64,000 nt of DNA from Alkalibacterium sp. (GTDB lineage Bacteria > Bacillota > Bacilli > Lactobacillales > Carnobacteriaceae_A): the NCBI GenBank assembly GCA_020832185.1, contig JAFIFE010000003.1, positions 1-64,000 of the forward strand, written 5' to 3'. Shown here in pieces: positions 1 through 64,000 of this stretch (within the stretch, counting starts at the first letter, position 1; each line of letters starts with the position of its first letter). Made by a program: the position numbers and the translations under genes. The notes beneath the pieces were generated by a model. That model did no database searches. It saw only the letters and a program-made list of their open reading frames with translations, and was not told the DNA's origin.

Positions 1-2
1 AT

Positions 3-71
3 GCACACATTTTGAGTTTTACAGGCGATAGTTACCGTGTCAATCACGCGCTTTCTCTCCGCCACTTTTAA
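3..71 (+). mobile_element. C-terminal tail of an IS21-family IstB helper ATPase (partial)
   Basis: The frame opening at base 3 reads AHILSFTGDSYR... and stops at a TAA after 22 codons. The pattern HxLxFxGDSYR close to the C-terminus is typical of IstB/DnaC-like ATPases of IS21-family elements, which assist the IstA transposase. Only the tail is in the window; the rest lies upstream. The right end of the element is probably within the next ~40 bases, just before the coding frame of the neighbouring AT-rich ORF, but I could not recognise a terminal inverted repeat without the other end. Confidence 0.5.
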
Positions 72-106
72 TAACAATCAGGGCTGGCAAAGTTCTTAAC
101 TTTTCT

Positions 107-1849
107 TTGCATTCTTCTAAGATTTTATCTTGCAAAACACACATAGATTATCTTAAAAAAATTAATGCTAAAATCGGAAAGTTTTTAAGTATAAATAAAT
201 CTGTTATCATTTCAAAATATGATGACGCTAATTGTTCTGAAACTGAAGATTTTCTTGAAATTATTGATAGATATAAGCTATATGAAGAAATTCCCCATGC
301 TGAATTTAAAAGATTCCTAGATATGGATAATGTTCCGCTTTACATGGTACTGAAACACAAGAGGATTGTTGATCATTTTGATGATATTGTAAAAGGCAAA
401 CTAATGAGTGACTTCTATAACGCTGAAACGATAATTTCAAAGTTCTTAGGTGACAAAGGCTTGCACTTACCATCTTCATTAACAGAAGAAGATATACTAA
501 AGTTGTTAGATGAGTATATTGGGGCTGATTCAGAAAGAGTTAATATAAACGTTCTTAGAGAAATTGTTCATTTCCCAACAGGCGTAGGATTAAACATGAC
601 TGATAAAATAAAACTTCATGCTAAACGTAAAGAGAAAGAAGAGTCAGAAAAAATTTTTAGTCAAATCATTGGTATGCAATCTAGTGTTGGAATAAGATAT
701 GAAAAAGATTTAGATGAGCCAATAAGATTAGATGATACTGGTAATGTCAGAGAAGTATCAATTGTAGTTAATCGTGATTGGATTGAAGATAATAAAGATT
801 ATCCGACACTTTGGAATAATTTTATTCATTTATTTGGTATCGTTGATAATAACTTTCGATACACGGCAGTTTCAAAAAAAAATGAGGTAAGTGCTTTAGA
901 ATCATTGATGATACCGGAAGGAAATCATCTTTATAGGAAATCATCTACTTTTGCATTTAAAGAGATGGTTGTCGATGCACAAATATACAGTTATATACAA
1001 GTACTTAATATTCTTAATATAAAAATAGAAGATATGATTGAATGGTTCTTTAATAATTATTTAGCGATTGAATTTTCTATAAAGGATTTCATTATTAAAA
1101 TGCCATCTGACTCAACTTCCTATTTTGAAAAATGTAGAACAATTTTGCCAGAAATAGATAGACTATTTAAGCAGTATAATCTGTTGATAGAAGATGGTGA
1201 GATTGACCAAGAATTGATTCAAATTTCATCTTCAAGTGTAAAAGTAAAAGAAGTAAATTCTTTCGTATCTAACAAATATGTGTATCCTACAGGTGAATGG
1301 TACAAAACAGTTACTTATCTATTGTTTTCTGATCAGAGTGGCATTTTCTATTTACCAGATAAGGATAAAAAATATAAAAACTTTCTAGACTTAATAATAT
1401 ACGATAATGTAAAAAAAGATAATTTTAAGGAATTTCAAATTCAAAAAATGAAGTGCTTGTTCGATAGTGGTTTAGTTTTTGAGGATGAAAAAGGTATTAG
1501 GGTAGCAGACAATGAAACTGTTTACATTTTAAAAGAGTTATATTATGAGGATGTTTTAAACTACTTTCATTATGAACCTAGCGTAAGAAATGTAATAGAT
1601 TCAATGGTAGAGAAAGACATCTTAGTCATAGAGAATTCATTACTTACTAGAAATGAGCAAGATTATATTGATTTCTATTTGAATAAGTCAAAGTTTACCA
1701 ATGGTTATGATATTAGGAATCGATATTTACACGGAACAAATGCCAATGATAAAGAGCAGTACGAACACGATTATTATTCAATTCTAAAATTAATCATTAT
1801 TATAATTATAAAAATTAACGACGATTTGTGCCTTTCTGATGAATATTAG
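107..1849 (+). CDS. Hypothetical protein with C-terminal HEPN-like motif, probably 5'-truncated by the IS
   Basis: An open frame of about 580 codons, very AT-rich compared with the genes downstream. The first possible start is a TTG at 107 with no ribosome binding site, right after the IS21 tail, so the natural N-terminus was probably removed by the insertion. Most of the protein is unrecognised: charged, helical, no membrane segments, no signal peptide. Near the C-terminus (about residues 537-542) it has RNRYLH followed by G. This fits the R-x4-6-H motif of HEPN ribonuclease domains and the RNxxxHG ending seen in DUF4209-like proteins. After it comes a run of Ile (ILKLIIIIIIKIN). HEPN proteins are often toxins or phage-defence effectors, so a defence role is an inference. 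It stands alone, and no partner gene is visible. Confidence 0.5.
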   Translation: MHSSKILSCKTHIDYLKKINAKIGKFLSINKSVIISKYDDANCSETEDFLEIIDRYKLYEEIPHAEFKRFLDMDNVPLYMVLKHKRIVDHFDDIVKGKLMSDFYNAETIISKFLGDKGLHLPSSLTEEDILKLLDEYIGADSERVNINVLREIVHFPTGVGLNMTDKIKLHAKRKEKEESEKIFSQIIGMQSSVGIRYEKDLDEPIRLDDTGNVREVSIVVNRDWIEDNKDYPTLWNNFIHLFGIVDNNFRYTAVSKKNEVSALESLMIPEGNHLYRKSSTFAFKEMVVDAQIYSYIQVLNILNIKIEDMIEWFFNNYLAIEFSIKDFIIKMPSDSTSYFEKCRTILPEIDRLFKQYNLLIEDGEIDQELIQISSSSVKVKEVNSFVSNKYVYPTGEWYKTVTYLLFSDQSGIFYLPDKDKKYKNFLDLIIYDNVKKDNFKEFQIQKMKCLFDSGLVFEDEKGIRVADNETVYILKELYYEDVLNYFHYEPSVRNVIDSMVEKDILVIENSLLTRNEQDYIDFYLNKSKFTNGYDIRNRYLHGTNANDKEQYEHDYYSILKLIIIIIIKINDDLCLSDEY

Positions 1850-2394
1850 AGTTAATGGAGAAGATTAAGATGCTATAATAACAAGTGAGAAAATAATGAG
1901 TAAGTGACTAAATAAAAAACTTTATTAAGAAGTAATAAAGAGAACCGTAACTTAAATAAATAAGCTTTTTATTAAAAGTAAGCATTCTACCTTTGCTAAA
2001 AGTAAAAAAATCATCATCAAATTATTATAATATTGTCGATTATTGGGCTACAACGATAAAAAATTGATTATAGGATTAATAATGATCGGGATAGCATTTA
2101 ATCCAATAGGGTTTGCCTACTTATCGTAGAAAACAGACAATTAGGAAGCAGCAAAAACATCTTTAAATAAAGAAGAACGAGGAAAAGCAAATACAGAGAG
2201 GTTGCAACTGTTTACATCTCTTATAGTTAAAATTTTTACACTAGCAACAGATATCGTTCAGCTAATATCTCAAATGGTAAATTACTTTCTTAGAATTTTA
2301 CTGATCTATAAAAAACCTCATTAAGATATATCACGGAGAACCGTACCATAAGTAGAGAATATTTTTAGATAGTATTTACGTGATGATAAAATCA
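1850..2394. other. AT-rich intergenic stretch
   Basis: No intact gene. A 10-base word, GAGAACCGTA, occurs at about 1940 and again at about 2337, flanking a decayed frame described separately. The composition is as AT-rich as the upstream ORF, suggesting one foreign or decaying island. Confidence 0.5.
2040..2324 (+). pseudogene. Decayed small membrane-protein frame
   Basis: Read in the frame of base 2040, this stretch gives a protein-like sequence with a hydrophobic segment (KLIIGLIMIGIAFNPIGFAYL). Two in-frame TAG stops follow (2127 and 2142), then a charged stretch (KTSLNKEERGKANTERL) and a second hydrophobic helix up to a TAA at 2322. The coherent amphipathic/hydrophobic pattern across two stops suggests a broken gene rather than random sequence. 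I do not recognise the family, and chance cannot be excluded. Confidence 0.3.
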
Positions 2395-2439
2395 AGAAAA
2401 AAAGGTAAGCATATCAGCAACAGCCAACATGCTTACCTT
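2393..2439 (-). terminator. Rho-independent terminator of the VOC gene
   Basis: On the minus strand AAGGTAAGCAT and ATGCTTACCTT form an 11-bp stem, followed by a run of T. It lies just past the stop codon of the minus-strand VOC gene. Confidence 0.75.
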
Positions 2440-2454
2440 CAATCTATTTAAAAA

Positions 2455-2835
2455 TTATTTTCTGCGTTTGACTTCAATACGGTAGCCGTCAGGGTCAGTC
2501 ACGAAGAAGTAGCTAGGTGTGCCGCCTGAAAGGCCTTTTAGCTCACCTGTTGTGTAAGCAGAGGCTTTACATATGTCGTGCATTTTTTCTAAGTCATCGA
2601 CTTTTACACCCAAATGACTGAAGCCATCTCCTACAGTATAGGGATCAGCATCATAATTGTAAGTGAGTTCGATTTGTACAGAAGAACCCGGGGAATTCAG
2701 ATAAATTAAATCAAATTTATTCTCAGGGAATTTTCTGTGGCTGGCCACTTCAAAATCGAATAGATTAGTATAGAAGTCTAAAGTCGCATCAATATCTCTG
2801 ACACGCAGGCAAATTTCAACAAGTTCTTGGTTCAT
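2455..2835 (-). CDS. VOC-family protein, lactoylglutathione lyase (glyoxalase I)-like
   Basis: A 126-residue single-domain protein of the vicinal oxygen chelate superfamily. It shows the two beta-alpha-beta-beta-beta halves: 'LVEICLRVRDIDATLDFYTN' in the first, and 'GDGFSHLGVKVDDLEKM' with 'FFVTDPDGYRIEV' in the second. The metal ligand pattern (E in VEI, E in QIELTY, H in SHLG, E in RIEV) fits glyoxalase I, which isomerises the hemithioacetal of methylglyoxal. The start at 2835 is chosen because GGAGG lies 9 bases upstream; the longer frame would overlap that ribosome binding site. It is monocistronic with its own terminator. A glyoxalase II gene lies at about 15.3 kb, which supports a methylglyoxal role, but VOC substrates vary. 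Confidence 0.75.
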   Translation of the reverse strand: MNQELVEICLRVRDIDATLDFYTNLFDFEVASHRKFPENKFDLIYLNSPGSSVQIELTYNYDADPYTVGDGFSHLGVKVDDLEKMHDICKASAYTTGELKGLSGGTPSYFFVTDPDGYRIEVKRRK

Positions 2836-2974
2836 AGTATCATCCTCCAATAGTTTCTTATCTTTATTCTAGCATGAATAGGAGATATACGCAGTTGATT
2901 ACCCTAATTGATGACTTCGACAGTTTCACATTCTTCTGTTTCTAGAAAGTAAGCTGCGCATTCATTGCTTTTAT

Positions 2975-3031
2975 ACAAAAAAATCAGTGATGAATGCTGA
3001 GGGGTTTACCCTTTCAGATCATCACTGATTT
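2975..3031 (-). terminator. Terminator after the prenyltransferase operon
   Basis: AAATCAGTGATG and CATCACTGATTT form a 12-bp stem around a ~26-base loop. On the minus strand T residues follow. It ends the hepT-ubiA type operon. Confidence 0.7.
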
Positions 3032-3064
3032 GTTTATATTTCTCCTGTACTCAGAGAGGGCTGA

Positions 3065-3973
3065 TCAAATGTTCAGCCAAGCGCCTATGAGGAACGTAAT
3101 AATGAGTGGAACGGGAATGACAGCTGAGTTGATAATGGTCGTCATAAACGTTGTCTTTTTGTCCTGTTCCTTCATGAAGATGCCAATATTTTTTAAAACG
3201 TATGGGAAAGTTAACAAGGACAAAGCAACTAACCTAGGGAAGGTCCCGAAAATGACCGATAGAATAATCGCGATGTAAGCCGCATAATAAAAATATTTGA
3301 AGACCACGAGTGCTTTGTCTACGCCGATATGGTAAGGAAGCGTAAACCGGTTATCTTCAATGTCTTCTTCCAAGTCACAAATGTTATTGGCGAGTAAAAT
3401 GGCCATGACTGTAATCGATGTGGGAACAGACGCTACGATGAACTGACCAACGGTGATCAGATCGAATTGAACGACGTCAAAGGCGTTGACATAAACCATG
3501 GCTGTAAAGATACAAAAACCCATGGACAGCCCAACAAAGAATTCACCGGACGGTGTACTTGAGATGGGAATAGGTCCAAATGTATAGAGTATGCCGATCA
3601 GCATCCCCCCGAAACCGATAAAAAACAGAATAGGAGAGGTTTGGAGCGCTAAGTATAACCCAACGACTAGAGCGACCGCACCAGAAATGATATAGGCTAA
3701 GCGAACAGTTTTAAGGGGAATATTCTCTTTACCCACCACCATTTCCTGGGTGTAGTCCGCATTTTTTTTATCTGCAATGTAATAATCCAAGTAGTTATCG
3801 CGAATATTGACAGCCAGGTGAAAGAGGACGACCGTGAGTAAGCCTAAGAGTGTAAAGCCCAGACGGAAGCTGTCGTAATTATACCAGGCATACAAGATAC
3901 CAATAATAGCAGGAAAGAGGCTGGTCGTAGTGGTTTCGACTTGAGCAAGTAAAATATATTGTTTGAATGTCAT
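3065..3973 (-). CDS. UbiA-family prenyltransferase (DHNA polyprenyltransferase, MenA/DmkA-like)
   Basis: A 302-residue polytopic membrane protein with about eight to nine hydrophobic helices. UbiA enzymes attach a polyprenyl chain to an aromatic ring in the membrane. The two Asp-rich motifs that bind prenyl diphosphate through Mg2+ are visible as NIRDNYLDYYID-like residues near position 57 (NxxxDxxxD) and the second one as ANNICDLEEDIEDNR near residue 190. AAAGGAGATC precedes the ATG. It lies 13 bases after a polyprenyl diphosphate synthase gene, so the pair very probably makes (demethyl)menaquinone: the partner builds the chain and this enzyme couples it to 1,4-dihydroxy-2-naphthoate. The other men genes are not in the window. 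In several Lactobacillales and Listeria such a pair (dmkA/dmkB) serves extracellular electron transfer or respiration on supplied precursors; that use here is an inference. Confidence 0.85.
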   Translation of the reverse strand: MTFKQYILLAQVETTTTSLFPAIIGILYAWYNYDSFRLGFTLLGLLTVVLFHLAVNIRDNYLDYYIADKKNADYTQEMVVGKENIPLKTVRLAYIISGAVALVVGLYLALQTSPILFFIGFGGMLIGILYTFGPIPISSTPSGEFFVGLSMGFCIFTAMVYVNAFDVVQFDLITVGQFIVASVPTSITVMAILLANNICDLEEDIEDNRFTLPYHIGVDKALVVFKYFYYAAYIAIILSVIFGTFPRLVALSLLTFPYVLKNIGIFMKEQDKKTTFMTTIINSAVIPVPLIITFLIGAWLNI

Positions 3974-3986
3974 GATGATCTCCTTT

Positions 3987-4976
3987 TTAATAGTGTCTTG
4001 TGAGTAGTGTTTTAGTCAACGAATACAAGGCATCTTTTTCAGGATGGCTTGGAAGTGTGTCAATGGATGCTAAAGCTTTATCACTGTAACTCTTTGCAAT
4101 TTCGCGTGCGCGTTCGATGCAGTTAGTCTCGTGCAGTAAAGAAACGAGAGCAGCCAGATCGCTTTCTGATAACTGTTCCCCCTTTTTTAACAGAGGAAGA
4201 AAGGCCTCTTTATGTGTTTCCAAGCCTAAAATGATCGGAAGGGTATAAATCCCTTGTTTCACATCGTTTAAAACGGGTTTTGACAGGCTTTCAGGTGTTT
4301 GTGTGTAATCCAGGATATCATCCAGCATTTGAAAAGCAATCCCGATATTTTGCCCAATCGACCGGCTTTGCCCAATAATCTCAGGGTCACATTGTCCAAA
4401 GTAGGCCCCTTCGTAACAACTTAATTCAAACAGCTGGGCGGTCTTACCCTTAATGCTTTTCAAATAGTCCTCATAGGTGATATCTGTATTGTAAACGTTG
4501 GTCATTTGATTTATTTCGCCCAATAATACGCGCTTCATCGATTGAGTATTTAACTGGATAATGTCAACGGAGTCCGTCGCATCAGCCAATAGTTCAAAAT
4601 ACACTGAGATCAGCAAATCGCCTGTATAAACTGCCACATCTTTTCCGTGTTTAGACTGGACTGTTTCACTCCCTCGACGCATGGCTGACTCATCGATGAT
4701 GTCGTCATGAATGAGAGTGGCGAGATGAAGCACCTCAGTAGATGCAGCGGCAGAGGTGATTCGTTTATGTGCATCCTGAGTCGCGTTGCCTAAGCGTGAA
4801 AAAAGCAGAAAATAGGCAGGTCTAAGTAATTTTCCTTGGCTCTCTATAAGATCAATAACTGTTTGCTCAATTTCTTTATTTTCAATAGTCGTTTTTTCTA
4901 TAATGAGTTCAAGGCACTCCAGTAAAGAGGCCTGGACGTTAGGGAAGTCGTTCCACATTGGATGAGTTTTAACCAT
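3987..4976 (-). CDS. Polyprenyl diphosphate synthase (heptaprenyl synthase component II-like, DmkB)
   Basis: A 329-residue trans-isoprenyl diphosphate synthase. The first Asp-rich motif is LIHDDIIDESAMRRG (about residues 88-102). The second is FQMLDDILDYTQ (about 215-226), and KGKTAQLFE lies between them. It elongates farnesyl or geranyl diphosphate with isopentenyl diphosphate to give the quinone side chain. GGAGAG sits before the ATG at 4976. The UbiA gene follows 13 bases after the stop, so the two are co-transcribed. Long-chain enzymes of this family often need a small component I subunit (HepS); none is visible here. Product length cannot be read from the sequence. Confidence 0.85.
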   Translation of the reverse strand: MVKTHPMWNDFPNVQASLLECLELIIEKTTIENKEIEQTVIDLIESQGKLLRPAYFLLFSRLGNATQDAHKRITSAAASTEVLHLATLIHDDIIDESAMRRGSETVQSKHGKDVAVYTGDLLISVYFELLADATDSVDIIQLNTQSMKRVLLGEINQMTNVYNTDITYEDYLKSIKGKTAQLFELSCYEGAYFGQCDPEIIGQSRSIGQNIGIAFQMLDDILDYTQTPESLSKPVLNDVKQGIYTLPIILGLETHKEAFLPLLKKGEQLSESDLAALVSLLHETNCIERAREIAKSYSDKALASIDTLPSHPEKDALYSLTKTLLTRHY

Positions 4977-5555
4977 ACCGCTCTCCTTTATTAACCGCTG
5001 ATACAGTGGTTTTTATTGGTCGTTTCTTATGCATATATACTGTCGTATTAATTAGTATATACGAAAAATCGTTAACACGTGTATAAAAAAGATTCAGAAA
5101 ACTTATTGAAGTCAGATTGAAAAGAGAAATCATATGATTTAGTTTCCGTTTTTTTCCAGACAACTCTGTCATAATGGATAGCGAAACTACATATTCTGAT
5201 TCAGATTATGATAAAGGAAAAGCACTTAGTGTGTAAAAATAATATTTATATTTAGTTAGATAGTCATTCTGATATATGACTATTAAAAGATTTGACTTTT
5301 AAATAAATTATCATCTTGGAATGATCCCGATATCCTTATTAAAAACAATTTACCAATGTGTTTTTCAAACAATAGTCTAGAAGGGTGTTAGTAGCCCAGT
5401 ATATTAAAGTGAGTTATATGTTGTCTAATTATATAGTATAAGTGAGAACATTAAATTTTTCGGAATGACTATGGCTGTGAATGGTATAATTGGTCAGAGA
5501 ACTATTTATTTTAAAATTAAAGTCGATTTTCATTTCTATAAGATGAGGTGATGTA
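4977..5555. other. Intergenic region between divergent genes
   Basis: About 580 AT-rich bases separate the quinone side-chain operon (minus) from the metallophosphoesterase gene (plus). It must hold both promoters. A short inverted repeat, ATAGTCAT/ATGACTAT, is seen at 5260-5283. I see no convincing gene; the small open frames lack ribosome binding sites. Confidence 0.6.
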
Positions 5556-7274
5556 ATGAAAACTATAAATAATAAAGATTCTATGATTGTCACTGAAAAA
5601 TTTGTACCTCTTAAATCACCAGAAACTGAGAAAGAACTACCCTCTGAACTAGTCATTCTTTTTGACCTTTATCCAGAAAATAAACGACGACCTGTTAACA
5701 AAACAATGTTTAGAAATGATTACTTCAAGTTGACTTACAATACTAAGACAAATGAATTAGATATTTTGTCCAGAGGAGACATCGTCTATTCAGCTATTCC
5801 TTATGATACAGCTAGGAATTATATTCAACATGCAGCTATACAATACTTACTCCATCCAAAAGAGACACGTGAGTATATTAAAATGCATAAAAAAAATCTC
5901 GAAAAATATATTAAACTCAGTATTTTTCAAGTTACTAATAAGCGGGTTAATAAAAATTCTATTAAAGTTAGACAAGCTTACCAGGCAATCTTTCAAAATC
6001 CGTTATTTGAAATTCAAATTTTGGGACGACTTTTGCAGCATGATGAAACTGGACCAATATCTGCAAATATTGCTGGGAAATTTTTATTTAGTGAGAATGA
6101 AAACACTGGAATATCGGAGTACACATACGAATATCTAAAATTTATTGTCCAACTCACTAGATCTTTACCCATAACAACCGATGGGAAACAAGTTGAAATA
6201 TTAGAATCATATCTCTTAAAGAGTTCTTTTTCAAAAAATAGAAATAAGGGTAATTTTTTAACATATGAGTCAGATATCAATCCCGGATTAAGTTTAATGC
6301 CTCCACAATTGAAAACGAGCTTAGAAAAAGCACTCAATATTGAAAAACAGTCATTAACATTAAGAAATAAACCAATTTTAAAATCAGAATTCAGCAAAGA
6401 AATTAAAAAAGTTAGAGAAAATTATATCCCTCATAGTGTTCATCCTACTAAGACAGAAAAATATTTTGAAAATGTTCTATCCATAGAAAATACAAATTTA
6501 TTGAATGTTGTTTCCGATATTCACTCTATTGATGGGAAGTTTCCATTCGTTAATAAAAATTTCAATATTTTAGCAGGTGATATCTCGGATTCTCAAGTAT
6601 CAAATAAAGATATTGAAGGAGTCTATGTAATTGGAAATCATGAAGTACTAGATGTATTGCCGGCTAATAGTAAAGAATCGCACGATAATAAATTTAAACC
6701 TTTTCTGAGAAGCAAATGGTTTAAAAAGTTCATAGCAAGTCCTGATGATTCGTGGTACATGTTACCAATAGGGGATCACAGATTTTACGAGGTAGTGAAA
6801 GATGAACTTGAAAAACGATTCCCACGGATAAACGTACTACATAATAACCAGATAGTTTATAATGGAATCCGATACATTGGGCTCACGATACCTGTAGCTT
6901 TAGTTAAGAGGAAAAATAAACAACAAAAATACATTCTCGAATCCCTGAATAAGCTACTTGAAAATGATTATGAGACTCCAACAATAATTGTTTCACATGC
7001 CGCATTATTTAATGAGTTGAGCATGCTTTCCACAAAGAGTAAGGCGTATAATAAGAAATACAATTGTGCAGAACCAAAAATCGAAAAAATATTCAAGGAT
7101 TATAATATAATTGGAGCTATACATGGTCATCATCACATACCAGCATCGCATGGACGAAGTAAAATAGTGCAATTTGCAGACAAAGAGCTCTTTGTAGTGT
7201 GTTCCATTTATTCTAAAATGAATACAGGATTTGAGTTAATGGATATTATAAATCCAGAACAAATAAAATATTAA
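5556..7274 (+). CDS. Metallophosphoesterase with a large unknown N-terminal region
   Basis: A 572-residue protein. The C-terminal part carries calcineurin-like phosphoesterase motifs in order: SDIHS (about residue 319), AGDISD (about 339), IGNHE (about 357), SHAAL (about 478) and GHHHIPASHG (about 522). These are the metal-binding D-x-H, G-D-x-x-D, G-N-H-E and G-H-x-H signatures of an Mn/Fe dinuclear phosphatase or nuclease. The first ~300 residues are charged and Lys-rich and match nothing I know. The start has GATGAGGTG upstream. The gene is monocistronic and clearly richer in A+T than the flanking genes, which hints at horizontal acquisition. Such standalone phosphoesterases with extra domains are sometimes defence genes, but nothing here proves that. 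Confidence 0.7.
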   Translation: MKTINNKDSMIVTEKFVPLKSPETEKELPSELVILFDLYPENKRRPVNKTMFRNDYFKLTYNTKTNELDILSRGDIVYSAIPYDTARNYIQHAAIQYLLHPKETREYIKMHKKNLEKYIKLSIFQVTNKRVNKNSIKVRQAYQAIFQNPLFEIQILGRLLQHDETGPISANIAGKFLFSENENTGISEYTYEYLKFIVQLTRSLPITTDGKQVEILESYLLKSSFSKNRNKGNFLTYESDINPGLSLMPPQLKTSLEKALNIEKQSLTLRNKPILKSEFSKEIKKVRENYIPHSVHPTKTEKYFENVLSIENTNLLNVVSDIHSIDGKFPFVNKNFNILAGDISDSQVSNKDIEGVYVIGNHEVLDVLPANSKESHDNKFKPFLRSKWFKKFIASPDDSWYMLPIGDHRFYEVVKDELEKRFPRINVLHNNQIVYNGIRYIGLTIPVALVKRKNKQQKYILESLNKLLENDYETPTIIVSHAALFNELSMLSTKSKAYNKKYNCAEPKIEKIFKDYNIIGAIHGHHHIPASHGRSKIVQFADKELFVVCSIYSKMNTGFELMDIINPEQIKY

Positions 7275-7594
7275 ATAAGATACTTTAAAAATATAATTGT
7301 CAACCAGGCTAACACATAAAACCGGAAGTAATAGTATAAGAAAAATAAGCTAAGTAAGGAATCTTTTCTTTCAAATTTGTTGAATGACGTTACGTTTTAT
7401 ATGAGTAGTAAGGGTTAAGCTTCTGTTACACTAGAGTATGAGAGACGACAGAATTTAACAGTGACATAAGCGTTTATTTAATCGAATCAGAATGGTAGAC
7501 GCAACAACAGAATCTCGTTTATTTGATTAAATAGCCGACCACTCGAAGTTTATCCTAAATAATCACCAAAGACAAAAGAAAGCAGGAGAATATA
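7275..7594. other. Intergenic region / 5' UTR of the DEAD-box helicase gene
   Basis: About 320 bases without a gene. An inverted repeat, ATTTAATC (about 7474) and GATTAAAT (about 7526), could fold in a long untranslated leader, which is common for cold-responsive DEAD-box helicase genes. A good SD (AGCAGGAG, 7581-7588) closes it. Confidence 0.45.
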
Positions 7595-9049
7595 ATTAAG
7601 AAATCATTTGAAACATTTGGGATCAGTCCCGAAATTAATAAAGCATTAACGAGTTTGCGTTATTTCAACCCGACAGCGGTACAGGAAGCAGTCATTCCAA
7701 TGGCTCTGGAGAAACAGGACATTATCGTCGAATCGCAGACGGGGAGCGGGAAGACCGTTGCTTTTGGGATTCCGTTATGTGAACAGGCAGAATGGGAAGA
7801 AAACAAACCCCAAGCTCTGATAATGGTTCCGACTCGTGAGCTGGCCTTACAGGTCAAAGACGACCTCATGAATATCGGCCGGCTGAAACGCATAAAGGTG
7901 ACGGCGGTATTTGGGAAATCCTCCTTTAAAACACAGAAATCTGAACTGAAACAGAAAAGTCATATTGTGGTCGGAACTCCAGGTAGACTGCTGGAGCATT
8001 TGAAAGAAGGCACCTTAGTTGTCGATAAAGTCAGCAGTCTGGTGTTGGACGAAGCGGATGAAATGCTCAATATGGGCTTCATCGAACAAGTGGAAGACAT
8101 TATTGCTTACTTGCCGAAAGAACGTCAGACCATGCTGTTTTCTGCCACTATGTCACCAGAAATTGATCGGTTAGCCAGTTTTTACATGAGTCCTGACCGT
8201 GCCTCTATCCGAATGGAACAATCAGAGGAGAACACGCCTAAGATTCTACACTCGTATATCGACGTGGAAGAAACAGATAAGGACAAACGCCTGTTGGATT
8301 TATTGACCATAGAGAATCCGGATGCCTGTATCATCTTTTGTAATACCAAAGATGCAGTGGACACGGTTGTCAGTCATTTATTAAAAGCCGGTCTACCGGT
8401 CGACAAATTGCACGGTGGGATGGATCAGGATGACCGCTTGGATGTGATGGATGAATTCCGTTCTGGAACACTTCGTTATCTGGTGGCGACTGATGTGGCT
8501 GCTCGCGGAATCGACATCGACAATGTGACACACGTCATCAATTACGATGTGCCTTTTGAGAATGAGAGCTACACGCACCGTACAGGACGAACTGGTCGAG
8601 CCGGAAAAACGGGACTCGCGCTGACGATGGTCAGTGATAAAGACCAAAGACGCTGGCAGGAGGTTCGTGACTATGCTTTTGATGACAGCCAGGACGTGAC
8701 GGAAGTGTTTGCGCCTAACGAACGCTTGGTTACCCGTTCAAAGGCCGCGTTTGAAAAGAAGATAAACGCACGTGTTAAACCGAAAATCGCCCGTAATAAA
8801 GAGTTGAACAAGGACATCACTAAGATTTACTTCAATGGGGGCAAAAAGAAAAAACTGCGTGCAGTGGATTTTGTCGGGACGTTAACGAGTATCAGGGATG
8901 TGTCAGCTGAAGATATCGGCATCATCACCATCCAGGAAAATGTTACCTATATTGAAATCATGAACGGCAAAGGCCCTTATGTTATATCTGAAATGCAGGA
9001 CCGTACGGTTAAAGGGAAAACGCTGAAAGTCCATAAAGCACGCAAGTAA
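7595..9049 (+). CDS. dbpA: DEAD-box ATP-dependent RNA helicase DbpA/YxiN-like, ATT start
   Basis: About 484 residues. Helicase motifs in order: Q-motif region (YFNPTAVQ), motif I SQTGSGKT, Ia PTRELALQ, Ib TPGR, II LDEADEML, III FSATM, IV IIFCNT, V TDVAARGID and VI HRTGRTGRAG. The C-terminal ~75 residues (KIYFNGGKKKKLRAVDFVGT onward) match the DbpA RNA-binding domain, which recognises hairpin 92 of 23S rRNA, so a role in 50S ribosome assembly is expected. The conserved N-terminus (KKSFETFGISPEINKAL) lies upstream of any ATG, GTG or TTG in this frame. The frame is closed by a TAA at 7556, and the SD AGCAGGAG points to ATT at 7595 with 7-base spacing, as in infC. A TTG at 7655 would remove the Q-motif N-terminus and has no SD. 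The gene is monocistronic. Confidence 0.88.
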   Translation: MKKSFETFGISPEINKALTSLRYFNPTAVQEAVIPMALEKQDIIVESQTGSGKTVAFGIPLCEQAEWEENKPQALIMVPTRELALQVKDDLMNIGRLKRIKVTAVFGKSSFKTQKSELKQKSHIVVGTPGRLLEHLKEGTLVVDKVSSLVLDEADEMLNMGFIEQVEDIIAYLPKERQTMLFSATMSPEIDRLASFYMSPDRASIRMEQSEENTPKILHSYIDVEETDKDKRLLDLLTIENPDACIIFCNTKDAVDTVVSHLLKAGLPVDKLHGGMDQDDRLDVMDEFRSGTLRYLVATDVAARGIDIDNVTHVINYDVPFENESYTHRTGRTGRAGKTGLALTMVSDKDQRRWQEVRDYAFDDSQDVTEVFAPNERLVTRSKAAFEKKINARVKPKIARNKELNKDITKIYFNGGKKKKLRAVDFVGTLTSIRDVSAEDIGIITIQENVTYIEIMNGKGPYVISEMQDRTVKGKTLKVHKARK

Positions 9050-9220
9050 CGAGAGTAGCATATGGTGTGGTAAACCCCTTGAGTGAAGGGTCAAGAATAA
9101 TCAGATATCAAAAAAACCTCACTCGAAATATTTAAGTATGTTATTGCCTTAAAATAAAGTATACTATACGAAAATCCTCTAGTGTGTAATAGGGATGAGA
9201 TAGTGGAGGAATTCAAGTAA

Positions 9221-10093
9221 ATGATTAAACTAATTGCTGATTCAACGTGTGACTTATCACAGGAAATAGTGGAACGCTATAATATTGGATTGGTCCCTTT
9301 AAACATTGAAATAGAAGGCGTTAATTACCGCGACAAAGTAGATATTACATCAGATCAGTTTTTTGAACGGTTACCTGCCATGAAAGAGCTGCCTAAGACG
9401 GGAGCGCCTAGTCCGGATGCCTACCTGACTCTTATAGAAGAAGCGATGGTAGAAGGCTACACCGATTTTTTATGTATCTGTATGTCGAGTGGGACAAGTG
9501 CGACGTACCAGGCTGCAGAAATCGCGAGGGATTCATTTTATGAAACCCACGAAGAGACGGATGTGAAGATTCAAGTGATCGATTCCTGGTCAATGAGTCA
9601 TGGGAGTGGCTGGTTGATACTGAAGTCTGCCCAATTACTGGAAGAAGGCTATACTTTCGAGGAATTAGTTGCTTTCAATGAAACACATAAAAGACGTGTG
9701 AAGCACTTTTTATGTGTGGACGATCTGCACAATTTAACGAAAAGCGGGCGTATTTCTAATGCCGGCGCCTTTATTGGCAGTTTGCTGCACGTTAAACCGA
9801 TTATGAGTATGAAAGACACTAAAGGAGCCATCGTTGCTAAAGTAAGAGGCACGAATAAAGCCCTGAAATATTATGTGGATGAATTTCAGAAACGATATGA
9901 CCCTGAGTGGACCAATTTCATCATCATCGGCTATTCAAACGATCAGAGCATTGCAAAAGAACTTAAGGATAGAATTATGATGAAAACCAGTTTCTTAGGA
10001 GATATTTTTATCATGCAGATGGGTGTAGCAGTGGGGACCCATGTCGGTCTAGGCGGCGTATCCCTGTTCTTTATGGAAAAACAAACTATGTAA
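9221..10093 (+). CDS. DegV-family fatty-acid-binding protein (FakB-like)
   Basis: A 290-residue protein that starts KLIADSTCDLSQEIVERYNI, the DegV signature. It also has the internal CMSSGTSATYQ loop and the DLHNLTKSGRISN segment that line the acyl-chain pocket. DegV/FakB proteins hold a fatty acid so that the kinase FakA can phosphorylate it, feeding exogenous fatty acids into phospholipid synthesis. No fakA is in the window; several DegV paralogs per genome are usual. The ATG has GTGGAGGAATTC upstream. A terminator follows directly, so the gene is monocistronic. Confidence 0.88.
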   Translation: MIKLIADSTCDLSQEIVERYNIGLVPLNIEIEGVNYRDKVDITSDQFFERLPAMKELPKTGAPSPDAYLTLIEEAMVEGYTDFLCICMSSGTSATYQAAEIARDSFYETHEETDVKIQVIDSWSMSHGSGWLILKSAQLLEEGYTFEELVAFNETHKRRVKHFLCVDDLHNLTKSGRISNAGAFIGSLLHVKPIMSMKDTKGAIVAKVRGTNKALKYYVDEFQKRYDPEWTNFIIIGYSNDQSIAKELKDRIMMKTSFLGDIFIMQMGVAVGTHVGLGGVSLFFMEKQTM

Positions 10094-10100
10094 AGTGATA

Positions 10101-10138
10101 TTAGTCCTTCAGTGTAACTTCTGGAGGCTTTTTTCTTC
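10101..10138 (+). terminator. Terminator of the degV-family gene
   Basis: CCTTCAG and CTGGAGG form a stem around a short loop, followed by a run of six T. Confidence 0.7.
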
Positions 10139-10240
10139 TTTAAATCGATGATTAGAACGATTAAAAAAAGGTTTGGCAGTAACAGTCGTAAAAAAAGAGG
10201 CTGGAAAGCCATAAATTATAAAATACTGGAGGTAGTCATT

Positions 10241-10591
10241 ATAGAAAAAGGTAAAAGATCGTTCATAGTCATACTGATTACCTTTGTCCTTTTCATTTTT
10301 GGAGCAACTCTCTTATTCAAGTATAGAGATATCATCTATATAGAAAACCAAATAGCAGCGAATGGGTGGGACGCTCACATTATTTCTGAGCAGACACGAT
10401 ACGATTCAAAAATCGGTGAATTCTACAAAGTGGTTACCTTTGAAGAGTATGAAGAGTATGAAGAGTATATCTATGACTACAGAGTAAGAGAAACTTTCGA
10501 TTCCAAGGAGAAATATATTATTACACTGATATCTTTAGATAATACTGGGTTGGACGATTTACACATGCCGTATCAATTTGCTATGAAATAG
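10241..10591 (+). CDS. Small single-pass membrane protein of unknown function; non-standard start
   Basis: About 116 residues: a short basic N-terminus (EKGKRS), one strong membrane helix (FIVILITFVLFIFGATLLF), then a ~90-residue polar domain likely outside the cell. I do not recognise the family. A strong SD (TGGAGG, 10227-10232) sits before ATT (10238) and ATA (10241) codons. The only in-frame ATG (10148) overlaps the previous terminator region and lacks an SD, so initiation on ATA or ATT, or a mutated ATG, is likely. A perfect 9-base tandem repeat (GAAGAGTAT three times, about 10442-10468) encodes EEYEEYEEY; copy-number change there would stay in frame. A bidirectional terminator follows. 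Confidence 0.5.
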   Translation: MEKGKRSFIVILITFVLFIFGATLLFKYRDIIYIENQIAANGWDAHIISEQTRYDSKIGEFYKVVTFEEYEEYEEYIYDYRVRETFDSKEKYIITLISLDNTGLDDLHMPYQFAMK

Positions 10592-10603
10592 ACTGCAGAT
10601 ACA

Positions 10604-10638
10604 TAAAAACTCCATCGCATGAGAGATGGAGTTTTTAT
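10604..10638. terminator. Bidirectional terminator
   Basis: AAAAACTCCATC and GATGGAGTTTTT form a 12-bp stem with T on one side and A on the other. It serves the small membrane gene (plus) and the VanY-type gene (minus), which converge here. Confidence 0.8.
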
Positions 10639-10654
10639 TGAATGTAAAAGGGAA

Positions 10655-11980
10655 CTATTTTACACCTAAATATTCTTCGAGTGTTTTCCCACTGTTGTAT
10701 ACTTTAGTTGCTAGATCAACACCCAGGTAACGCAAGTGCCAGGGCTCATACATATAGCCTGTAATGTGTTCTTTTCCTTTCGGGTACCTTACAATGAATC
10801 CGTAGGTATGAGCGTTCGTTTCCATCCATTTTGTCGCTTTGGACTCTGCGAAAGGATTTTTGGCTCCTGTCTGTGAGATATCAAAAGCCAGACCGGTCTG
10901 ATGTTCTGAATGTCCGGGTTTTGCACTGTAGCGGTCAGCAGCAGCTTGTCCGTCTTTTTTTACATAGTTAGTGTATAAGGTTTTCTGGTAATCATATGAA
11001 CGATACGTGCTGAAAGCAGTCAGCTTGATGCCGTCTTTGTTTGAGGCGGCAGCCATTTGATTAAATGCCGCACGTGCCTCTTTGTTTTCTCCAGGCGCAT
11101 AATGTGATGGCAACCCGTGGGCTTTGTTGACGAGCAGGACACCATTTATGTGAGTGGGTTTTACTTCCGGAGCTGGTTTAGCAGCTGCGTTGACTTTAGT
11201 CAGGTATTTGCTGCTGACAAAGCCTGTTTTTCCGCTATACTTGATCTGGAACCATGAGCCGGTGGCTGACACATACTCGACTTTCTTGCCTTTAGGTATA
11301 GTCAGAAGGATTTTGTGTTTAGTAGACCCTCCAGCCCTCATATTCAAGTTAGACGTTGTCTGGTACTCACCCTTGGGTGTTGGGGCTGTCTTGGTCGGTG
11401 CGGGTTGAGCTTTAGCTTTTGACGGAGCTGCAGCGGTCACGTTCTTTACGTAACTGGAACTGACAAAGCCTGTTTTTCCACTGTACTTCACTTTGAACCA
11501 TGTGCCACTCTTCGATACATAGTCTACTTTTCTGCCTTTTGGAATCGTCAGAAGGACTTTATGCTTAGTAGAGGCTCCAGCCCTCAGGTTCAAGTTAGTA
11601 GTCGTCTGGTATTCAACTTTGTTCGGTGTGGCTGCCTTCGCTGCCGGAGTTTTAGTTTTTGAAGGTGCAGGGACTGCAGCTTTTTTTACATAACTGGAAC
11701 TGACAAAGCCTGTTTTTCCATTGTACTTGACCTTGAACCAACTGCCGGATTTTGACAGATAATCTACTTTTTTTCCTTTTGGGATGGTCAGCAGGATTTT
11801 ATGTTTTGTTGAGGCGCCTGATCTTAAGTTCAAATTGGATGTCGTGTGATAGTCCACTTTAGAAGCTTCTACTATAGAGCTTGAATCAGAGTGTAATCCT
11901 AAAGGCAGCTCTGCTATAAATAGGGAAAAGAGGATGACCACTAAGGCCCATACTACTTTTCTGGTTGATGATAGTTTCAA
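10655..11980 (-). CDS. Secreted M15B (VanY-type) D,D-carboxypeptidase with three SH3b repeats
   Basis: A 441-residue protein. A signal peptide or N-terminal anchor (residues 1-~35, VVWALVVILFSLFIAEL) is followed by three SH3_3 domains at about residues 44-102, 124-182 and 203-261. Each starts YxTTxNLNxRxGxSTKHK and ends GKTGFVSSxY; Ala/Pro/Lys linkers separate them. The C-terminal peptidase domain (about 275-441) has the zinc ligands and catalytic residues of the VanY/LAS family: SEHQTGLAFDIS (H...D) and EPWHLRYLG (E, H). It should trim the terminal D-Ala of peptidoglycan stem peptides, with the SH3b domains binding the wall. Start is TTG with AGGAG 9 bases upstream. It is monocistronic. Glycopeptide resistance is not implied: there is no vanHAX nearby. 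Confidence 0.88.
   Translation of the reverse strand: MKLSSTRKVVWALVVILFSLFIAELPLGLHSDSSSIVEASKVDYHTTSNLNLRSGASTKHKILLTIPKGKKVDYLSKSGSWFKVKYNGKTGFVSSSYVKKAAVPAPSKTKTPAAKAATPNKVEYQTTTNLNLRAGASTKHKVLLTIPKGRKVDYVSKSGTWFKVKYSGKTGFVSSSYVKNVTAAAPSKAKAQPAPTKTAPTPKGEYQTTSNLNMRAGGSTKHKILLTIPKGKKVEYVSATGSWFQIKYSGKTGFVSSKYLTKVNAAAKPAPEVKPTHINGVLLVNKAHGLPSHYAPGENKEARAAFNQMAAASNKDGIKLTAFSTYRSYDYQKTLYTNYVKKDGQAAADRYSAKPGHSEHQTGLAFDISQTGAKNPFAESKATKWMETNAHTYGFIVRYPKGKEHITGYMYEPWHLRYLGVDLATKVYNSGKTLEEYLGVK
11190..11865 (-). repeat. Three tandem ~240-base repeats encoding SH3b domains
   Basis: The minus-strand coding sequence repeats with a period of 246 and then 240 bases, easily seen from the shared word CTGACAAAGCCTGTTTTTCC (plus strand) at 11214, 11460 and 11700. 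High nucleotide identity suggests recent duplication or gene conversion. Confidence 0.8.
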
Positions 11981-12320
11981 TATGTATGTCTCCTAATCGT
12001 TAGTTTTGGTAATGCAACTGATTATTTGAGTCATCCTCCTTTTATTTACGTCCTTGAATACTAGAAACCAGACAAGAGGTCTGGTATTCTTTAGTCAGCT
12101 TGCTCTCTGTCCTTTTTTGCAGACGGGTATAATCTAGTATATACGCCTGTTTTTATTAATAAAAACTAAGAGAGTCTATCTAATTGATTATATTATTACA
12201 AATATTAATAGTCAATCAAATGTAAACTAAAATTGATTATGAAATTTTTAACATTTTTTGGTGGAAATCATTTATTGACTAGGGGGTTCTATTAGTCATA
12301 ACTATCGGGAGGATTAAAAG
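11981..12320. other. Intergenic region between divergent genes
   Basis: About 340 bases between the minus-strand carboxypeptidase and the plus-strand MGMT-family gene. A hairpin, ACCAGAC/GGTCTGGT with an AAGA loop (about 12066-12084), is visible. No gene is seen. Confidence 0.5.
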
Positions 12321-12629
12321 ATGAACCGGACATTAAATGAAGACTTGATTTACGAAATCCTATCGGTAGTCGAGGAGGTTCCCAAGGGGAGAGTAGCGAC
12401 TTACGGTCAGATTGCCAAGTTGATCGGACGAGAAAATAATGCCCGTCTGGTGGGTCGTGTGTTAAGCATGGCAGAGTTCTATGGGCGTTACCCTTGCCAT
12501 AGAGTAGTGAATCATGCAGGAAGGCTGGCTCCAGGGTGGAAAGAACAGAAGGGGTTGCTTGAAGAGGAAGGCGTCCCAATAAAGAATGAAACTCATGTGG
12601 ATATAAAAAACTGTCGATGGGTAATGTGA
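12321..12629 (+). CDS. MGMT-family DNA-binding protein (Ogt-like, active-site Cys present)
   Basis: A 102-residue protein made only of the C-terminal DNA-binding domain of O6-alkylguanine-DNA alkyltransferases: the helix-turn-helix VPKGRVATYGQIAKLIG, the Arg finger region (NNARLVGRVLS) and YPCHRVVNHAGRLA. The PCHRV active site is intact. Alkyltransferase-like proteins of the same size usually replace the Cys, so this could transfer alkyl groups or act as a lesion sensor for nucleotide excision repair. GGGAGG precedes the ATG. The gene is monocistronic. Confidence 0.85.
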   Translation: MNRTLNEDLIYEILSVVEEVPKGRVATYGQIAKLIGRENNARLVGRVLSMAEFYGRYPCHRVVNHAGRLAPGWKEQKGLLEEEGVPIKNETHVDIKNCRWVM

Positions 12630-12690
12630 CATGAATAGAGGAAAAAAGGGCCATAAGAGTGACTAAGATTAAAGAAATGGCAAGTGAAAT

Positions 12691-12749
12691 CTGCTAATCG
12701 TAAGGAGTTGAGGTGAAGTTAAGTAATACTTCTAAAGATTAGCAGTTTT
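12691..12749 (+). terminator. Possible terminator of the MGMT-family gene
   Basis: CTGCTAATC (12691) pairs with GATTAGCAG (12737), followed by TTTTC. The loop holds a second small hairpin, GAAGT/ACTTC. Confidence 0.45.
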
Positions 12750-12883
12750 CATAAGAAGTTAAATCAAAAGAGACGTTTACTTTGTAAGAATAAGTCTTAA
12801 TCTTGATAAGTAGAGTGTATTTATTTGGTAACTTCTTTAGATTAAATGAATAGAAAATGGGTCTGGAACTTTATAGTTTTTAA

Positions 12884-12931
12884 ATAGAAGTCCTGAACAA
12901 AAATCATAGGATTCTTGTTCAGGACTTCTAT
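12884..12931. terminator. 17-bp perfect inverted repeat, terminator of fabV
   Basis: Arms 12884-12900 and 12915-12931 (ATAGAAGTCCTGAACAA and its complement) with a 14-base loop. It lies between the converging MGMT and fabV genes and is near-symmetrical, so it probably stops transcription from both sides. Confidence 0.65.
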
Positions 12932-12953
12932 TAGTTTCTAAATTAAATTAATA

Positions 12954-14150
12954 TTAATACTCTAAAGCTTTCAGCTCTTCGATCGTTACGTCCTGTTCTT
13001 TATAGTTATCAACCATGAAGCCACTTAAGTTTGAAAATTCTTTGTAGAAAATGTCATAAGCGGTCATGTCAGAATTGAAGTTGTCTTCATTTAGTTTCAT
13101 GATGAGTTCCTTCGTTTTAGCCTGCGTGTCGCTGTCCAGTTCCCAGCTGTCAGGTCTAAGGCGTCCCACTTCATCATACTCGGGGTGGTCTCCATAAATC
13201 ATGTCACGATAGATACGGTCCTGATGCATGATCGGTGTTTCGTGCGTGCCTTTTTCATCCATTATTTTGTATAAACCAATACAGTAAACAGGGAAGAATG
13301 GAATAACTGAACTGGCTTTAGTGGTAACAGCAGTAGCGACGACAATCAAAGCTTTCCCGTTGATGTCTTTAAGCAACTCATTGATATTGTCCGCTTTCTC
13401 ATCACAGTCTGCTTTTGCACGACCAAGCGTTCCACCCCCATAATACGGATGGTTCAGTTCTGTTCCTAGATAAGAATAGTTAGTCGTCAAGACGCCATCA
13501 GTCAGCACATCTGCTTCTTTCAGGGCCTTCATCCATAGTTCCCAGTCTTCTCCACCCATGACTTTGACTGTATCGTGGATTTCCTGATCCGTTGCGGGAT
13601 CGAGCGTTTCGGTGAAGAAGGTCTGTTTTTGCATGTTGATGTTTGGTCCCACTACTGGTTCGCCGATGGCTTTGATGGATGACATATAGGTTTCCCCAGT
13701 AACCGGATCTGTGCGTCTGCCACTAGCGAGACTATAGACCACTAGATCGACTTTGCCTCCGAATTCATTCTTTATGTAATCAATGACCTCCTGCTTGCTT
13801 TCATGGCTAAAGGCATCCATTACGAAGTTTTTGGCAATCAGGCCTTCTTTTTCAGCTTCTTCTTTAAAGGCAATATTGTTGTACCAGCCCGCTGTTCCAA
13901 GGTTACGTTCGCTCTTTGGTCCTTTTTCAAAAGACACGCCGATCGTATCTGCACCTGCTCCAAAAGCCAGACTGATTCGAGTCGCTAATCCGTAGCTTGA
14001 GGATGCCCCGATGATCAATACTTTTTTTGGTGCATCGTAGGTCCCTTTACTTTTAACATAATTGATTTCATTTAAGACTTCTTGTTTAAGTCCAACCGGG
14101 TTGACACCTAAGGCCACATTGCCCCGAATATTCTGTTTAAACTCCACCAT
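12954..14150 (-). CDS. fabV: Trans-2-enoyl-ACP/CoA reductase FabV
   Basis: A 398-residue protein of the FabV/TER family. It begins KQNIRGNVALGVNPVGLKQEV and has the extended NAD(P)-binding motif VLIIGASSSYGLATRISLAFGAGADTIGV (given in part), an acidic stretch fitting NADH preference, and the active-site pattern Y-x8-K in YYGGGTLGRAKAD. It performs the last reduction step of each fatty-acid elongation cycle. FabV enzymes are relatively triclosan-resistant compared with FabI. It stands alone, not in a fab cluster. A FabT-like operator lies 68-84 bases upstream, linking it to fatty acid control. GGGGGA precedes the ATG. Confidence 0.92.
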   Translation of the reverse strand: MVEFKQNIRGNVALGVNPVGLKQEVLNEINYVKSKGTYDAPKKVLIIGASSSYGLATRISLAFGAGADTIGVSFEKGPKSERNLGTAGWYNNIAFKEEAEKEGLIAKNFVMDAFSHESKQEVIDYIKNEFGGKVDLVVYSLASGRRTDPVTGETYMSSIKAIGEPVVGPNINMQKQTFFTETLDPATDQEIHDTVKVMGGEDWELWMKALKEADVLTDGVLTTNYSYLGTELNHPYYGGGTLGRAKADCDEKADNINELLKDINGKALIVVATAVTTKASSVIPFFPVYCIGLYKIMDEKGTHETPIMHQDRIYRDMIYGDHPEYDEVGRLRPDSWELDSDTQAKTKELIMKLNEDNFNSDMTAYDIFYKEFSNLSGFMVDNYKEQDVTIEELKALEY

Positions 14151-14217
14151 ACTTAATTTCCCCCTAATTACTTGTTATAGGAATATAATAGCAGAAAAAG
14201 AGTCTATTTAGAAAACT

Positions 14218-14234
14218 ATTTTGAATATCAAAGT
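14218..14234 (-). promoter_or_regulatory. FabT-like operator upstream of fabV
   Basis: ATTTTGAATATCAAAGT matches the Lactobacillales FabT site ANTTTGATTATCAAATT at 15 of 17 positions. FabT is a MarR-type repressor of fatty acid synthesis genes. It lies in the fabV upstream region, where repression would be effective. Confidence 0.55.
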
Positions 14235-14380
14235 ATTTTTTTATATCTTGTGAACTAAGTTTAATTCTGTAGGGTTAAACTGACAAATAGTATACTTTTA
14301 CTTGTGAATAGATTAAACTGAAAATGAAATCTCTTATACTGAAATATGACAGGTGCCTATTAAAAAAGAAGAGGTAAGAA

Positions 14381-14773
14381 ATGAAAAAACATAGATCAGT
14401 CCCTTATACAGAAATCTTGTATGTGACATACATACTGGCAACTATAGTATCCATTTATATTTCTTACAATGATTTTGATAGTACTCGGGCATTTAACTTT
14501 GTCCTAGGTTATCTATTTTTCACATTTTTTATGCTAATATTTTTTCCTGTTAAGATGGTCATGAGTATGGTTAAGTTTGACAGGAAAGAGGTAAGAAAAA
14601 GTATAGTTAAATTTCTTACTTATTTTATTCTGATTAGCGTATCGATTTATACGTTCAACTTTATATTTAGACCAGACTCTATTGATATAGTAAGGATTAT
14701 ATCTGTCAGCTTGGGTTGTTCATTTGGGAGTTCATTTTTTAACTATATCTATCTTAGCAGGAAGAACAGGTGA
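14381..14773 (+). CDS. Small membrane protein of unknown function
   Basis: A 130-residue protein with four predicted hydrophobic helices (around residues 10-28, 37-60, 74-95 and 104-125) and short charged loops. AAGAGGTAAG precedes the ATG. I do not recognise a family. A second small membrane ORF follows 200 bases later; both are AT-rich. Confidence 0.55.
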   Translation: MKKHRSVPYTEILYVTYILATIVSIYISYNDFDSTRAFNFVLGYLFFTFFMLIFFPVKMVMSMVKFDRKEVRKSIVKFLTYFILISVSIYTFNFIFRPDSIDIVRIISVSLGCSFGSSFFNYIYLSRKNR

Positions 14774-14970
14774 TAGAGTCTTTTACTATTTTTATTTTAG
14801 AATGTTCTGACGCTTAAGACTTAGAAGATTAAGTGCAATGGTTACTATAAGAAGTACGGCTGCAACCCAATTCAATATAAAAGTGGTATCTTACAGTGCA
14901 CCCCAGTCTTGAATATGGACTAAATAATTATTATAAGCTAGCTGAAACCATCTTGAAAAAGGAGGGACCC

Positions 14971-15162
14971 GTGATTAAACGCAACTTTAAATTTAACCTG
15001 ACATTTGTAGTCGTTTATATTTTAACTAGTATTGCGGCACATTATTTTAGGTTTGGGTACATTGATATAAGATATTGGCTATCAAGCACCCTTACTTTTT
15101 TAGTACCGATTATTTTGTTCATTAAATTTCTCAATAGAAAAAGTAAAAACGAGGATCACTAG
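14971..15162 (+). CDS. Small two-helix membrane protein of unknown function
   Basis: A 63-residue protein from a GTG start with AAAAAGGAGGG just upstream. It has a basic N-terminus (IKRNFKFN), two hydrophobic helices and a basic/acidic tail (NRKSKNEDH). An in-frame ATG at 14896 lacks an SD and is not preferred. Function unknown. Confidence 0.45.
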   Translation: MIKRNFKFNLTFVVVYILTSIAAHYFRFGYIDIRYWLSSTLTFLVPIILFIKFLNRKSKNEDH

Positions 15163-15266
15163 TTTAGGGTCCTTTAGTGTGTGTAAGAAAGGCTTTTAGT
15201 TAGAACAAGCTCTGCAGAGGTGTATAATTGAGGCAGACATTTATTATGAGTGAGGAGAGGCTACAT

Positions 15267-15968
15267 ATGAAGATTCATCCTGTAAAAGCTTTTTCAGATA
15301 ATTACATTTGGGTCATCGGAGAAGGCAGCGATGCGGTGGTTGTCGATCCTGGGGAGTCTAAGGGCATTCTGAGTTATCTGGAGGATAATGAGGTGATGTT
15401 ACAGGCTATTCTTCTGACGCACAATCATGACGATCACATTGGTGGAGTCAAAGAAGTGCTGGCGAATTATCCGGACACGCCGGTTTATGGGCCGAAAGAA
15501 ACGTCAGACTTGGCCGATCATGTGGTTCAAGAAGGAGATACTTTTGACTTGCTGAATGAATCATTCCAGGTGCTCAAGACAGCGGGACATACAAACGAAC
15601 ATATCAGCTTCTTAATGGGTAAACACCTTTTTTGTGGAGATGCCTTGTTCTCAGCTGGATGCGGGCGTGTCTTTACTGGAGATTACCAGGCCCAATTTGA
15701 CGCACTGCAGCAGTTCAAACAGTTAGATGAGGATGTGAAAGTCTATGTGGGACATGAATATACTCACACCAATCTACGCTTCGCTCAATCGATCGAGCCA
15801 CAAAATGACGAACTATCAAAAGCGCTAAAAGAGGCTAATGAGTTGAGAGAGCGAGACCTTCCGACCGTTCCCTCAAACATTGGAAAAGAAAAGAGAATCA
15901 ACTTATTCTTGCAGGCGGAGACTCTGGAAGATTTTATCACCCTTCGCAATGCCCGGGATCATTTTTAG
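15267..15968 (+). CDS. gloB: Hydroxyacylglutathione hydrolase-like MBL-fold protein (glyoxalase II)
   Basis: 233 residues. The metallo-beta-lactamase motif THNHDDHIGG (THxHxDH) is followed by AGHT, CGDALF and GHEYT, which supply the ligands of the dinuclear metal site. The C-terminal segment LPTVPSNIGKEKRINLFL is the substrate-binding signature of glyoxalase II. It hydrolyses S-lactoyl-thiol to lactate plus free thiol (glutathione or bacillithiol in Firmicutes). The start at 15267 is chosen because GAGGAGAGG is correctly placed; 13 more upstream codons are open but lack an SD. Its partner could be one of the VOC genes at 2.5 or 23 kb. Confidence 0.87.
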   Translation: MKIHPVKAFSDNYIWVIGEGSDAVVVDPGESKGILSYLEDNEVMLQAILLTHNHDDHIGGVKEVLANYPDTPVYGPKETSDLADHVVQEGDTFDLLNESFQVLKTAGHTNEHISFLMGKHLFCGDALFSAGCGRVFTGDYQAQFDALQQFKQLDEDVKVYVGHEYTHTNLRFAQSIEPQNDELSKALKEANELRERDLPTVPSNIGKEKRINLFLQAETLEDFITLRNARDHF

Positions 15969-15987
15969 TAATGAATAGGTGTTAAAA

Positions 15988-16023
15988 TGAGCGTAAGAGC
16001 GGGAAGTTTCTTACGCTTTTTTT
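15988..16023 (+). terminator. Terminator of gloB
   Basis: AGCGTAAGA and TTCTTACGCT form the stem, followed by seven T. Confidence 0.75.
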
Positions 16024-16047
16024 ATGAATAACTCTAAAGGCAATCAA

Positions 16048-16076
16048 TTGTGAAACGAATAACATGCTGATATAAA
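16048..16076 (+). promoter_or_regulatory. Promoter of the alcohol dehydrogenase gene with a Rex-like half-site
   Basis: -35 TTGTGA (16048) and -10 TATAAA (16071) are 17 bases apart. The -35 lies inside TTGTGAA, a perfect half of the Rex operator (TTGTGAA-N4-TTCACAA); the other half (ATAACAT) is degenerate. NADH/NAD control by Rex would suit an alcohol dehydrogenase but is only suggested. Confidence 0.4.
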
Positions 16077-16145
16077 AAAGGGGAGATGATTTTATCCACC
16101 CCACTCCTATCTGTTCCTTACATACGATATTATAGGAGGGATAAA

Positions 16146-17189
16146 ATGAAGGCGTTATCATTTATTGATGTTAATCAGAAACAACTCATGGAGAAAGATA
16201 AGCCCGAAGTTCAAAAAAGTACGGATGCTGTAATCAAATTGGTCAAATCCACTATTTGTGGAACAGATTTGCACATATTGGCCGGTCATGTGCCTGAAGT
16301 GCCAAAAGGATCGACTATTGGGCATGAAGGAATAGGCATTGTCGAAGAAGTCGGCAGTGGGGTATCAAACTTCAAAGTTGGAGATAAAGTGCTGATTTCG
16401 TGCATTACCTCATGCGGGAAATGTCATTATTGTAAAAAAGGGCTCTACGCACACTGTGAAGATGGTGGGTGGATTTTAGGGCACCTTATTGACGGGACTC
16501 AGGCAGAGTATGTCAGAATTCCTCATGCAGATAACAGTCTCCACCATGTACCGAAAGGAATCGATGATGATAGTCTGGTCATGCTCAGTGATATTTTTCC
16601 GACTGGTTTAGAGATTGGCGTTCTTTCAGGACAAGTGGAACCGGGATCGACCGTCGCAATCGTGGGCTCTGGTCCGATCGGAATGGCCGCTCTTTTGACC
16701 GCACAGTTCTATTCACCAGGAAAACTGATCATGGTGGATTTGGATGACAACCGACTCGAAATGTCCAAACAGTTTGGAGCCACGCACACGATCAACTCTA
16801 AAGATCCAGAGGCCGCTATCAAACAGATTATGGATCTGACAGACGGTGTGGGGGTAGATGTAGCGATGGAAGCTGTAGGGTACCCACAAACCTTTGACCT
16901 TTGTCAGAAAGTCATCGCCCCTGGGGGAAGAGTTGCTGTTATTGGGGTACACGGGGAAAGTGTTGAACTTCATCTGGAAACGTTATGGATCAAGAACATC
17001 AACTTGTCAACTGGATTAGTCAGCACTTATACCACGCCGATGCTGCTTAAAACGGTAGAAGCAGGAAAACTTGTCCCTAATGAACTAGTCACTCATCATT
17101 TCCACTTTGATGACATTCTGGAAGCATATAAGACCTTTGAGAATGCTGCTGAGAATAAAGCATTGAAACTGATTATTGATTTTGAATAA
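16146..17189 (+). CDS. Zinc-dependent alcohol dehydrogenase
   Basis: 347 residues, medium-chain dehydrogenase/reductase family. The catalytic zinc Cys is in STICGTDLHI, and the GHEGIGIVEEVG motif follows. The four structural-zinc Cys are in CGKCHYCKKGLYAHC plus its preceding Cys. The Rossmann motif is VAIVGSGPIG, with Asp in MVDLDDNR indicating NAD+ over NADP+. It oxidises or reduces short-chain alcohols/aldehydes in the cytoplasm, probably helping redox balance. The start at 16146 has TAGGAGGGAT upstream; the 20 extra upstream codons are rejected. Its terminator follows. Confidence 0.9.
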   Translation: MKALSFIDVNQKQLMEKDKPEVQKSTDAVIKLVKSTICGTDLHILAGHVPEVPKGSTIGHEGIGIVEEVGSGVSNFKVGDKVLISCITSCGKCHYCKKGLYAHCEDGGWILGHLIDGTQAEYVRIPHADNSLHHVPKGIDDDSLVMLSDIFPTGLEIGVLSGQVEPGSTVAIVGSGPIGMAALLTAQFYSPGKLIMVDLDDNRLEMSKQFGATHTINSKDPEAAIKQIMDLTDGVGVDVAMEAVGYPQTFDLCQKVIAPGGRVAVIGVHGESVELHLETLWIKNINLSTGLVSTYTTPMLLKTVEAGKLVPNELVTHHFHFDDILEAYKTFENAAENKALKLIIDFE

Positions 17190-17239
17190 ATGAATATGTA
17201 ATTAACAAAAATACGAATTATTATTTAGAAATATGGATT

Positions 17240-17284
17240 AAGGAGAGCGGTTGTTGTTTCGTACAATAAGCGTTCTCCTTTTTG
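17240..17284 (+). terminator. Terminator of the alcohol dehydrogenase gene
   Basis: AGGAGAGCG and GCGTTCTCCT pair (one mismatch) and are followed by TTTTT. Confidence 0.65.
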
Positions 17285-17495
17285 TGACTCGTTCTATGAT
17301 GTGTACGGATTCTCATCTTTTACTGAACCAGTATAGAGTGGCAGTATCGAGCAATATGGAAGGGGAGGACCATAATAGCTAGGTTATTTCAAAACAGAAT
17401 AAGTTATTGTTAATACTTATCACTTTCTTTATTGTCAAATGCCTTAAATAAACGGATTAAAAGACGATAATAGTATAAAGGGACTAGGTTTGGGG
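17285..17495. other. Short intergenic region
   Basis: No gene or clear motif seen; it presumably holds the promoter of the GGDEF-EAL gene. Confidence 0.4.
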
Positions 17496-19790
17496 ATGAA
17501 GGAAATGGCGTTACTGAAGCGCAGACGATTTATCATGATTTTTATATTATTGAATGGACTTTTTCTGGTTGGGTGGCAATGGGTATTCAGGGATAATTCC
17601 TGGTTAAGAGCGTTGGATGTAAACATCCTTCATACAATAGGTATACTTGTAGCTTTTAGTCATTTTCAGCGTGCCGCTAAAAGAACGGGAAAAAGAGCGA
17701 AACGCTTCTGGCATATTCTAGCTATAGGAACAATCACTCACTTTTTAGGAAATATAGTTTGGATAACTCAACAAATAATTCAAGGACGAACAGTGTCTTC
17801 AAATAGTGAGTTTGTTCTCTGGTTGTTGGCGTATATTGTCTATTTAACTGCACTCGTTATTCGTGTCCGAAGCACTAATACAAACAAGTTTAAAAGAGTA
17901 TATTTCTTTAACATTCTCATTTTTATGATCACGATCGGTTCAATTTTGTCTTACTACTTGATTGAACCCCTACTGACTTATTCTAATAGTTCGGTAATTG
18001 ATACTTTACTTGCACTGTCTTTTCCAATTACCAATTTAAGCATCGTATTGTTCATTTCGATTCTTTATTATCTCGTACATAAAAATAAAGAGCAGTCGAT
18101 TATGCTTTTTCTTATAGCAGGATTCTTTCTAAAAGTAGTAGCGGATTCCTATTTTTCCTATCTGGAAATCAACAACAGTTATTCTCCAGGAAGTGGGGCT
18201 GATTATTTGTGGCTCATCAGCATATGGCTAATCGGTTTTGCGGGTTATTATGTGAAGGATAGTAAGGAGGACGCAAATATAGTCTTCACCGATCGTCTGA
18301 ATAGGAATGAAGCCATTCTTCCTTACATCAGTACCTTCGTTTTGCTTATTTTAGTGATCAATAGCTATCAATGGGTGTTTAATGCACTAAGTTATGGAGC
18401 CCTTATCATTATTTGTATGATCATCCTCCGTCAATTGTTTGTAATTAATGAAAACAATAAGCTGCTAGAGGAGTTCAGCTATCTGGCCTACCATGATCCA
18501 CTAACGCATCTTAATAATCGAGTAAAATTTAAAGAAACCCTCGACTGCCAGATGAAAAGAGCGGGCGACCACATCATTGCACTGCTGTTGATTGATCTGG
18601 ATCGATTTAAAATAGTGAATGACACCTTAGGTCATCAATTTGGGGATGACATATTAGTCAAAATTGCTGAACGCATAGAGGCTGTCCTGGAGTCTGATAT
18701 GCAGGTATTCAGGCTTGGGGGAGATGAGTTTGCAGTCATCATTCCTCAGGCAGAAGACTACAAGTCTGAAGCCATAGCAGAAGCTATCCTAAAAAATCTT
18801 AAAAAACCCTTTATCATCAATGACCATGAAATAACTCTCACCGCTAGTATAGGAGTCAGCATGTTTCCTAAAAACGGCGCGTCATACGAAGAACTTTTCA
18901 AGTATGCGGATGCAGCGATGTATCTGGCTAAAGACAATGGAAAAAATGGCTATAAGTTTTACGATGATGAACTGAGTCTGGTGATGACGCGTCGGATGAG
19001 GATTGAAAGTGACTTGCGTAAAGGGCTGGAAGACCAACAGTTTGAGCTTTATTATCAATCTAAAGTAGAATTGATATCTGAAAAAATCATTGGCATGGAA
19101 GCCTTGCTGCGTTGGAATCATCCGGAACTCGGTTGGATTTCACCTGTCGAATTTATCCCGATTGCTGAGGAAACAGGACAGATTGTGTCAATTGGTGAAT
19201 GGGTGCTGAAAGAGGCGTGTATGCAAACCAAAAGATGGCAGAATTTAGGGCTTCCTCCCATACGCGTTTCTGTAAATGTGTCAGTCAAACAATTCCAGCA
19301 TGGCGGATTGCTGGCGATAGTTAACAGAGCACTTTATGAGTCTGGCTTACAACCTGAGTATCTGGAGATTGAAGTAACTGAGAGTATCATGCAGGACACG
19401 AAAGAAAGCACAGCGATCCTGCATAAGCTCAGAGAGTTGGGAATCAGTATTTCGATCGATGATTTCGGAACCGGCTATTCATCGCTGACTGTTATTCAGC
19501 ATTTGCCCATAGATACGATCAAACTGGATAAGTCCTTTATTGATGATATAGGGAATAAAAACCAGTTGGCTATGGTTAAAACGATTTTAAGCTTAGGAGA
19601 AAACCTAGGATTAAACGTTGTAGCTGAAGGAATAGAAACGAGCGAACAGTTAATGAAACTTCTGGAGAGCAAGTGCAGAATCGGCCAGGGGTATTTATTC
19701 TCCAAACCTGTAGCAGCTGATGAGTTTGAGCAGTTGCTTAGTGGAGACAGTGTATTTGAGTCTACACCGTCAGTTAGTTCACTACATTAA
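17496..19790 (+). CDS. Membrane GGDEF-EAL c-di-GMP signalling protein
   Basis: About 764 residues. The N-terminal ~310 residues hold eight to nine membrane helices, a sensory region of a MASE-like type. A GGDEF domain follows (intact motif RLGGDEFAV near residue 407), then an EAL domain (~515-750). EAL catalytic motifs are all present: GMEALLRW, EVTES, IDDFGTGYSSL, KLDKSF, VAEGIET and GQGYLFSKP. I see no RxxD inhibitory site five residues before GGDEF. Both synthesis and hydrolysis of c-di-GMP are possible; many such hybrids are net phosphodiesterases. Start is uncertain among TTG 17490, ATG 17496 and ATG 17505. A second protein with a similar membrane part and only GGDEF lies at 37.5-39.4 kb, so a small c-di-GMP network exists here. 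Confidence 0.88.
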   Translation: MKEMALLKRRRFIMIFILLNGLFLVGWQWVFRDNSWLRALDVNILHTIGILVAFSHFQRAAKRTGKRAKRFWHILAIGTITHFLGNIVWITQQIIQGRTVSSNSEFVLWLLAYIVYLTALVIRVRSTNTNKFKRVYFFNILIFMITIGSILSYYLIEPLLTYSNSSVIDTLLALSFPITNLSIVLFISILYYLVHKNKEQSIMLFLIAGFFLKVVADSYFSYLEINNSYSPGSGADYLWLISIWLIGFAGYYVKDSKEDANIVFTDRLNRNEAILPYISTFVLLILVINSYQWVFNALSYGALIIICMIILRQLFVINENNKLLEEFSYLAYHDPLTHLNNRVKFKETLDCQMKRAGDHIIALLLIDLDRFKIVNDTLGHQFGDDILVKIAERIEAVLESDMQVFRLGGDEFAVIIPQAEDYKSEAIAEAILKNLKKPFIINDHEITLTASIGVSMFPKNGASYEELFKYADAAMYLAKDNGKNGYKFYDDELSLVMTRRMRIESDLRKGLEDQQFELYYQSKVELISEKIIGMEALLRWNHPELGWISPVEFIPIAEETGQIVSIGEWVLKEACMQTKRWQNLGLPPIRVSVNVSVKQFQHGGLLAIVNRALYESGLQPEYLEIEVTESIMQDTKESTAILHKLRELGISISIDDFGTGYSSLTVIQHLPIDTIKLDKSFIDDIGNKNQLAMVKTILSLGENLGLNVVAEGIETSEQLMKLLESKCRIGQGYLFSKPVAADEFEQLLSGDSVFESTPSVSSLH

Positions 19791-19932
19791 ATCCCTCCTT
19801 CTCAGCGCCTATTAGTTGTAATGAACAGATTCCTTCAATAAGATGTTAATTAACTAGTATAAAATGGCGAAACTTAACTCCTGACACAGGTTCAGCTAAG
19901 TCGTGCATTTTTAAATATTGGAGGAAATAAGT

Positions 19933-20790
19933 ATGAGTATCGGTGGGTTAGGATTTGTCATCGTGGCAGCTATCTTCTGGGGCCTTTCGGGTGGATTGAG
20001 CGGCTTTTTAATGGATAAAGGCTGGGACCCTCTGGTCATTGCATTCTATAGAGGGTTTATCGGACTAATATGTATCAGTATCTGGTACGCGTTCAAACCG
20101 ACCAGGTGGAATAAGCAGATGCTGCTCTGGTCGGTTGTGGCAGGTTTAGGCGTAGCGGGAAATTTCATCTTCTATAATCTGAGTATTGCGGAGGCTAGCA
20201 TAGCGATAGCAGCGACTTTGATGTACACTGCTCCAATTTTTGTGCTGTTGATTTCATTTATTTTCAAGATTGAAAAAGCCACACTGTTCAAGTGGCTGGC
20301 GATTCTCAGCGTGATGATTGGGGTCGTGCTGATGACAGAGGTGTACAGCGTGGATTCTGACAGCGTCACGACCCTGGGGATTCTGACAGGCTTAGGTGCA
20401 GGGGTATCGTATGCTTTGTTCCTCTTTGGGTTTAAATATGCGTCGAAACATGGTGAACCTCAAAGCATACTGACCGCGGCATTCCTTACGTTCTCATTGG
20501 TGATGCTGTTCGTCATTGATTACGGGGAAGCCGTTTCGGTTATCACGTCTTCAGACGTGTTGTGGATGATCTTACTGGGACTAGTTGGAGCTGGGGTGTC
20601 GTTCTATCTGTATGTCAATGGATTGGAACGGACATCACCTACTACAGCGTCCGTTTCTGCTATGGTCGAACCTGTAACGGCATCTTTATTTGGTGTATGG
20701 GTAATGAGTGAGATGCTGAATATGATCCAGCTGGTCGGAATGGGAGTCATTCTTGTGACAGTAACGGTATTAAATGTGAAGAAAGAGTAG
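19933..20790 (+). CDS. EamA/DMT-family transporter
   Basis: 285 residues with ten hydrophobic helices in two EamA repeats: the first ends near SVMIGVVLMTEVYS and the second starts near LTGLGAGVSYALFLFGFKY. The pattern SPTTASVSAMVEPVTASLFGVWVMSE in helix 9 (given in part) is typical of drug/metabolite transporters that export amino acids or other small metabolites. TTGGAGGAAAT precedes the ATG at 19933. Substrate unknown. Confidence 0.85.
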   Translation: MSIGGLGFVIVAAIFWGLSGGLSGFLMDKGWDPLVIAFYRGFIGLICISIWYAFKPTRWNKQMLLWSVVAGLGVAGNFIFYNLSIAEASIAIAATLMYTAPIFVLLISFIFKIEKATLFKWLAILSVMIGVVLMTEVYSVDSDSVTTLGILTGLGAGVSYALFLFGFKYASKHGEPQSILTAAFLTFSLVMLFVIDYGEAVSVITSSDVLWMILLGLVGAGVSFYLYVNGLERTSPTTASVSAMVEPVTASLFGVWVMSEMLNMIQLVGMGVILVTVTVLNVKKE

Positions 20791-20834
20791 AGAGTGATTC
20801 AGCTCATCAGTACCCTGTACAAGGAGGGAAACAT

Positions 20835-21377
20835 GTGAAACATGAGATCAGTCATTTGCCTGAAAATAAATGGAGAGGAACGGTCCTTCCGCTCTCTTAT
20901 ACCACTAATGAGGTTTATGATGTATCTTTCGAGAAAAAAGCCGACGGATACGATATTACCATTCAAAAGAACGACCTGAAAGAGACAGTCACTCACAGCT
21001 CATTACAAGATGATGGATCAGATCGGTTGTACGCAGATGATGTTGAAAAAGGGTATGCCTGGGGGATTCTGATTGAAGAAAAACTGGTAGCTGCAATTGA
21101 AACAGCACCAGAGACATGGTCCAATCGCTTGAGAATAACTGAACTGTGGGTAGCTGATGCGTTTCAGAATCAGGGAATCGGGCACGCTTTAATTGAAATC
21201 GCAAAGGAACAGGCCAGACACGAAAGGCGCAGGGCCATTATACTGGAAACACAATCAAGCAATGTGAATGCCATTGATTTTCATCACCATGAAGGCTTTT
21301 CGTTGACGGGATTGGATGTTTGCAGCTACACTAATGAAGACATCGACAGAAAAGAAGTCAGACTCGAGTTCGGGTGA
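20835..21377 (+). CDS. GNAT acetyltransferase, streptothricin acetyltransferase-like
   Basis: 180 residues. Acetyl-CoA binding motif A is ELWVADAFQNQGIGHALIEIA (given in part; Q-x-x-G-I-G). The following LETQSSNVNAIDFHHHEGF and VRLEF ending resemble SatA-type streptothricin acetyltransferases. Start is GTG with AAGGAGGGAAACAT upstream. Resistance activity is only a family-based inference. The next GNAT gene follows in the same frame after the TGA. Confidence 0.8.
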   Translation: MKHEISHLPENKWRGTVLPLSYTTNEVYDVSFEKKADGYDITIQKNDLKETVTHSSLQDDGSDRLYADDVEKGYAWGILIEEKLVAAIETAPETWSNRLRITELWVADAFQNQGIGHALIEIAKEQARHERRRAIILETQSSNVNAIDFHHHEGFSLTGLDVCSYTNEDIDRKEVRLEFG

Positions 21378-21452
21378 TTTCTTGAAAAGAAACCGAAAGT
21401 TAAAAGAGAAGACATCGACATCAGACCTGAAACACCAGCGGACTGGTATGAT

Positions 21453-22022
21453 GTGGAGCTGATGACCCAGCATGCATTCTGGAATAAACATCGGCCGGGC
21501 TGCGATGAGCATTACCTTGTCCATCAGTTGCGGACCGATTCCGATTATCTCCCAGAGCTCAGCAGGATAGCCGTTAAAGATGGAGAAGTTCTGGGCTGTA
21601 TCATGTATACGAAAGCTAAAGTCGTTGGAGTGAATGGAGATCATGAGGTACTGACGTTTGGTCCGCTTTGTGTGGCACCCAAGTGGCAGGGAAGAGGCAT
21701 TGGAGAGTTCCTGCTGGAAGAGACGATGACAATAGCCAGGAGAAAAGGATACAAAGGCATCGTGATCTTCGGAGAACCGGATTATTACCCTCGCTTAGGC
21801 TTTAAAACATGTGATGCGTTTGGAATCACCACAGCAGCCGGTGAAAATTTTGATGCGTTCATGGGGATTGAACTGGTCAAAGAGGGATTCAAAGGCATCA
21901 CCGGCGAGTACTATTATGCGGATATTTATGAGAACCTGCCGGAAGAAGATGTGGAAAGGTTCAGTAAGGCATTTCCTCCTCTAAGGAAACTGTCCTTCCC
22001 TGAACACGAGGCATTTCAGTAG
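21453..22022 (+). CDS. GNAT acetyltransferase with displaced or broken start
   Basis: A GNAT domain: GPLCVAPKWQGRGIGEFL (motif A), EPDYYPRLGFKTCDAFGI, and the N-terminal HRPGCDEHYLVHQLR shared by YhbS-type acetyltransferases. From GTG 21453 the protein has 189 residues but loses its first beta strand. That strand is encoded upstream in frame (DIDIRPETPADWYD, from about 21411). No ATG, GTG or TTG exists between the TGA of the preceding gene (21375) and 21453 in this frame. A TTG at 21382, near a GGGTGA SD, would be in frame if the A4 run after it had five A. So the gene either starts on a rare codon, is truncated, or carries a one-base deletion. Confidence 0.7.
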   Translation: MELMTQHAFWNKHRPGCDEHYLVHQLRTDSDYLPELSRIAVKDGEVLGCIMYTKAKVVGVNGDHEVLTFGPLCVAPKWQGRGIGEFLLEETMTIARRKGYKGIVIFGEPDYYPRLGFKTCDAFGITTAAGENFDAFMGIELVKEGFKGITGEYYYADIYENLPEEDVERFSKAFPPLRKLSFPEHEAFQ

Positions 22023-22047
22023 GTACACGTAAAGGAGGCAGCATAAA

Positions 22048-22908
22048 ATGAAAGCGTTTGAGCATAAGTATATCGAAACCAATGGCATCAATTTGCATGT
22101 GGTTCAGCATGGCCATGAAGATGGCGACGTGGTTCTGCTGTTACACGGCTTTCCCGAATTCTGGTATGGATGGCATAAACAGATTACATCTTTAGCTGAG
22201 CAAGGTTACCGTGTATGGGCTCCGGATCAGCGAGGATACAACCTGAGTGATAAGCCGAAAAAGAGTGCAGCCTATGAGATGTCCCAGCTTGTCGCAGACG
22301 TTGTGGGACTGATTAAGGCGACGGAGCGGGGAAAAGTGTGTCTTGTCGGCCATGATTGGGGAGGGATAGTCGCCTGGCGAGTAGCGAGAGCGTATCCTGA
22401 ACTGATCGATAAGCTCGTAATCTTAAACGCCCCACATTCTAAGGCGTTGAAATCACACGTTAAGAAACATCCGACTCAACTGCTGAAAAGTTCTTATATT
22501 CTGTTCTTTCAGCTGCCTAAACTACCCGAGAAACTACTGACATCTGCGGGTGGACAGAATGCAGCTGACGCCCTGCAGAAGACGAGTAACGAAGGGACCT
22601 TCAGCAAGAGTGATCTAGAAGAGTATAAAATGGCATGGGCAAAGCCGCGTGCCATGCGCTCGATGCTGAACTGGTATCGTGCTAATGCAAAGAGTATGAC
22701 ATCGTCGAAGGTTTCACCTCGAGTGACGGTCCCCACGCTGATTATCTGGGGAGTAAATGATCAGTTTCTCGGAAAAGAGCTGGCGACTGAAAGTCTGGCG
22801 TTCTGTGATGACGGGCGCGGGGTATTGATCGGTGATGCCACACACTGGGTGCACCATGAAGAACCGGAGCGTGTGACTACACTGATCACTGATTTTATTA
22901 GGGAATAA
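22048..22908 (+). CDS. Alpha/beta hydrolase, epoxide hydrolase-like
   Basis: 286 residues. Oxyanion-hole motif HGFPEFWYGW, nucleophile elbow GHDWGG (Asp nucleophile rather than Ser), acid region IWGVNDQFL, and catalytic His in THWVHHEEPE. An Asp nucleophile with an HGFP motif fits epoxide hydrolases and haloacetate/haloalkane dehalogenases. Substrate unknown. AAAGGAGGCAGC precedes the ATG. It lies between acetyltransferase and VOC genes in a run of possibly co-transcribed detoxification-type genes. Confidence 0.85.
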   Translation: MKAFEHKYIETNGINLHVVQHGHEDGDVVLLLHGFPEFWYGWHKQITSLAEQGYRVWAPDQRGYNLSDKPKKSAAYEMSQLVADVVGLIKATERGKVCLVGHDWGGIVAWRVARAYPELIDKLVILNAPHSKALKSHVKKHPTQLLKSSYILFFQLPKLPEKLLTSAGGQNAADALQKTSNEGTFSKSDLEEYKMAWAKPRAMRSMLNWYRANAKSMTSSKVSPRVTVPTLIIWGVNDQFLGKELATESLAFCDDGRGVLIGDATHWVHHEEPERVTTLITDFIRE

Positions 22909-22945
22909 CGAAGTAAAAAATCAAAAAAAGAAAAGAGCGTGTAAA

Positions 22946-23338
22946 ATGATTAAAGGCATTCACCATAAAGGGTATCATGTTGTCGATATGGATAAGACAC
23001 TCGAGTTTTACTGTGACAAACTGGGGTTTGAACGAGCATTCGATCTAGACACTGATGAAGGAGAGCCATGGATCGTATATGTAAAAGTTGCAGAAAACTC
23101 GTTTGTTGAATTTTTCTATGATGGATCAAAAGGCGATAAAAACCAGTTGGATCATATTTGTTTTGAAGTAGACGATATTCATGAAGCAGCGAAGCGAGTA
23201 AAAGATAAAGGCATTTCATTCGCACAGGACGTGGCTAAAGGAAAAGATAACAACTATCAGTTCTGGATAAAAGATCCAGACGGAAACTGGCTCGAATTTA
23301 TGGAGATGCAGCCTGATTCTCCTCAAATGAATAGTTAA
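22946..23338 (+). CDS. VOC-family (glyoxalase-like) protein
   Basis: 130 residues in two VOC halves: GIHHKGYHVVDMDKTLEFYC and LDHICFEVDDIHEAAKRV with FWIKDPDGNWLEFMEM. Ligand candidates H (residues 6-7), E (FVEFF), H (LDHICF) and E (WLEF) are present, so a metal-dependent lyase or isomerase is likely. It could be the glyoxalase I partner of gloB or a dioxygenase-like/resistance protein. It is the last gene of the run before a strong terminator. Confidence 0.78.
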   Translation: MIKGIHHKGYHVVDMDKTLEFYCDKLGFERAFDLDTDEGEPWIVYVKVAENSFVEFFYDGSKGDKNQLDHICFEVDDIHEAAKRVKDKGISFAQDVAKGKDNNYQFWIKDPDGNWLEFMEMQPDSPQMNS

Positions 23339-23344
23339 GAGTAT

Positions 23345-23400
23345 AAAACTAGCCCACGACCAGCCTTATTCAGGCAATGTGTCGTAGGCTAGTTTTTTTA
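23345..23400. terminator. Bidirectional terminator between converging genes
   Basis: AAACTAGCC...CGAC pairs with GTCG...GGCTAGTTT around a ~20-base loop, with T runs. The stop of the minus-strand cupin gene lies inside it. Confidence 0.75.
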
Positions 23401-23857
23401 TGATCGGTTCGTGCTGGGGGTATCTCTGTAAGAGGTCTGACTGAGTAAACAGCTTGAAGTCGGAGAAATCAAAGCCGGGAACAACTGTACAGCTGACTAA
23501 TGCATAATCGACATCTACTGTTGAGCCAAAGATTGTTCCGGCGGGAACCGTATGATGCAGCATGTGTCCTTTTGAAATATCCAAGCCCAATTTGGTTGTC
23601 TCATAATGGCCGTTGGGATGAAGTGAATGAACAGTCAATGCTTGACCCGCATGGTAAAACCATATTTCATCAGAAGATAACTGATGAAAATGAGAGGGAC
23701 TGTCTGGGGTCAAAAGAAAATAAATAGTGGTGTACAGAGGCAACTCTTTAGTTGACGACTGATACGTCTCTTTAGACAAATCGGTCTGTCTATAATAGCC
23801 TCCTTCTGGATGCGGTTCGAGTTTTAATTCATTGATCCATTGGTGTGCTGGTTTCAC
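23366..23857 (-). CDS. Cupin-fold DUF985 protein
   Basis: 163 residues of the Cupin_5 (DUF985) family: LEPHPEGGYYRQTD, TTIYFLLTPDSPSHFHQLSSDE (in part), IWFYHAGQ and the closing VPGFDFSDF. Family members are small beta-barrels of unknown or sugar-related function. The start is GTG at 23857 with AAGGAG 8 bases upstream. The start region coincides with a ParB parS-like site, so the ribosome binding spacer and first codons are built from that palindrome. Confidence 0.8.
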   Translation of the reverse strand: MKPAHQWINELKLEPHPEGGYYRQTDLSKETYQSSTKELPLYTTIYFLLTPDSPSHFHQLSSDEIWFYHAGQALTVHSLHPNGHYETTKLGLDISKGHMLHHTVPAGTIFGSTVDVDYALVSCTVVPGFDFSDFKLFTQSDLLQRYPQHEPIIKKLAYDTLPE

Positions 23858-23865
23858 GTGAAACA
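23850..23865. promoter_or_regulatory. parS-like site (ParB/Spo0J binding)
   Basis: The 16-mer GGTTTCACGTGAAACA differs from the consensus TGTTTCACGTGAAACA only at the first base. It is a 14-bp perfect palindrome across the start codon of the cupin gene. In B. subtilis, parS sites also lie inside genes. Confidence 0.8.
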
Positions 23866-23950
23866 CTCCTTAAAGGTGATTTGATAAGGTTTATACTATT
23901 TTTTTGTAACGATACATAGTCTGATGAGTTAATGTTGAACAAAATCCGGA

Positions 23951-25111
23951 TTACTTGGAAACCATCGGTCTTTTTTCAATGCCAATAGTCAAAGCCACTA
24001 ACACAAGCGTCAACAGGACCAGAAAAAGCGGGAAGAGCTGCATGCTGATTGTTTGAAATAATACCCCAAATAAAGGCGGAAGAGTAGTGATGCCGATATA
24101 TCCAGAAGCGACTTGGAGGCCAATCACGCTGCTCGATTTATCCTCCCCGAATCTGCGTGGTGTTTCGTGCATCATGGTCGGGAAGATAGCGGCACATCCA
24201 AGTCCAATAAATCCCAATCCGGTATAGAGTAAGACCGTTGAACCAATAGTCATTGCCAAAATGCCTAAGAGCAGGATGCCGCAGCTGGCGTACAGCATTT
24301 TCTGATTGGATAGCCAGAAAGTCACGAAGCCGGACAAGATCCGGCCAAGGGTCAGACTGGTAAAAAATATGGACAAAATGAAACTGGCTGTCGCAGGGGT
24401 GAGATCTTTGATGGTGATCAAATAGGTGCTTCCCCATAGAAAGACGGTTCCCTCAAGTGATACATACACCAGAAAAGCAAGAAGAGAGAAGACGATTCCC
24501 TTATCTTTGATCAATGAAGGAATAGAAAACGACGGGGTATCTGCGCGCGTCTGTAACTCTTTATCCTTTTTCCATAAGGGCAGAGATAAAAATAACACCA
24601 GTGCTATAAAGAGTTGAAGTCCGGCAATAATAAAATAACCCATCCGCCAGGAAAACTGGCTTCGTAATGTGAACCCCATGATCAGAGGACCCATCGTCGC
24701 ACCGATGCCCCAGAACGCATGCAGCCAGTTCATATGGTAGGCTTCAAGGTTCACCGAGACATAATCATTTAAAGACGTATCTATTGCTCCGGCACCGAAC
24801 CCCAAGGGCACGGCTGCGATAAGTAAAAAGTAAAAGGACTGGGACAGCGAGAAGCCAATCAGACCAATTGAGGTGAGCAGGACACTAGTAAAAATAAGAT
24901 TGCCTGTCCCGATTTTTTTCAGGATACGGGGTGTCTGCAGACTGGATATCACGGTACAGACCGCAACAGACATTGAAATCAGCCCCGCTGCACTTTGTTC
25001 CACCGGAAAGTCGTGAATCATTTCAGGCCAGGTTACACCGAGAAGTGAATCGGGTAGTCCCAGACTTATGTATGTCAGATAAATAATCAGTATGAAAAAC
25101 AGTTTTTTCAA
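23951..25111 (-). CDS. MFS transporter
   Basis: 386 residues and twelve hydrophobic helices in two halves. The N-terminal half contains LGLPDSLLGVTWP and a GFGAGAIDTSLNDYV segment in helix 5, as in the FucP/YbjJ-like sugar and small-molecule MFS branch. Start is TTG with GGAGGGACC upstream. Substrate is unknown. It is divergent from the MurNAc operon regulator murR with ~260 bases between, so joint control is possible but unproven. Confidence 0.82.
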   Translation of the reverse strand: MKKLFFILIIYLTYISLGLPDSLLGVTWPEMIHDFPVEQSAAGLISMSVAVCTVISSLQTPRILKKIGTGNLIFTSVLLTSIGLIGFSLSQSFYFLLIAAVPLGFGAGAIDTSLNDYVSVNLEAYHMNWLHAFWGIGATMGPLIMGFTLRSQFSWRMGYFIIAGLQLFIALVLFLSLPLWKKDKELQTRADTPSFSIPSLIKDKGIVFSLLAFLVYVSLEGTVFLWGSTYLITIKDLTPATASFILSIFFTSLTLGRILSGFVTFWLSNQKMLYASCGILLLGILAMTIGSTVLLYTGLGFIGLGCAAIFPTMMHETPRRFGEDKSSSVIGLQVASGYIGITTLPPLFGVLFQTISMQLFPLFLVLLTLVLVALTIGIEKRPMVSK

Positions 25112-25276
25112 AAAGGTCCCTCCTGTGCGGATAAAAATAATTCTTTCTCATCAATCAAATATAATCAATCCCTTGTCTGAAGTCAAAAAAGAAAAGAGAG
25201 AAGACGGCCTGTCAGCCTGGTCATGTCCAAAAAAGTCTAAATGTTTCATAGATTATTCATATATCATATTCGAAGT

Positions 25277-25288
25277 CACCATTTGGTG
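25277..25288. promoter_or_regulatory. Inverted repeat upstream of murR promoter (possible operator)
   Basis: CACCATTTGGTG is a perfect 5+2+5 inverted repeat, 30 bases before the -35 box of murR and in the divergent region shared with the MFS gene. It may bind MurR, but no consensus is known to me for this group. Confidence 0.3.
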
Positions 25289-25317
25289 GTACAATGTTCC
25301 ATAAAGTAAGCGTTTCA

Positions 25318-25345
25318 TTGACACTTAGTTTTATACTGATAAGAT
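25318..25345 (+). promoter_or_regulatory. Promoter of the murRQP-mupG operon
   Basis: TTGACA (25318), 16-base spacer, TAAGAT (25340). It is the only good sigma-A promoter before murR. Confidence 0.6.
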
Positions 25346-25369
25346 TAAGAGGAAGAAGGGGTTTAGACT

Positions 25370-26215
25370 ATGGCCATAGCAACAATTAGACTTAAAGAAT
25401 ACAAAAGTGAAGCAAGCCCGACTGAAATGGCGGTAATTGATTTCATTCTGAAAAATCCGGAAGAGACCAGCCGTTCAACCATTTATGCATTAGCAGAGAA
25501 GACGTTCTCTTCACCATCGACCATTATCCGGTTGTGCAAGAAGAATGGGTATTCGGGATATAAAGACTTCTCAAAGGACCTGCTTTATGAACAAGCCATT
25601 CGTTTGAATTATAAAGAGAAAAACATTTCCGATTTGACCAGAACAGATGAAATTGAAGAAATAGTCAGGAAAGTCACGCACAAGAACATTCTATCATTAG
25701 AAGAAACGGAACACCTTATGGACATCGATGTTATCAAGGCATCGGTTGAAGAAATGCTGGCGTGTGAAAAGCTTTCGATCTTTGGTATAGGCGCGTCACT
25801 GATTGTTGCCAAAGATGCTCAACTGAAATTCACACGTATCAATAAAATGTCTTATGTCAGTGAAGACTGGCACACACAACTGCTCATGGCTAAGAATATG
25901 AGTGAAAAAGATGTGGCTCTCATCATTTCATATTCTGGACAGACTCCGGAAATGATAACGTGTGCACAGGTGGCTAAAGAAAATGGAGCAAAAGTGATTT
26001 CGATTACTAAAAATGAGGAGTCGCCTATCAATAAACTGGCAGATTACTCACTCTATGTCGCTTCAAGTGAATTCAGCTTCAGAAGTGGAGCGATGTCTTC
26101 TAGAATTGCTCAATTAAATGTCATCGATATATTATATACAAGTTTTATAAACAAAAAGTACGAACAATCTCTTGAAATTCTGGAGAAAACACAGATCAAA
26201 AAGGAGCGGGAATAA
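25370..26215 (+). CDS. murR: MurR/RpiR-family transcriptional regulator of MurNAc use
   Basis: 281 residues. The N-terminal RpiR helix-turn-helix (about 20-75, with FSSPSTIIRLCKKNGYSGYKDF in part) is followed by a SIS sugar-phosphate-binding domain (about 125-255: IFGIGASLIVAKDAQLKF and LIISYSGQTPEM). It should sense MurNAc-6-phosphate. Its stop overlaps the murQ start by one base (TAATG), so the genes are translationally coupled. Confidence 0.87.
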   Translation: MAIATIRLKEYKSEASPTEMAVIDFILKNPEETSRSTIYALAEKTFSSPSTIIRLCKKNGYSGYKDFSKDLLYEQAIRLNYKEKNISDLTRTDEIEEIVRKVTHKNILSLEETEHLMDIDVIKASVEEMLACEKLSIFGIGASLIVAKDAQLKFTRINKMSYVSEDWHTQLLMAKNMSEKDVALIISYSGQTPEMITCAQVAKENGAKVISITKNEESPINKLADYSLYVASSEFSFRSGAMSSRIAQLNVIDILYTSFINKKYEQSLEILEKTQIKKERE

Positions 26216-27105
26216 TGGTAGAATTAGGTAAGATGGAAACAGAAAGACAGAATCCGAACACAATGAATCTGGATGAAATGAGTGTGAAAGAAGCACTCGT
26301 TGTCATGAATAAAGAAGATAGAAACGTTGCGGAAGCAATTGAGGAGGTGATTCCTGAAATTGAAGAAGCTGTTCATGTTATTATCACTCAATTAAACAAA
26401 GGGGGACGGTTGATTTATACAGGCGCAGGAACGAGCGGACGTCTGGGGGTACTGGACGCAGCTGAATGCCCGCCAACTTTCGGTACACCTAAGGAACTGG
26501 TTGTGGGATTGATTGCCGGGGGAAAAACAGCATTGACCGAAGCAATCGAAGGGTCCGAAGACAGTAAAGAAATGGGCAGAGAAGATCTGCAGGCTTTAGT
26601 ATTAAATGAGAACGATGTCGTAGTCGGATTGGCAGCCAGCGGGCGAACACCTTATGTCATCGGAGCATTGCGTTATGCCAATGAACTGAATACTCCAACT
26701 GTAGCCATTGCCTGCAACAAAAACAGTGCAATTGGAAACGAAGCAAACATAGCCATCGAAGCGGTACCTGGACCGGAAGTTCTGACTGGATCCACACGAT
26801 TGAAAGCTGGCTCTACTCAAAAAATGATCTTAAACATGTTATCGACGATCTCAATGGTCGGAATCGGAAAAGTGTATAAGAACTTGATGGTGGATGTTCA
26901 GCCAACAAATGAAAAACTAATTTCAAGAGCAGAAAACATCGTCATGAAAGCGACAAATGAAGGTAGAGAAACAGCCCAGCGTGCATTAGCAGAGAGTGAT
27001 GGGAATGTAAAAGTTGCAATTATTATGATTTTATTAAATACAGACAAAGACTCTGCTATTGAAAAGCTGGAAGAAACAAAAGGTCATATTAGAAAAGCTT
27101 TATAA
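26215..27105 (+). CDS. murQ: N-acetylmuramic acid 6-phosphate etherase
   Basis: 296 residues with a SIS domain: GRLIYTGAGTSGRLGVLDAAECPPTFG (given in part) is the MurQ signature, followed by the acidic GSEDSKEMG with the catalytic Glu, and AASGRTPYV. It cleaves the lactyl ether of MurNAc-6-P to GlcNAc-6-P plus D-lactate. It is second in the operon, followed 17 bases later by the PTS gene. Confidence 0.95.
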   Translation: MVELGKMETERQNPNTMNLDEMSVKEALVVMNKEDRNVAEAIEEVIPEIEEAVHVIITQLNKGGRLIYTGAGTSGRLGVLDAAECPPTFGTPKELVVGLIAGGKTALTEAIEGSEDSKEMGREDLQALVLNENDVVVGLAASGRTPYVIGALRYANELNTPTVAIACNKNSAIGNEANIAIEAVPGPEVLTGSTRLKAGSTQKMILNMLSTISMVGIGKVYKNLMVDVQPTNEKLISRAENIVMKATNEGRETAQRALAESDGNVKVAIIMILLNTDKDSAIEKLEETKGHIRKAL

Positions 27106-27122
27106 GAAAAGGAGAATCGTCA

Positions 27123-28547
27123 ATGGTTAAAAATAATGAAACCCTTATTAAAGAAATAGTAGAAGCCGTTGGTGGCACTGGGAATATCAACTCAGCTACT
27201 AACTGTATGACAAGGTTACGTATCAACATTAAGGATCAGGAGAAAGTCGATCATGAGACCCTCAAAAATACAGAAGGCGTTATGGGTGTTGTTGATGCAG
27301 ACACGCTTCAAGTAGTTGTCGGACCAGGAAAAGCGAAGAAATTAGCGGACTTGTTAGTTGAAAAGTATAATGTCTCGCCATCTTCCGATTCATCAAATAA
27401 CTGGCAGGACAATAAGCAATCCGTTAAGGATCGTCAAAGCCAAGGGAAACTGAAAACTGCATTAGAAACAATTGCGAATATCTTCATTCCAATGATTCCG
27501 GCTATTATCGCTGCAGGTATTTTCCAGGGCTTCAGTAGTCTGATCGGAACAATGATTGGTGAGGGAACGATTTCTGGAGACGTCTGGGAAGGCATGCGTA
27601 TCACGTTTGCATTGATCGGAAACAGTTTCTTGGGGTACTTCGCTATCTTTACGGGTGTGAATGCCGCGAAACGTTTTGGTGCGACTGAAGCACTAGGTGG
27701 AATGATCGGTGCCGCTTCAATTGCAGCTCCCCTTGTTGAATTATCTACATTAGTTGGGTTGTATGATGCTGAAGAGCCTCTGAACTCAATCTTGACAACA
27801 GGTAAAGGCGGAATCATCGGGGTTATCTTCGGTGTGTATATTCTGTCTAAAATTGAACGAGCGGTCCGTAAACGTGTACCTGATGTACTGGACCTGATTT
27901 TAACTCCCGTTATTACGTTACTAGTTACTGTCCTTCTAATGGCCTTCGTCATCATGCCTCTTTCTGGATTCGCTTCAGATTTATTGGTTGATGGGTTAAG
28001 TGTCATCATTGGATCTGAAAATACGGTTATCAGTGTCTTATCTGGTTACATCTTAGCTGCTGTGTTCTTACCAATGGTACTGCTAGGCTTACATCATGGC
28101 CTGATTCCAATCTATGCTATTCAACTTGAAGCATTAGGCGGCGTGTCTTTATTCCCAGTTTTAGCTATGGCTGGAGCAGGACAAGTCGGAGCAGCTATCG
28201 CTATTTATATGGTTGCTAAAAAAGCTGGAAACCAGCGACTGAAACAAGTGATATCAGGAGCGTTGCCAGCTGGTATCTTAGGAATAGGGGAGCCTCTTAT
28301 CTACGGTGTTACCCTTCCTTTAGGAAAACCATTCATTACTGCAGGATTAGGTGCAGGGTTTGGTGGAGCGTACGTTATGCTTATGGGCGTTACTGCCAAT
28401 GCCTGGGGACCATCGGGATGGGTCGCTCTTCCACTAATGCAGGGGAACGGTATTCTCCATTACGGTATCGGAATCATCATCTCCTATATCGGTGGCTTCA
28501 TTATCACCCGTGCCTTTATAAAAGCGAAAGATATTGCACATGTCTAA
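27123..28547 (+). CDS. murP: PTS MurNAc-type transporter subunit EIIBC
   Basis: 474 residues. The N-terminal EIIB domain (about 1-85) has the phosphorylated Cys in NSATNCMTRLRI. A flexible linker then leads to the EIIC membrane domain (about 115-470) with IPMIPAIIAAGIFQG and GEPLIYGVTLPLGKPF. It lacks an EIIA domain, as MurP does, so it borrows one (Crr/EIIA-Glc type). It imports MurNAc or MurNAc-GlcNAc as the 6-phosphate. The neighbours murQ, murR and mupG fix the substrate class. Confidence 0.92.
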   Translation: MVKNNETLIKEIVEAVGGTGNINSATNCMTRLRINIKDQEKVDHETLKNTEGVMGVVDADTLQVVVGPGKAKKLADLLVEKYNVSPSSDSSNNWQDNKQSVKDRQSQGKLKTALETIANIFIPMIPAIIAAGIFQGFSSLIGTMIGEGTISGDVWEGMRITFALIGNSFLGYFAIFTGVNAAKRFGATEALGGMIGAASIAAPLVELSTLVGLYDAEEPLNSILTTGKGGIIGVIFGVYILSKIERAVRKRVPDVLDLILTPVITLLVTVLLMAFVIMPLSGFASDLLVDGLSVIIGSENTVISVLSGYILAAVFLPMVLLGLHHGLIPIYAIQLEALGGVSLFPVLAMAGAGQVGAAIAIYMVAKKAGNQRLKQVISGALPAGILGIGEPLIYGVTLPLGKPFITAGLGAGFGGAYVMLMGVTANAWGPSGWVALPLMQGNGILHYGIGIIISYIGGFIITRAFIKAKDIAHV

Positions 28548-29571
28548 ACCCTTAGGATTCTCGGTCTATGTTTCTCACTTTGATAAACAGAAACCAGCTC
28601 TTGAGAAACTGAAAGACCAGCATATTCCCATCTTCACATCTCTGCACATGAATGAGGAAATGTCTCAAGATTATGTTGAAAAAGTGGAAGCGATGTGTGA
28701 GTGGTTAGCTGAACACACGTTTTACGTCATAGCAGATGTGTCACCTGTGACGATTGAAAAGTTTAATGAAACATCTTTAAATTCTCTAGCTAAGCGACTT
28801 CATCTGGATAATGTGCGCCTTGATTACGGGTTCGACTTAAAGACTCTGGAACTCGATGAGGCGTTGGATGTGACGTTTAATGCCTCAACGGTCCAGAAAA
28901 ATGAGCTGACTCAATCAAGAGCACTCTATATGCACAATTTTTATCCAAGACCGGAGACAGGAATCGATCCAGAACAATTTCAGCGGATGAACGAATCCAT
29001 AAGAGCAGTGTCAGGCGACTTGACGGCGTTTATCTCAGGGGACAAAGAAACTCGTGGACCGATCTTCGAAGGGCTTCCGACTCTTGAGATGCACCGTTAT
29101 CAGTCCCCCTATTCTCAGTATGTGGATCTAATGAAGCGGTATAAGCTGGATAAAGTATTCGTAGGGGACGTGCTTCTTTCACAAAAAGCGCAGGATTTGA
29201 TTTTATCCTACGTAAATGACGGCATTATACGGATCCCGGTGGCCCTTTCTGAAGAAAACAGCTATTTGTATGATCAGCCGTTTACTGTTCGAGTCGATTC
29301 ACCCTCAACACTGATTCGGGTGCAGGAGTCACGTGAGTATGCCCAACCGGGAAGACGAGTCGTCGCTGAGCACACCGTAGAACGACCGCGCGGGTCTGTG
29401 ACTTTGGACAACGAAGGGTACAAACGTTATTCCGGAGAGGTTCAACTCACGAAGAAAGATTATCCTGCGGATGAACGAGTAAATGTTATAGGCAAGGTAG
29501 AGGCACACTATCACTTGCTGCTGGACAACTTAACCAATGGAGACCGATTTATGTTTGTTTCAGATCAGTAA
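28540..29571 (+). CDS. mupG: 6-phospho-N-acetylmuramidase MupG (DUF871)
   Basis: 343 residues of the DUF871 family. The N-terminal TIM barrel starts LGFSVYVS and includes MHNFYPRPETGI and the catalytic-type acidic residues. A C-terminal cyclophilin-like domain begins near residue 240. MupG cleaves MurNAc-6-P-beta-1,4-GlcNAc delivered by MurP, giving MurNAc-6-P for MurQ. The ATG at 28540 overlaps the last 8 bases of murP, so the genes are coupled. A terminator follows. Confidence 0.88.
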   Translation: MSKPLGFSVYVSHFDKQKPALEKLKDQHIPIFTSLHMNEEMSQDYVEKVEAMCEWLAEHTFYVIADVSPVTIEKFNETSLNSLAKRLHLDNVRLDYGFDLKTLELDEALDVTFNASTVQKNELTQSRALYMHNFYPRPETGIDPEQFQRMNESIRAVSGDLTAFISGDKETRGPIFEGLPTLEMHRYQSPYSQYVDLMKRYKLDKVFVGDVLLSQKAQDLILSYVNDGIIRIPVALSEENSYLYDQPFTVRVDSPSTLIRVQESREYAQPGRRVVAEHTVERPRGSVTLDNEGYKRYSGEVQLTKKDYPADERVNVIGKVEAHYHLLLDNLTNGDRFMFVSDQ

Positions 29572-29583
29572 TGATCGAATCCA

Positions 29584-29619
29584 TTCAGCATTCCCATAAC
29601 GGGGGTGCTGTTTTTTTGT
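29584..29619 (+). terminator. Terminator of the MurNAc operon
   Basis: CAGCATTCCC and GGGGGTGCTG form the stem, followed by seven T. Confidence 0.75.
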
Positions 29620-29722
29620 ATTGCGCATCCAATAAGTTCCAATAGTTCTTCTTATACATACGGGTTTAAGGTAAAATATGAACGTACATACTAAATGATG
29701 AGAGAGTATAGAGGTGTAAGAG

Positions 29723-31146
29723 ATGCAAACAGTTTTAAATACGCTATCGCAAGTCATGGATGCATTTGGTGCTGCGATCGTTGTCCCTTTTGTTTTACTG
29801 ATTTTAAATTTAATCATGAGAGTCCCACTGAAAAAAGCGATCCAATCTGCTCTGCATGCCGGAATTGGTCTGACAGGCTTTAATCTGCTGATTGGGGCCT
29901 ATACGCCTATCGTTACCCCTGTGGTCCAGAGAATGGTTGCCACAACAGGGGTAAACTTAAACATTTTAGATACAGGGTGGCAGGCAACGAGTATTGTAGC
30001 CTATTCCACTCAAGCCGGAATGATATTTCTTGGCCTGGGTCTGCTTCTTCAAGTCGTCCTGTTTTTACTTAAAATCACAGATGTGTTCTTTCCATCAGAT
30101 TTATGGAACAACTATTCCTATATGCTGTGGGGATCGATGATGTATGCGGTCACCCGAAACATGCTTTTATCTATTGGATTAATGGTGCTGATCAATCTGT
30201 ATACGATGATTTTTTCAGAAGCACTGTCAAAAAGGTGGTCCACTTACTATGGCTACCCCAGAGCAACCATCGTGGCTTCACATGCATTGGGGACTTTCCC
30301 TGTCGCTGTGGGGATGAATGCCCTGCTGAACAAGCTAGGTGCGGACAAAGTAAAATGGGATACACAGTCCCTGCAGAATAAGTTGGGCGCACTGGGTGAA
30401 CCGACGTCGATTGGTTTCATCTTGGGACTGCTTTTAGGTATAGCAGGAAACTTGACACGATGGAAGGGTGGGGGGAAGCCTTTACCGTCGGGATCGCAAC
30501 CGCCACTGTGATGGCTATTTTTCCTAAAATTGCAGATATATTTGCGTCAGCTTTTGCAACAATCACAGACGCGTCTAAACAGTCGACAGATTCCAGCGAC
30601 GATGACCGGGAGTGGTATCTGGGAATCAATGATGCAGCCGGCTACGGCGAACCAGCGACAATCATGACGGGTCTGCTTCTCATTCCTATTATTGTGGTAT
30701 TGTCGATTGTTCTCCCAGGCAATCAGGCCCTTCCGCTGGTGGATTTAGTGGCCTTGCCTTATCTGGTTCAAGCCATCGTTTCTGTATCAAATGGGAATAT
30801 CTTTAAATCTCTTATCACAGGGACAGTGTATCTTGTTATGGGACTGTACCTGGTCACAATGGTTGCCCCGATCTTTACAGAAGTGGCTCTGGAAGTGGGG
30901 GTTGCCATACCCGATGGGGCATTAATGATTTTCAGCCTGACGGTTTTAACCAATCTGCTTGGGGGTATTTTATTCCTGGTCTTTATGACGCAAAATGGGT
31001 GGCTGATCGCCTTAACTGTATTCGTTTATCTTCTCATGTTTATCATCTTCAAAAAGAATAAACAGGCGTTTCATACGTATTTGGAGAAACAAGCACTCGG
31101 TAACGAGCTGGAGCAACCTGTAAATACAGATGTTTCGAGTGAATAG
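29723..31146 (+). pseudogene. PTS galactitol-type EIIC (GatC family), frameshifted at a G6 run
   Basis: Two overlapping frames make one EIIC-Gat (PF03611-like) membrane protein of about 470 residues. The first frame (29723-30511) covers ten or so helices up to LLLGIAGNLTRWK. The second (30460-31146) continues with WGEAFTVGIATATVMAIFPK to the end. The junction is the G6 run at 30470-30475; one extra G, or a -1 slip, would join them. The ATG has GAGGTG upstream. There are no EIIA or EIIB genes next door, so this is an orphan EIIC whose substrate is unknown. It may be broken, phase-variable, rescued by slippage, or a consensus error. Confidence 0.75.
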
Positions 31147-31211
31147 AAATATCTTGAAGGGTGTAGACTGTGTTAAACTGTAAAAAAGTCTGTTAACAAC
31201 AAGGAGAAAAA

Positions 31212-32126
31212 ATGAATCCATTATTCAAATTTATTTTAAGATTAGTGTCTTCACCCAAGATCGATATTCAGGAAGATTATCAGTCCATGAGGCGAATGCA
31301 GAGGCTTCTATCAAGAAACCCACAGCCAAGGTACCGTTTTTTGGATGAGAAAATTTATACCACTGAAGGAAAACATGAAATTCCTGTACGCATTTTCTAT
31401 CCAAAGGAAAAGCGACATGATGAATCGGTGCTGTATGTACATGGGGGAGGATGGGTCATTGGAGATATTGAATCGTATTCCCGCACATGTGTTAATCTAG
31501 CAGATAGTCTGGGCCGTATCGTCTACTCAGTCGATTACCGTCTGGCTCCGGAAGCCCCTTATCCTGCGGGATTGAACGATTGCCTTAGAGTCGCTGAAGT
31601 CCTGATGACTAATATTGAGGGAGAAGAAGAACGGGACTGGATATTCATGGGAGATTCAGCAGGTGCAAACCTTATCGCTGCTGTTTCACTTGTTCTCCGA
31701 GATAATGCGAGACCCCTCCCAGGCAAGCAAGTGCTGATTTATCCAGTAACTTACTGGGATCATACTGAAGCTTCTCCGTTTGAATCGATTAAAACTAATG
31801 GCTATGAATATGGATTAACCATAAAGAAAATTCAGGAATATATGGAATTATATGCCCCAGATATGTCGATCAGAAAGAGCCCGACCATTTCTCCATTAAT
31901 GGCCGAAAATTTGAGGGAGCAACCGGATACCCTGATCATTACCGCTGAGTATGATCCTTTAAGAGATGAAGGAGAAGCATACGGGAAAGCACTGGAAAAA
32001 GCGGGAAACACGGTACGCATCCACCGAATGTTGAACGCGGTGCATGGCTTCATCACGTACCCGAAGTTTACAGAGCCTGTAGAAGAGGCGACTAGAGTTA
32101 TCAATGAATTTTTAGACCAGGAATAG
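31212..32126 (+). CDS. Alpha/beta hydrolase, HSL-type esterase/lipase
   Basis: 304 residues of the hormone-sensitive lipase family: oxyanion motif HGGGW at residues 77-81, nucleophile motif GDSAG with Ser near 149, acidic EYDPLRDEG near 245, and His in AVHGF near 278. It is a cytoplasmic carboxylesterase by family. AACAAGGAG precedes the ATG. The condensation-like gene follows after 12 bases, then a zinc-ribbon membrane gene overlapping it, so the three are one transcription unit and probably act on one acylated substrate. Confidence 0.85.
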   Translation: MNPLFKFILRLVSSPKIDIQEDYQSMRRMQRLLSRNPQPRYRFLDEKIYTTEGKHEIPVRIFYPKEKRHDESVLYVHGGGWVIGDIESYSRTCVNLADSLGRIVYSVDYRLAPEAPYPAGLNDCLRVAEVLMTNIEGEEERDWIFMGDSAGANLIAAVSLVLRDNARPLPGKQVLIYPVTYWDHTEASPFESIKTNGYEYGLTIKKIQEYMELYAPDMSIRKSPTISPLMAENLREQPDTLIITAEYDPLRDEGEAYGKALEKAGNTVRIHRMLNAVHGFITYPKFTEPVEEATRVINEFLDQE

Positions 32127-32138
32127 GGAGGGAATCAT

Positions 32139-33491
32139 ATGGAAAAGAAAAACTGGGTACGGTTGGATAATGCTTCGAATATTTTCCTAGCCGCACGTAC
32201 TGAAGTGGATACAAAAGTTTTTCGATTTTCAGCGCATCTGACGGAAAGCGTAGACCCTGCGTCTTTGCAGAAAGCATTAATGAAAACATATGAAGCTTAT
32301 CCCCTTTTTCAAAATGTAATGAGACGAGGGATCTTCTGGTATTACCTGGAGCACACTGAAAAAATCCCTTATGTCCAGCCTGAGACTCTTCCGCCGTGTA
32401 CAGCCATTTATCATTATGACCGGAAGGAATTACTGTTTAGAGTCATATACAATCAGCAACGCATCCATCTGGAGGTTTTTCATGCGTTGACAGATGGGAC
32501 TGGAGCGATGTGGTTTTTTGAAGATTTAATCACTGAGTACACACGGCTGCGTCACCCTGAAGCGTTTGGAGATGAGGCGCAGAAATCACCGAGACAGAAA
32601 CAGGATCTGGAAGATAGTTTCAAGCGTTATTTCAAGAAAAAGAAGAAAAAACGCGATCTTGTCCCTTCACGAAAGCCGTTTGAAGAAGCGTATAAAGAAG
32701 CAGGGGATATCGAGAAAAGCCTTCAGCCGTATGAAGAACAACCCAAACAGAGGTCCATTCACCGTGTCAAAGGGACGAAAACACCGGATCAGAGGCCGCG
32801 GATCATTGAGATCCAGACCCCTGTCAAACCAGTCCTTAACCTCGCCCGCAGTCACAATGTCTCGTTGACTTTGTATTTAACGGCGATTTATATGCGGTCA
32901 GTTTATGAAGCAATCTCCGAGAAAAAAGAGGAAGAAACGATCACCGTGTCGATTCCTGTCAATTTAAGGCAGTTTTACCCCTCGTTTTCCGTCAGAAATT
33001 TCTTTAGTACGACCTTGATGGCGTACACCTTTAAAAAAGGCGAACCCATCGATATCGAAGAAATCTGTGAAGTGATCGATAAACAGCTGAAAGAAGAAAT
33101 TCAGCCGGAAGCGATCGAAAAACGACTGAAGCGATTTATCGGATTTGAATTTCATCCGGCCATTCGAGTCGTAGTCAGACCAGTCAAAGATTTAGTTTTA
33201 AAATGGGTCAGTTTATATACGAATCGAAAAATAACAGTTGCCATGTCTAACCTCGGGAGGCTGTCGCTTCCAGAAGTGGTCGAGCCGTATGTGGACAATA
33301 TCAATTTCTATACCGCAGTTGTCAGGCCACAATTTTGCATGAACAGCTACAAGGATAAACTAAATATCTTATTTACAAGTCCGTTTGTAGAGACCTCGAT
33401 TCAGCAGAACTTTGTCAGGTATTTAAGTCAGGAAGGGCTGAGCCTTCAGGTCGATGCAAACAAAGTAACAAGAGAGGAGTTTGACGCATGA
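32139..33491 (+). CDS. Condensation/alcohol acetyltransferase-like acyltransferase
   Basis: 450 residues. The HxxxDG motif (HALTDG, H115-D119-G120) is the catalytic signature of condensation-domain and alcohol acetyltransferase-like CoA-dependent acyltransferases. The N-terminal pattern WVRLDNASNIFLAARTEVD is shared by a group of uncharacterised Firmicutes proteins. A Lys-rich linker (RYFKKKKKKRDL) sits near residue 170; the second half contains VSIPVNLRQFYP and ends with a SNLG segment. No carrier protein or adenylation domain is nearby, so this is not classical NRPS. It overlaps the next gene by ATGA. It probably transfers an acyl group to an unknown acceptor. Confidence 0.7.
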   Translation: MEKKNWVRLDNASNIFLAARTEVDTKVFRFSAHLTESVDPASLQKALMKTYEAYPLFQNVMRRGIFWYYLEHTEKIPYVQPETLPPCTAIYHYDRKELLFRVIYNQQRIHLEVFHALTDGTGAMWFFEDLITEYTRLRHPEAFGDEAQKSPRQKQDLEDSFKRYFKKKKKKRDLVPSRKPFEEAYKEAGDIEKSLQPYEEQPKQRSIHRVKGTKTPDQRPRIIEIQTPVKPVLNLARSHNVSLTLYLTAIYMRSVYEAISEKKEEETITVSIPVNLRQFYPSFSVRNFFSTTLMAYTFKKGEPIDIEEICEVIDKQLKEEIQPEAIEKRLKRFIGFEFHPAIRVVVRPVKDLVLKWVSLYTNRKITVAMSNLGRLSLPEVVEPYVDNINFYTAVVRPQFCMNSYKDKLNILFTSPFVETSIQQNFVRYLSQEGLSLQVDANKVTREEFDA

Positions 33492-34153
33492 AACAGTGCC
33501 CAAAGTGTCACGTGGATGTCTTAGATAACTGGTCAGTCTGTCCCTTGTGTCAAAGTCCGCTGGAAGAAACAAGTATAGAGACCAAGCCGACATCCTTTCC
33601 TGAGATCAACTTAAGATTCAGCCGTCGAAAGGTCAAACAATCGCTGACGCTTCTATCTCTTTTGATCATCGTTCTCTTCTTTATCAGTCAATCGATCTGG
33701 CGTTTTCAGTTTTTTGGCCTGGAATTTGTCTTGTTTGGCTTAATGACAACTTGGATCATGGTACTTGTCCTGATTCGAAAACGTCGGAATATCGTCAAAG
33801 GAATCGTGTATGTCCTGATCATTTTTTCATTGATGAGTGTGTACTTCGATTATATCTTTGGATGGCTGGGATGGTCTTTGACATTTGTGATCCCCATATT
33901 ATGTATAGCCGCACTGCTGGCTATGTTCGTTGTGATTCAAGTCGTTAAACTGGCTGCAGGGGATTACATCCTCTACCTTCAGTTGGCGGCGCTGATGGGC
34001 TTTGTTCCTTTCCTGTTCATCTTCATGGAGTGGGTCGTTATAGATCTCCCCAGCTGGATTTCAGTCATTTTTAGCTTCATCATGTTCTGGTCCGTATTGC
34101 TTCGTCATGGAAAAGCCATCAGAAACGAATTGAGCAAACGCATGCACGTTTAA
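33488..34153 (+). CDS. Zinc-ribbon membrane protein (DUF6320-like)
   Basis: 221 residues. An N-terminal zinc ribbon, CPKCHVDVLDNWSVCPLC (two CxxC pairs), is followed by a Pro/Thr linker and six to seven hydrophobic helices. The layout matches the DUF6320 family as I remember it, which is often found beside an acyltransferase-like and an esterase gene. No enzymatic motif is seen in the membrane part. Start overlaps the previous stop (ATGA). It is the last gene of the three-gene unit. Confidence 0.65.
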   Translation: MKQCPKCHVDVLDNWSVCPLCQSPLEETSIETKPTSFPEINLRFSRRKVKQSLTLLSLLIIVLFFISQSIWRFQFFGLEFVLFGLMTTWIMVLVLIRKRRNIVKGIVYVLIIFSLMSVYFDYIFGWLGWSLTFVIPILCIAALLAMFVVIQVVKLAAGDYILYLQLAALMGFVPFLFIFMEWVVIDLPSWISVIFSFIMFWSVLLRHGKAIRNELSKRMHV

Positions 34154-34189
34154 CTAATAATAAAGTATTGGAATGTAAGGATGAGAGAA

Positions 34190-34591
34190 ATGAAAAATAT
34201 TTATGTAGTAGGTGCCATCATAGTCGAAGATGGAAAAGTACTCTGTGCCCAAAGAGGGGATAAAAAGGCTCTCGCTAATTTATGGGAATTTCCGGGTGGG
34301 AAAATAGAACGCAATGAAACACCTCAGGAAGCGCTGATGCGAGAAATAGCAGAAGAGCTGCTGATAGAAGTCGAGGTACAAGCAGGTGTGTTTGAAGAAA
34401 CGAGTTATGAGTATGATTTTGGAAGAGTTCATCTGACGACCTTTATCTGTCTTCTAAAGAATGGGCGTCCTAAATTGACCGAACACCATCAAGTGAAGTG
34501 GTTAGAACCTGTTCATTTAAATTCGATTGAGTGGGCACCGGCTGATATACCAGCAGTCGATAAGCTGATGAAGGAAGGAGTAAGTTCATGA
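34190..34591 (+). CDS. NUDIX hydrolase, MutT/CTP pyrophosphohydrolase-like
   Basis: 133 residues. The NUDIX box is GGKIERNETPQEALMREIAEELLIE: G-x5-E and REIAEE are present, while the usual Gly near its end is Leu. The family hydrolyses (deoxy)nucleoside triphosphates, often oxidised or modified ones. The start at 34190 is chosen because AAGGA lies 8 bases upstream; ATG 34181 is too close to it. The stop overlaps the start of the helicase gene by ATGA, so the two are translationally coupled. Confidence 0.82.
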   Translation: MKNIYVVGAIIVEDGKVLCAQRGDKKALANLWEFPGGKIERNETPQEALMREIAEELLIEVEVQAGVFEETSYEYDFGRVHLTTFICLLKNGRPKLTEHHQVKWLEPVHLNSIEWAPADIPAVDKLMKEGVSS

Positions 34592-37449
34592 CTGAAAGTA
34601 TGATACGTTCTTTGAAAAAAGCCTTTATTGATCACAGTATTACGGGATCTCATTATGATCCAAAACTTATTATTAATGACGTGAAAAAGAAAGAGTACAT
34701 GTTAAACGTTCTGCATGATGAGCTTAATACCTGTGAGCATTTCTTCTTCTCAGTTGCTTTCTTAACGCAGGATGGATTAGCTTCCTTAAAAGCACAATTT
34801 GCAGACCTGAATAAAAGGGGCGCAAGGGGACGTATCCTTACGTCTGTCTATTTAGCATTCAATCAGCCGGATGTATTTAAAGATTTACTGACTATACCCA
34901 ATATCGAAGTCAGACTATCTAAAAAAGAAGGATTTCACTCAAAAGGGTATCTGTTTAAGCACAAATCTTACCACTCGTTTATAGTTGGAAGCTCAAATTT
35001 GACCATGTCAGCCTTGAAGGTTAATTATGAATGGAATGTTAAGCTCACCTCTCATGATCATGGCCAAATGATACAAGATATCAATGATCATATGGAAAGT
35101 GAATGGCATGAGGCGGATCTCCTGACTCCAAAATGGATCGAAGACTATAGGGCGACCTACAAACCCATGAGACAATGGATGGAAAACCCAGTAATTGAGG
35201 ACTCTGATTCGACCGCTGCATACATTACCCCTAATATTATGCAGAAAGACGCACTTAGGAATTTAGCCAATCTCAGAGCACGAGGAGAAAATAAAGGAAT
35301 GGTTGTTTCAGCAACTGGAACTGGTAAAACCTATTTATCAGCTTTCGATGTAGCTCAGGCGGAACCTGAGAAAGTATTATTTGTTGTACATAGAGAACAG
35401 ATTTTGAGTAAAGCAAAAGAAGACTACAAACGTATTTTAGGTGGAGAAGAAGCTGATTATGGGATGTTATCTGGAAGCAATAAAGAGAGGGATGCCAAAT
35501 ATATATTTGCAACAGTTCAGACCCTATCTAAAGGACATATTCTTGAACAGTTTGCTAAGGATCAGTTTGATTACATTTTGATAGATGAAGTACATAAGGC
35601 CGGAGCGAAATCATATCATCAAGTGCTTGATTACTTTGAGCCCAAGTTCTTATTAGGGATGACAGCTACTCCTGAACGAACGGATGGGTTCAATATATTC
35701 GAGCTCTTTGACTATAATATTGCGTATGAGATCCGCCTTCAGGAAGCATTGGAAGAAAATCTACTCTGCCCATTCCATTACTTTGGAGTCACTGAGTTCG
35801 AGAAAAACGGGGAACTTATAACGGAAACGACAGATATTAATCAATTAGTAGAAGAAGAACGAGTTGACTATTTGATAGAAAAGCTGAATTACTATGGGTG
35901 CTCGAGGAATAATCCCAAAGGGTTGGTGTTTTGCAGCCGCAAGGAAGAAGCCAAAACATTATCCCGGTTATTCAATGAAAGAGGATACCTAAGTACCTAC
36001 TTATCCGGGGAAGATTCACTGGATAAACGTGAGAAAGAAGTCACACGATTAGAAAAAGGGCAAATTAACTATATCTTTACAGTTGATATTTTCAATGAAG
36101 GAATAGATATCCCTAAAATCAATCAGGTTATTATGTTAAGGAATACCCAGTCCAGCATCATATTCATTCAGCAATTAGGAAGAGGACTACGTAAAGATGA
36201 GTCAAAAGATTACGTAACCGTGATTGATTTTATCGGGAATTATAAGAATAACTATATGATACCGATGGCATTGTCTGGAGATACGTCTAGGAATAAGAAT
36301 GGGTTGAGAAAAGATACGTATGACACTCATTTCATTTCTGGGGTTTCAACTATTAATTTTGAAGAAATAGCTAAGAAACAGATTTTTCAGTCCATCAATC
36401 ACATTAAATTGGATTCGATGTTTGAGTTAAGAAAAGAATTTAATCTGCTATACAACCGTATAGGGCGTGTACCATACTTAAAAGATTTTCAAGAGAACCA
36501 GAAACTGGATCCATATATTCTTGCGACTAAGAAAAAGAGCTATTACGACTTTCTGGTTGGACTTAAGCAAAATGAAGGAATCCTCTCGAAAGAAGAGCAG
36601 CAATACTTGATGATCGCTTCGAGAGAATTTCTATCCGGGATGAGAAAACATGAATTAATTGTCCTGAAAAAATTAATCGACAACCAAATAGAGGAGTTAA
36701 GTGTTGAAAGCATGAAGCAGTTGTTTCAGGCACATGCACTAATGAATGACGACAGAACAATTCAGTCTGTCTTAAATACGCTAACGCTGCAATTCTATAC
36801 TGCGTCAACAGCTAAAACTTATGGCAACCATTCGTTTGTTACTCAAAAGGACGGCAGAGTGCAATTAACCCTATCGTTTAAAAAAGCATTCTCAAACGAT
36901 TATTTTAAAAAACTATTTATAGATCTTATAGAGACTGGACTATTGAAAACAGAAGGGTTTAATACAAGTACGGCTTTAACACGTTACCAAAAGTACAAAC
37001 GAAAAGATGTGCTGCGCTTACTTAATTGGGAAGAGCAAATGGTCGATCAAAATATTGGAGGGTATACTGCTAAAAATGGTGAATTTGTTATTTTCATCAC
37101 TTTGCAAAAAGGAGAGGACTTTACCGGTGCTTTAATGGCTTATGAGGATGAACTAATTGATTCTACCACGTTGAAATGGTTTACTAAATCACCAAGGACG
37201 TTAAATTCTCCGGAAGTTAAAAAACTCCAAGATCCAAAAAACTGGGCATTCAGAGTCTTTGCAAAGAAATCAGATGATGAAGGCACTGATTTTTATTACC
37301 TTGGGAAATGCAGCCCAGTCCTAGATACCATCGAGGAATTAGAGAAGCCGATTCAAGATGGGACTAAAAAATCGGTAGTAGAGATGCTACTGAAATTTGA
37401 AGAACCAATTGAGAACAGCCTGTTCCACTACCTCACTTTAAATGATTAA
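34588..37449 (+). CDS. PLD nuclease - DEAD/DEAH helicase - DUF3427 protein
   Basis: 953 residues. N-terminal phospholipase-D-type nuclease domain: HSKGYLFK (H117-x-K119) and GSSNLTMSAL near 134. Superfamily 2 helicase core: motif I SATGTGKTYLS (about 240), motif II LIDEVHKAG (about 332), motif III GMTATPERTD (about 356), motif V DIFNEGIDIP and motif VI QQLGRGLRK (about 529). The C-terminal ~350 residues fit DUF3427. The domain order suggests an ATP-driven DNA translocase with a nuclease, as in repair or anti-phage systems. The coupled NUDIX gene upstream suggests the pair acts together. It is less G+C-rich than its neighbours. A bidirectional terminator follows. Confidence 0.85.
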   Translation: MTESMIRSLKKAFIDHSITGSHYDPKLIINDVKKKEYMLNVLHDELNTCEHFFFSVAFLTQDGLASLKAQFADLNKRGARGRILTSVYLAFNQPDVFKDLLTIPNIEVRLSKKEGFHSKGYLFKHKSYHSFIVGSSNLTMSALKVNYEWNVKLTSHDHGQMIQDINDHMESEWHEADLLTPKWIEDYRATYKPMRQWMENPVIEDSDSTAAYITPNIMQKDALRNLANLRARGENKGMVVSATGTGKTYLSAFDVAQAEPEKVLFVVHREQILSKAKEDYKRILGGEEADYGMLSGSNKERDAKYIFATVQTLSKGHILEQFAKDQFDYILIDEVHKAGAKSYHQVLDYFEPKFLLGMTATPERTDGFNIFELFDYNIAYEIRLQEALEENLLCPFHYFGVTEFEKNGELITETTDINQLVEEERVDYLIEKLNYYGCSRNNPKGLVFCSRKEEAKTLSRLFNERGYLSTYLSGEDSLDKREKEVTRLEKGQINYIFTVDIFNEGIDIPKINQVIMLRNTQSSIIFIQQLGRGLRKDESKDYVTVIDFIGNYKNNYMIPMALSGDTSRNKNGLRKDTYDTHFISGVSTINFEEIAKKQIFQSINHIKLDSMFELRKEFNLLYNRIGRVPYLKDFQENQKLDPYILATKKKSYYDFLVGLKQNEGILSKEEQQYLMIASREFLSGMRKHELIVLKKLIDNQIEELSVESMKQLFQAHALMNDDRTIQSVLNTLTLQFYTASTAKTYGNHSFVTQKDGRVQLTLSFKKAFSNDYFKKLFIDLIETGLLKTEGFNTSTALTRYQKYKRKDVLRLLNWEEQMVDQNIGGYTAKNGEFVIFITLQKGEDFTGALMAYEDELIDSTTLKWFTKSPRTLNSPEVKKLQDPKNWAFRVFAKKSDDEGTDFYYLGKCSPVLDTIEELEKPIQDGTKKSVVEMLLKFEEPIENSLFHYLTLND

Positions 37450-37487
37450 AAAAATCCCTTCTCGTCATGAGAAAGGGATTTTTTCTG
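37449..37487. terminator. Bidirectional terminator
   Basis: AAAAAATCCCTTCTC and GAGAAAGGGATTTTTT form the stem between the converging helicase and GGDEF genes. Confidence 0.8.
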
Positions 37488-37491
37488 TGGT

Positions 37492-39351
37492 TCAGATGGC
37501 TTTGGAATGGCGTTTGTTTTCGTACATGGCAGAGTCCGCTTTGTTTAACAGTTCCTGAACAGTCTGTCCATCTCTTGGGTAATAAGCAAAGCCTACACTA
37601 GGGGTGCTGAGGACTTCATAGCCATCGATTATATAGGTCTGATTCAGTCTGTTCAAGAGCTGACTGGCCCATCTCATGGCCTCATCATAGCTATCAAGGT
37701 TATCTATAAGGAGGGTGAACTCATCACCGCCTAAGCGTGCCGCGTAGTCGGGTTCGGACACCATCGATTTAATGCGGGCGGCGACTTCTGCCAGCAGTGA
37801 ATCCCCAAAAGCGTGTCCATATTCATCGTTGATCGTTTTGAAATTATTCAAATCCATAAAGAGCAGAGCGAATTTTTTGTGATTATCCTGGGCATCTGTA
37901 ATTGCGTTTTTCAGCACGTCTTCAAAGCAGATACGGTTTGCCAGATGAGTCAGGTGATCATGAAAGGCCATGTATTGGATCTGTTCCTGATTGATCTTAT
38001 TCTCAGTGACATCTCTTGCAATCGCATAAACACCAACGACCTCATTGTTTGACTTTATGGGGACATGGGTAATGCTTAGATAATAAAACTCATTTGATTT
38101 ATTTGTTAAAGGCAATTCATAGTACTTGAATATCCCGTTTTTTGCATTGATAAAATGTTCTTTCACCGTTTCCTGATAATCGGGATGGATAAAATTGAGA
38201 AGCGGTCGTCCGAGCAGTTCTGATGGTGTAGAAACGAGTATTTCCGCCCCTTTTTTATTTACACTCTCAATGACGCCATTTAAATTAAACGAAAAGGCCG
38301 CATCCGGATGATGATCAAAAAGCGATTGGTATCGTTCCTGGTTCGTTTCCAGTTGCTCTACATTTTTGTAATACTTTTTAAGCAGTGTCTGGTTATCTGC
38401 AATAATCATATATTGTCTAATCATGACAAAGGCCACTGACAAGCCGACTCCAATAATAACGGCATTGACTCCCGTCGTCGTTATAATCATAAATAAGAAA
38501 AGAACAGTCAAACTGATATAAGGGAATAAAACACTATACAAGTGCAAACGGCCATCTAGCATAGATTGTGTTCCAGCCGGGAGTTCGTTGCCTTCTTTTT
38601 GAAGAAGCCCCGTATAACCGATCAGCATGACCCCTAATATAAATAGAGGATCTGTCCAGCTTCCAGAGAAGTAGTCATTAAAGCTGATCAAGTAGACAAA
38701 AGCGGTATCCGCAATGATATATGTTATCAGACCTGCTGAATAGAACAAAAGCATTTTATGGGAGAAGACTTTCTGACCTGTAAAATACAGAATCAGTACA
38801 CATAATACTAGAGCCAGATCCGCAATGGGGTAAAACAGAGAAAGGGCTATAGCGAGCTGGGAAACGTCCCCTGCAGCAATAATCGGTTCAAGTATAAAGT
38901 ACCAGCTGAATGTGGCAAACATGGTCATAATAAGAAGAATATCGAATACATAACGCATCAGAACAAGGTGCCGTTTCTCCAAGTGCAGTTTATAGACAAA
39001 AGCGCTGATGTAAAACAGGACATTGAATATGTAGAACACATCAGAAATACCTGGGTAGGGGACCTCTAAGCCAAGAAAACTTTCGTATAGTATCCAGAAA
39101 AACTCAGCGATGAAGTAGCTGAATGTTCCAACTGTCAGAAGGAACCAGAAAACTTTATCTTTCGCCTTGCTTCGCCGGGTAGCCTTTAACAGCCAGATAC
39201 CTGGGACAAGGGAGCCGGTAAGGGACAGCCAGTTTCCTCCCCATGTTAAAGCTGAAGGTGAGTTCTGAAAGAGAATGATCCATGCATAATAAAAAGATGT
39301 GAATAACACTATAAAACCTAACCAGTACTTGTTTTTTCTCTGAATGGTCAT
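37492..39351 (-). CDS. Membrane PAS-GGDEF diguanylate cyclase
   Basis: 619 residues. Eight to nine membrane helices fill the first ~310 residues and share the layout of the GGDEF-EAL protein at 17.5 kb (WGGNW/WVFRDNSWLR start, then paired helices). A coiled-coil linker (KKYYKNVEQLETNQERYQ) leads to a PAS domain (~340-450: FDHHPDAAFSFNLNGVIESV, with ARDVTENKI at its end) and a GGDEF domain with intact RLGGDEFTL near residue 540. It should make c-di-GMP in response to a membrane or PAS-bound signal. I see no RxxD inhibitory site. It is monocistronic. Confidence 0.87.
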   Translation of the reverse strand: MTIQRKNKYWLGFIVLFTSFYYAWIILFQNSPSALTWGGNWLSLTGSLVPGIWLLKATRRSKAKDKVFWFLLTVGTFSYFIAEFFWILYESFLGLEVPYPGISDVFYIFNVLFYISAFVYKLHLEKRHLVLMRYVFDILLIMTMFATFSWYFILEPIIAAGDVSQLAIALSLFYPIADLALVLCVLILYFTGQKVFSHKMLLFYSAGLITYIIADTAFVYLISFNDYFSGSWTDPLFILGVMLIGYTGLLQKEGNELPAGTQSMLDGRLHLYSVLFPYISLTVLFLFMIITTTGVNAVIIGVGLSVAFVMIRQYMIIADNQTLLKKYYKNVEQLETNQERYQSLFDHHPDAAFSFNLNGVIESVNKKGAEILVSTPSELLGRPLLNFIHPDYQETVKEHFINAKNGIFKYYELPLTNKSNEFYYLSITHVPIKSNNEVVGVYAIARDVTENKINQEQIQYMAFHDHLTHLANRICFEDVLKNAITDAQDNHKKFALLFMDLNNFKTINDEYGHAFGDSLLAEVAARIKSMVSEPDYAARLGGDEFTLLIDNLDSYDEAMRWASQLLNRLNQTYIIDGYEVLSTPSVGFAYYPRDGQTVQELLNKADSAMYENKRHSKAI

Positions 39352-39911
39352 GATACTATCTCCTCAAATCATAAGATGCTAATGACTATCTCTTTTTATA
39401 GGATAATATTAACAAAAGGGACGGGGTTATTAAAAAAGAATATATTATAATTATAGTTATTAATATTCATTGCTGTTATTAGCATTATACTATGTTCTGA
39501 GAGATAAAATACAGTAATACGCAATGATTTGTGAACTTTTTGTAACAAATTCCATATAGTTGCTGGTTTAAACGACTAGAATATTAGATTCAAACTATAA
39601 AATGAGAAGTGAATACGAATATGAAAGACCTCTAATATGAATATAAACAAATATAGTTTGTTTATTATACATACTTATGCAAAGTTTAACCCTTCATATT
39701 CCTTTTCAGTTGCTATTATATTCCTAAATTATGAGAAGAATAAGAATATAAATTAATAATTTTACTCTCTTATGGTGTGATCTCTCCATTCTAGTCAGGA
39801 AGCCTCCAAACTGGATGTCCATCTACAGGCTGCAGCAAATAGCTATAATTGGAAATAAACCCTGTCTTGATTTACTATTAAACTAAGAAACCATAGAGCA
39901 GAGGTGTGCAA
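39352..39911. other. AT-rich intergenic region between divergent genes
   Basis: About 560 bases without a gene. A weak promoter for the downstream channel gene may be TTGGAA (39849), 18-base spacer, TACTAT (39873). Nothing else is recognised. Confidence 0.45.
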
Positions 39912-40907
39912 ATGGAAGTCGTCTTATTTATTTCGGGTTTGAGTCTAACGTTGTTAGCTATCGTTGATTTGATTTGGACTACGCTTTGGATCGATGGTGG
40001 AGCAGGACCTATTTCAAAACGGACTGCCAGATTGACATGGATGGCTACAAAAAAAATCAGTAAAAATAGAAAAGGTCTGTTCAATCTGGTAGGTCCTCTA
40101 ATACTGGTCTTTACTCTGCTTGGATGGGTCCTGTTTTTATGGGCAGGGTTATCGTTATTATTTTCAAGTGACCCTGATTCCATAGTCAAAACAACGTTCA
40201 AAGGACCTGTGATGTGGTATGAACGTGTTTATTTCACTGGATTTTCCTTATTCACTCTTGGAGTGGGCGATTATTCTCCAAAACCGGGATTTTGGCAAAT
40301 CGCGACGGCAGTCAGTTCAGGAATGGGTATTTTACTCCTGACTTTAGGTGCGTCTTATATCATATCAGTCGTTAGTGCTGTCGTTAAGAAAAGAGCGGTG
40401 GCTCGATCCATCACTGGATTAGGAAATACGAGTAAAGACATCATCGAAAGTGCCTGGAATGGAGAAACCTTCTATCAGATGGACATGTTCTTGATGACGA
40501 TTTCTTCTCAAATTACAGAGCTGACACAGCAGCACCAGGCCTATCCGTTGCTGCATTATTATCACAGTCAGAAACCAGATGAGTCTTCTGCAGTGGGCAT
40601 TGCGATACTGGACGATGTGTTGACCATTCTTTATTATGGCGTAGACAATCATGAGACGGTCAACCTCACCTTGCTGAATGAAGCCAGATCAAGCATCGGT
40701 ACCTATCTGGAAACGATGACGTCCGCATTTATTCAAGAATCAAGTTCAGTCCCGCCAAATCCCACTATAGACAATTTGACAAATAAAAACATCCCACTTG
40801 TTTCAGAAGCACTCTTTTATGAACGAGTAGACAAAATCAGTCAGAGGAGGAAACAATTACTCGGAGCAGTTGAGGCTGATAATCACGAATGGCCAGCCTC
40901 CGGTTAA
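39912..40907 (+). CDS. Two-pore-loop-type K+ channel-like membrane protein
   Basis: 331 residues. An N-terminal helix (VVLFISGLSLTLLAIVDLIW), a second helix (LVGPLILVFTLLGWVLFLWAG), a pore loop with the selectivity-filter-like TLGVGDYSP, and a following helix (ILLLTLGASYIISVVSAVV) give an Ion_trans_2 layout. TLGVGD deviates from the TVGYGD filter, so ion selectivity is unsure. A ~170-residue cytoplasmic C-terminal part follows, with no recognisable RCK/TrkA-N domain. The start at 39912 has AGAGGTG in position. Confidence 0.75.
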   Translation: MEVVLFISGLSLTLLAIVDLIWTTLWIDGGAGPISKRTARLTWMATKKISKNRKGLFNLVGPLILVFTLLGWVLFLWAGLSLLFSSDPDSIVKTTFKGPVMWYERVYFTGFSLFTLGVGDYSPKPGFWQIATAVSSGMGILLLTLGASYIISVVSAVVKKRAVARSITGLGNTSKDIIESAWNGETFYQMDMFLMTISSQITELTQQHQAYPLLHYYHSQKPDESSAVGIAILDDVLTILYYGVDNHETVNLTLLNEARSSIGTYLETMTSAFIQESSSVPPNPTIDNLTNKNIPLVSEALFYERVDKISQRRKQLLGAVEADNHEWPASG

Positions 40908-40913
40908 CTGTAA

Positions 40914-40958
40914 GTAAACCCCTCACACACTCTATCGGAAGTGTGTGAGGGGTTTATT
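40914..40958. terminator. Bidirectional terminator
   Basis: AAACCCCTCACACACT and AGTGTGTGAGGGGTTT form a long stem with few loop bases, between converging genes. Confidence 0.8.
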
Positions 40959-41003
40959 GATGTGTTGAGAAAAGGCTTCAAATAATTACCTGATGAGAAG
41001 GCA

Positions 41004-41966
41004 TTAAACGGCTATCGGAAAGTTTGAATCGCTTAAGTAAGCGTTCAGGAAATGCTTGATTCGTGTCTGGTACATTGTTTTATCTGCAATGTAAGCATAT
41101 CCGTGTTTGGCTCCCAGTGCTATATACAGTTCTTTCGGACAATTGGCAGAATGGTAAAGTTCATAGGCCATATGAGTAGGAACAAAATCGTCTTCATCCC
41201 CATGAATAAAGAGAATAGGGGTTGAGGATTTTTTGACCTGTTCTTCAGGGCTAGCTTCTCCAAACCAGTATCCTGCTTTGACTTTAGTAATCAGACTGGT
41301 CATAGGAATAAAGGGATACTGCGGCAATTTGTACATCGTCTTCAGCTGATGCGCCATTTCTTTTGTAACAGAGCTGTACCCACAATCTTCTATGATCGCT
41401 TTGACATTGTGCGGCAATGGCTCTCCACTGACATTCATCACAGTGGCCGCCCCCATACTTAATCCGAACAAAATGATTTCAGTCTCTTCTCCGTAGTCCG
41501 CTATCAGTTTATCGATCCAATTGACATAGTCTTTTCTTTCATGCCAGCCAAACCCGATATAGTCTCCTTCGCTTTCTCCATGTCCTCTAGCATCCGGAAT
41601 GAGCAGATTAAAGCCTAAATCAAAATACAGTTTTGCCCAGGGGGCCATATCTCTGTTGCTCCCGCCGTAGCCATGTGCAATAATTGCGACTTTTTTTGTC
41701 TGTTCCTTATGCGGAATCAGCAGCCCGGATAATGTGAGCTCATCAATGGATCGCAAGGTCAGGAGTTCCTTATCTACTGATTGGTACCATTCTTTTTCTT
41801 TTTTCCATGGATCATCAGGAGTGATTTCTTCCATGCTGAATTCATCGATAAACGCCTTTTTATTGATTCCTACTGCTATTTTGTAGAAGTGTGCACTCGC
41901 ATACGCTAAGGCAGAAGCAGCCAACCCAACGGTCCCGAGTATTCCCCATTTAACGGACTTTTTCAT
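41004..41966 (-). CDS. Membrane-anchored alpha/beta hydrolase
   Basis: 320 residues. An N-terminal hydrophobic anchor (WGILGTVGLAASALAYASA) precedes an alpha/beta hydrolase: oxyanion HGYGGSNRDM, PDARGHGESEGDYIGFGWHE, nucleophile GLSMGAA (Ser), acid HGDEDDFVP and His in AKHGYAY. The family includes secreted or surface serine hydrolases of unknown substrate in lactobacilli and staphylococci. The start at 41966 is chosen for its SD (GGAAGGATGG); the longer frame has no SD. Monocistronic. Confidence 0.82.
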   Translation of the reverse strand: MKKSVKWGILGTVGLAASALAYASAHFYKIAVGINKKAFIDEFSMEEITPDDPWKKEKEWYQSVDKELLTLRSIDELTLSGLLIPHKEQTKKVAIIAHGYGGSNRDMAPWAKLYFDLGFNLLIPDARGHGESEGDYIGFGWHERKDYVNWIDKLIADYGEETEIILFGLSMGAATVMNVSGEPLPHNVKAIIEDCGYSSVTKEMAHQLKTMYKLPQYPFIPMTSLITKVKAGYWFGEASPEEQVKKSSTPILFIHGDEDDFVPTHMAYELYHSANCPKELYIALGAKHGYAYIADKTMYQTRIKHFLNAYLSDSNFPIAV

Positions 41967-42059
41967 ATGTATCCATCCTTCCTTATCCATAAACGTCTTT
42001 TTTCCATTGTACAGTAAAGTCATGGAAAAATTGAGAATAAATAAATTTAGTCACGTGGC

Positions 42060-42108
42060 TTGACATAAACAGGTGTATGGTGTTTAATATACCCTGTAGG
42101 GTATTTAA
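42060..42108 (+). promoter_or_regulatory. Promoter and CstR/CsoR-type operator of the persulfide operon
   Basis: -35 TTGACA (42060), -10 TAATAT (42085, 19-base spacer) or TTTAAT (17). The palindrome ATACCCTGTAGGGTAT (42089-42104) overlaps the -10 and fits the G/C-tract operators of CsoR-family repressors such as CstR. The operon's last gene is a cstR homologue, so autoregulation is expected. Confidence 0.72.
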
Positions 42109-42134
42109 GCCCGTTATCTAAGGAGGAAAAAGAA

Positions 42135-42452
42135 ATGTTTGGATTATTCAACAGGATACCAGCTGTGAGTACAAAAGAGTTAGAGACCGAAATGGTTAAC
42201 AAACCAACGATTGTAGATGTTAGGACGTCAGGGGAATACCGTGGAGGGCATATTCCGGGAGCGAAGAATGTTCCGTTGAATACAATTGAGCAATATAAAG
42301 GCAGCAAAGATCATAAAGTCTATGTCATCTGTCAATCAGGAATGAGAAGTAAACGAGCGGCATCGTCATTAAAGAAAAAAGGGTACGATGTAATCAACGT
42401 TCGTGGTGGAATGAGTCAATGGACTGGAAAAGTTAGAGGAGGAAAAATTTAA
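42135..42452 (+). CDS. Single-domain rhodanese
   Basis: 105 residues. PTIVDVRTSGEYRGGHIPGA and the active-site loop CQSGMRS identify a rhodanese sulfurtransferase; the Cys carries a persulfide. The first ~10 residues are hydrophobic but too short for a clear anchor. AAGGAGG precedes the ATG. It is the first gene of the operon and abuts the CoA-disulfide reductase gene, which starts at the next base after the stop. Confidence 0.87.
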   Translation: MFGLFNRIPAVSTKELETEMVNKPTIVDVRTSGEYRGGHIPGAKNVPLNTIEQYKGSKDHKVYVICQSGMRSKRAASSLKKKGYDVINVRGGMSQWTGKVRGGKI

Positions 42453-44108
42453 GTGGATAAAATTGTTATTATAGGTGGCGTAGCAGGCGGGATGTCTGCA
42501 GCAACACGTTTACGTCGATTAAAAGAAGAAGCTGAAATCATTATTTTTGAAAAAGGACCCTATGTTTCATTTGCAAACTGTGGACTGCCTTACTATGTAT
42601 CTGGTGAAATTTCAGAGCGCGATAAACTGATCGTTCAGACACCCGAAGCCTTGCACGACCGTTTCAGACTGGATGTCAGACCTGAACATGAGGTTGTGTC
42701 GATCAACCCGGAAGATAAAACAGTAACGGCTAATCATAATGGGGTCCTTGTAACTGAAACATATGATCAGCTCATATTATCTCCTGGCGCAAGAGCCTTT
42801 ATTCCGCCTATTGAAGGACTAGATGAGGCAGACAATGTGTATACGTTAAGAAATGTGCCGGACTTAGATAAAATCATGACACGCATTGATGGAATGGATC
42901 CTAAAGAAGCTGTCGTCATTGGTGCAGGATTCATCGGCATCGAAATGGCAGAAAATCTCAGACATAGAGGGATCGAGGTCACTCTTATCGAAAAAGCCCC
43001 TCATGTGCTGCCGCCACTCGATGAAGAAATGGCTGCGTTCGTTCAGAACGAATTGAAAGAGCAGGGCGTTAACGTCATTACTTCCCAGTCAGCTGTTGCC
43101 TTTAAGGAGGCCGGCAATCGAGTCGTTCTTGAAGACGGAACAGAGTTTTCAACAGACTTGACGATCATGTCAGTCGGTGTACAGACGGAAAGCACGTTAG
43201 CTGAAGAAGCTGGAATCGAATTAGGTCTGCGAGGCGGGATCCTGGTCGATGAAACGTATCAGACAAGTGTGAAGGATATTTACGCAGTAGGCGATGCGAT
43301 TGTTGTGAAAAATCAGATTACAGGTGAGGATGCACTGATCGCCTTAGCTTCTCCGGCTAACCGTCAGGGGCGACAAGTAGCTGATAACATTGCCGGGATC
43401 AAACGACCTAATAAAGGAAGCATCGGAACAGCCATCGTTCGAGCATTCGGATTGACCGCTGCGTCCACAGGATTAAGTGAACGTCAGGTGAAAATGGCTG
43501 GAATGGCTGTCGCTTCCGTTCACACATTGAGCAAAGACCATGCAGGCTATTATCCGGGTGCGACGGATATCACGCTTAAACTCGTCTTTAATCCGATCAG
43601 TGGAAAAATTTATGGGGCTCAGGCTGTCGGTGTCAAAGGGGTCGATAAACGCATTGATATTATTGCTACAGCCATTAAAGGCGAATTGACAGTGTATGAC
43701 TTACCGGAACTTGAGTTTACCTATGCTCCACCATTTGGGTCAGCTAAAGACCCGGTCAACATGGCTGGTTATGCAGCCCTCAATGTTATCGAAGGTATGA
43801 GCGATCAGGTTCAGTGGCATGAATTAGAAGAAGAACTGAAAAATGGCGCGATCCTTTTAGACGTTCGCAGTGAAGCTGAACTCGAAGACGGTCACTTCCC
43901 TGATTCAATCAATATTCCATTAAATGATTTACGTGACCGCATGAATGAATTAGATAAAGACCAGCCGTATGTGATCAGTTGCCGAAGCGGTCAGCGGAGC
44001 TATATTGGTGAACGTATTTTGAAACAAGCAGGATTTAAAGTGAAAAATTTAGATGGTGCCTATGCACTTTATCAAACAGTGAAACCGGAGGAATTAGTCA
44101 ATGTATAG
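42453..44108 (+). CDS. CoA-disulfide reductase with C-terminal rhodanese domain
   Basis: 551 residues. FAD-binding IIGGVAGGMSAATRLRRL, redox Cys in SFANCGLPYY (single-Cys type, as in CoADR and Npsr), NAD(P)H motif VIGAGFIGIEMAENL and FAD motif IYAVGDAI. A rhodanese domain occupies ~465-551 with active-site CRSGQRS. Fused CoADR-rhodanese enzymes reduce CoA persulfide/polysulfide and move sulfane sulfur, and are part of sulfide detoxification operons. Start is GTG, preceded by AGAGGAGG. The next rhodanese gene overlaps its end by 8 bases. Confidence 0.9.
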   Translation: MDKIVIIGGVAGGMSAATRLRRLKEEAEIIIFEKGPYVSFANCGLPYYVSGEISERDKLIVQTPEALHDRFRLDVRPEHEVVSINPEDKTVTANHNGVLVTETYDQLILSPGARAFIPPIEGLDEADNVYTLRNVPDLDKIMTRIDGMDPKEAVVIGAGFIGIEMAENLRHRGIEVTLIEKAPHVLPPLDEEMAAFVQNELKEQGVNVITSQSAVAFKEAGNRVVLEDGTEFSTDLTIMSVGVQTESTLAEEAGIELGLRGGILVDETYQTSVKDIYAVGDAIVVKNQITGEDALIALASPANRQGRQVADNIAGIKRPNKGSIGTAIVRAFGLTAASTGLSERQVKMAGMAVASVHTLSKDHAGYYPGATDITLKLVFNPISGKIYGAQAVGVKGVDKRIDIIATAIKGELTVYDLPELEFTYAPPFGSAKDPVNMAGYAALNVIEGMSDQVQWHELEEELKNGAILLDVRSEAELEDGHFPDSINIPLNDLRDRMNELDKDQPYVISCRSGQRSYIGERILKQAGFKVKNLDGAYALYQTVKPEELVNV

Positions 44109-44397
44109 ATCAATTAGTATGGATGAATTTGGACAAAAGCAGAGAAGAGAAGACATCACAATCATTGATGTGAGAGAAGCAGACGAGTATTCTGCCGGTC
44201 ATATTCCTGGAGCAGTCAGCATGCCTTTAAGCGGATTGGCTCAGGGCCATGAGTCGCTTGAAAAAGACAAAGAATACCATGTCATCTGTCTATCAGGTGG
44301 CCGTTCGTCAATGGCATGTGACTTTTTGGGAAATCAGGGGTATGATGTTGTTAACGTTATGGGTGGCATGTCTGCCTGGAGAGGGGAAATCGAGTAA
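44101..44397 (+). CDS. Single-domain rhodanese
   Basis: 98 residues with ITIIDVREADEYSAGHIPGA and active-site loop CLSGGRSS. It overlaps the end of the CoA-disulfide reductase gene and is followed one base later by cstR. It is the second free rhodanese of the operon and probably a persulfide carrier. Confidence 0.87.
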   Translation: MYRSISMDEFGQKQRREDITIIDVREADEYSAGHIPGAVSMPLSGLAQGHESLEKDKEYHVICLSGGRSSMACDFLGNQGYDVVNVMGGMSAWRGEIE

Positions 44398-44398
44398 G

Positions 44399-44656
44399 AT
44401 GAAATGTGATAAGAGCATTCTTAATCGCTTGAAACGAACTGAAGGTCAGTTAAGAGGGGTTCAGAAAATGCTTGAAGAAGGAAAGGAATGCGGGGATGTT
44501 GTCACGCAGTTATCTGCTGTCCGCTCAAGTGTGGACCGCATCATGGGTGTCATCGTCGCTGAGAACCTGAAGCAGTGTCTGGAAAATCCTTCGGCAAACG
44601 AAGAAGAACAGGAAGCCATGATTGAAAAAGCGATCCAACTGGTCGTCAAAAAATAA
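44399..44656 (+). CDS. cstR: CsoR-family persulfide-sensing repressor CstR
   Basis: 85 residues, all-helical CsoR/RcnR family: ILNRLKRTEGQLRGVQKML, then Cys in KECGDVV and Cys in NLKQCLEN. The His of the Cu site in CsoR is replaced in the AENLKQC segment, as in CstR, which senses persulfides by forming sulfur bridges between these two Cys. With the rhodaneses and CoADR it forms a cst-like operon. A longer in-frame start at 44249 would lie inside the rhodanese gene and is rejected. Confidence 0.85.
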   Translation: MKCDKSILNRLKRTEGQLRGVQKMLEEGKECGDVVTQLSAVRSSVDRIMGVIVAENLKQCLENPSANEEEQEAMIEKAIQLVVKK

Positions 44657-44661
44657 ACGTG

Positions 44662-44698
44662 ATACAGCCCCGTTCTTCATTGAAGGGGCTGTTTTCGT
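44662..44698 (+). terminator. Terminator of the persulfide operon
   Basis: ACAGCCCC and GGGGCTGT form the stem, followed by TTTTCG. Confidence 0.7.
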
Positions 44699-44809
44699 CT
44701 GTATACGTCTCTGATTTTGGTACATCCTTCACAAGCATTTAATGGGCATTCTATCTCAAAAGCTGATATCATACTGGTGCGATATAAAAGGATAAAGGAG
44801 ACGATCAAC

Positions 44810-45505
44810 ATGTTAACGAATAAAGCCATCAAATTTGGTGTACTGTCTTTATCAGCAGCTTTACTACTGGCAGCTTGCGATGACAATGATACACTGGATA
44901 CCAGTCCAGCTGATGATACTGAGCTGAATGATGATGCAGTAGATGATGCAACTATAGATGAGGGTATGGAAGATCCCGAGGGGGATGCGCCTGACGATAC
45001 TTCAGATGACGCAGTTGACGATGCAACTGTAGATGAAGGCATGGAAGATACAACGGAAGATACTTCCGGCGATGCAGCCGATTCCCGAGGACTGGAAGGG
45101 ATGACTTTCTCAGTCAGTCTGGATGATGCGATCGACTTATTCTATGAAACCTTCGGAAGTGAAGACATTAATATAGAAGAGATTCAATTTGATCGTGACA
45201 ATGGCCGCTTTGTCTATGAAATGGATGGATGGGACGGACAGTACGAGTACGAGCTCGACATTGATGCAGAAACTGGTGAAATAGTGAAACAGGAGCAGGA
45301 CGAAGATGATGATTCAGATGATGTGCTCGATCTGGACGGCATTATTACTCCTCAGGAAGCTATGGACGCCGCTTTGGAAGCGTCCGGATCTGGGTACGTT
45401 GAAGAATGGACCCTTGAAGTGGAAGATGGACGTACAGTATATGATATCGACATAGAAGATGGCGATGATCAGGAAATCGATGCTCAAACGGGTGACGTGC
45501 TTTAA
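44810..45505 (+). CDS. Very acidic lipoprotein with two PepSY-like domains
   Basis: 231 residues. A lipoprotein signal ends in the lipobox LLAAC (Cys about residue 23). An Asp/Glu/Thr-rich linker (~24-100) contains a duplicated unit around DDAVDDATxDEGMED. Two PepSY-like modules follow: VSLDDAIDLFYETFG...EYELDIDAETGEIVK, and TPQEAMDAALEASGSG...EIDAQTGDVL. PepSY proteins at the cell surface are thought to modulate peptidases or bind metals; the strong negative charge would suit cation binding or a halophilic surface. The start at 44810 has AAAGGAG; the longer frame is rejected. Confidence 0.82.
   Translation: MLTNKAIKFGVLSLSAALLLAACDDNDTLDTSPADDTELNDDAVDDATIDEGMEDPEGDAPDDTSDDAVDDATVDEGMEDTTEDTSGDAADSRGLEGMTFSVSLDDAIDLFYETFGSEDINIEEIQFDRDNGRFVYEMDGWDGQYEYELDIDAETGEIVKQEQDEDDDSDDVLDLDGIITPQEAMDAALEASGSGYVEEWTLEVEDGRTVYDIDIEDGDDQEIDAQTGDVL
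44930..45049 (+). repeat. Two 45-base direct repeats in the lipoprotein linker
   Basis: Bases 44930-44974 and 45005-45049 encode the same 15-residue acidic unit with several silent differences. The offset is 75 bases. Confidence 0.7.
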
Positions 45506-45526
45506 TACTAATTCAATAGTCAATAA

Positions 45527-45565
45527 GGAATACTCCTGGATGTATGTTCAGGAGTATTTTTTTGA
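45527..45565 (+). terminator. Terminator of the PepSY lipoprotein gene
   Basis: AATACTCCTG and CAGGAGTATT stem plus seven T. Confidence 0.75.
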
Positions 45566-45626
45566 ATTCGGGAAGTAGTCTCATCAAAAGTATGGTAAAG
45601 TTAGGGAAAAGCAGAGGGGTTCTTGA

Positions 45627-46271
45627 ATGAATAAAGAAGTGATCGTCGCAGATACAAAAGAGATGGTAAGAACTAAACTCAAAAATGAAGGCACGGGTCA
45701 CGACTGGTACCACATTGAAAGAGTCTGGAAAACTGCATCAAAACTGGCAGAAAAAGAACAGGCAAACAGCTATATTGTCGAACTGGCTGCGCTCCTGCAT
45801 GACTTGATCGATGATAAGCTGGTCACTAGCAAAGACAAAGCAATCGAAGAAGTCGAATACTGGCTTGAAGGTGCAGGCGTATCATCAAAGGATACTGAAC
45901 GCATTATGGATATCATCCAGACTATTTCTTATAAAGGTGGAAACGGACGCAGGCTGGCATCATTGGAAGCACAGATCGTTCAGGATGCCGACCGGCTGGA
46001 TGCGATCGGGGCTATTGGAATCGCCCGTTGCTTTGCCTATGCCGGAAGCAAAGGGGATCTGCTTTTTGATCCGGAACTGTCTGTTCGCGATGAAATGACA
46101 GAACAGGAATACAGAGAAGGGCCATCGAGTGCCATCCATCATTTTTATGAAAAGCTGCTTAAATTAAAAGAGTTGATGAACACAGAGGCTGCGAAAGAGA
46201 TCGCAGAAGAACGTCATTCCTTTATGGAAGAATACCTGATGACATTCTTTGAAGAATGGGAAGCAAATTAG
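45627..46271 (+). CDS. HD-domain phosphohydrolase
   Basis: 214 residues. HD-superfamily metal ligands: H in TGHDWYHIERVW, HD in LLHDLIDDK, and D in VQDADRLDAIGAIG. The family (YedJ/YpgQ-like) includes nucleotide pyrophosphohydrolases acting on dNTPs. AGAGGGG precedes the ATG. It is monocistronic with a strong terminator. Confidence 0.85.
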   Translation: MNKEVIVADTKEMVRTKLKNEGTGHDWYHIERVWKTASKLAEKEQANSYIVELAALLHDLIDDKLVTSKDKAIEEVEYWLEGAGVSSKDTERIMDIIQTISYKGGNGRRLASLEAQIVQDADRLDAIGAIGIARCFAYAGSKGDLLFDPELSVRDEMTEQEYREGPSSAIHHFYEKLLKLKELMNTEAAKEIAEERHSFMEEYLMTFFEEWEAN

Positions 46272-46277
46272 ATCAAA

Positions 46278-46328
46278 ATAAACCGGAGATCACAAGCCAG
46301 CTGATGCCTTGTGATCTCCGGTTTTTAC
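46278..46328. terminator. Bidirectional terminator
   Basis: AAACCGGAGATCACAAG and CTTGTGATCTCCGGTTT form a 17-bp stem between converging genes. Confidence 0.8.
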
Positions 46329-46364
46329 ATACTGTTTAGTATCAACGTCTCTCTAAAATAGAAA

Positions 46365-47738
46365 TTAATCCGTCATCCCCAGATTCAGCAGCGCACTTGC
46401 TGATGCCTGGATTCCCCAGTAAAATTCTTTCAGGCCCATGTTTTCATTAGGGGCATGATTATCTTCGTCAACATTCGCATATGGAACCGTTACTGATGGA
46501 ATGTCAAGAATATCTGTAAAGACAAACATCGGTCCGGTCCCCCCTAGTGCAGGGAGCACGACAGGTGGAGTGTCATAAGCCACTTCAACAGATTCTATGA
46601 CTTTTTGGACCAGTGGATGAGTCAGTGGGGTTTTAGAAGGCTTGACCGCACTTAACTTTTCCACGGTGATTTTGCAGCGTGAATCAAACGCGTTGACATG
46701 TTTTTCAACAGCTGCATAAATAGCTGCAGGGTCCTGATTAGGTGCGAGACGCATATCCAGTTTAACTTTGGCTTTTCCAGGAATGATCGTCTTTGTGCCT
46801 TCTCCAGTGTACCCGCTCAAAAATCCGGCAATTGTAAAGGTCGGCTTGAAGCACAAGTTTGTATAGTAGTCCTCATTAGTCATCTCTAAAGCATCAAGGC
46901 CGACTACTTTTGCTGTTTTCTCCGGGAAGAAAGGAATACTCTTCAGGTGTTCTTTTTCTTCTGGTGTAGGTGCGATGACCCCATCGTAAAAGCCATCGAT
47001 CAATACGTCTCCCTTATCAGTCACCATAGTTCGAATCAGGTTCAGTAAAGTCATAGCCGGGTCGGGCGCAATGTTTCCTTTATTTCCTGAATGATTGTCG
47101 CGGTCTGCGCCTTGGGCGTTCAGCTCGACATAGAGAAGTCCGCGGTTCCCAAGGGTCACTGTCGGTTGGCCGTCGCCTTCCATTGGGCCATCAGCTGTAT
47201 ATGCAATATCTGCTTTGAGTAGTTCTTTGTGCTCCTCAACGAAAGAAGCCAGATTGACGCTGCCTTTTTCTTCTTCTCCCTCATATAGGAACTTGACGTT
47301 GACGGGGAGAGAGCCGTTTTGCTCAAGTAATGTTTTAACAGCCAGTACATGAGCGATAAGCTGGGCTTTATTGTCACCTGTTCCTCGGCCATAGATTTTT
47401 CCGTCACGAATGGTTGGAATGAAGGGATCTGATTTCCATAATTCCAGAGGTTCCGGAGGTTGAACGTCATAGTGTCCATAAAAAAGGATTGTTTTTGTGT
47501 TTTTAGGATCAATGACTTCCCCGTAAACGACGGGCAGCCCTTTCGTCTCCATGATTTGAGCGTCGATTCCACTGTCTTTCATAATGTTAAGCAGCAGGTC
47601 GGCACATTCTCTTACCCCTATATTCAATGTACTGATGCTCGGTTGTCTTAAGAGGGTGAAGAGTGTATTTAAGTGGTCATCTTTGTTGTGATCAAGCGTC
47701 TGTCTAATGTCTTCGTACGTGGTTTTCCATGCTGTCAT
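46365..47738 (-). CDS. M20-family metallopeptidase (dipeptidase)
   Basis: 457 residues. Zinc ligands and catalytic residues: YGHYDVQP (His, Asp), GRGTGDNKAQ (Asp), YEGEEEKGS (Glu-Glu), and the late His in VDEDNHAPNE. The HYDVQP form is typical of the CNDP/DapE-like M20 dipeptidases. It should release amino acids from di- or short peptides in the cytoplasm. The start at 47738 avoids a GTG placed on top of its own SD. Confidence 0.87.
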   Translation of the reverse strand: MTAWKTTYEDIRQTLDHNKDDHLNTLFTLLRQPSISTLNIGVRECADLLLNIMKDSGIDAQIMETKGLPVVYGEVIDPKNTKTILFYGHYDVQPPEPLELWKSDPFIPTIRDGKIYGRGTGDNKAQLIAHVLAVKTLLEQNGSLPVNVKFLYEGEEEKGSVNLASFVEEHKELLKADIAYTADGPMEGDGQPTVTLGNRGLLYVELNAQGADRDNHSGNKGNIAPDPAMTLLNLIRTMVTDKGDVLIDGFYDGVIAPTPEEKEHLKSIPFFPEKTAKVVGLDALEMTNEDYYTNLCFKPTFTIAGFLSGYTGEGTKTIIPGKAKVKLDMRLAPNQDPAAIYAAVEKHVNAFDSRCKITVEKLSAVKPSKTPLTHPLVQKVIESVEVAYDTPPVVLPALGGTGPMFVFTDILDIPSVTVPYANVDEDNHAPNENMGLKEFYWGIQASASALLNLGMTD

Positions 47739-47833
47739 GAATAAAAGCACTCCTTAGATTAGAATTGTATTAGAGTAAAAGTCTATATTCTAATATTATA
47801 CACATATTATTCAATAGTTAAAGATGCGACGAA

Positions 47834-47866
47834 AAAAAACCTCCCAACTGGAAGGTTTCTTTATAG
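47834..47866 (-). terminator. Terminator of the CPBP protease gene
   Basis: On the minus strand AAACCTTCC and GGGAGGTTT pair around a short loop and are followed by eight T. Confidence 0.7.
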
Positions 47867-47871
47867 TAGAC

Positions 47872-48768
47872 TTATTCAACTAACTCTATATTCTGAGCGT
47901 AGGGACTGCCTGTTTCTCTTAAAGTATGGAAAAAACGCTTTGACACATAGACTAATAAGGGAAGAGATACTAGGAAGAGAAGGGAGACCAGAATAAACTC
48001 CATCGGCAAACTCTCCTGTATTGAAAGAAGGGCCTCCTGGGCTTCTTCAGGCGCACCGTAATTAATAAAAAAGGTGGGAATAAGCACAATAAAATTGTAA
48101 ACCGCGTGAAATAGAATCGGATAAACCAGGTTGTTGAATTTAACGTAAAGCAGACCGCAAAGGATACCGACTATCAGTTGAGGGATAAACAAAGACTGCA
48201 AGTGAATGATCATAAATACAAGGGAGCTGAAAATGATTCCTTTTTTTACTCCATATTTATCGACCCATTTGTTTAAAATATACCCTCTGAAAACAATTTC
48301 CTCCACTATCGGCGCAAAAATAACGGCAACAACAAAAAGATAGATAAAAGGCAGGTCTTCTACGAATGATATATTGATGAGGTAAGGCATGATGAGATCA
48401 AACAAAGCGGGTATAAAGGTTAAGAGCGTCATAAAAAAGTAGATAAACGAATACGCCACAACTGCAGTCAGGATCGTCAGACCAAGTACAGGGAGGAACG
48501 ACCGGTTACTTTGAGAAAGGGGCCGTGATAGAGCACGAACGGATAAAGAATGTTTCTTCATTTGCCTTAAGGTGAGTTTGTACATCGTAAAGTAAACCAG
48601 CCCATCTGTAACTAACCCGATCAATGTAGAGTGCTCCCCCATAAAGGCGAAAATCAGCACCACTCCTAGAATCACTACGCCAATACTTATCAGTAAGGTA
48701 CGCCACAGAATAGCCCAGATAGACGCTTTCTCAAACGTGCTTTCATATGTAGACATCTTATCAGCCAA
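47872..48768 (-). CDS. CPBP-family intramembrane glutamic endopeptidase
   Basis: 298 residues and about eight hydrophobic helices. The CPBP motifs are present: EEIVFRGYIL (EExxxR), the downstream His in MIIHLQSL, and HAVYNF (HxxxN). Members are intramembrane Abi-type proteases linked to bacteriocin self-immunity or prenyl-protein processing. No bacteriocin gene is visible beside it. The start is either TTG 48768 or ATG 48756. It is divergent from an ABC exporter. Confidence 0.82.
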   Translation of the reverse strand: MADKMSTYESTFEKASIWAILWRTLLISIGVVILGVVLIFAFMGEHSTLIGLVTDGLVYFTMYKLTLRQMKKHSLSVRALSRPLSQSNRSFLPVLGLTILTAVVAYSFIYFFMTLLTFIPALFDLIMPYLINISFVEDLPFIYLFVVAVIFAPIVEEIVFRGYILNKWVDKYGVKKGIIFSSLVFMIIHLQSLFIPQLIVGILCGLLYVKFNNLVYPILFHAVYNFIVLIPTFFINYGAPEEAQEALLSIQESLPMEFILVSLLFLVSLPLLVYVSKRFFHTLRETGSPYAQNIELVE

Positions 48769-48880
48769 CTTTCTTTTATGATTATTTAAAGACTAGCACA
48801 GTTTGTAAAAAAATGGTAGAAAAACAAAGTGAGCACCTGTTTTGTGATAAACTATGACTAAATGAATGATGGAGGAAGTT

Positions 48881-49669
48881 ATGGAACCGATACTAGAAAT
48901 CAGCAAATTAATTAAGCAATTTGATGGCAAGCCTGTCCTTAAAGAAGTAAGCTTTTCTGTTTATCCCGGAGAAATAGTAGGTTACATAGGTCCAAACGGA
49001 GCGGGAAAGAGTACAACAGTCAAAATTATTTTAGGCATGATCGATAGAGACGGCGGAGATATTCGCCTCTTTGGTCAACCTATTGAAAGCTACGATGTGT
49101 CTTACAAGTCACGAATTGGGTATGTGCCTGAAAATGCAGACTTGTATGAAACCTTAACTGCGAAAGAGTACCTCTTGTTTATTGGAGAGCTGTACGGGAT
49201 GGAAGAAAACGTCGTTCTGAAAAAATCTGAACAGATGATGGATGCTCTCGGGATCAAAGAGTCATTCAATGGACGTCTAGCTTCTTTCTCAAAAGGCATG
49301 CGCCAAAAAGTACTGATTATCTCCAGTTTACTGCATGACCCGGACATTTTATTCTGGGATGAACCGTTAAATGGGCTGGATGCGAATAGTGTCCAGGTAA
49401 TCAAAGAGCTGCTTGGAAAATTGAAAAAAGAGGGGAAAACGATCTTTTATTCTTCACACGTCATGGATACCGTTGAGAAGCTCAGTGACCGGATCCTCAT
49501 TTTGAATGATGGGGAAGTCGTGGCTAATGGCCCGTTTGAAGAGCTGAAAGAAGAAGCGGATGGGACACTGGAGCAATTATTTAATACCTTAACAGGCTTT
49601 GACCAGCATGCCGCTCTGGCAGAACAGTTTCTTCTCGCTATGAAAGGAGAAGATGCCGATGATGCGTGA
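48881..49669 (+). CDS. ABC transporter ATP-binding protein
   Basis: 262 residues. Walker A GPNGAGKST, Q-loop GYVPENADLYETLTA, signature FSKGMRQK, Walker B ILFWDEPLNGLD and H-loop SSHVMD. The layout is the EcsA-like/CcmA-like exporter class. The start at 48881 has GGAGGAAG upstream. It overlaps the permease gene, confirming a two-gene exporter. Confidence 0.88.
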   Translation: MEPILEISKLIKQFDGKPVLKEVSFSVYPGEIVGYIGPNGAGKSTTVKIILGMIDRDGGDIRLFGQPIESYDVSYKSRIGYVPENADLYETLTAKEYLLFIGELYGMEENVVLKKSEQMMDALGIKESFNGRLASFSKGMRQKVLIISSLLHDPDILFWDEPLNGLDANSVQVIKELLGKLKKEGKTIFYSSHVMDTVEKLSDRILILNDGEVVANGPFEELKEEADGTLEQLFNTLTGFDQHAALAEQFLLAMKGEDADDA

Positions 49670-51335
49670 TATTTTAGGCCTGAAGAAGAGCGAGAAAGCG
49701 CCTGTCTATCTACGCTTGATCGACCTGATTTCTTTTATTTACACGCGTTTAGGTGTCAACTATTCTCAGATGAGGCTGATTTTAGAACTGAAGATGACCA
49801 TGGATGGAAGAAGAGATTCCGCTCTTCCGGGTTTTGAGTCAGGGAGACGGTCAGATCAGGAAAAGAATCAGTTTTTCTCAAGCTTATGGGTGTATACACT
49901 AATCAGTCTCTTTCTGCTGTTTTTATTTGCGTATGATAACTGGGTTTTCCAGTATACGACTTACTTCAGCTTTTTGTTCATTATGACATTTTCTACATTA
50001 CTGGCTAACTTTTCTACCATTCTGCTCGATACTAAAGATGCGACACTGATCGGGACGAAACCGGTTGACCGGAAAACGCTGGGCGCAGCTAAAGCAACCC
50101 ACGTCGGGATTTATCTTGTAGCCTTTACGCTGGCAATAGGGCTGCCTGTGATTGGGTTCACCTTTTATTTCAACGGCATCATTGCCGGCATATTGGTCTT
50201 TTTATTGTCACTGCTGGCGTCCCTCTGGTGTCTGGGTTTGACCTTATTCGTATATGCAACCATTTTAAAACAGTTTGACGGAGAACGGTTAAAGAATATC
50301 ATTGCTTACAGTCAAATTTCACTTTCAGTATTTATGGTACTGGGTTATTACCTGGTTGGTCAGATTTTCCAGGTCATTGATCCTGAAACCCTGCTGGTCG
50401 AGATGAACCTGTCTGTCGGACATGTGTTGCTGTTTCCGATGTGGTTCGTAGCCCCATTCGGTATGCTGCAAGAAGGCTTGTCGACAACCTATATCATCTA
50501 TACAGCTTTACTGATAATTGGAACGGTTGGTCTGGCACTTTTATTCAACTGGAATACTGATAAAATTGAGAGCAACCTGCAGAAGATGGACTCATCAAGT
50601 ACAAAACAGACTAAGCGGTCTTTTATCGAACGAATGGCTGCGTCTGTTCTTTGCTTTGATCCTCTAGAAAAAGCCTATTTTCACTTTGGGTGGCAGATCA
50701 CTAAAACAGAGAGAGAATTCAAAACCAGGCTCTATCCTTCTATAGCCAGTGCACTCGTCTTCCCGGTCGTTATGACTTATACAACACTGACTTCAGGTGA
50801 ACCGGGTGTGACTCAGAGTCCAGTCACGTTTTTGTACTTGCCGTACTTTACGATGCTGATGATTCCTGTACTGACTGTCTCCATTCAGTTTTCTAAAAAT
50901 TATAAAGGCAACTGGGTGTTTAATTTGACCCCCAATGATTCAAAAGCACCGTTTATGCGTGCCGTTACAAAAGCCATGCTGATCAAGATTTTAGCGCCAC
51001 TCTATATAGCGGTTGCTACCCTGGTTCTGTATTTCACCGGCTTTGCCTATCTGCTCCAAATGATAAACGGTCTATTATTGACAAGCGTTATCCTGTTTCT
51101 GGAAATGAAGCGATCTGTTGCCGCTCTTCCATTTTCGAGAAAATATGCCGCTTCCGAAGCGAATTTAGGCTGCATGGGCACCCTGATCTTTTTCGTCCCT
51201 GTTTTTATTATTTCCGTTATTATGATCGTCAGTCAATCGTTCATCCCTAATGCGGAGTGGGTGATCCTGCTTATTCTAGTGGGTGTGAATGGCTGGTGGA
51301 TGAGAAAAGGATTTAACTCTAAAGCAAAGAAGTAG
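49659..51335 (+). CDS. ABC transporter permease
   Basis: About 558 residues with ten to twelve hydrophobic helices and a large soluble loop around residues 310-360. No ATPase motifs. It overlaps the ATPase gene by 11 bases and has AAAGGAG before the second of three nearby ATG codons. Substrate unknown; it resembles permeases of uncharacterised Firmicutes exporters. Confidence 0.8.
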   Translation: MMRDILGLKKSEKAPVYLRLIDLISFIYTRLGVNYSQMRLILELKMTMDGRRDSALPGFESGRRSDQEKNQFFSSLWVYTLISLFLLFLFAYDNWVFQYTTYFSFLFIMTFSTLLANFSTILLDTKDATLIGTKPVDRKTLGAAKATHVGIYLVAFTLAIGLPVIGFTFYFNGIIAGILVFLLSLLASLWCLGLTLFVYATILKQFDGERLKNIIAYSQISLSVFMVLGYYLVGQIFQVIDPETLLVEMNLSVGHVLLFPMWFVAPFGMLQEGLSTTYIIYTALLIIGTVGLALLFNWNTDKIESNLQKMDSSSTKQTKRSFIERMAASVLCFDPLEKAYFHFGWQITKTEREFKTRLYPSIASALVFPVVMTYTTLTSGEPGVTQSPVTFLYLPYFTMLMIPVLTVSIQFSKNYKGNWVFNLTPNDSKAPFMRAVTKAMLIKILAPLYIAVATLVLYFTGFAYLLQMINGLLLTSVILFLEMKRSVAALPFSRKYAASEANLGCMGTLIFFVPVFIISVIMIVSQSFIPNAEWVILLILVGVNGWWMRKGFNSKAKK

Positions 51336-51337
51336 GG

Positions 51338-51370
51338 GAATAAGAGGAGTGTGATTTTCTCCTTTTTTTT
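51338..51370 (+). terminator. Terminator of the ABC operon
   Basis: AGGAG and CTCCT short stem followed by eight T. Confidence 0.5.
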
Positions 51371-51403
51371 CAAGTACAAGTAAGATACAATTAAACCAAT
51401 TAG

Positions 51404-52444
<1,041 letters not shown>

Positions 52445-52505
52445 AAGAGTACCCTATACGTATTGTTTTTCTCTTCAACCAAAACTGTTTAAAGAAGTGA
52501 TAAAA

Positions 52506-52958
52506 ATGATTGAGCTGAAACCTGTGTCCAAACATAATTATATGACTGTAGTGGATTTAAAAGTTCATCCTAACCAGGAAGACTTTGTTGCACCCAATTC
52601 TCTGTCTCTTTTAGAAGCGGCGTACGAAGATCAGAAATATCCGTTTGCCATTTATAAAGACGGCACGGTCGTCGGGTTTCTGATGTGCAGCTATTATCCC
52701 GCAGATGATGCCTACCCTGTTGATTCATGGTGGCTCGAACGCCTTATGGTTGATAAAGCCCATCAGGGAAAAGGCATTGGAAGAGAAGCGCTGACGCTTT
52801 TCTTAAAAGAGTTTAAACCTGACGAACAGGTGACTGAACTGAGAATTGGTGCTGATCCTAAAAATGAGTGGGCCATCAAACTGTACGAATCGTTTGGGTT
52901 TAAAAAAGAAGGCGTAGTGGAAGACGAAAATGTCTACGCCGGCAAATGGACTATTTAA
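52506..52958 (+). CDS. GNAT acetyltransferase, polyamine (BltD/SSAT)-like
   Basis: 150 residues. Motif A MVDKAHQGKGIGREAL and the C-terminal NEWAIKLYESFGFKKEG are typical GNAT elements. The N-terminal KVHPNQEDFVAPNSLSLLEAAYE segment (given in full at 23 residues only by position, 18-40) resembles diamine/spermidine acetyltransferases such as BltD. The start at 52506 with GAAGTGATAA is preferred; an extended frame overlaps trpS. Confidence 0.82.
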   Translation: MIELKPVSKHNYMTVVDLKVHPNQEDFVAPNSLSLLEAAYEDQKYPFAIYKDGTVVGFLMCSYYPADDAYPVDSWWLERLMVDKAHQGKGIGREALTLFLKEFKPDEQVTELRIGADPKNEWAIKLYESFGFKKEGVVEDENVYAGKWTI

Positions 52959-52971
52959 TATAAATGAAGAT

Positions 52972-53007
52972 GAGAGGATGAGTCTGCGGGCTCATTCTTT
53001 TTTTGTA
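52972..53007 (+). terminator. Terminator of the acetyltransferase gene
   Basis: GATGAGTC and GGCTCATT stem followed by a run of seven T. Confidence 0.65.
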
Positions 53008-53080
53008 TGAGGGCGTCTTTCAATAACGTGTAGACCTATTTCCGGGTCGGAAAGGTAATCAGTCTTGATGGGGAATATGT

Positions 53081-53125
53081 ATAGAGCCTGCCAGAGAAGA
53101 ACTGTCTTCGGCAGGCTCTAACTAT
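53081..53125. terminator. Hairpin after the aroE-tyrA operon
   Basis: AGAGCCTGCC and GGCAGGCTCT form a 10-bp GC-rich stem with a 17-base loop, about 65 bases past the tyrA stop. It lacks a long T run on either strand, so it could be a transcript-end or stabilising hairpin. Confidence 0.45.
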
Positions 53126-53185
53126 ACAAGGTGTTGAGTGGATTGAAGGCAGCGCATCCCTCTATCTCTCTATCTGGCTGACGAT

Positions 53186-54022
53186 TTAGTACCAGTCTCT
53201 CCTTTGATGTCGCGCGCGAGCGAGAAAGGCTTTTAAGGATGTCTCGTCGTCTTTTTTTAAAGCTTCTTTGAAGACGTTCAGCTCGTGTTCAAACGACTCA
53301 ATGGAAGAGAGCAGCGCTTCTTTATTATAGATAAAAAGCTCTCCCCATAAGTCTTCGTTGATATCTGCAATACGCGTCAGTTCCTTGAAACTGTTGCCCG
53401 CAAAAAGGAGCGTATCGTCTGAAGCTTGAGCACTGTTCACAACAGAAACAGAGAGAGCATGCATGAGCTGGCTGACATATGCAATCTGTTCATCATGTGT
53501 CTGAGGGGATACGCGAGTAATTGTATCGAAGCCGGCATCCTCATACAGCCGTTCTATTTTCTGGATGTTTTCTTCTTTGTTTCTCGCAGTAGGAGTGATT
53601 AATGCGTTGGCCTTGTCGAATTTAGATTCATCTGCACCAGCAATCCCTTTTTTCTCACTGCCGCGCATAGGGTGGGCGAAAATGAAGTCGGCGTGGTCAG
53701 GTAAAATCTGCTCGACATCTGCGATGATGGAGGTTTTCACCCCAGTCACATCAGTCAGGACCATTCCTTTCTTGAAGCGATCTTTGTACTGATCAACAAA
53801 AGAGGTGATCTGACCAGGATAGAGCGTAAGGAGGACGATATCAGCTTCCGCTAACGCCGCTTCAGGCGAGGTCATCCCTTCGTGGATAAAGCCTTGCTCC
53901 AGTGCAAATCCAACGGTTCGCTCATCGATATCGACCCCAATAATCCGGTCATATCCTTTTTTCATCAAGCTCATCGCAAACGACCCACCGATTGCCCCCA
54001 GTCCAACGATGACTAAAGTCAT
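53186..54022 (-). CDS. tyrA: Prephenate dehydrogenase
   Basis: 278 residues. NAD-binding GLGAIGGSFAMSL at the N-terminus, then FAHPMRGSEKKG and QTHDEQIAYVSQLMHAL with the catalytic His region. It oxidatively decarboxylates prephenate to 4-hydroxyphenylpyruvate for tyrosine. It lacks the C-terminal ACT domain of many Firmicutes TyrA proteins, so it may not be Tyr-inhibited through that domain. Last gene of the minus operon; overlaps aroQ by 4 bases. Confidence 0.92.
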   Translation of the reverse strand: MTLVIVGLGAIGGSFAMSLMKKGYDRIIGVDIDERTVGFALEQGFIHEGMTSPEAALAEADIVLLTLYPGQITSFVDQYKDRFKKGMVLTDVTGVKTSIIADVEQILPDHADFIFAHPMRGSEKKGIAGADESKFDKANALITPTARNKEENIQKIERLYEDAGFDTITRVSPQTHDEQIAYVSQLMHALSVSVVNSAQASDDTLLFAGNSFKELTRIADINEDLWGELFIYNKEALLSSIESFEHELNVFKEALKKDDETSLKAFLARARHQRRDWY

Positions 54023-54468
54023 AACGTATTCCTTTCAGACACTATAGTATCCAGAGCCTGCACAGCTAACAAATAGCCCGTTGCACCAAACCCTGAAATC
54101 TGGCCCATACAAGCGGGGGCAATCACAGATTGTTTTCTGAAATCTTCCCTTGAATGAATGGCGCTCAAATGAACTTCGACTGCTGGAATAGAGACCGATT
54201 TAATCGCATCGTGAATAGCGTAACTGTAGTGCGTGTAGGCAGCAGGATTGATTACAATCCCATCTACGTTTTCTTCATACGCTTCCTGGATCTTGTCGAT
54301 CAGCTGTCCTTCAGAATTGCTCTGAAAAAATTCGTAGATGTGCCCATGTTTGATAAGGTAGTCCTGCACACGCCTGTTAATAGCGTCCAATGTTTCTGTT
54401 CCATAAATGTCTGGTTCTCTTGTCCCCAGTAAATTTAAATTCGGTCCGTTTATAATCCAAATTTTCAT
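54019..54468 (-). CDS. aroQ: 3-dehydroquinate dehydratase, type II
   Basis: 149 residues. NGPNLNLLGTREPDIYG with the catalytic Tyr, NPAAYTHYSYAIHDAI, and EVHLSAIHSREDFR with the catalytic His. It dehydrates 3-dehydroquinate to 3-dehydroshikimate. Overlaps its neighbours on both sides by ATGA. Confidence 0.95.
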   Translation of the reverse strand: MKIWIINGPNLNLLGTREPDIYGTETLDAINRRVQDYLIKHGHIYEFFQSNSEGQLIDKIQEAYEENVDGIVINPAAYTHYSYAIHDAIKSVSIPAVEVHLSAIHSREDFRKQSVIAPACMGQISGFGATGYLLAVQALDTIVSERNTL

Positions 54469-54980
54469 AACACATCTCCTTTAGTATACCTTTCAGGTAA
54501 CTGTTTAATAATTAAATCGATCGTTTGTTCAAGTGACTGGTCATTGAGGATAGTGAGGTCTGCTAATTCTCTGTATAGAGATTCTCTCTCACTATACAAC
54601 GCGAACAGCGCAGATTTACCATCTTTTAATAAAGGTCTGTGTTCCGTTTCGATATCCGCGGCAATCTTCTCGATGGGGCGGTCTATAAAGAGAATCAGAC
54701 CTGCTTTATTTAACCATGAGTGGTTTTCTTCTTTAATCGCGGCGCCTCCACCAGTCGAAATGATGCAGTCTTGTTTACCGGACAAGTCTTTGCAGGCTTG
54801 TGTCTCAAGTGAGCGAAAGACGTCTTCTCCTTTGGTGAATAAGTCTGGAATAGATTGCCCAGCCTGTTTTTCAATATACTCATCCATATCGACGAAAGAG
54901 AGGTGAAGTCGCTTGCTCAGTTCTTTTCCGATTGTTGATTTTCCACTACCAGTCATACCAATAAGAACAATGTTAGGCAT
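54465..54980 (-). CDS. aroK: Shikimate kinase
   Basis: 171 residues. P-loop GMTGSGKST, shikimate-binding DMDEYIE and GGGAAIKEEN, and LID-region DRPIEKIAADIETEHRPLL. It makes shikimate 3-phosphate. The ATG at 54980 lies after GGAAGG. It sits between aroE (5-base gap) and aroQ (overlap). Confidence 0.93.
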   Translation of the reverse strand: MPNIVLIGMTGSGKSTIGKELSKRLHLSFVDMDEYIEKQAGQSIPDLFTKGEDVFRSLETQACKDLSGKQDCIISTGGGAAIKEENHSWLNKAGLILFIDRPIEKIAADIETEHRPLLKDGKSALFALYSERESLYRELADLTILNDQSLEQTIDLIIKQLPERYTKGDVL

Positions 54981-54985
54981 GTCGG

Positions 54986-55795
54986 TCACCCTTCCTTCCA
55001 CTGCGAATAATCACGGACTAATTCATCCATCAATGTTTCAGGGAACGTCCGATTTTCCCATATTTCAACTGATTTGATGGCCTGTCCGATAAGCATTTCG
55101 AGACCATTTACTGCCGGTTTATCCTGGCTTTTTGCTTGCTTAAGGAAGACTGTTTCCAGTGGATTGTAAATCAGATCGATAAACGCATTGAACTGCGAGA
55201 CCGTTTCATCTGAAATAGGTGAGGAAGACACATTGGGATACATCCCTACAGGAGTGGTGTTGATCAAAAAATCACCCTTTAAATCAGGTAAATCTTTATA
55301 CGTCTTATACGAAATAATTCCGCCTCTTTCATTTTCCTTAGGTAAACGCGAGACTAAGGTGACGGAGTCTGCACCGTGATCTTTCACATATTGAACGACC
55401 ATTTTAGAAGAACCGCCAGTCCCGAGTATCGTGACATGAGATCCTTTCAGATTCCATTGTCTTCTTTTGAATAATAAACCAAAGCCCTCGTAATCTGTAT
55501 TGTAGCCTGTTAAATGGCCATCTAAATTCAAAATGGTATTGACCACGCCGAGTTTTTCAGCGGTTGAATCGATAGCATCAAGGTAAGGCATGACCGCTTC
55601 TTTATAGGGGATTGTTACATTGGATCCGTTGATCGACAAGACACGAATACTATCTATGGCTTGTTCAACCTTGTCAGCGGGAACAGGGAAATTCTTGTAT
55701 GCCGCTCTTATACCCGTTCGTTTGTAGATTTCTTTGTGTAACTGGGGAGATAAACTATGTGTTAGTGTTTCTCCGATCAAGCCGTATAACTTCAT
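54986..55795 (-). CDS. aroE: Shikimate dehydrogenase
   Basis: 269 residues. Substrate motif THSLSPQLHKEIY, catalytic Lys/Asp in NVTIPYKEAVMPYL and NTDYEGF, NADP-binding ILGTGGSSKMVV. It reduces 3-dehydroshikimate. First gene of the minus operon; start at 55795 with GAGGTGAACAG upstream. Confidence 0.93.
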   Translation of the reverse strand: MKLYGLIGETLTHSLSPQLHKEIYKRTGIRAAYKNFPVPADKVEQAIDSIRVLSINGSNVTIPYKEAVMPYLDAIDSTAEKLGVVNTILNLDGHLTGYNTDYEGFGLLFKRRQWNLKGSHVTILGTGGSSKMVVQYVKDHGADSVTLVSRLPKENERGGIISYKTYKDLPDLKGDFLINTTPVGMYPNVSSSPISDETVSQFNAFIDLIYNPLETVFLKQAKSQDKPAVNGLEMLIGQAIKSVEIWENRTFPETLMDELVRDYSQWKEG

Positions 55796-55817
55796 CTGTT
55801 CACCTCGTTTTTCTAAA

Positions 55818-55847
55818 AGTATAAACAACTGGTTCAGTAAAAAGCAA
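55818..55847 (-). promoter_or_regulatory. Probable promoter of the aroE-aroK-aroQ-tyrA operon
   Basis: On the minus strand TTGCTT, an 18-base spacer, then TATACT, placed ~23 bases before the aroE start. The 5' UTR would be very short, so this operon seems to lack the leader control of the plus operon. Confidence 0.5.
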
Positions 55848-55932
55848 CTATAAGTTAATGGTTGGACTTACTTTAATAAAGTGTAACATGAGAGGTAAAT
55901 GATAAAAACAATAATTATTTTTAATGTATTCC

Positions 55933-55961
55933 TTGACATTCTTTTTTTTACTTGCTAATAT
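55933..55961 (+). promoter_or_regulatory. Consensus promoter of the plus-strand aro operon
   Basis: TTGACA (55933-55938), exactly 17-base spacer, TAATAT (55956-55961). Transcription would start near 55968, about 40 bases before the leader peptide and ~780 bases before the first enzyme gene. Confidence 0.8.
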
Positions 55962-56008
55962 TGTGAGCACAGTTAGTTAATGGCTGAAACAGTTGAGGAG
56001 TGTTATTG

Positions 56009-56092
56009 ATGAATACACAAAAAAATAATTTAATGACCCCACAATTGAATCGTTATTACTTTAGCTTCTTTAGGAAAATCTATGGAGGCTAG
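56009..56092 (+). CDS. Tyr/Phe-rich leader peptide of the aro operon
   Basis: A 27-codon ORF with a good SD (GAGGAG, spacing 8). The second half reads RYYFSFFRKIYGG: Tyr at 16, 17 and 25, Phe at 18, 20 and 21; no Trp. A dense run of Tyr and Phe codons directly before an attenuator is the hallmark of a leader peptide whose translation measures charged tRNA-Tyr and tRNA-Phe. The stop codon lies within the first hairpin (56076-56133). Confidence 0.8.
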   Translation: MNTQKNNLMTPQLNRYYFSFFRKIYGG

Positions 56093-56245
56093 AGCACTTT
56101 AAGCTGTTTTCAAAACAGTGCCCCCATAGATTTCAGAAGAAATCGAATGGGCGCACACTTATAAAACTAAGCAACACTTTATATATGTGATTTTAACCAA
56201 CGCTGCATTCGATTATCTTAAAAAAAGATAACCGGGTGCAGCGTT
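56076..56245 (+). promoter_or_regulatory. Transcription attenuator (hairpin 1, antiterminator, terminator)
   Basis: Hairpin 1: 56076-56089 pairs with 56120-56133 (AAATCTATGG with CCATAGATTT plus GGC/GCC) and includes the last leader codons. Hairpin 2: GATTTC (56129) with GAAATC (56139). Terminator: AACGCTGCA (56199) and TTATCTT pair with AAGATAA and TGCAGCGTT (to 56245), followed by TTTGCTTT. Alternative antiterminator: AATCGAATG (56141-56149) is perfectly complementary to CATTCGATT (56206-56214), which is part of the terminator's left arm. Ribosome stalling at Tyr/Phe codons would open hairpin 1 and shift the balance. Confidence 0.75.
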
Positions 56246-56252
56246 TTGCTTT

Positions 56253-56631
56253 GTCCGTTAGAATTTTTAATTCTTACGGGCAAAGTATGAGAGGAGCAAA
56301 GCGACTGTCAATCCTCTATAAGTCTGTAGGAATTTTCAATTCCTTTACAGACACAATATCAGAGGAGCACAGCGACTGTAAATCCTTAAGAAGTCCGTAA
56401 TGATTTTCAATCATGTACGGATACAGTATAAGAGGAGCAACGCGACTGTTAATCCTTAAGAGGACTGTTAGAATTTTCAATTCTTACAGTCAAAGTATCA
56501 GAGGAGCGCAGCGACTGTGAGTCCTTAAGAAGTCCCTAATGATTTTCAATCATGTACGGATACAGTATAAGAGGAGCAAAGCGACTGTTAATCCTTAAGA
56601 AGACTGTTAGAATTTTCAATTTCTTACGGAC
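56253..56631 (+). repeat. Array of 5.5 tandem ~70-base structured repeats
   Basis: Units start at 56253, 56322, 56393, 56463, 56532 and 56602 (last one hairpin only). Each has a hairpin of ~30 bases with a TTT(C/T)A-type loop and then a constant block, AGAGGAGC-NNN-GCGACTGT, followed by AATCCTTAAGA-like spacer. Stem sequences differ between units (GTCCGT/ACGGGC, GTCTGTA/TACAGAC, GACTGT/ACAGTC; AGAATT, GGAATT or ATGATT in the upper stem) but pairing is kept, apart from single mismatches in units 5 and 6. It lies between the attenuator terminator and the first structural gene, so it is transcribed only on read-through. Confidence 0.8.
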
Positions 56632-56694
56632 AACCGATAAAAGGCAGTTGAACAACACTAACCATTCAAAACTAAAAGATTGGAGAGTTCAAAC

Positions 56695-56787
56695 ATGGAA
56701 GGTAGCAATGAAAGTGACTTTACCAAGCGACACCAGTGGAGGGGATTAGATGATTATTCACACGTTAGGGCCCGAAAGTACCGATAG
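56695..56787 (+). CDS. Possible 30-codon upstream ORF overlapping the BacA-like gene
   Basis: ATG at 56695 with TTGGAGAG 8 bases upstream, reading MEGSNESDFTKRHQWRGLDD... to a TAG at 56785. It overlaps the first 38 bases of the next gene in another frame. It may be a second leader/coupling ORF or chance. Confidence 0.3.
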   Translation: MEGSNESDFTKRHQWRGLDDYSHVRARKYR

Positions 56788-57307
56788 TTATGCGGCGGCC
56801 AAGACTTTACTCAATTCAGAAGAGGATGATATCGTTGGTTATCCATCCTTTGACACGATTTTACATCATCTCGAAGAGCTTAAAGGAGACTGTGTTTTAT
56901 TTCCCGTAGCTTTCCAGAGTGCACGGCGATCATATGGATGGAAAGAGTTCAATTATGATTATTGGGAAAACATCGAACTCATGCAGGTCTTTGCTAAAAA
57001 GACAAAACCGATGGTGCTGATCGAAAATAGCGCCAGACGAGAGAACAGCGCCATGATCCATCCGGCGACCACCATATTTTTGCAGAAGTATTTAAAGAAA
57101 GTAAAAGAAGACATTCCAATTACCTTTACTGACAGCAAGGTGAAAGCATGGACAGCCTTTCAGAACAAAGGATTAAAATACACGATTATTAGTGAAGATG
57201 TGTATGAAAAAGAAAAATGTAATGATTATCAGTTGATCGAGCGCTATGAACCAGAGATGGTCTGGTGCTTGTATAAAATAAAAAATGAAGAGGAGCAATT
57301 AAAATGA
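56750..57307 (+). CDS. BacA-like prephenate decarboxylase/dehydratase-family protein
   Basis: 185 residues. The N-terminal TLGPESTDSYAAAKTLL matches the prephenate dehydratase-fold start (TLGPEGTSSEYAAK in BacA). The middle segment ENIELMQVFAKKTKPMVLIE and the C-terminal YEPEMVWCLYKI also align by eye better with the bacilysin protein BacA than with PheA. The Thr-Arg-Phe triad of true prephenate dehydratases is not visible, and there is no ACT domain. It should bind prephenate. It heads the operon and its stop overlaps the aroF start (ATGA). Possible roles: prephenate decarboxylase, a divergent dehydratase supplying the missing PheA step, or a sensor. GGAGGGG precedes the ATG. Confidence 0.6.
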   Translation: MIIHTLGPESTDSYAAAKTLLNSEEDDIVGYPSFDTILHHLEELKGDCVLFPVAFQSARRSYGWKEFNYDYWENIELMQVFAKKTKPMVLIENSARRENSAMIHPATTIFLQKYLKKVKEDIPITFTDSKVKAWTAFQNKGLKYTIISEDVYEKEKCNDYQLIERYEPEMVWCLYKIKNEEEQLK

Positions 57308-58344
57308 TTATTGTATTAAAACAGGGAACAGGTTCAAAGGCGATTAAAGAAATTACAGAAAAAATAGAGGCACAGGGCGTATCGATCAGCCATTTTTCAG
57401 ATGTTAAACGTGACTTTCTTGGAGTGATCGGCGACACGACGGGTCTTGATGAGCATAGAATTCAGGCACGTCCAGAAGTTGAGAAAATCATCCGAGTGGA
57501 AGAACCTTACAAACGTGCGAACCGTAAATTCCATCCGGAGAATTCAGAAGTTCAAATCGGACAGGAAACCATCGGAGGGCACAAACTGGGTATTATCGCA
57601 GGTCCGTGTTCAGTGGAAAGTGAAGAGCAGATCATCAGAGTTGCCAAGCAAATCAAAAAAGCGGGTGCAAACTTCCTTCGTGGAGGAGCATTCAAGCCAA
57701 GAACGTCACCGTACAGCTTCCAGGGACTTGAACTTGAAGGGTTACGCATGCTGCAGGCGGCTAAAGCAGAAACAGGTTTACCGATTGTTACTGAACTGAT
57801 GTCAGTGAAATGGATAGACGAATTCGTCGAGTCAGTGGACATGATTCAAATCGGTGCACGTAACATGCAGAATTTTGACTTACTGAAAGAAGTAGGAAAA
57901 ACGAATACACCCGTTCTATTGAAGCGTGGCTTATCAGCAACCTACAAAGAATGGTTGATGTCAGCAGAATACATCATGTCTGAAGGAAACGAGAACGTCA
58001 TTTTATGTGAGCGCGGAATCAGAACGTTCGAACAAGGCACACGTAACACGCTGGATATTCAAGCTGTTCCAGTCATTAAAAAATTATCTCACTTGCCAAT
58101 CATCGTGGATCCAAGTCACGCCGGTGGCATGTCATACTTGGTTGAATCGGGCGCTAAATCGGGAATCGTTGCCGGTGCAGATGGTCTGATGATCGAGGTA
58201 CACAATGATCCTGAAAACGCATGGAGTGATGGCGAACAGTGCCTGACACCTGACGAGTTCGGTTTACTGATGGAGAAAGCTCAGAAACTTGCTGAAATAG
58301 AAGGTCGTTCAGTGCCATTGTCAACTGAAGTATCCACTCATTAA
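57304..58344 (+). CDS. aroF: 3-deoxy-7-phosphoheptulonate (DAHP) synthase
   Basis: 346 residues. An N-terminal ferredoxin-like regulatory domain (~1-75) is followed by the KDO8P/DAHP synthase barrel: GIIAGPCSVESEEQI, FLRGGAFKPRTSPYSFQG, IGARNMQNFDLL, LLKRGLSATYKEWL, and PSHAGG. This layout is the type I-beta enzyme of Firmicutes, often inhibited by chorismate or prephenate through the N-terminal domain. It catalyses the first shikimate step. It is coupled to the BacA-like gene upstream. Confidence 0.94.
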   Translation: MIIVLKQGTGSKAIKEITEKIEAQGVSISHFSDVKRDFLGVIGDTTGLDEHRIQARPEVEKIIRVEEPYKRANRKFHPENSEVQIGQETIGGHKLGIIAGPCSVESEEQIIRVAKQIKKAGANFLRGGAFKPRTSPYSFQGLELEGLRMLQAAKAETGLPIVTELMSVKWIDEFVESVDMIQIGARNMQNFDLLKEVGKTNTPVLLKRGLSATYKEWLMSAEYIMSEGNENVILCERGIRTFEQGTRNTLDIQAVPVIKKLSHLPIIVDPSHAGGMSYLVESGAKSGIVAGADGLMIEVHNDPENAWSDGEQCLTPDEFGLLMEKAQKLAEIEGRSVPLSTEVSTH

Positions 58345-58356
58345 GGAGTTAGCCAG

Positions 58357-59445
58357 ATGAATGACATTCAAGTTGAAGTACCTCAAGAAACAACTGAATA
58401 TGCGATAAAGATTCAAAAAGGACTGCTTCAGAATGTGGGGGAAGAACTATCAGCAATCACCAGCAGCAGACGTGTGGCCGTGGTAACGGATAAGAATGTT
58501 CATCAGCATTATGGTGAAACAGTCGACACGCAATTAAAACGCGCTGGTTTTACAGTTCATTTCATCATTTTAGAGCCGGGAGAGCAGACGAAGACATTTT
58601 CATCGATGCCTGCCATGTACAGTGAACTGATCAATGCGGGAATCACAAGAAGTGATGTGATTGTTGCTTTAGGCGGAGGCGTCGTCGGAGACATTGCTGG
58701 CTTTGTTGCAGCCACATTTCTGAGAGGGATCGATTTTGTTCAAATCCCGACGTCTTTGCTGGCTCAAGTAGACAGCAGTGTGGGAGGCAAAGTAGGGGTC
58801 GATCTGCCGGAAGGAAAAAATCTGGCAGGCGCCTTTTATCATCCTAAACTGGTCATCATCGATCCGGATGTCTTAAATACCTTGTCTGACCATTACTTCT
58901 CAGATGGGATGGCCGAAGTCATTAAATACGGCTGCATTAAGGACGCATCGTTTTTTGACAAACTGACTCAGCTCAATTCCAGAGAAAAGGTCATGGCTGA
59001 GATCGAAAACGTCATCGAGACCTGCTGTAAAATCAAGCAGGATATGGTCCAGCAGGATGAAAAAGATAAAGGTATCCGCATGCTTTTAAATTTTGGACAC
59101 ACTCTGGGTCATGCGATCGAAGCGTATTACAATTATGAATCGATTACTCATGGGCATGCCGTGGCAATCGGAATGGTCACTTTAACGGCTATCGCAGAAG
59201 AAAAAGGACTCACTGAAAAAGGAACCGCTGAGAAGGTAAGACGCTGTCTGTCTGGACATAATCTTCCAGCTGAACTGGACGAACCTGAAGCGTATGACTT
59301 TATATTATCCTATATAAAAAAAGACAAGAAGCAGTTAAACAACCAGTTACATGTAGTTATTATAGAAACGATCGGACAAGCCGCTACCTATAAGACCGGT
59401 ATCGGGTTCTTTGATCAATTGACAACGGGAGGACAGATCACGTGA
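58357..59445 (+). CDS. aroB: 3-dehydroquinate synthase
   Basis: 362 residues. NAD-binding and substrate motifs: EPGEQTKTF, GGGVVGDIAGFVAATFLRGI, PTSLLAQVDSSVGGKVGVD, and zinc-ligand segments EVIKYG, NFGHTLGHAIE and HGHAVAIGM. It makes 3-dehydroquinate. AAGGAG precedes the ATG, 12 bases after aroF. Its stop overlaps the aroA start (GTGA). Confidence 0.95.
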   Translation: MNDIQVEVPQETTEYAIKIQKGLLQNVGEELSAITSSRRVAVVTDKNVHQHYGETVDTQLKRAGFTVHFIILEPGEQTKTFSSMPAMYSELINAGITRSDVIVALGGGVVGDIAGFVAATFLRGIDFVQIPTSLLAQVDSSVGGKVGVDLPEGKNLAGAFYHPKLVIIDPDVLNTLSDHYFSDGMAEVIKYGCIKDASFFDKLTQLNSREKVMAEIENVIETCCKIKQDMVQQDEKDKGIRMLLNFGHTLGHAIEAYYNYESITHGHAVAIGMVTLTAIAEEKGLTEKGTAEKVRRCLSGHNLPAELDEPEAYDFILSYIKKDKKQLNNQLHVVIIETIGQAATYKTGIGFFDQLTTGGQIT

Positions 59446-60704
59446 CGCATTTACAACTTGAACCAGGAAAAATAGCGGGTACAGTCACTGTACCTCCTTC
59501 AAAAAGCTTAGCACACCGGGCAATCATTTGTGCCGGTCTGGCAGATGGACACAGTACGGTCCGCAATATTCAGTATTCTGATGATATTAAAGCAACCATT
59601 CAAGGCTTACGTGCCATGGGAGCGGAGATTACAGAAGAGAGGGACTCTGTCATTATCGACGGAATCGGTCTGAATGGGCGAGGGTCAATTCAAGCGGATC
59701 ACTCATCGCGAACGATCGACTGCAATGAATCCGGTTCTACCCTTCGGTTTTTAGTGCCAGTGGCTACCTTGTTTGAAGGGAAGACGCGTTTTGTTGGAAG
59801 AGGAAAGCTCGGGAAGCGTCCGCTCACTCCTTTTGAAGACTTGTTCAATTCACAAGGATTGCTCTTTGCCACGACAAACACTGATACGTTAGATTTAACG
59901 GTAGAAGGACCGCTTGCACCAGAAGCAGTTGAACTGCGTGGTGATATCAGCTCACAGTTCATTACAGGCTTGTTGATGACTCTGCCGTTCTTAGACGGCG
60001 ATTCTGCAATCAAAGTAACGACACCTCTTGAATCTAAAGGCTATATCGATTTAACGCTTGATGTATTTAAAGCATTTGGACTGACAATTCATGTAGAAGA
60101 AGACGGTCAGCTGTATAACATTCCAGGGAACCAGTCGATCAAAGCAGTGGACTATACAGTCGAAGGGGATTACTCTCAAGCAGCCTTTTTCCTGAGTGCA
60201 AATGCATTAGGGAATACACTTGATATCAGCGGCCTGAATGAACAGTCACTTCAAGGAGATAAAGCGATCCTGTCAATTTTAGATACACTGAAGCAAGATA
60301 CGCATCGAGTCATAGACGGGTCTCAGTGTCCGGATATTATTCCAGTGGCTGCATTAGTGGCTTCATTAAGTGAAGGAAGTACGCGTATTGAAAATCTTGA
60401 ACGTCTGCGAATCAAAGAAAGCGACAGACTGGAAGCAACTCAACGTGAACTCGAAGCGATTGGTGCAGATATACAAATAGAAGGAAACGACTTAGTCATC
60501 CAGGGGGTGTCCTCGTTAAAAGGAGGCGCAACAGTCTGGAGTCATAAAGATCACCGTATGGCCATGATGCTGGCGATCGCTTCTACACGCTGCGAAGAAC
60601 CGATCATCATTAAAGACACGGAATGTGTCGCAAAATCATACCCGGATTTCTGGGACGTATTTAAAACATTAGGAGGAACAATCAATGAGCGGCATTTGGG
60701 GTAA
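59442..60704 (+). CDS. aroA: EPSP synthase (3-phosphoshikimate 1-carboxyvinyltransferase)
   Basis: 420 residues. PPSKSLAHRAIICAGLADG at the N-terminus, NESGSTLRFLVPVA, GRGKLGKRPLTPFEDL, DISSQFITGLL, the catalytic DYSQAAFFL and RLRIKESDRL. Two inside-out alpha/beta domains are expected. The start is GTG within the overlap with aroB. It overlaps aroC by 20 bases. Confidence 0.95.
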   Translation: MTHLQLEPGKIAGTVTVPPSKSLAHRAIICAGLADGHSTVRNIQYSDDIKATIQGLRAMGAEITEERDSVIIDGIGLNGRGSIQADHSSRTIDCNESGSTLRFLVPVATLFEGKTRFVGRGKLGKRPLTPFEDLFNSQGLLFATTNTDTLDLTVEGPLAPEAVELRGDISSQFITGLLMTLPFLDGDSAIKVTTPLESKGYIDLTLDVFKAFGLTIHVEEDGQLYNIPGNQSIKAVDYTVEGDYSQAAFFLSANALGNTLDISGLNEQSLQGDKAILSILDTLKQDTHRVIDGSQCPDIIPVAALVASLSEGSTRIENLERLRIKESDRLEATQRELEAIGADIQIEGNDLVIQGVSSLKGGATVWSHKDHRMAMMLAIASTRCEEPIIIKDTECVAKSYPDFWDVFKTLGGTINERHLG

Positions 60705-61773
60705 AAACCTAGAACTATCATTATTTGGAGAATCACATGGGGACGCGATAGGCATAACGATCAACGGCTTAACACCAGGACTTGAAATCGATATGGATAA
60801 AGTTCTAGTCGAGATGGCCAGGCGTGCACCAGGGTCTAGTGAATTAACGACCCCTCGGAAAGAAAAAGATCTGCCTGAGATTTTGAGTGGATTTTTAGAT
60901 GGAAAAACAACTGGGGCACCTTTGACTGCCATCATCCGAAATACAAATACGCGGTCAAAAGATTACAGTTTGCTGAAAGATGTTATGCGTCCGGGACAGG
61001 CCGATTACCCGGGGCGAATGAGATACAAAGGACACAATGACCACAGAGGAAGTGGACACTTTTCAGGTCGAATCACAGCACCGATCGTGTTTGCCGGAGC
61101 GATCTGTAAACAGTGGCTCGAACAAAAGGGTGTAACGATCGGGTCTCACATACAATCTATCGGAGCAATTGAAGACGAACGCTTTTCAGATCAGACAGAA
61201 GTAACCCTGGAACAGGTCGAAGCGTTCAAAAATGAGCAGCTGCCCCTTTTTAATGAAGAGAAGAAGCAGGCTATTCATGACTTAATTATAGAGGCCAAAG
61301 ACGAAGGCGATTCAGTAGGAGGCGTCGTTGAAACGTTTGTCCTGGGCATTCCAGCAGGTTATGGTAACCCGTTCTTTGATTCAGTCGAATCGACGCTGGC
61401 TCACTTGGTGTTCTCCGTTCCTGCTATCAAAGGAATAGAATTTGGAACAGGGTTTGATATCACGAAACTTAAAGGCTCTGAAGCCAACGATGAGTACTAC
61501 TACGATGAGAATAATGAAATCAAAACGCGTTCTAATAATAATGGGGGGATCATCGGCGGCATCACATACGGCATGCCGATCGTCTTCAGATCAGCGGTTA
61601 AACCCCCTGCTTCGATCAAGAAAAAACAGCAGACCATTAATATTAAAGAAGGTAAGAATGCTGAACTTGAAGTAGAGGGACGTCATGATCCCTGTATCGT
61701 TCCCAGAGTTCTCCCTGTTTTGGAAGCCGTAACGGCTATTGGACTCACAGATCTGATGCTTGGAGGAAGTTAA
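60685..61773 (+). CDS. aroC: Chorismate synthase
   Basis: 362 residues. It starts with GIWGKNLELSLFGESHGDAIG and has GHNDHRGSGHFSGRITA and RHDPCIVPRVLPVLEAV, all FMN/EPSP-binding signatures. It makes chorismate. The ATG has AGGAGG upstream inside the aroA coding sequence. Confidence 0.96.
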   Translation: MSGIWGKNLELSLFGESHGDAIGITINGLTPGLEIDMDKVLVEMARRAPGSSELTTPRKEKDLPEILSGFLDGKTTGAPLTAIIRNTNTRSKDYSLLKDVMRPGQADYPGRMRYKGHNDHRGSGHFSGRITAPIVFAGAICKQWLEQKGVTIGSHIQSIGAIEDERFSDQTEVTLEQVEAFKNEQLPLFNEEKKQAIHDLIIEAKDEGDSVGGVVETFVLGIPAGYGNPFFDSVESTLAHLVFSVPAIKGIEFGTGFDITKLKGSEANDEYYYDENNEIKTRSNNNGGIIGGITYGMPIVFRSAVKPPASIKKKQQTINIKEGKNAELEVEGRHDPCIVPRVLPVLEAVTAIGLTDLMLGGS

Positions 61774-62049
61774 ATGAGTGAACTGGATGGGTACAGAAAT
61801 GATATCGATGCAATTGATCAGGAATTGACCACTTTATTTGAAAAACGGCTTGAGACGGTACTGAAGGTAGGTGAATATAAGAAGAGGCATGACCTGCCAA
61901 TTCTTGATTCCAGCCGTGAAAAAGCGGTCATCGAGAAGAATATCGACCGGCTGAAAAATAAAGCGTATCAGGAAGAAGTGTCAGAGTTTTACAAAGCACT
62001 GATGGCGATCACCAGAGGCACCCAGCAGAAACTGATGGATGAAGAATAA
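61774..62049 (+). CDS. Chorismate mutase (AroQ class, monofunctional)
   Basis: 91 residues, all-helical AroQ fold: YRNDIDAIDQELTTLFEKR, VGEYKKRHDLPILDSSRE, and the C-terminal Q in ITRGTQQKL. Arg and Lys active-site residues are at expected places. It converts chorismate to prephenate, the substrate of TyrA and probably of the BacA-like protein. It starts right after the aroC stop and ends the operon. Confidence 0.9.
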   Translation: MSELDGYRNDIDAIDQELTTLFEKRLETVLKVGEYKKRHDLPILDSSREKAVIEKNIDRLKNKAYQEEVSEFYKALMAITRGTQQKLMDEE

Positions 62050-62065
62050 ATTGAATACTCAAAAG

Positions 62066-62110
62066 AAGACACGCATTATCACACTTAAGTGATAGTACGT
62101 GTCTTTATTT
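62066..62110. terminator. Terminator at the end of the aro operon
   Basis: AGACACG with ATTATCAC pairs with GTGATA and CGTGTCT, followed by TTTATTTAT. It may serve both converging genes. Confidence 0.7.
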
Positions 62111-62121
62111 ATAGCCGTTAT

Positions 62122-63722
62122 TTAAACGTATGGGTATTCTATAAGTTCCATATCGTTCTCATCAATCGTTACTGCAGTAAAGGCATCTGCATTATGGAAC
62201 ATTCGCTTGCACTCTTCACTTAAACGGATCAGTTTAAGCTTCTTGCCGCGCTCTTCATAGCGTTTAGTCAGTGAACTGATTGCTTCGACAGCTGAATAAT
62301 CCGATACTTTTGCATATTTCAGATCCAATACGACTTCATCAGGATCCTGGTCAATATCAAAAATATCTCTAAAGTTCAGTACAGACCCGAAGAAAATCGT
62401 TCCATTGATTTTATAAGTTTTTTCCTGTTCGCCCGTTTTTTCAACGTTTGCATAAATCACTTTCCCTTTTTCCCAGGCGAAGATTAATGCAGATACGATC
62501 ACACCGACAATAACAGCGGTAGCTAAGTCAGCGAAAATGGTAATGATAGATACAACAACAATAACTAAAATGTCTTGAGCAGGGACTTTGCCTTTGTAAC
62601 GCAGGCTTTCCCATTTGAATGTGCCCACTACGACCATAAACATAACCCCAACTAATCCTGCTAAAGGAATGGCGTTGATGAAGGCCGAACCGAACATAAT
62701 GAAAAACATTAATGAAGAGGCTGCAACTAGTCCTGAAATACGGCTGCGACCGCCGGATTTAATGTTGATGATCGATTGTCCGATCATAGCGTCTCCACCC
62801 ATTCCGCCAAAGAATCCATTGACTAAATTAGCCATTCCCTGAGCAACGATTTCTTTGTTTGTACGTCCGCGGGTATTGGTCATTTCGTCAATAACCTGTA
62901 AGGTCAATACAGCCTCAGCTAAACCAACTAAACCACCAATTATGGCGTAAGGGAATATGATGCTAAGGGTCTCAAGGTTGATTGGAACTATTGGAATATG
63001 GAATCCAGGCAGGCCTCCACTGATTTCCATCCCAGCGAAATCCTGTACATTCTGTAAATGGAATCCGTAACGACCAAGTACGACAGCGATGATTGTCATA
63101 ACTATGATCGCTATTAAACTAGATGGAACAGCCTTGGTATATTTAGGTACAATGTGAATAATCAGCATTGTGAATAGGACAAATCCCAGCATGATAGCGA
63201 TTTGCGGCCCTGGAAGCCAAGTTGATTGTACAACTTCTGATCCATTCACATTGGTAATCTGGTTTGTTTTGAATAAATCCCACTGAGAGAAGAAGATAAG
63301 AATGGATAAACCATTCAAGAATCCGAGCATAACGGGATAGGGAATGATACGGGCATATTTACCAAGCCGCAGGACTCCAATCAGTATCTGGATGAGCCCC
63401 ATAAGGACTACAGTAGCGAATAAATACTCGAGACCGTGAGTCGCTATCAATGAAGCAAAGACGACGGATATGGCAGCTGTTGATGAACTGATCATTCCAG
63501 GTCGACCTGTAAAGATGGCAGCTACAAATCCCATCATGACCGCTGTCTGCAGACTTAGTATCGGGCTGACTCCAGCGACGAATGCAAAAGCGATTGATTC
63601 TGGAATCAATGCAAGGGCAACGGTTAAGCCTGAAAGAAAATCATCTTTCAGTAATTTTTTGTTATCTTTCAGCAACTGTTTCAGGTGAAACGGGCTGAGG
63701 TTTTTTTATCTATAAATTGCAT
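62122..63722 (-). CDS. SulP-family anion transporter with STAS domain; start region frameshifted at A7
   Basis: The main frame (62122-63675, 517 codons from a TTG with no SD) has ten or more membrane helices (FLSGLTVALALIPESIAFAF onward), the GGMGGDAMIGQS segment and a C-terminal STAS domain (~420-517). SulP proteins carry sulfate, bicarbonate or other anions. A strong SD (AAAGGAGG) and ATG lie at 63722 and begin MQFIDKK, but this frame stops after 13 codons. One more A in the A7 run at 63701-63707 would join it to the main frame as MQFIDKKNLSPFHLKQLL. So the true start is probably 63722 with a one-base loss or slippage. Confidence 0.85.
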
Positions 63723-63925
63723 GGGTTTCCTCCTTTTTTTCTATGCCTTGTTTTTTACAAAGCTCACAATTAAATAGTCTACCATAATATAAGGGATTTA
63801 CCTATATTAAATGTGACAGTAATGGGTTTTTTTGAAAATAACGCTTACAAAACTTAACGATTTTAGTCCTCTTTATTTTAATGTTCGGATTTGAACAATG
63901 GCATTTTCTCTGAAACACAATAAAA

Positions 63926-63956
63926 ACTAGACAAGAAAACTCCTGTCTAGTTTCTT
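63926..63956 (-). terminator. Terminator of a gene entering from the right
   Basis: AAACTAGACA and TGTCTAGTTT form a 10-bp stem. On the minus strand it follows the short coding tail described next. Confidence 0.55.
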
Positions 63957-63970
63957 CATTAATATTATGC

Positions 63971-64000
63971 TCAGATTCTAACGTATCTGACCTTCGCCAA
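63971..64000 (-). CDS. C-terminal tail of a minus-strand gene (partial)
   Basis: Read from the window edge on the minus strand: LAKVRYVRI then TGA. The short basic/hydrophobic ending and the terminator just after it suggest the end of a gene lying beyond the window. Family unknown. Confidence 0.3.
   Translation of the reverse strand: MAKVRYVRI

Follow-up and report, generated by a model that had tools for sequence, protein, structure and literature searches.

The window, the whole stretch of 64,000 nucleotides from an Alkalibacterium sp. contig analysed here, contains an aromatic biosynthesis (aro) operon on its plus strand. The operon is preceded by a Tyr/Phe-rich leader peptide (MNTQKNNLMTPQLNRYYFSFFRKIYGG, translated from 56009..56092) and by an attenuator terminator hairpin followed by UUUUGCUUU (56199..56245; fold −26.8 kcal/mol, z −6.4), which is absent from the list returned by the consensus terminator scan. 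A similar reading frame can be seen at the nucleotide level in the aro leaders of relatives, except in L087, whose record starts later; L092 and L093 lay outside this comparison. The first operon gene (56750..57307) encodes a protein of 185 aa that is matched by no Pfam or NCBIfam model and whose start we take to resemble prephenate dehydratase; the gene is conserved in Alkalibacterium, Marinilactibacillus, Desemzia and Carnobacterium. It is followed by genes for DAHP synthase (57304..58344; PRK08673, TIGR01361) and for DHQ synthase, EPSP synthase, chorismate synthase and chorismate mutase (58357..62049; Pfam). A scan of viral contigs with the DAHP synthase returned four distant relatives, which have no bearing on the array described below.

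Positions 56253-56631, between the attenuator and the first gene, hold five units of ~70 nt followed by a sixth, degenerate hairpin, in agreement with an earlier note on this DNA as to both number and placement. Tandem Repeats Finder reports a period of 70 with 5.4 copies at 56253-56632 and a second period of 139 with 2.5 copies; the latter points to a duplication of two units together within part of the array. Within each unit, a short linker resembling ANAGUA connects hairpin 1 with hairpin 2. In unit 1 (56247..56310; covariance model match 56253-56310), which has the linker AAAGUA, the 5' arm of hairpin 1 overlaps the U-tract of the terminator, with UGCUUUG paired with CAAAGUA in the predicted fold. 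Unit 2 (56322..56381), unit 3 (56393..56451), unit 4 (56463..56520) and unit 5 (56532..56590) were likewise identified by model matches and folding, unit 4 being the top-scoring one (E 2.7e-19, as a member of the model's own training set) and unit 5 having one broken pair in hairpin 1. The array ends with a degenerate hairpin 1 (56602..56631), which lies in a weak model match (56602-56650, E 0.006).

No Rfam family matches the array at gathering scores, and the 861-nt stretch searched yielded five weak matches at E<=5, which were taken for chance. This is in line with the earlier statement that the array fits no known riboswitch or T-box. A CRISPR pattern, also dismissed in that note, is not indicated either, as the whole ~70-nt period repeats, including the stretches between hairpins. 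On the minus strand (56284-56591), four units contain promoter-like TTAACA, TTGACA or TTTACA motifs followed by TATACT, CATACT or GATATT. An antisense promoter was considered and rejected, since the five minus-strand scan rows in these four units rely on base pairs of hairpin 2 that elsewhere are exchanged for others.

Structure and covariation of the repeat unit

Hairpin 2 consists, in order, of three pairs, a mismatch (G.G in 32/50 distinct rows), two pairs, a tandem G.A, two further pairs and a small loop. The tandem G.A is reflected in a loose GA-NN-loop-NN-GA pattern that fits 51/53 rows. The array stretch folds far better than 100 shuffled sequences (z −7.8), and single units give z scores from −6.5 to −1.2, unit 5 being the weakest; the fold of the sixth hairpin is no better than that of shuffles (z −1.05).

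The joint changes in both stem arms described in the earlier note (GTCTGTA/TACAGAC versus GACTGT/ACAGTC) are real in the window units, and its proposal of a selected structure is supported by covariation in two sets of units. Among 13 units, taken from the window, from its relatives and from two sites that precede tpiA, 10/17 pairs show two-sided change, with a covariation score of 0.391 compared with 0.160 after shuffling; this alignment was made without structure, although the structure itself was picked by inspecting those sequences. In 50 distinct rows found by the model, two-sided change extends to 15/17 pairs and the score rises to 0.644 (0.183 shuffled; at most 0.099 for slid structures), in an alignment that was fitted to the structure and hence leans towards it. 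The mere number of two-sided pairs in the 50-row set was equalled by 71/500 shuffles, whereas its cells, pair types and score were reached by 0/500. G-U cells outnumber A-C cells by 20:5 and 31:2 in the model-found sets, which are biased by the model itself, and by 10:7 in the first 13, aro-centred units. As the two kinds of cell are about equally frequent in the aro-centred set, the units give no indication of folding as RNA in preference to DNA.

Two other features emphasized in the earlier note proved to be less general. The combination AGAGGAGC-NNN-GCGACTGT, described there as constant, is identical in 5/5 window units but variable in relatives. The SD-like GAGGAG, on which a ribosome-trapping role had been based, is not retained in Marinilactibacillus or in the Listeriaceae-like copies examined, and the idea of a ribosome trap or SD decoy was therefore abandoned.

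Distribution of units in aro leaders and at other loci

In Alkalibacterium and Marinilactibacillus, the aro attenuator is followed by one to five units. Alkalibacterium olivapovliticus and Alkalibacterium strain AK22 have two units each, and the metagenome-assembled genome LCM1.Bin64 has two units and a partial one. Three Marinilactibacillus records contain one or two units plus a part, with a different sequence and the same two hairpins, while a fourth record starts inside the array. In the same leader of Marinilactibacillus piezotolerans Marseille-P2378 (L088, about 2080-2450), a second, unrelated tandem array with a period of ~50-55 nt was noticed by eye between the units and the first gene. 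No units were found at the orthologous site in the aro leaders of A. pelagium, A. thalassium, Desemzia and Carnobacterium jeotgali. Correspondingly, the distance from terminator to ATG is 33 nt in Carnobacterium and Desemzia, 105 nt in A. pelagium and A. thalassium and 502 nt in the window. Orthologous aro sites thus differ in the presence or absence of units, a difference that is compatible with gain as well as with loss. The first operon gene is present in 6/12 Alkalibacterium genomes; two genomes without it (G005 and G008) have one unit between pgk and tpiA, as judged from genes read by eye.

A search of related genomes with a covariance model, as suggested in the earlier note, returned matches at many unrelated loci beyond the aro genes. 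Model R1 was built from the 13 units and model R2 from 53 rows, both seeded from aro units; the scans covered genomes of the order only. R1 matches 57/198 relatives at a loose limit (E<=0.1). R2 matches 15/40 close relatives and 17/36 genomes of family f7 (both E<=1e-3), and 41/295 genomes of the order (E<=1e-4) in families f1, f2, f5, f7 and f8. Family f7 is taken as Listeriaceae on account of the Listeria sRNAs sbrA and rli28, which Rfam identifies there, and the order as Lactobacillales on the basis of the named kin. The unit occurs at five sites in one Alkalibacterium genome, and 25 matches were counted in one Listeriaceae-like genome. The random scatter between genes that the earlier note had regarded as speaking against its interpretation is therefore seen in relatives but not in the window's own genome, where strong matching is confined to the aro array and the remaining matches are weak.

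Some of the dispersed copies are parts of larger elements. Many similar copies were identified in G130, G010 and a genus of family f5 (g36), some of them inside larger elements with arms. One f5 genome contains 17 matches, several of which are equal in score, and the ten examined sit inside a larger composite element. Part of one such composite is matched in 11/12 genomes of the window's genus; the window's genome itself has a full and a partial match, both outside the window. By eye, a ~200-250-bp composite (L217-L234 and L061) has similar arms, CTAGC...AGATAAAT, that flank the hairpin units, and it seems to be common to the f5 genus and Alkalibacterium, with the reading direction reversed between them. 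With respect to a comparison with MITEs, arms were seen by eye around dispersed copies, with matches in the window's genus, and none were noticed around the aro array. An element at the 3' end of rpsI was rejected as a separate candidate, since its rpsI-like upstream stretch recurs beside other genes and is taken as part of a repeat subfamily. A search of plasmid DNA with the window array and one f5 copy gave no match.

Association with terminators and attenuators

To describe the surroundings of the units, 140 hits from 100 loci were reduced to 111 sites, with hits less than 60 nt apart merged and identical copies and sites with less than 60 nt upstream dropped. A T-run with a hairpin lies directly upstream of 41/111 of these sites at a limit of −6 kcal/mol and of 35/111, by hand count, at −9 kcal/mol. 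After merging of sites with shared flanks and removal of sites near an end, 69 sites remained, mainly from family f7. A terminator-like hairpin adjoins 24 of these at −9 kcal/mol compared with 21 of 315 controls (p 7e-9), and 26 compared with 53/315 at −6 kcal/mol (p 2e-4). The controls are intergenic positions with the TTGYTK start of the unit, and the p-values are approximate, as controls were cleared of identical upstream stretches only, unlike the merged sites. Terminators on the opposite strand at the 3' end are rare (1/69 at −9 and 4/69 at −6). Multi-unit sites adjoin a terminator in 10/16 cases at −6 kcal/mol. About two thirds of the sites (45/69) have no terminator at the −9 limit.

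Orientation was compared for 51 of 94 merged sites, after exclusion of six inside crude ORF calls, ten lacking one neighbour and 27 with convergent or divergent neighbours. Among these sites with co-directional neighbours, 37 units are in sense and 14 in antisense orientation (p 0.002). The bias would fit terminator adjacency as well as an RNA function, and the 14 antisense sites speak against an obligatory role in sense orientation.

Several of the upstream terminators belong to known regulatory leaders. At gathering scores, 13/57 distinct loci have an Rfam T-box leader that precedes the unit on the same strand by 21-44 nt (7/20, 1/20 and 5/20 loci per scan, with three loci scanned twice). 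This is not a rate, as many loci of the second and third scans were picked for a terminator upstream of the unit, and a single orthologous site (serS) seems to account for eight of the 13. T-box loci of serS, tyrS, ileS and a gene for a hexapeptide-repeat protein (L116), which we take to be cysE, contain two tandem units 67-75 nt apart and 21-40 nt behind the leader in Listeriaceae-like genomes; the serS, tyrS and ileS names were each assigned by model at one locus. In genome G039, three of the five unit sites are T-box leaders, although only 14 T-boxes were counted there. Furthermore, one unit, located 147 nt downstream of a TPP leader and behind the leader's terminator, precedes a TENA-family (tenA-like) gene, and 13 nt separate the end of an L10 leader from a more weakly matched unit, in which mainly hairpin 2 is recognized (L044). 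Additional units follow the terminators of hup, secG (named by eye) and sbrA. At five Listeriaceae-like loci (L136, L138, L148, L181 and L210), the unit lies directly behind the sbrA sRNA terminator.

The position of the array in an aro leader could suggest an array of ligand- or tRNA-sensing riboswitches for aromatic amino acids. We consider this very improbable, as the units sit after the terminator and not before it, the array itself lacks an Rfam match, and the same unit precedes serS, tyrS, ileS, the tenA-like gene and many unrelated genes. The T-box, TPP and L10-leader loci likewise argue against the role tied to aro genes that the earlier note had considered.

The attenuators among these loci are better accommodated by a selected cis-acting RNA module, which could protect or process the new 5' region of a read-through transcript or recruit a protein and thereby set the yield of antiterminated mRNA, with tandem copies tuning the dose. 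The units behind T-box leaders, the TPP-leader terminator, the L10 leader and the aro attenuator are consistent with such a module, as are the share of T-box leaders among the G039 sites, the frequent terminators at multi-unit sites and the sense bias. At the leader of a MutS-domain gene, moreover, comparison of G039 with G197 by eye indicates that the structure is kept while both arms change. Because units persist behind attenuators and can change in both arms at one and the same locus, this explanation stays in contention as a rival. We nevertheless regard it as rather doubtful, considering that many copies follow ordinary terminators, at gene ends or of sRNAs (hup, secG and sbrA), or lie away from any terminator, that 14/51 co-directional sites are antisense, that the same leader lacks units in two species of Alkalibacterium, and that G-U and A-C cells are similarly frequent in the aro-centred set. 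A broader version is comparably tentative: a general post-attenuator RNA module of several families, consisting of the two-hairpin unit with its G.G and tandem G.A pairs in single or tandem form, might act directly behind T-box, leader-peptide, TPP and ribosomal-protein attenuators on antiterminated transcripts only, having been exapted from the dispersed repeat or having seeded it.

Alternatively, the hairpins might be recognized on one strand of single-stranded DNA by a transposase or replication enzyme, as for REP/IS200-like elements, with terminators serving as hot spots that also expose hairpins. Conserved mismatches within the stems, dispersal as copies and the same-strand position behind T-tracts would agree with such a substrate, which we consider unlikely overall.

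A dispersed structured repeat and its relation to known systems

Rather than a Tyr/Phe sensor, the array is probably a structured repeat of the BOX/REP kind, non-autonomous and prone to settle behind terminators, that has expanded in tandem at this locus. We consider this the best reading because of the dispersal of copies, the composites with arms, the sites without units and the change in tandem copy number. Like BOX/REP-like repeats, the units combine unrelated intergenic loci (in relatives), conserved stem-loops and presence or absence at orthologous sites, and the BOX-like repeat is the best supported of the explanations offered in the earlier note, given the many unrelated loci in relatives. 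Copies are dispersed between genes and enriched just behind the U-tract of intrinsic terminators, including attenuators, where they would be transcribed upon read-through only; we hypothesize that they spread by copying and that unit number drifts through tandem duplication and loss. At the aro locus, only an antiterminated transcript would contain the array, which would place ~380 nt of hairpin-rich spacer before the first gene. Sensing of Tyr/Phe by the array would be improbable, and any effect on the operon would presumably be weak and a by-product on mRNA stability or read-through.

Some observations fit a dispersed repeat less well. A recent source copy cannot be seen in the window's genome, where nothing but the aro array matches strongly. 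Units are found at the same leader position in two genera, and their structure is kept at one orthologous Listeriaceae-like site, neither of which would be needed for decaying mobile repeats. The sense bias (37 versus 14) and the 45/69 sites lacking a terminator at −9 kcal/mol also argue against it.

Members of the structured repeat family occur in at least five families of the order, the array is matched by no Rfam model, and the placement directly behind terminators, some of which are attenuators, is a testable rule. Should the units prove relevant to the read-through mRNA, they would constitute a second control layer common to unrelated attenuators. If not, they would exemplify dispersed repeats exploiting terminators and serve as a warning that covarying leader hairpins need not be a sensor.

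Among the matches listed from open-licence literature, mostly titles and the beginnings of abstracts, there was no account of the unit in Lactobacillales. T-box leaders (RF00230) share loci with the units, which follow some T-box terminators, while the array itself matches no family. REP/BIME elements of Enterobacteria are described as dispersed extragenic palindromes, with BIMEs reused as attenuators (PMC2965389); by this description, they resemble the units in being dispersed and extragenic and differ in host group. Efa-1 of Enterococcus faecalis is an intergenic repeat of 163 bp with a predicted pair of adjacent stem-loops (PMC2267715). Compared by description only, it shares the intergenic position and the two adjacent hairpins, and by analogy Efa-1 repeats may be relatives of the two-hairpin unit. 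The BOX element of S. pneumoniae is a dispersed intergenic structured repeat with the organization boxA-boxB(n)-boxC (PMC3049150). The abstract of that article judges these repeats parasitic, and its text describes a BOX with two B modules between both trp T-boxes and co-transcribed with them. This trp-operon BOX provides a precedent for a repeat at attenuators. As far as these descriptions go, BOX and the array have in common a dispersed, intergenic and structured repeat with a tandem inner module of variable copy number, whereas the unit described here is set apart by its two hairpins within ~70 nt, its occurrence in several families and its frequent position next to terminators.
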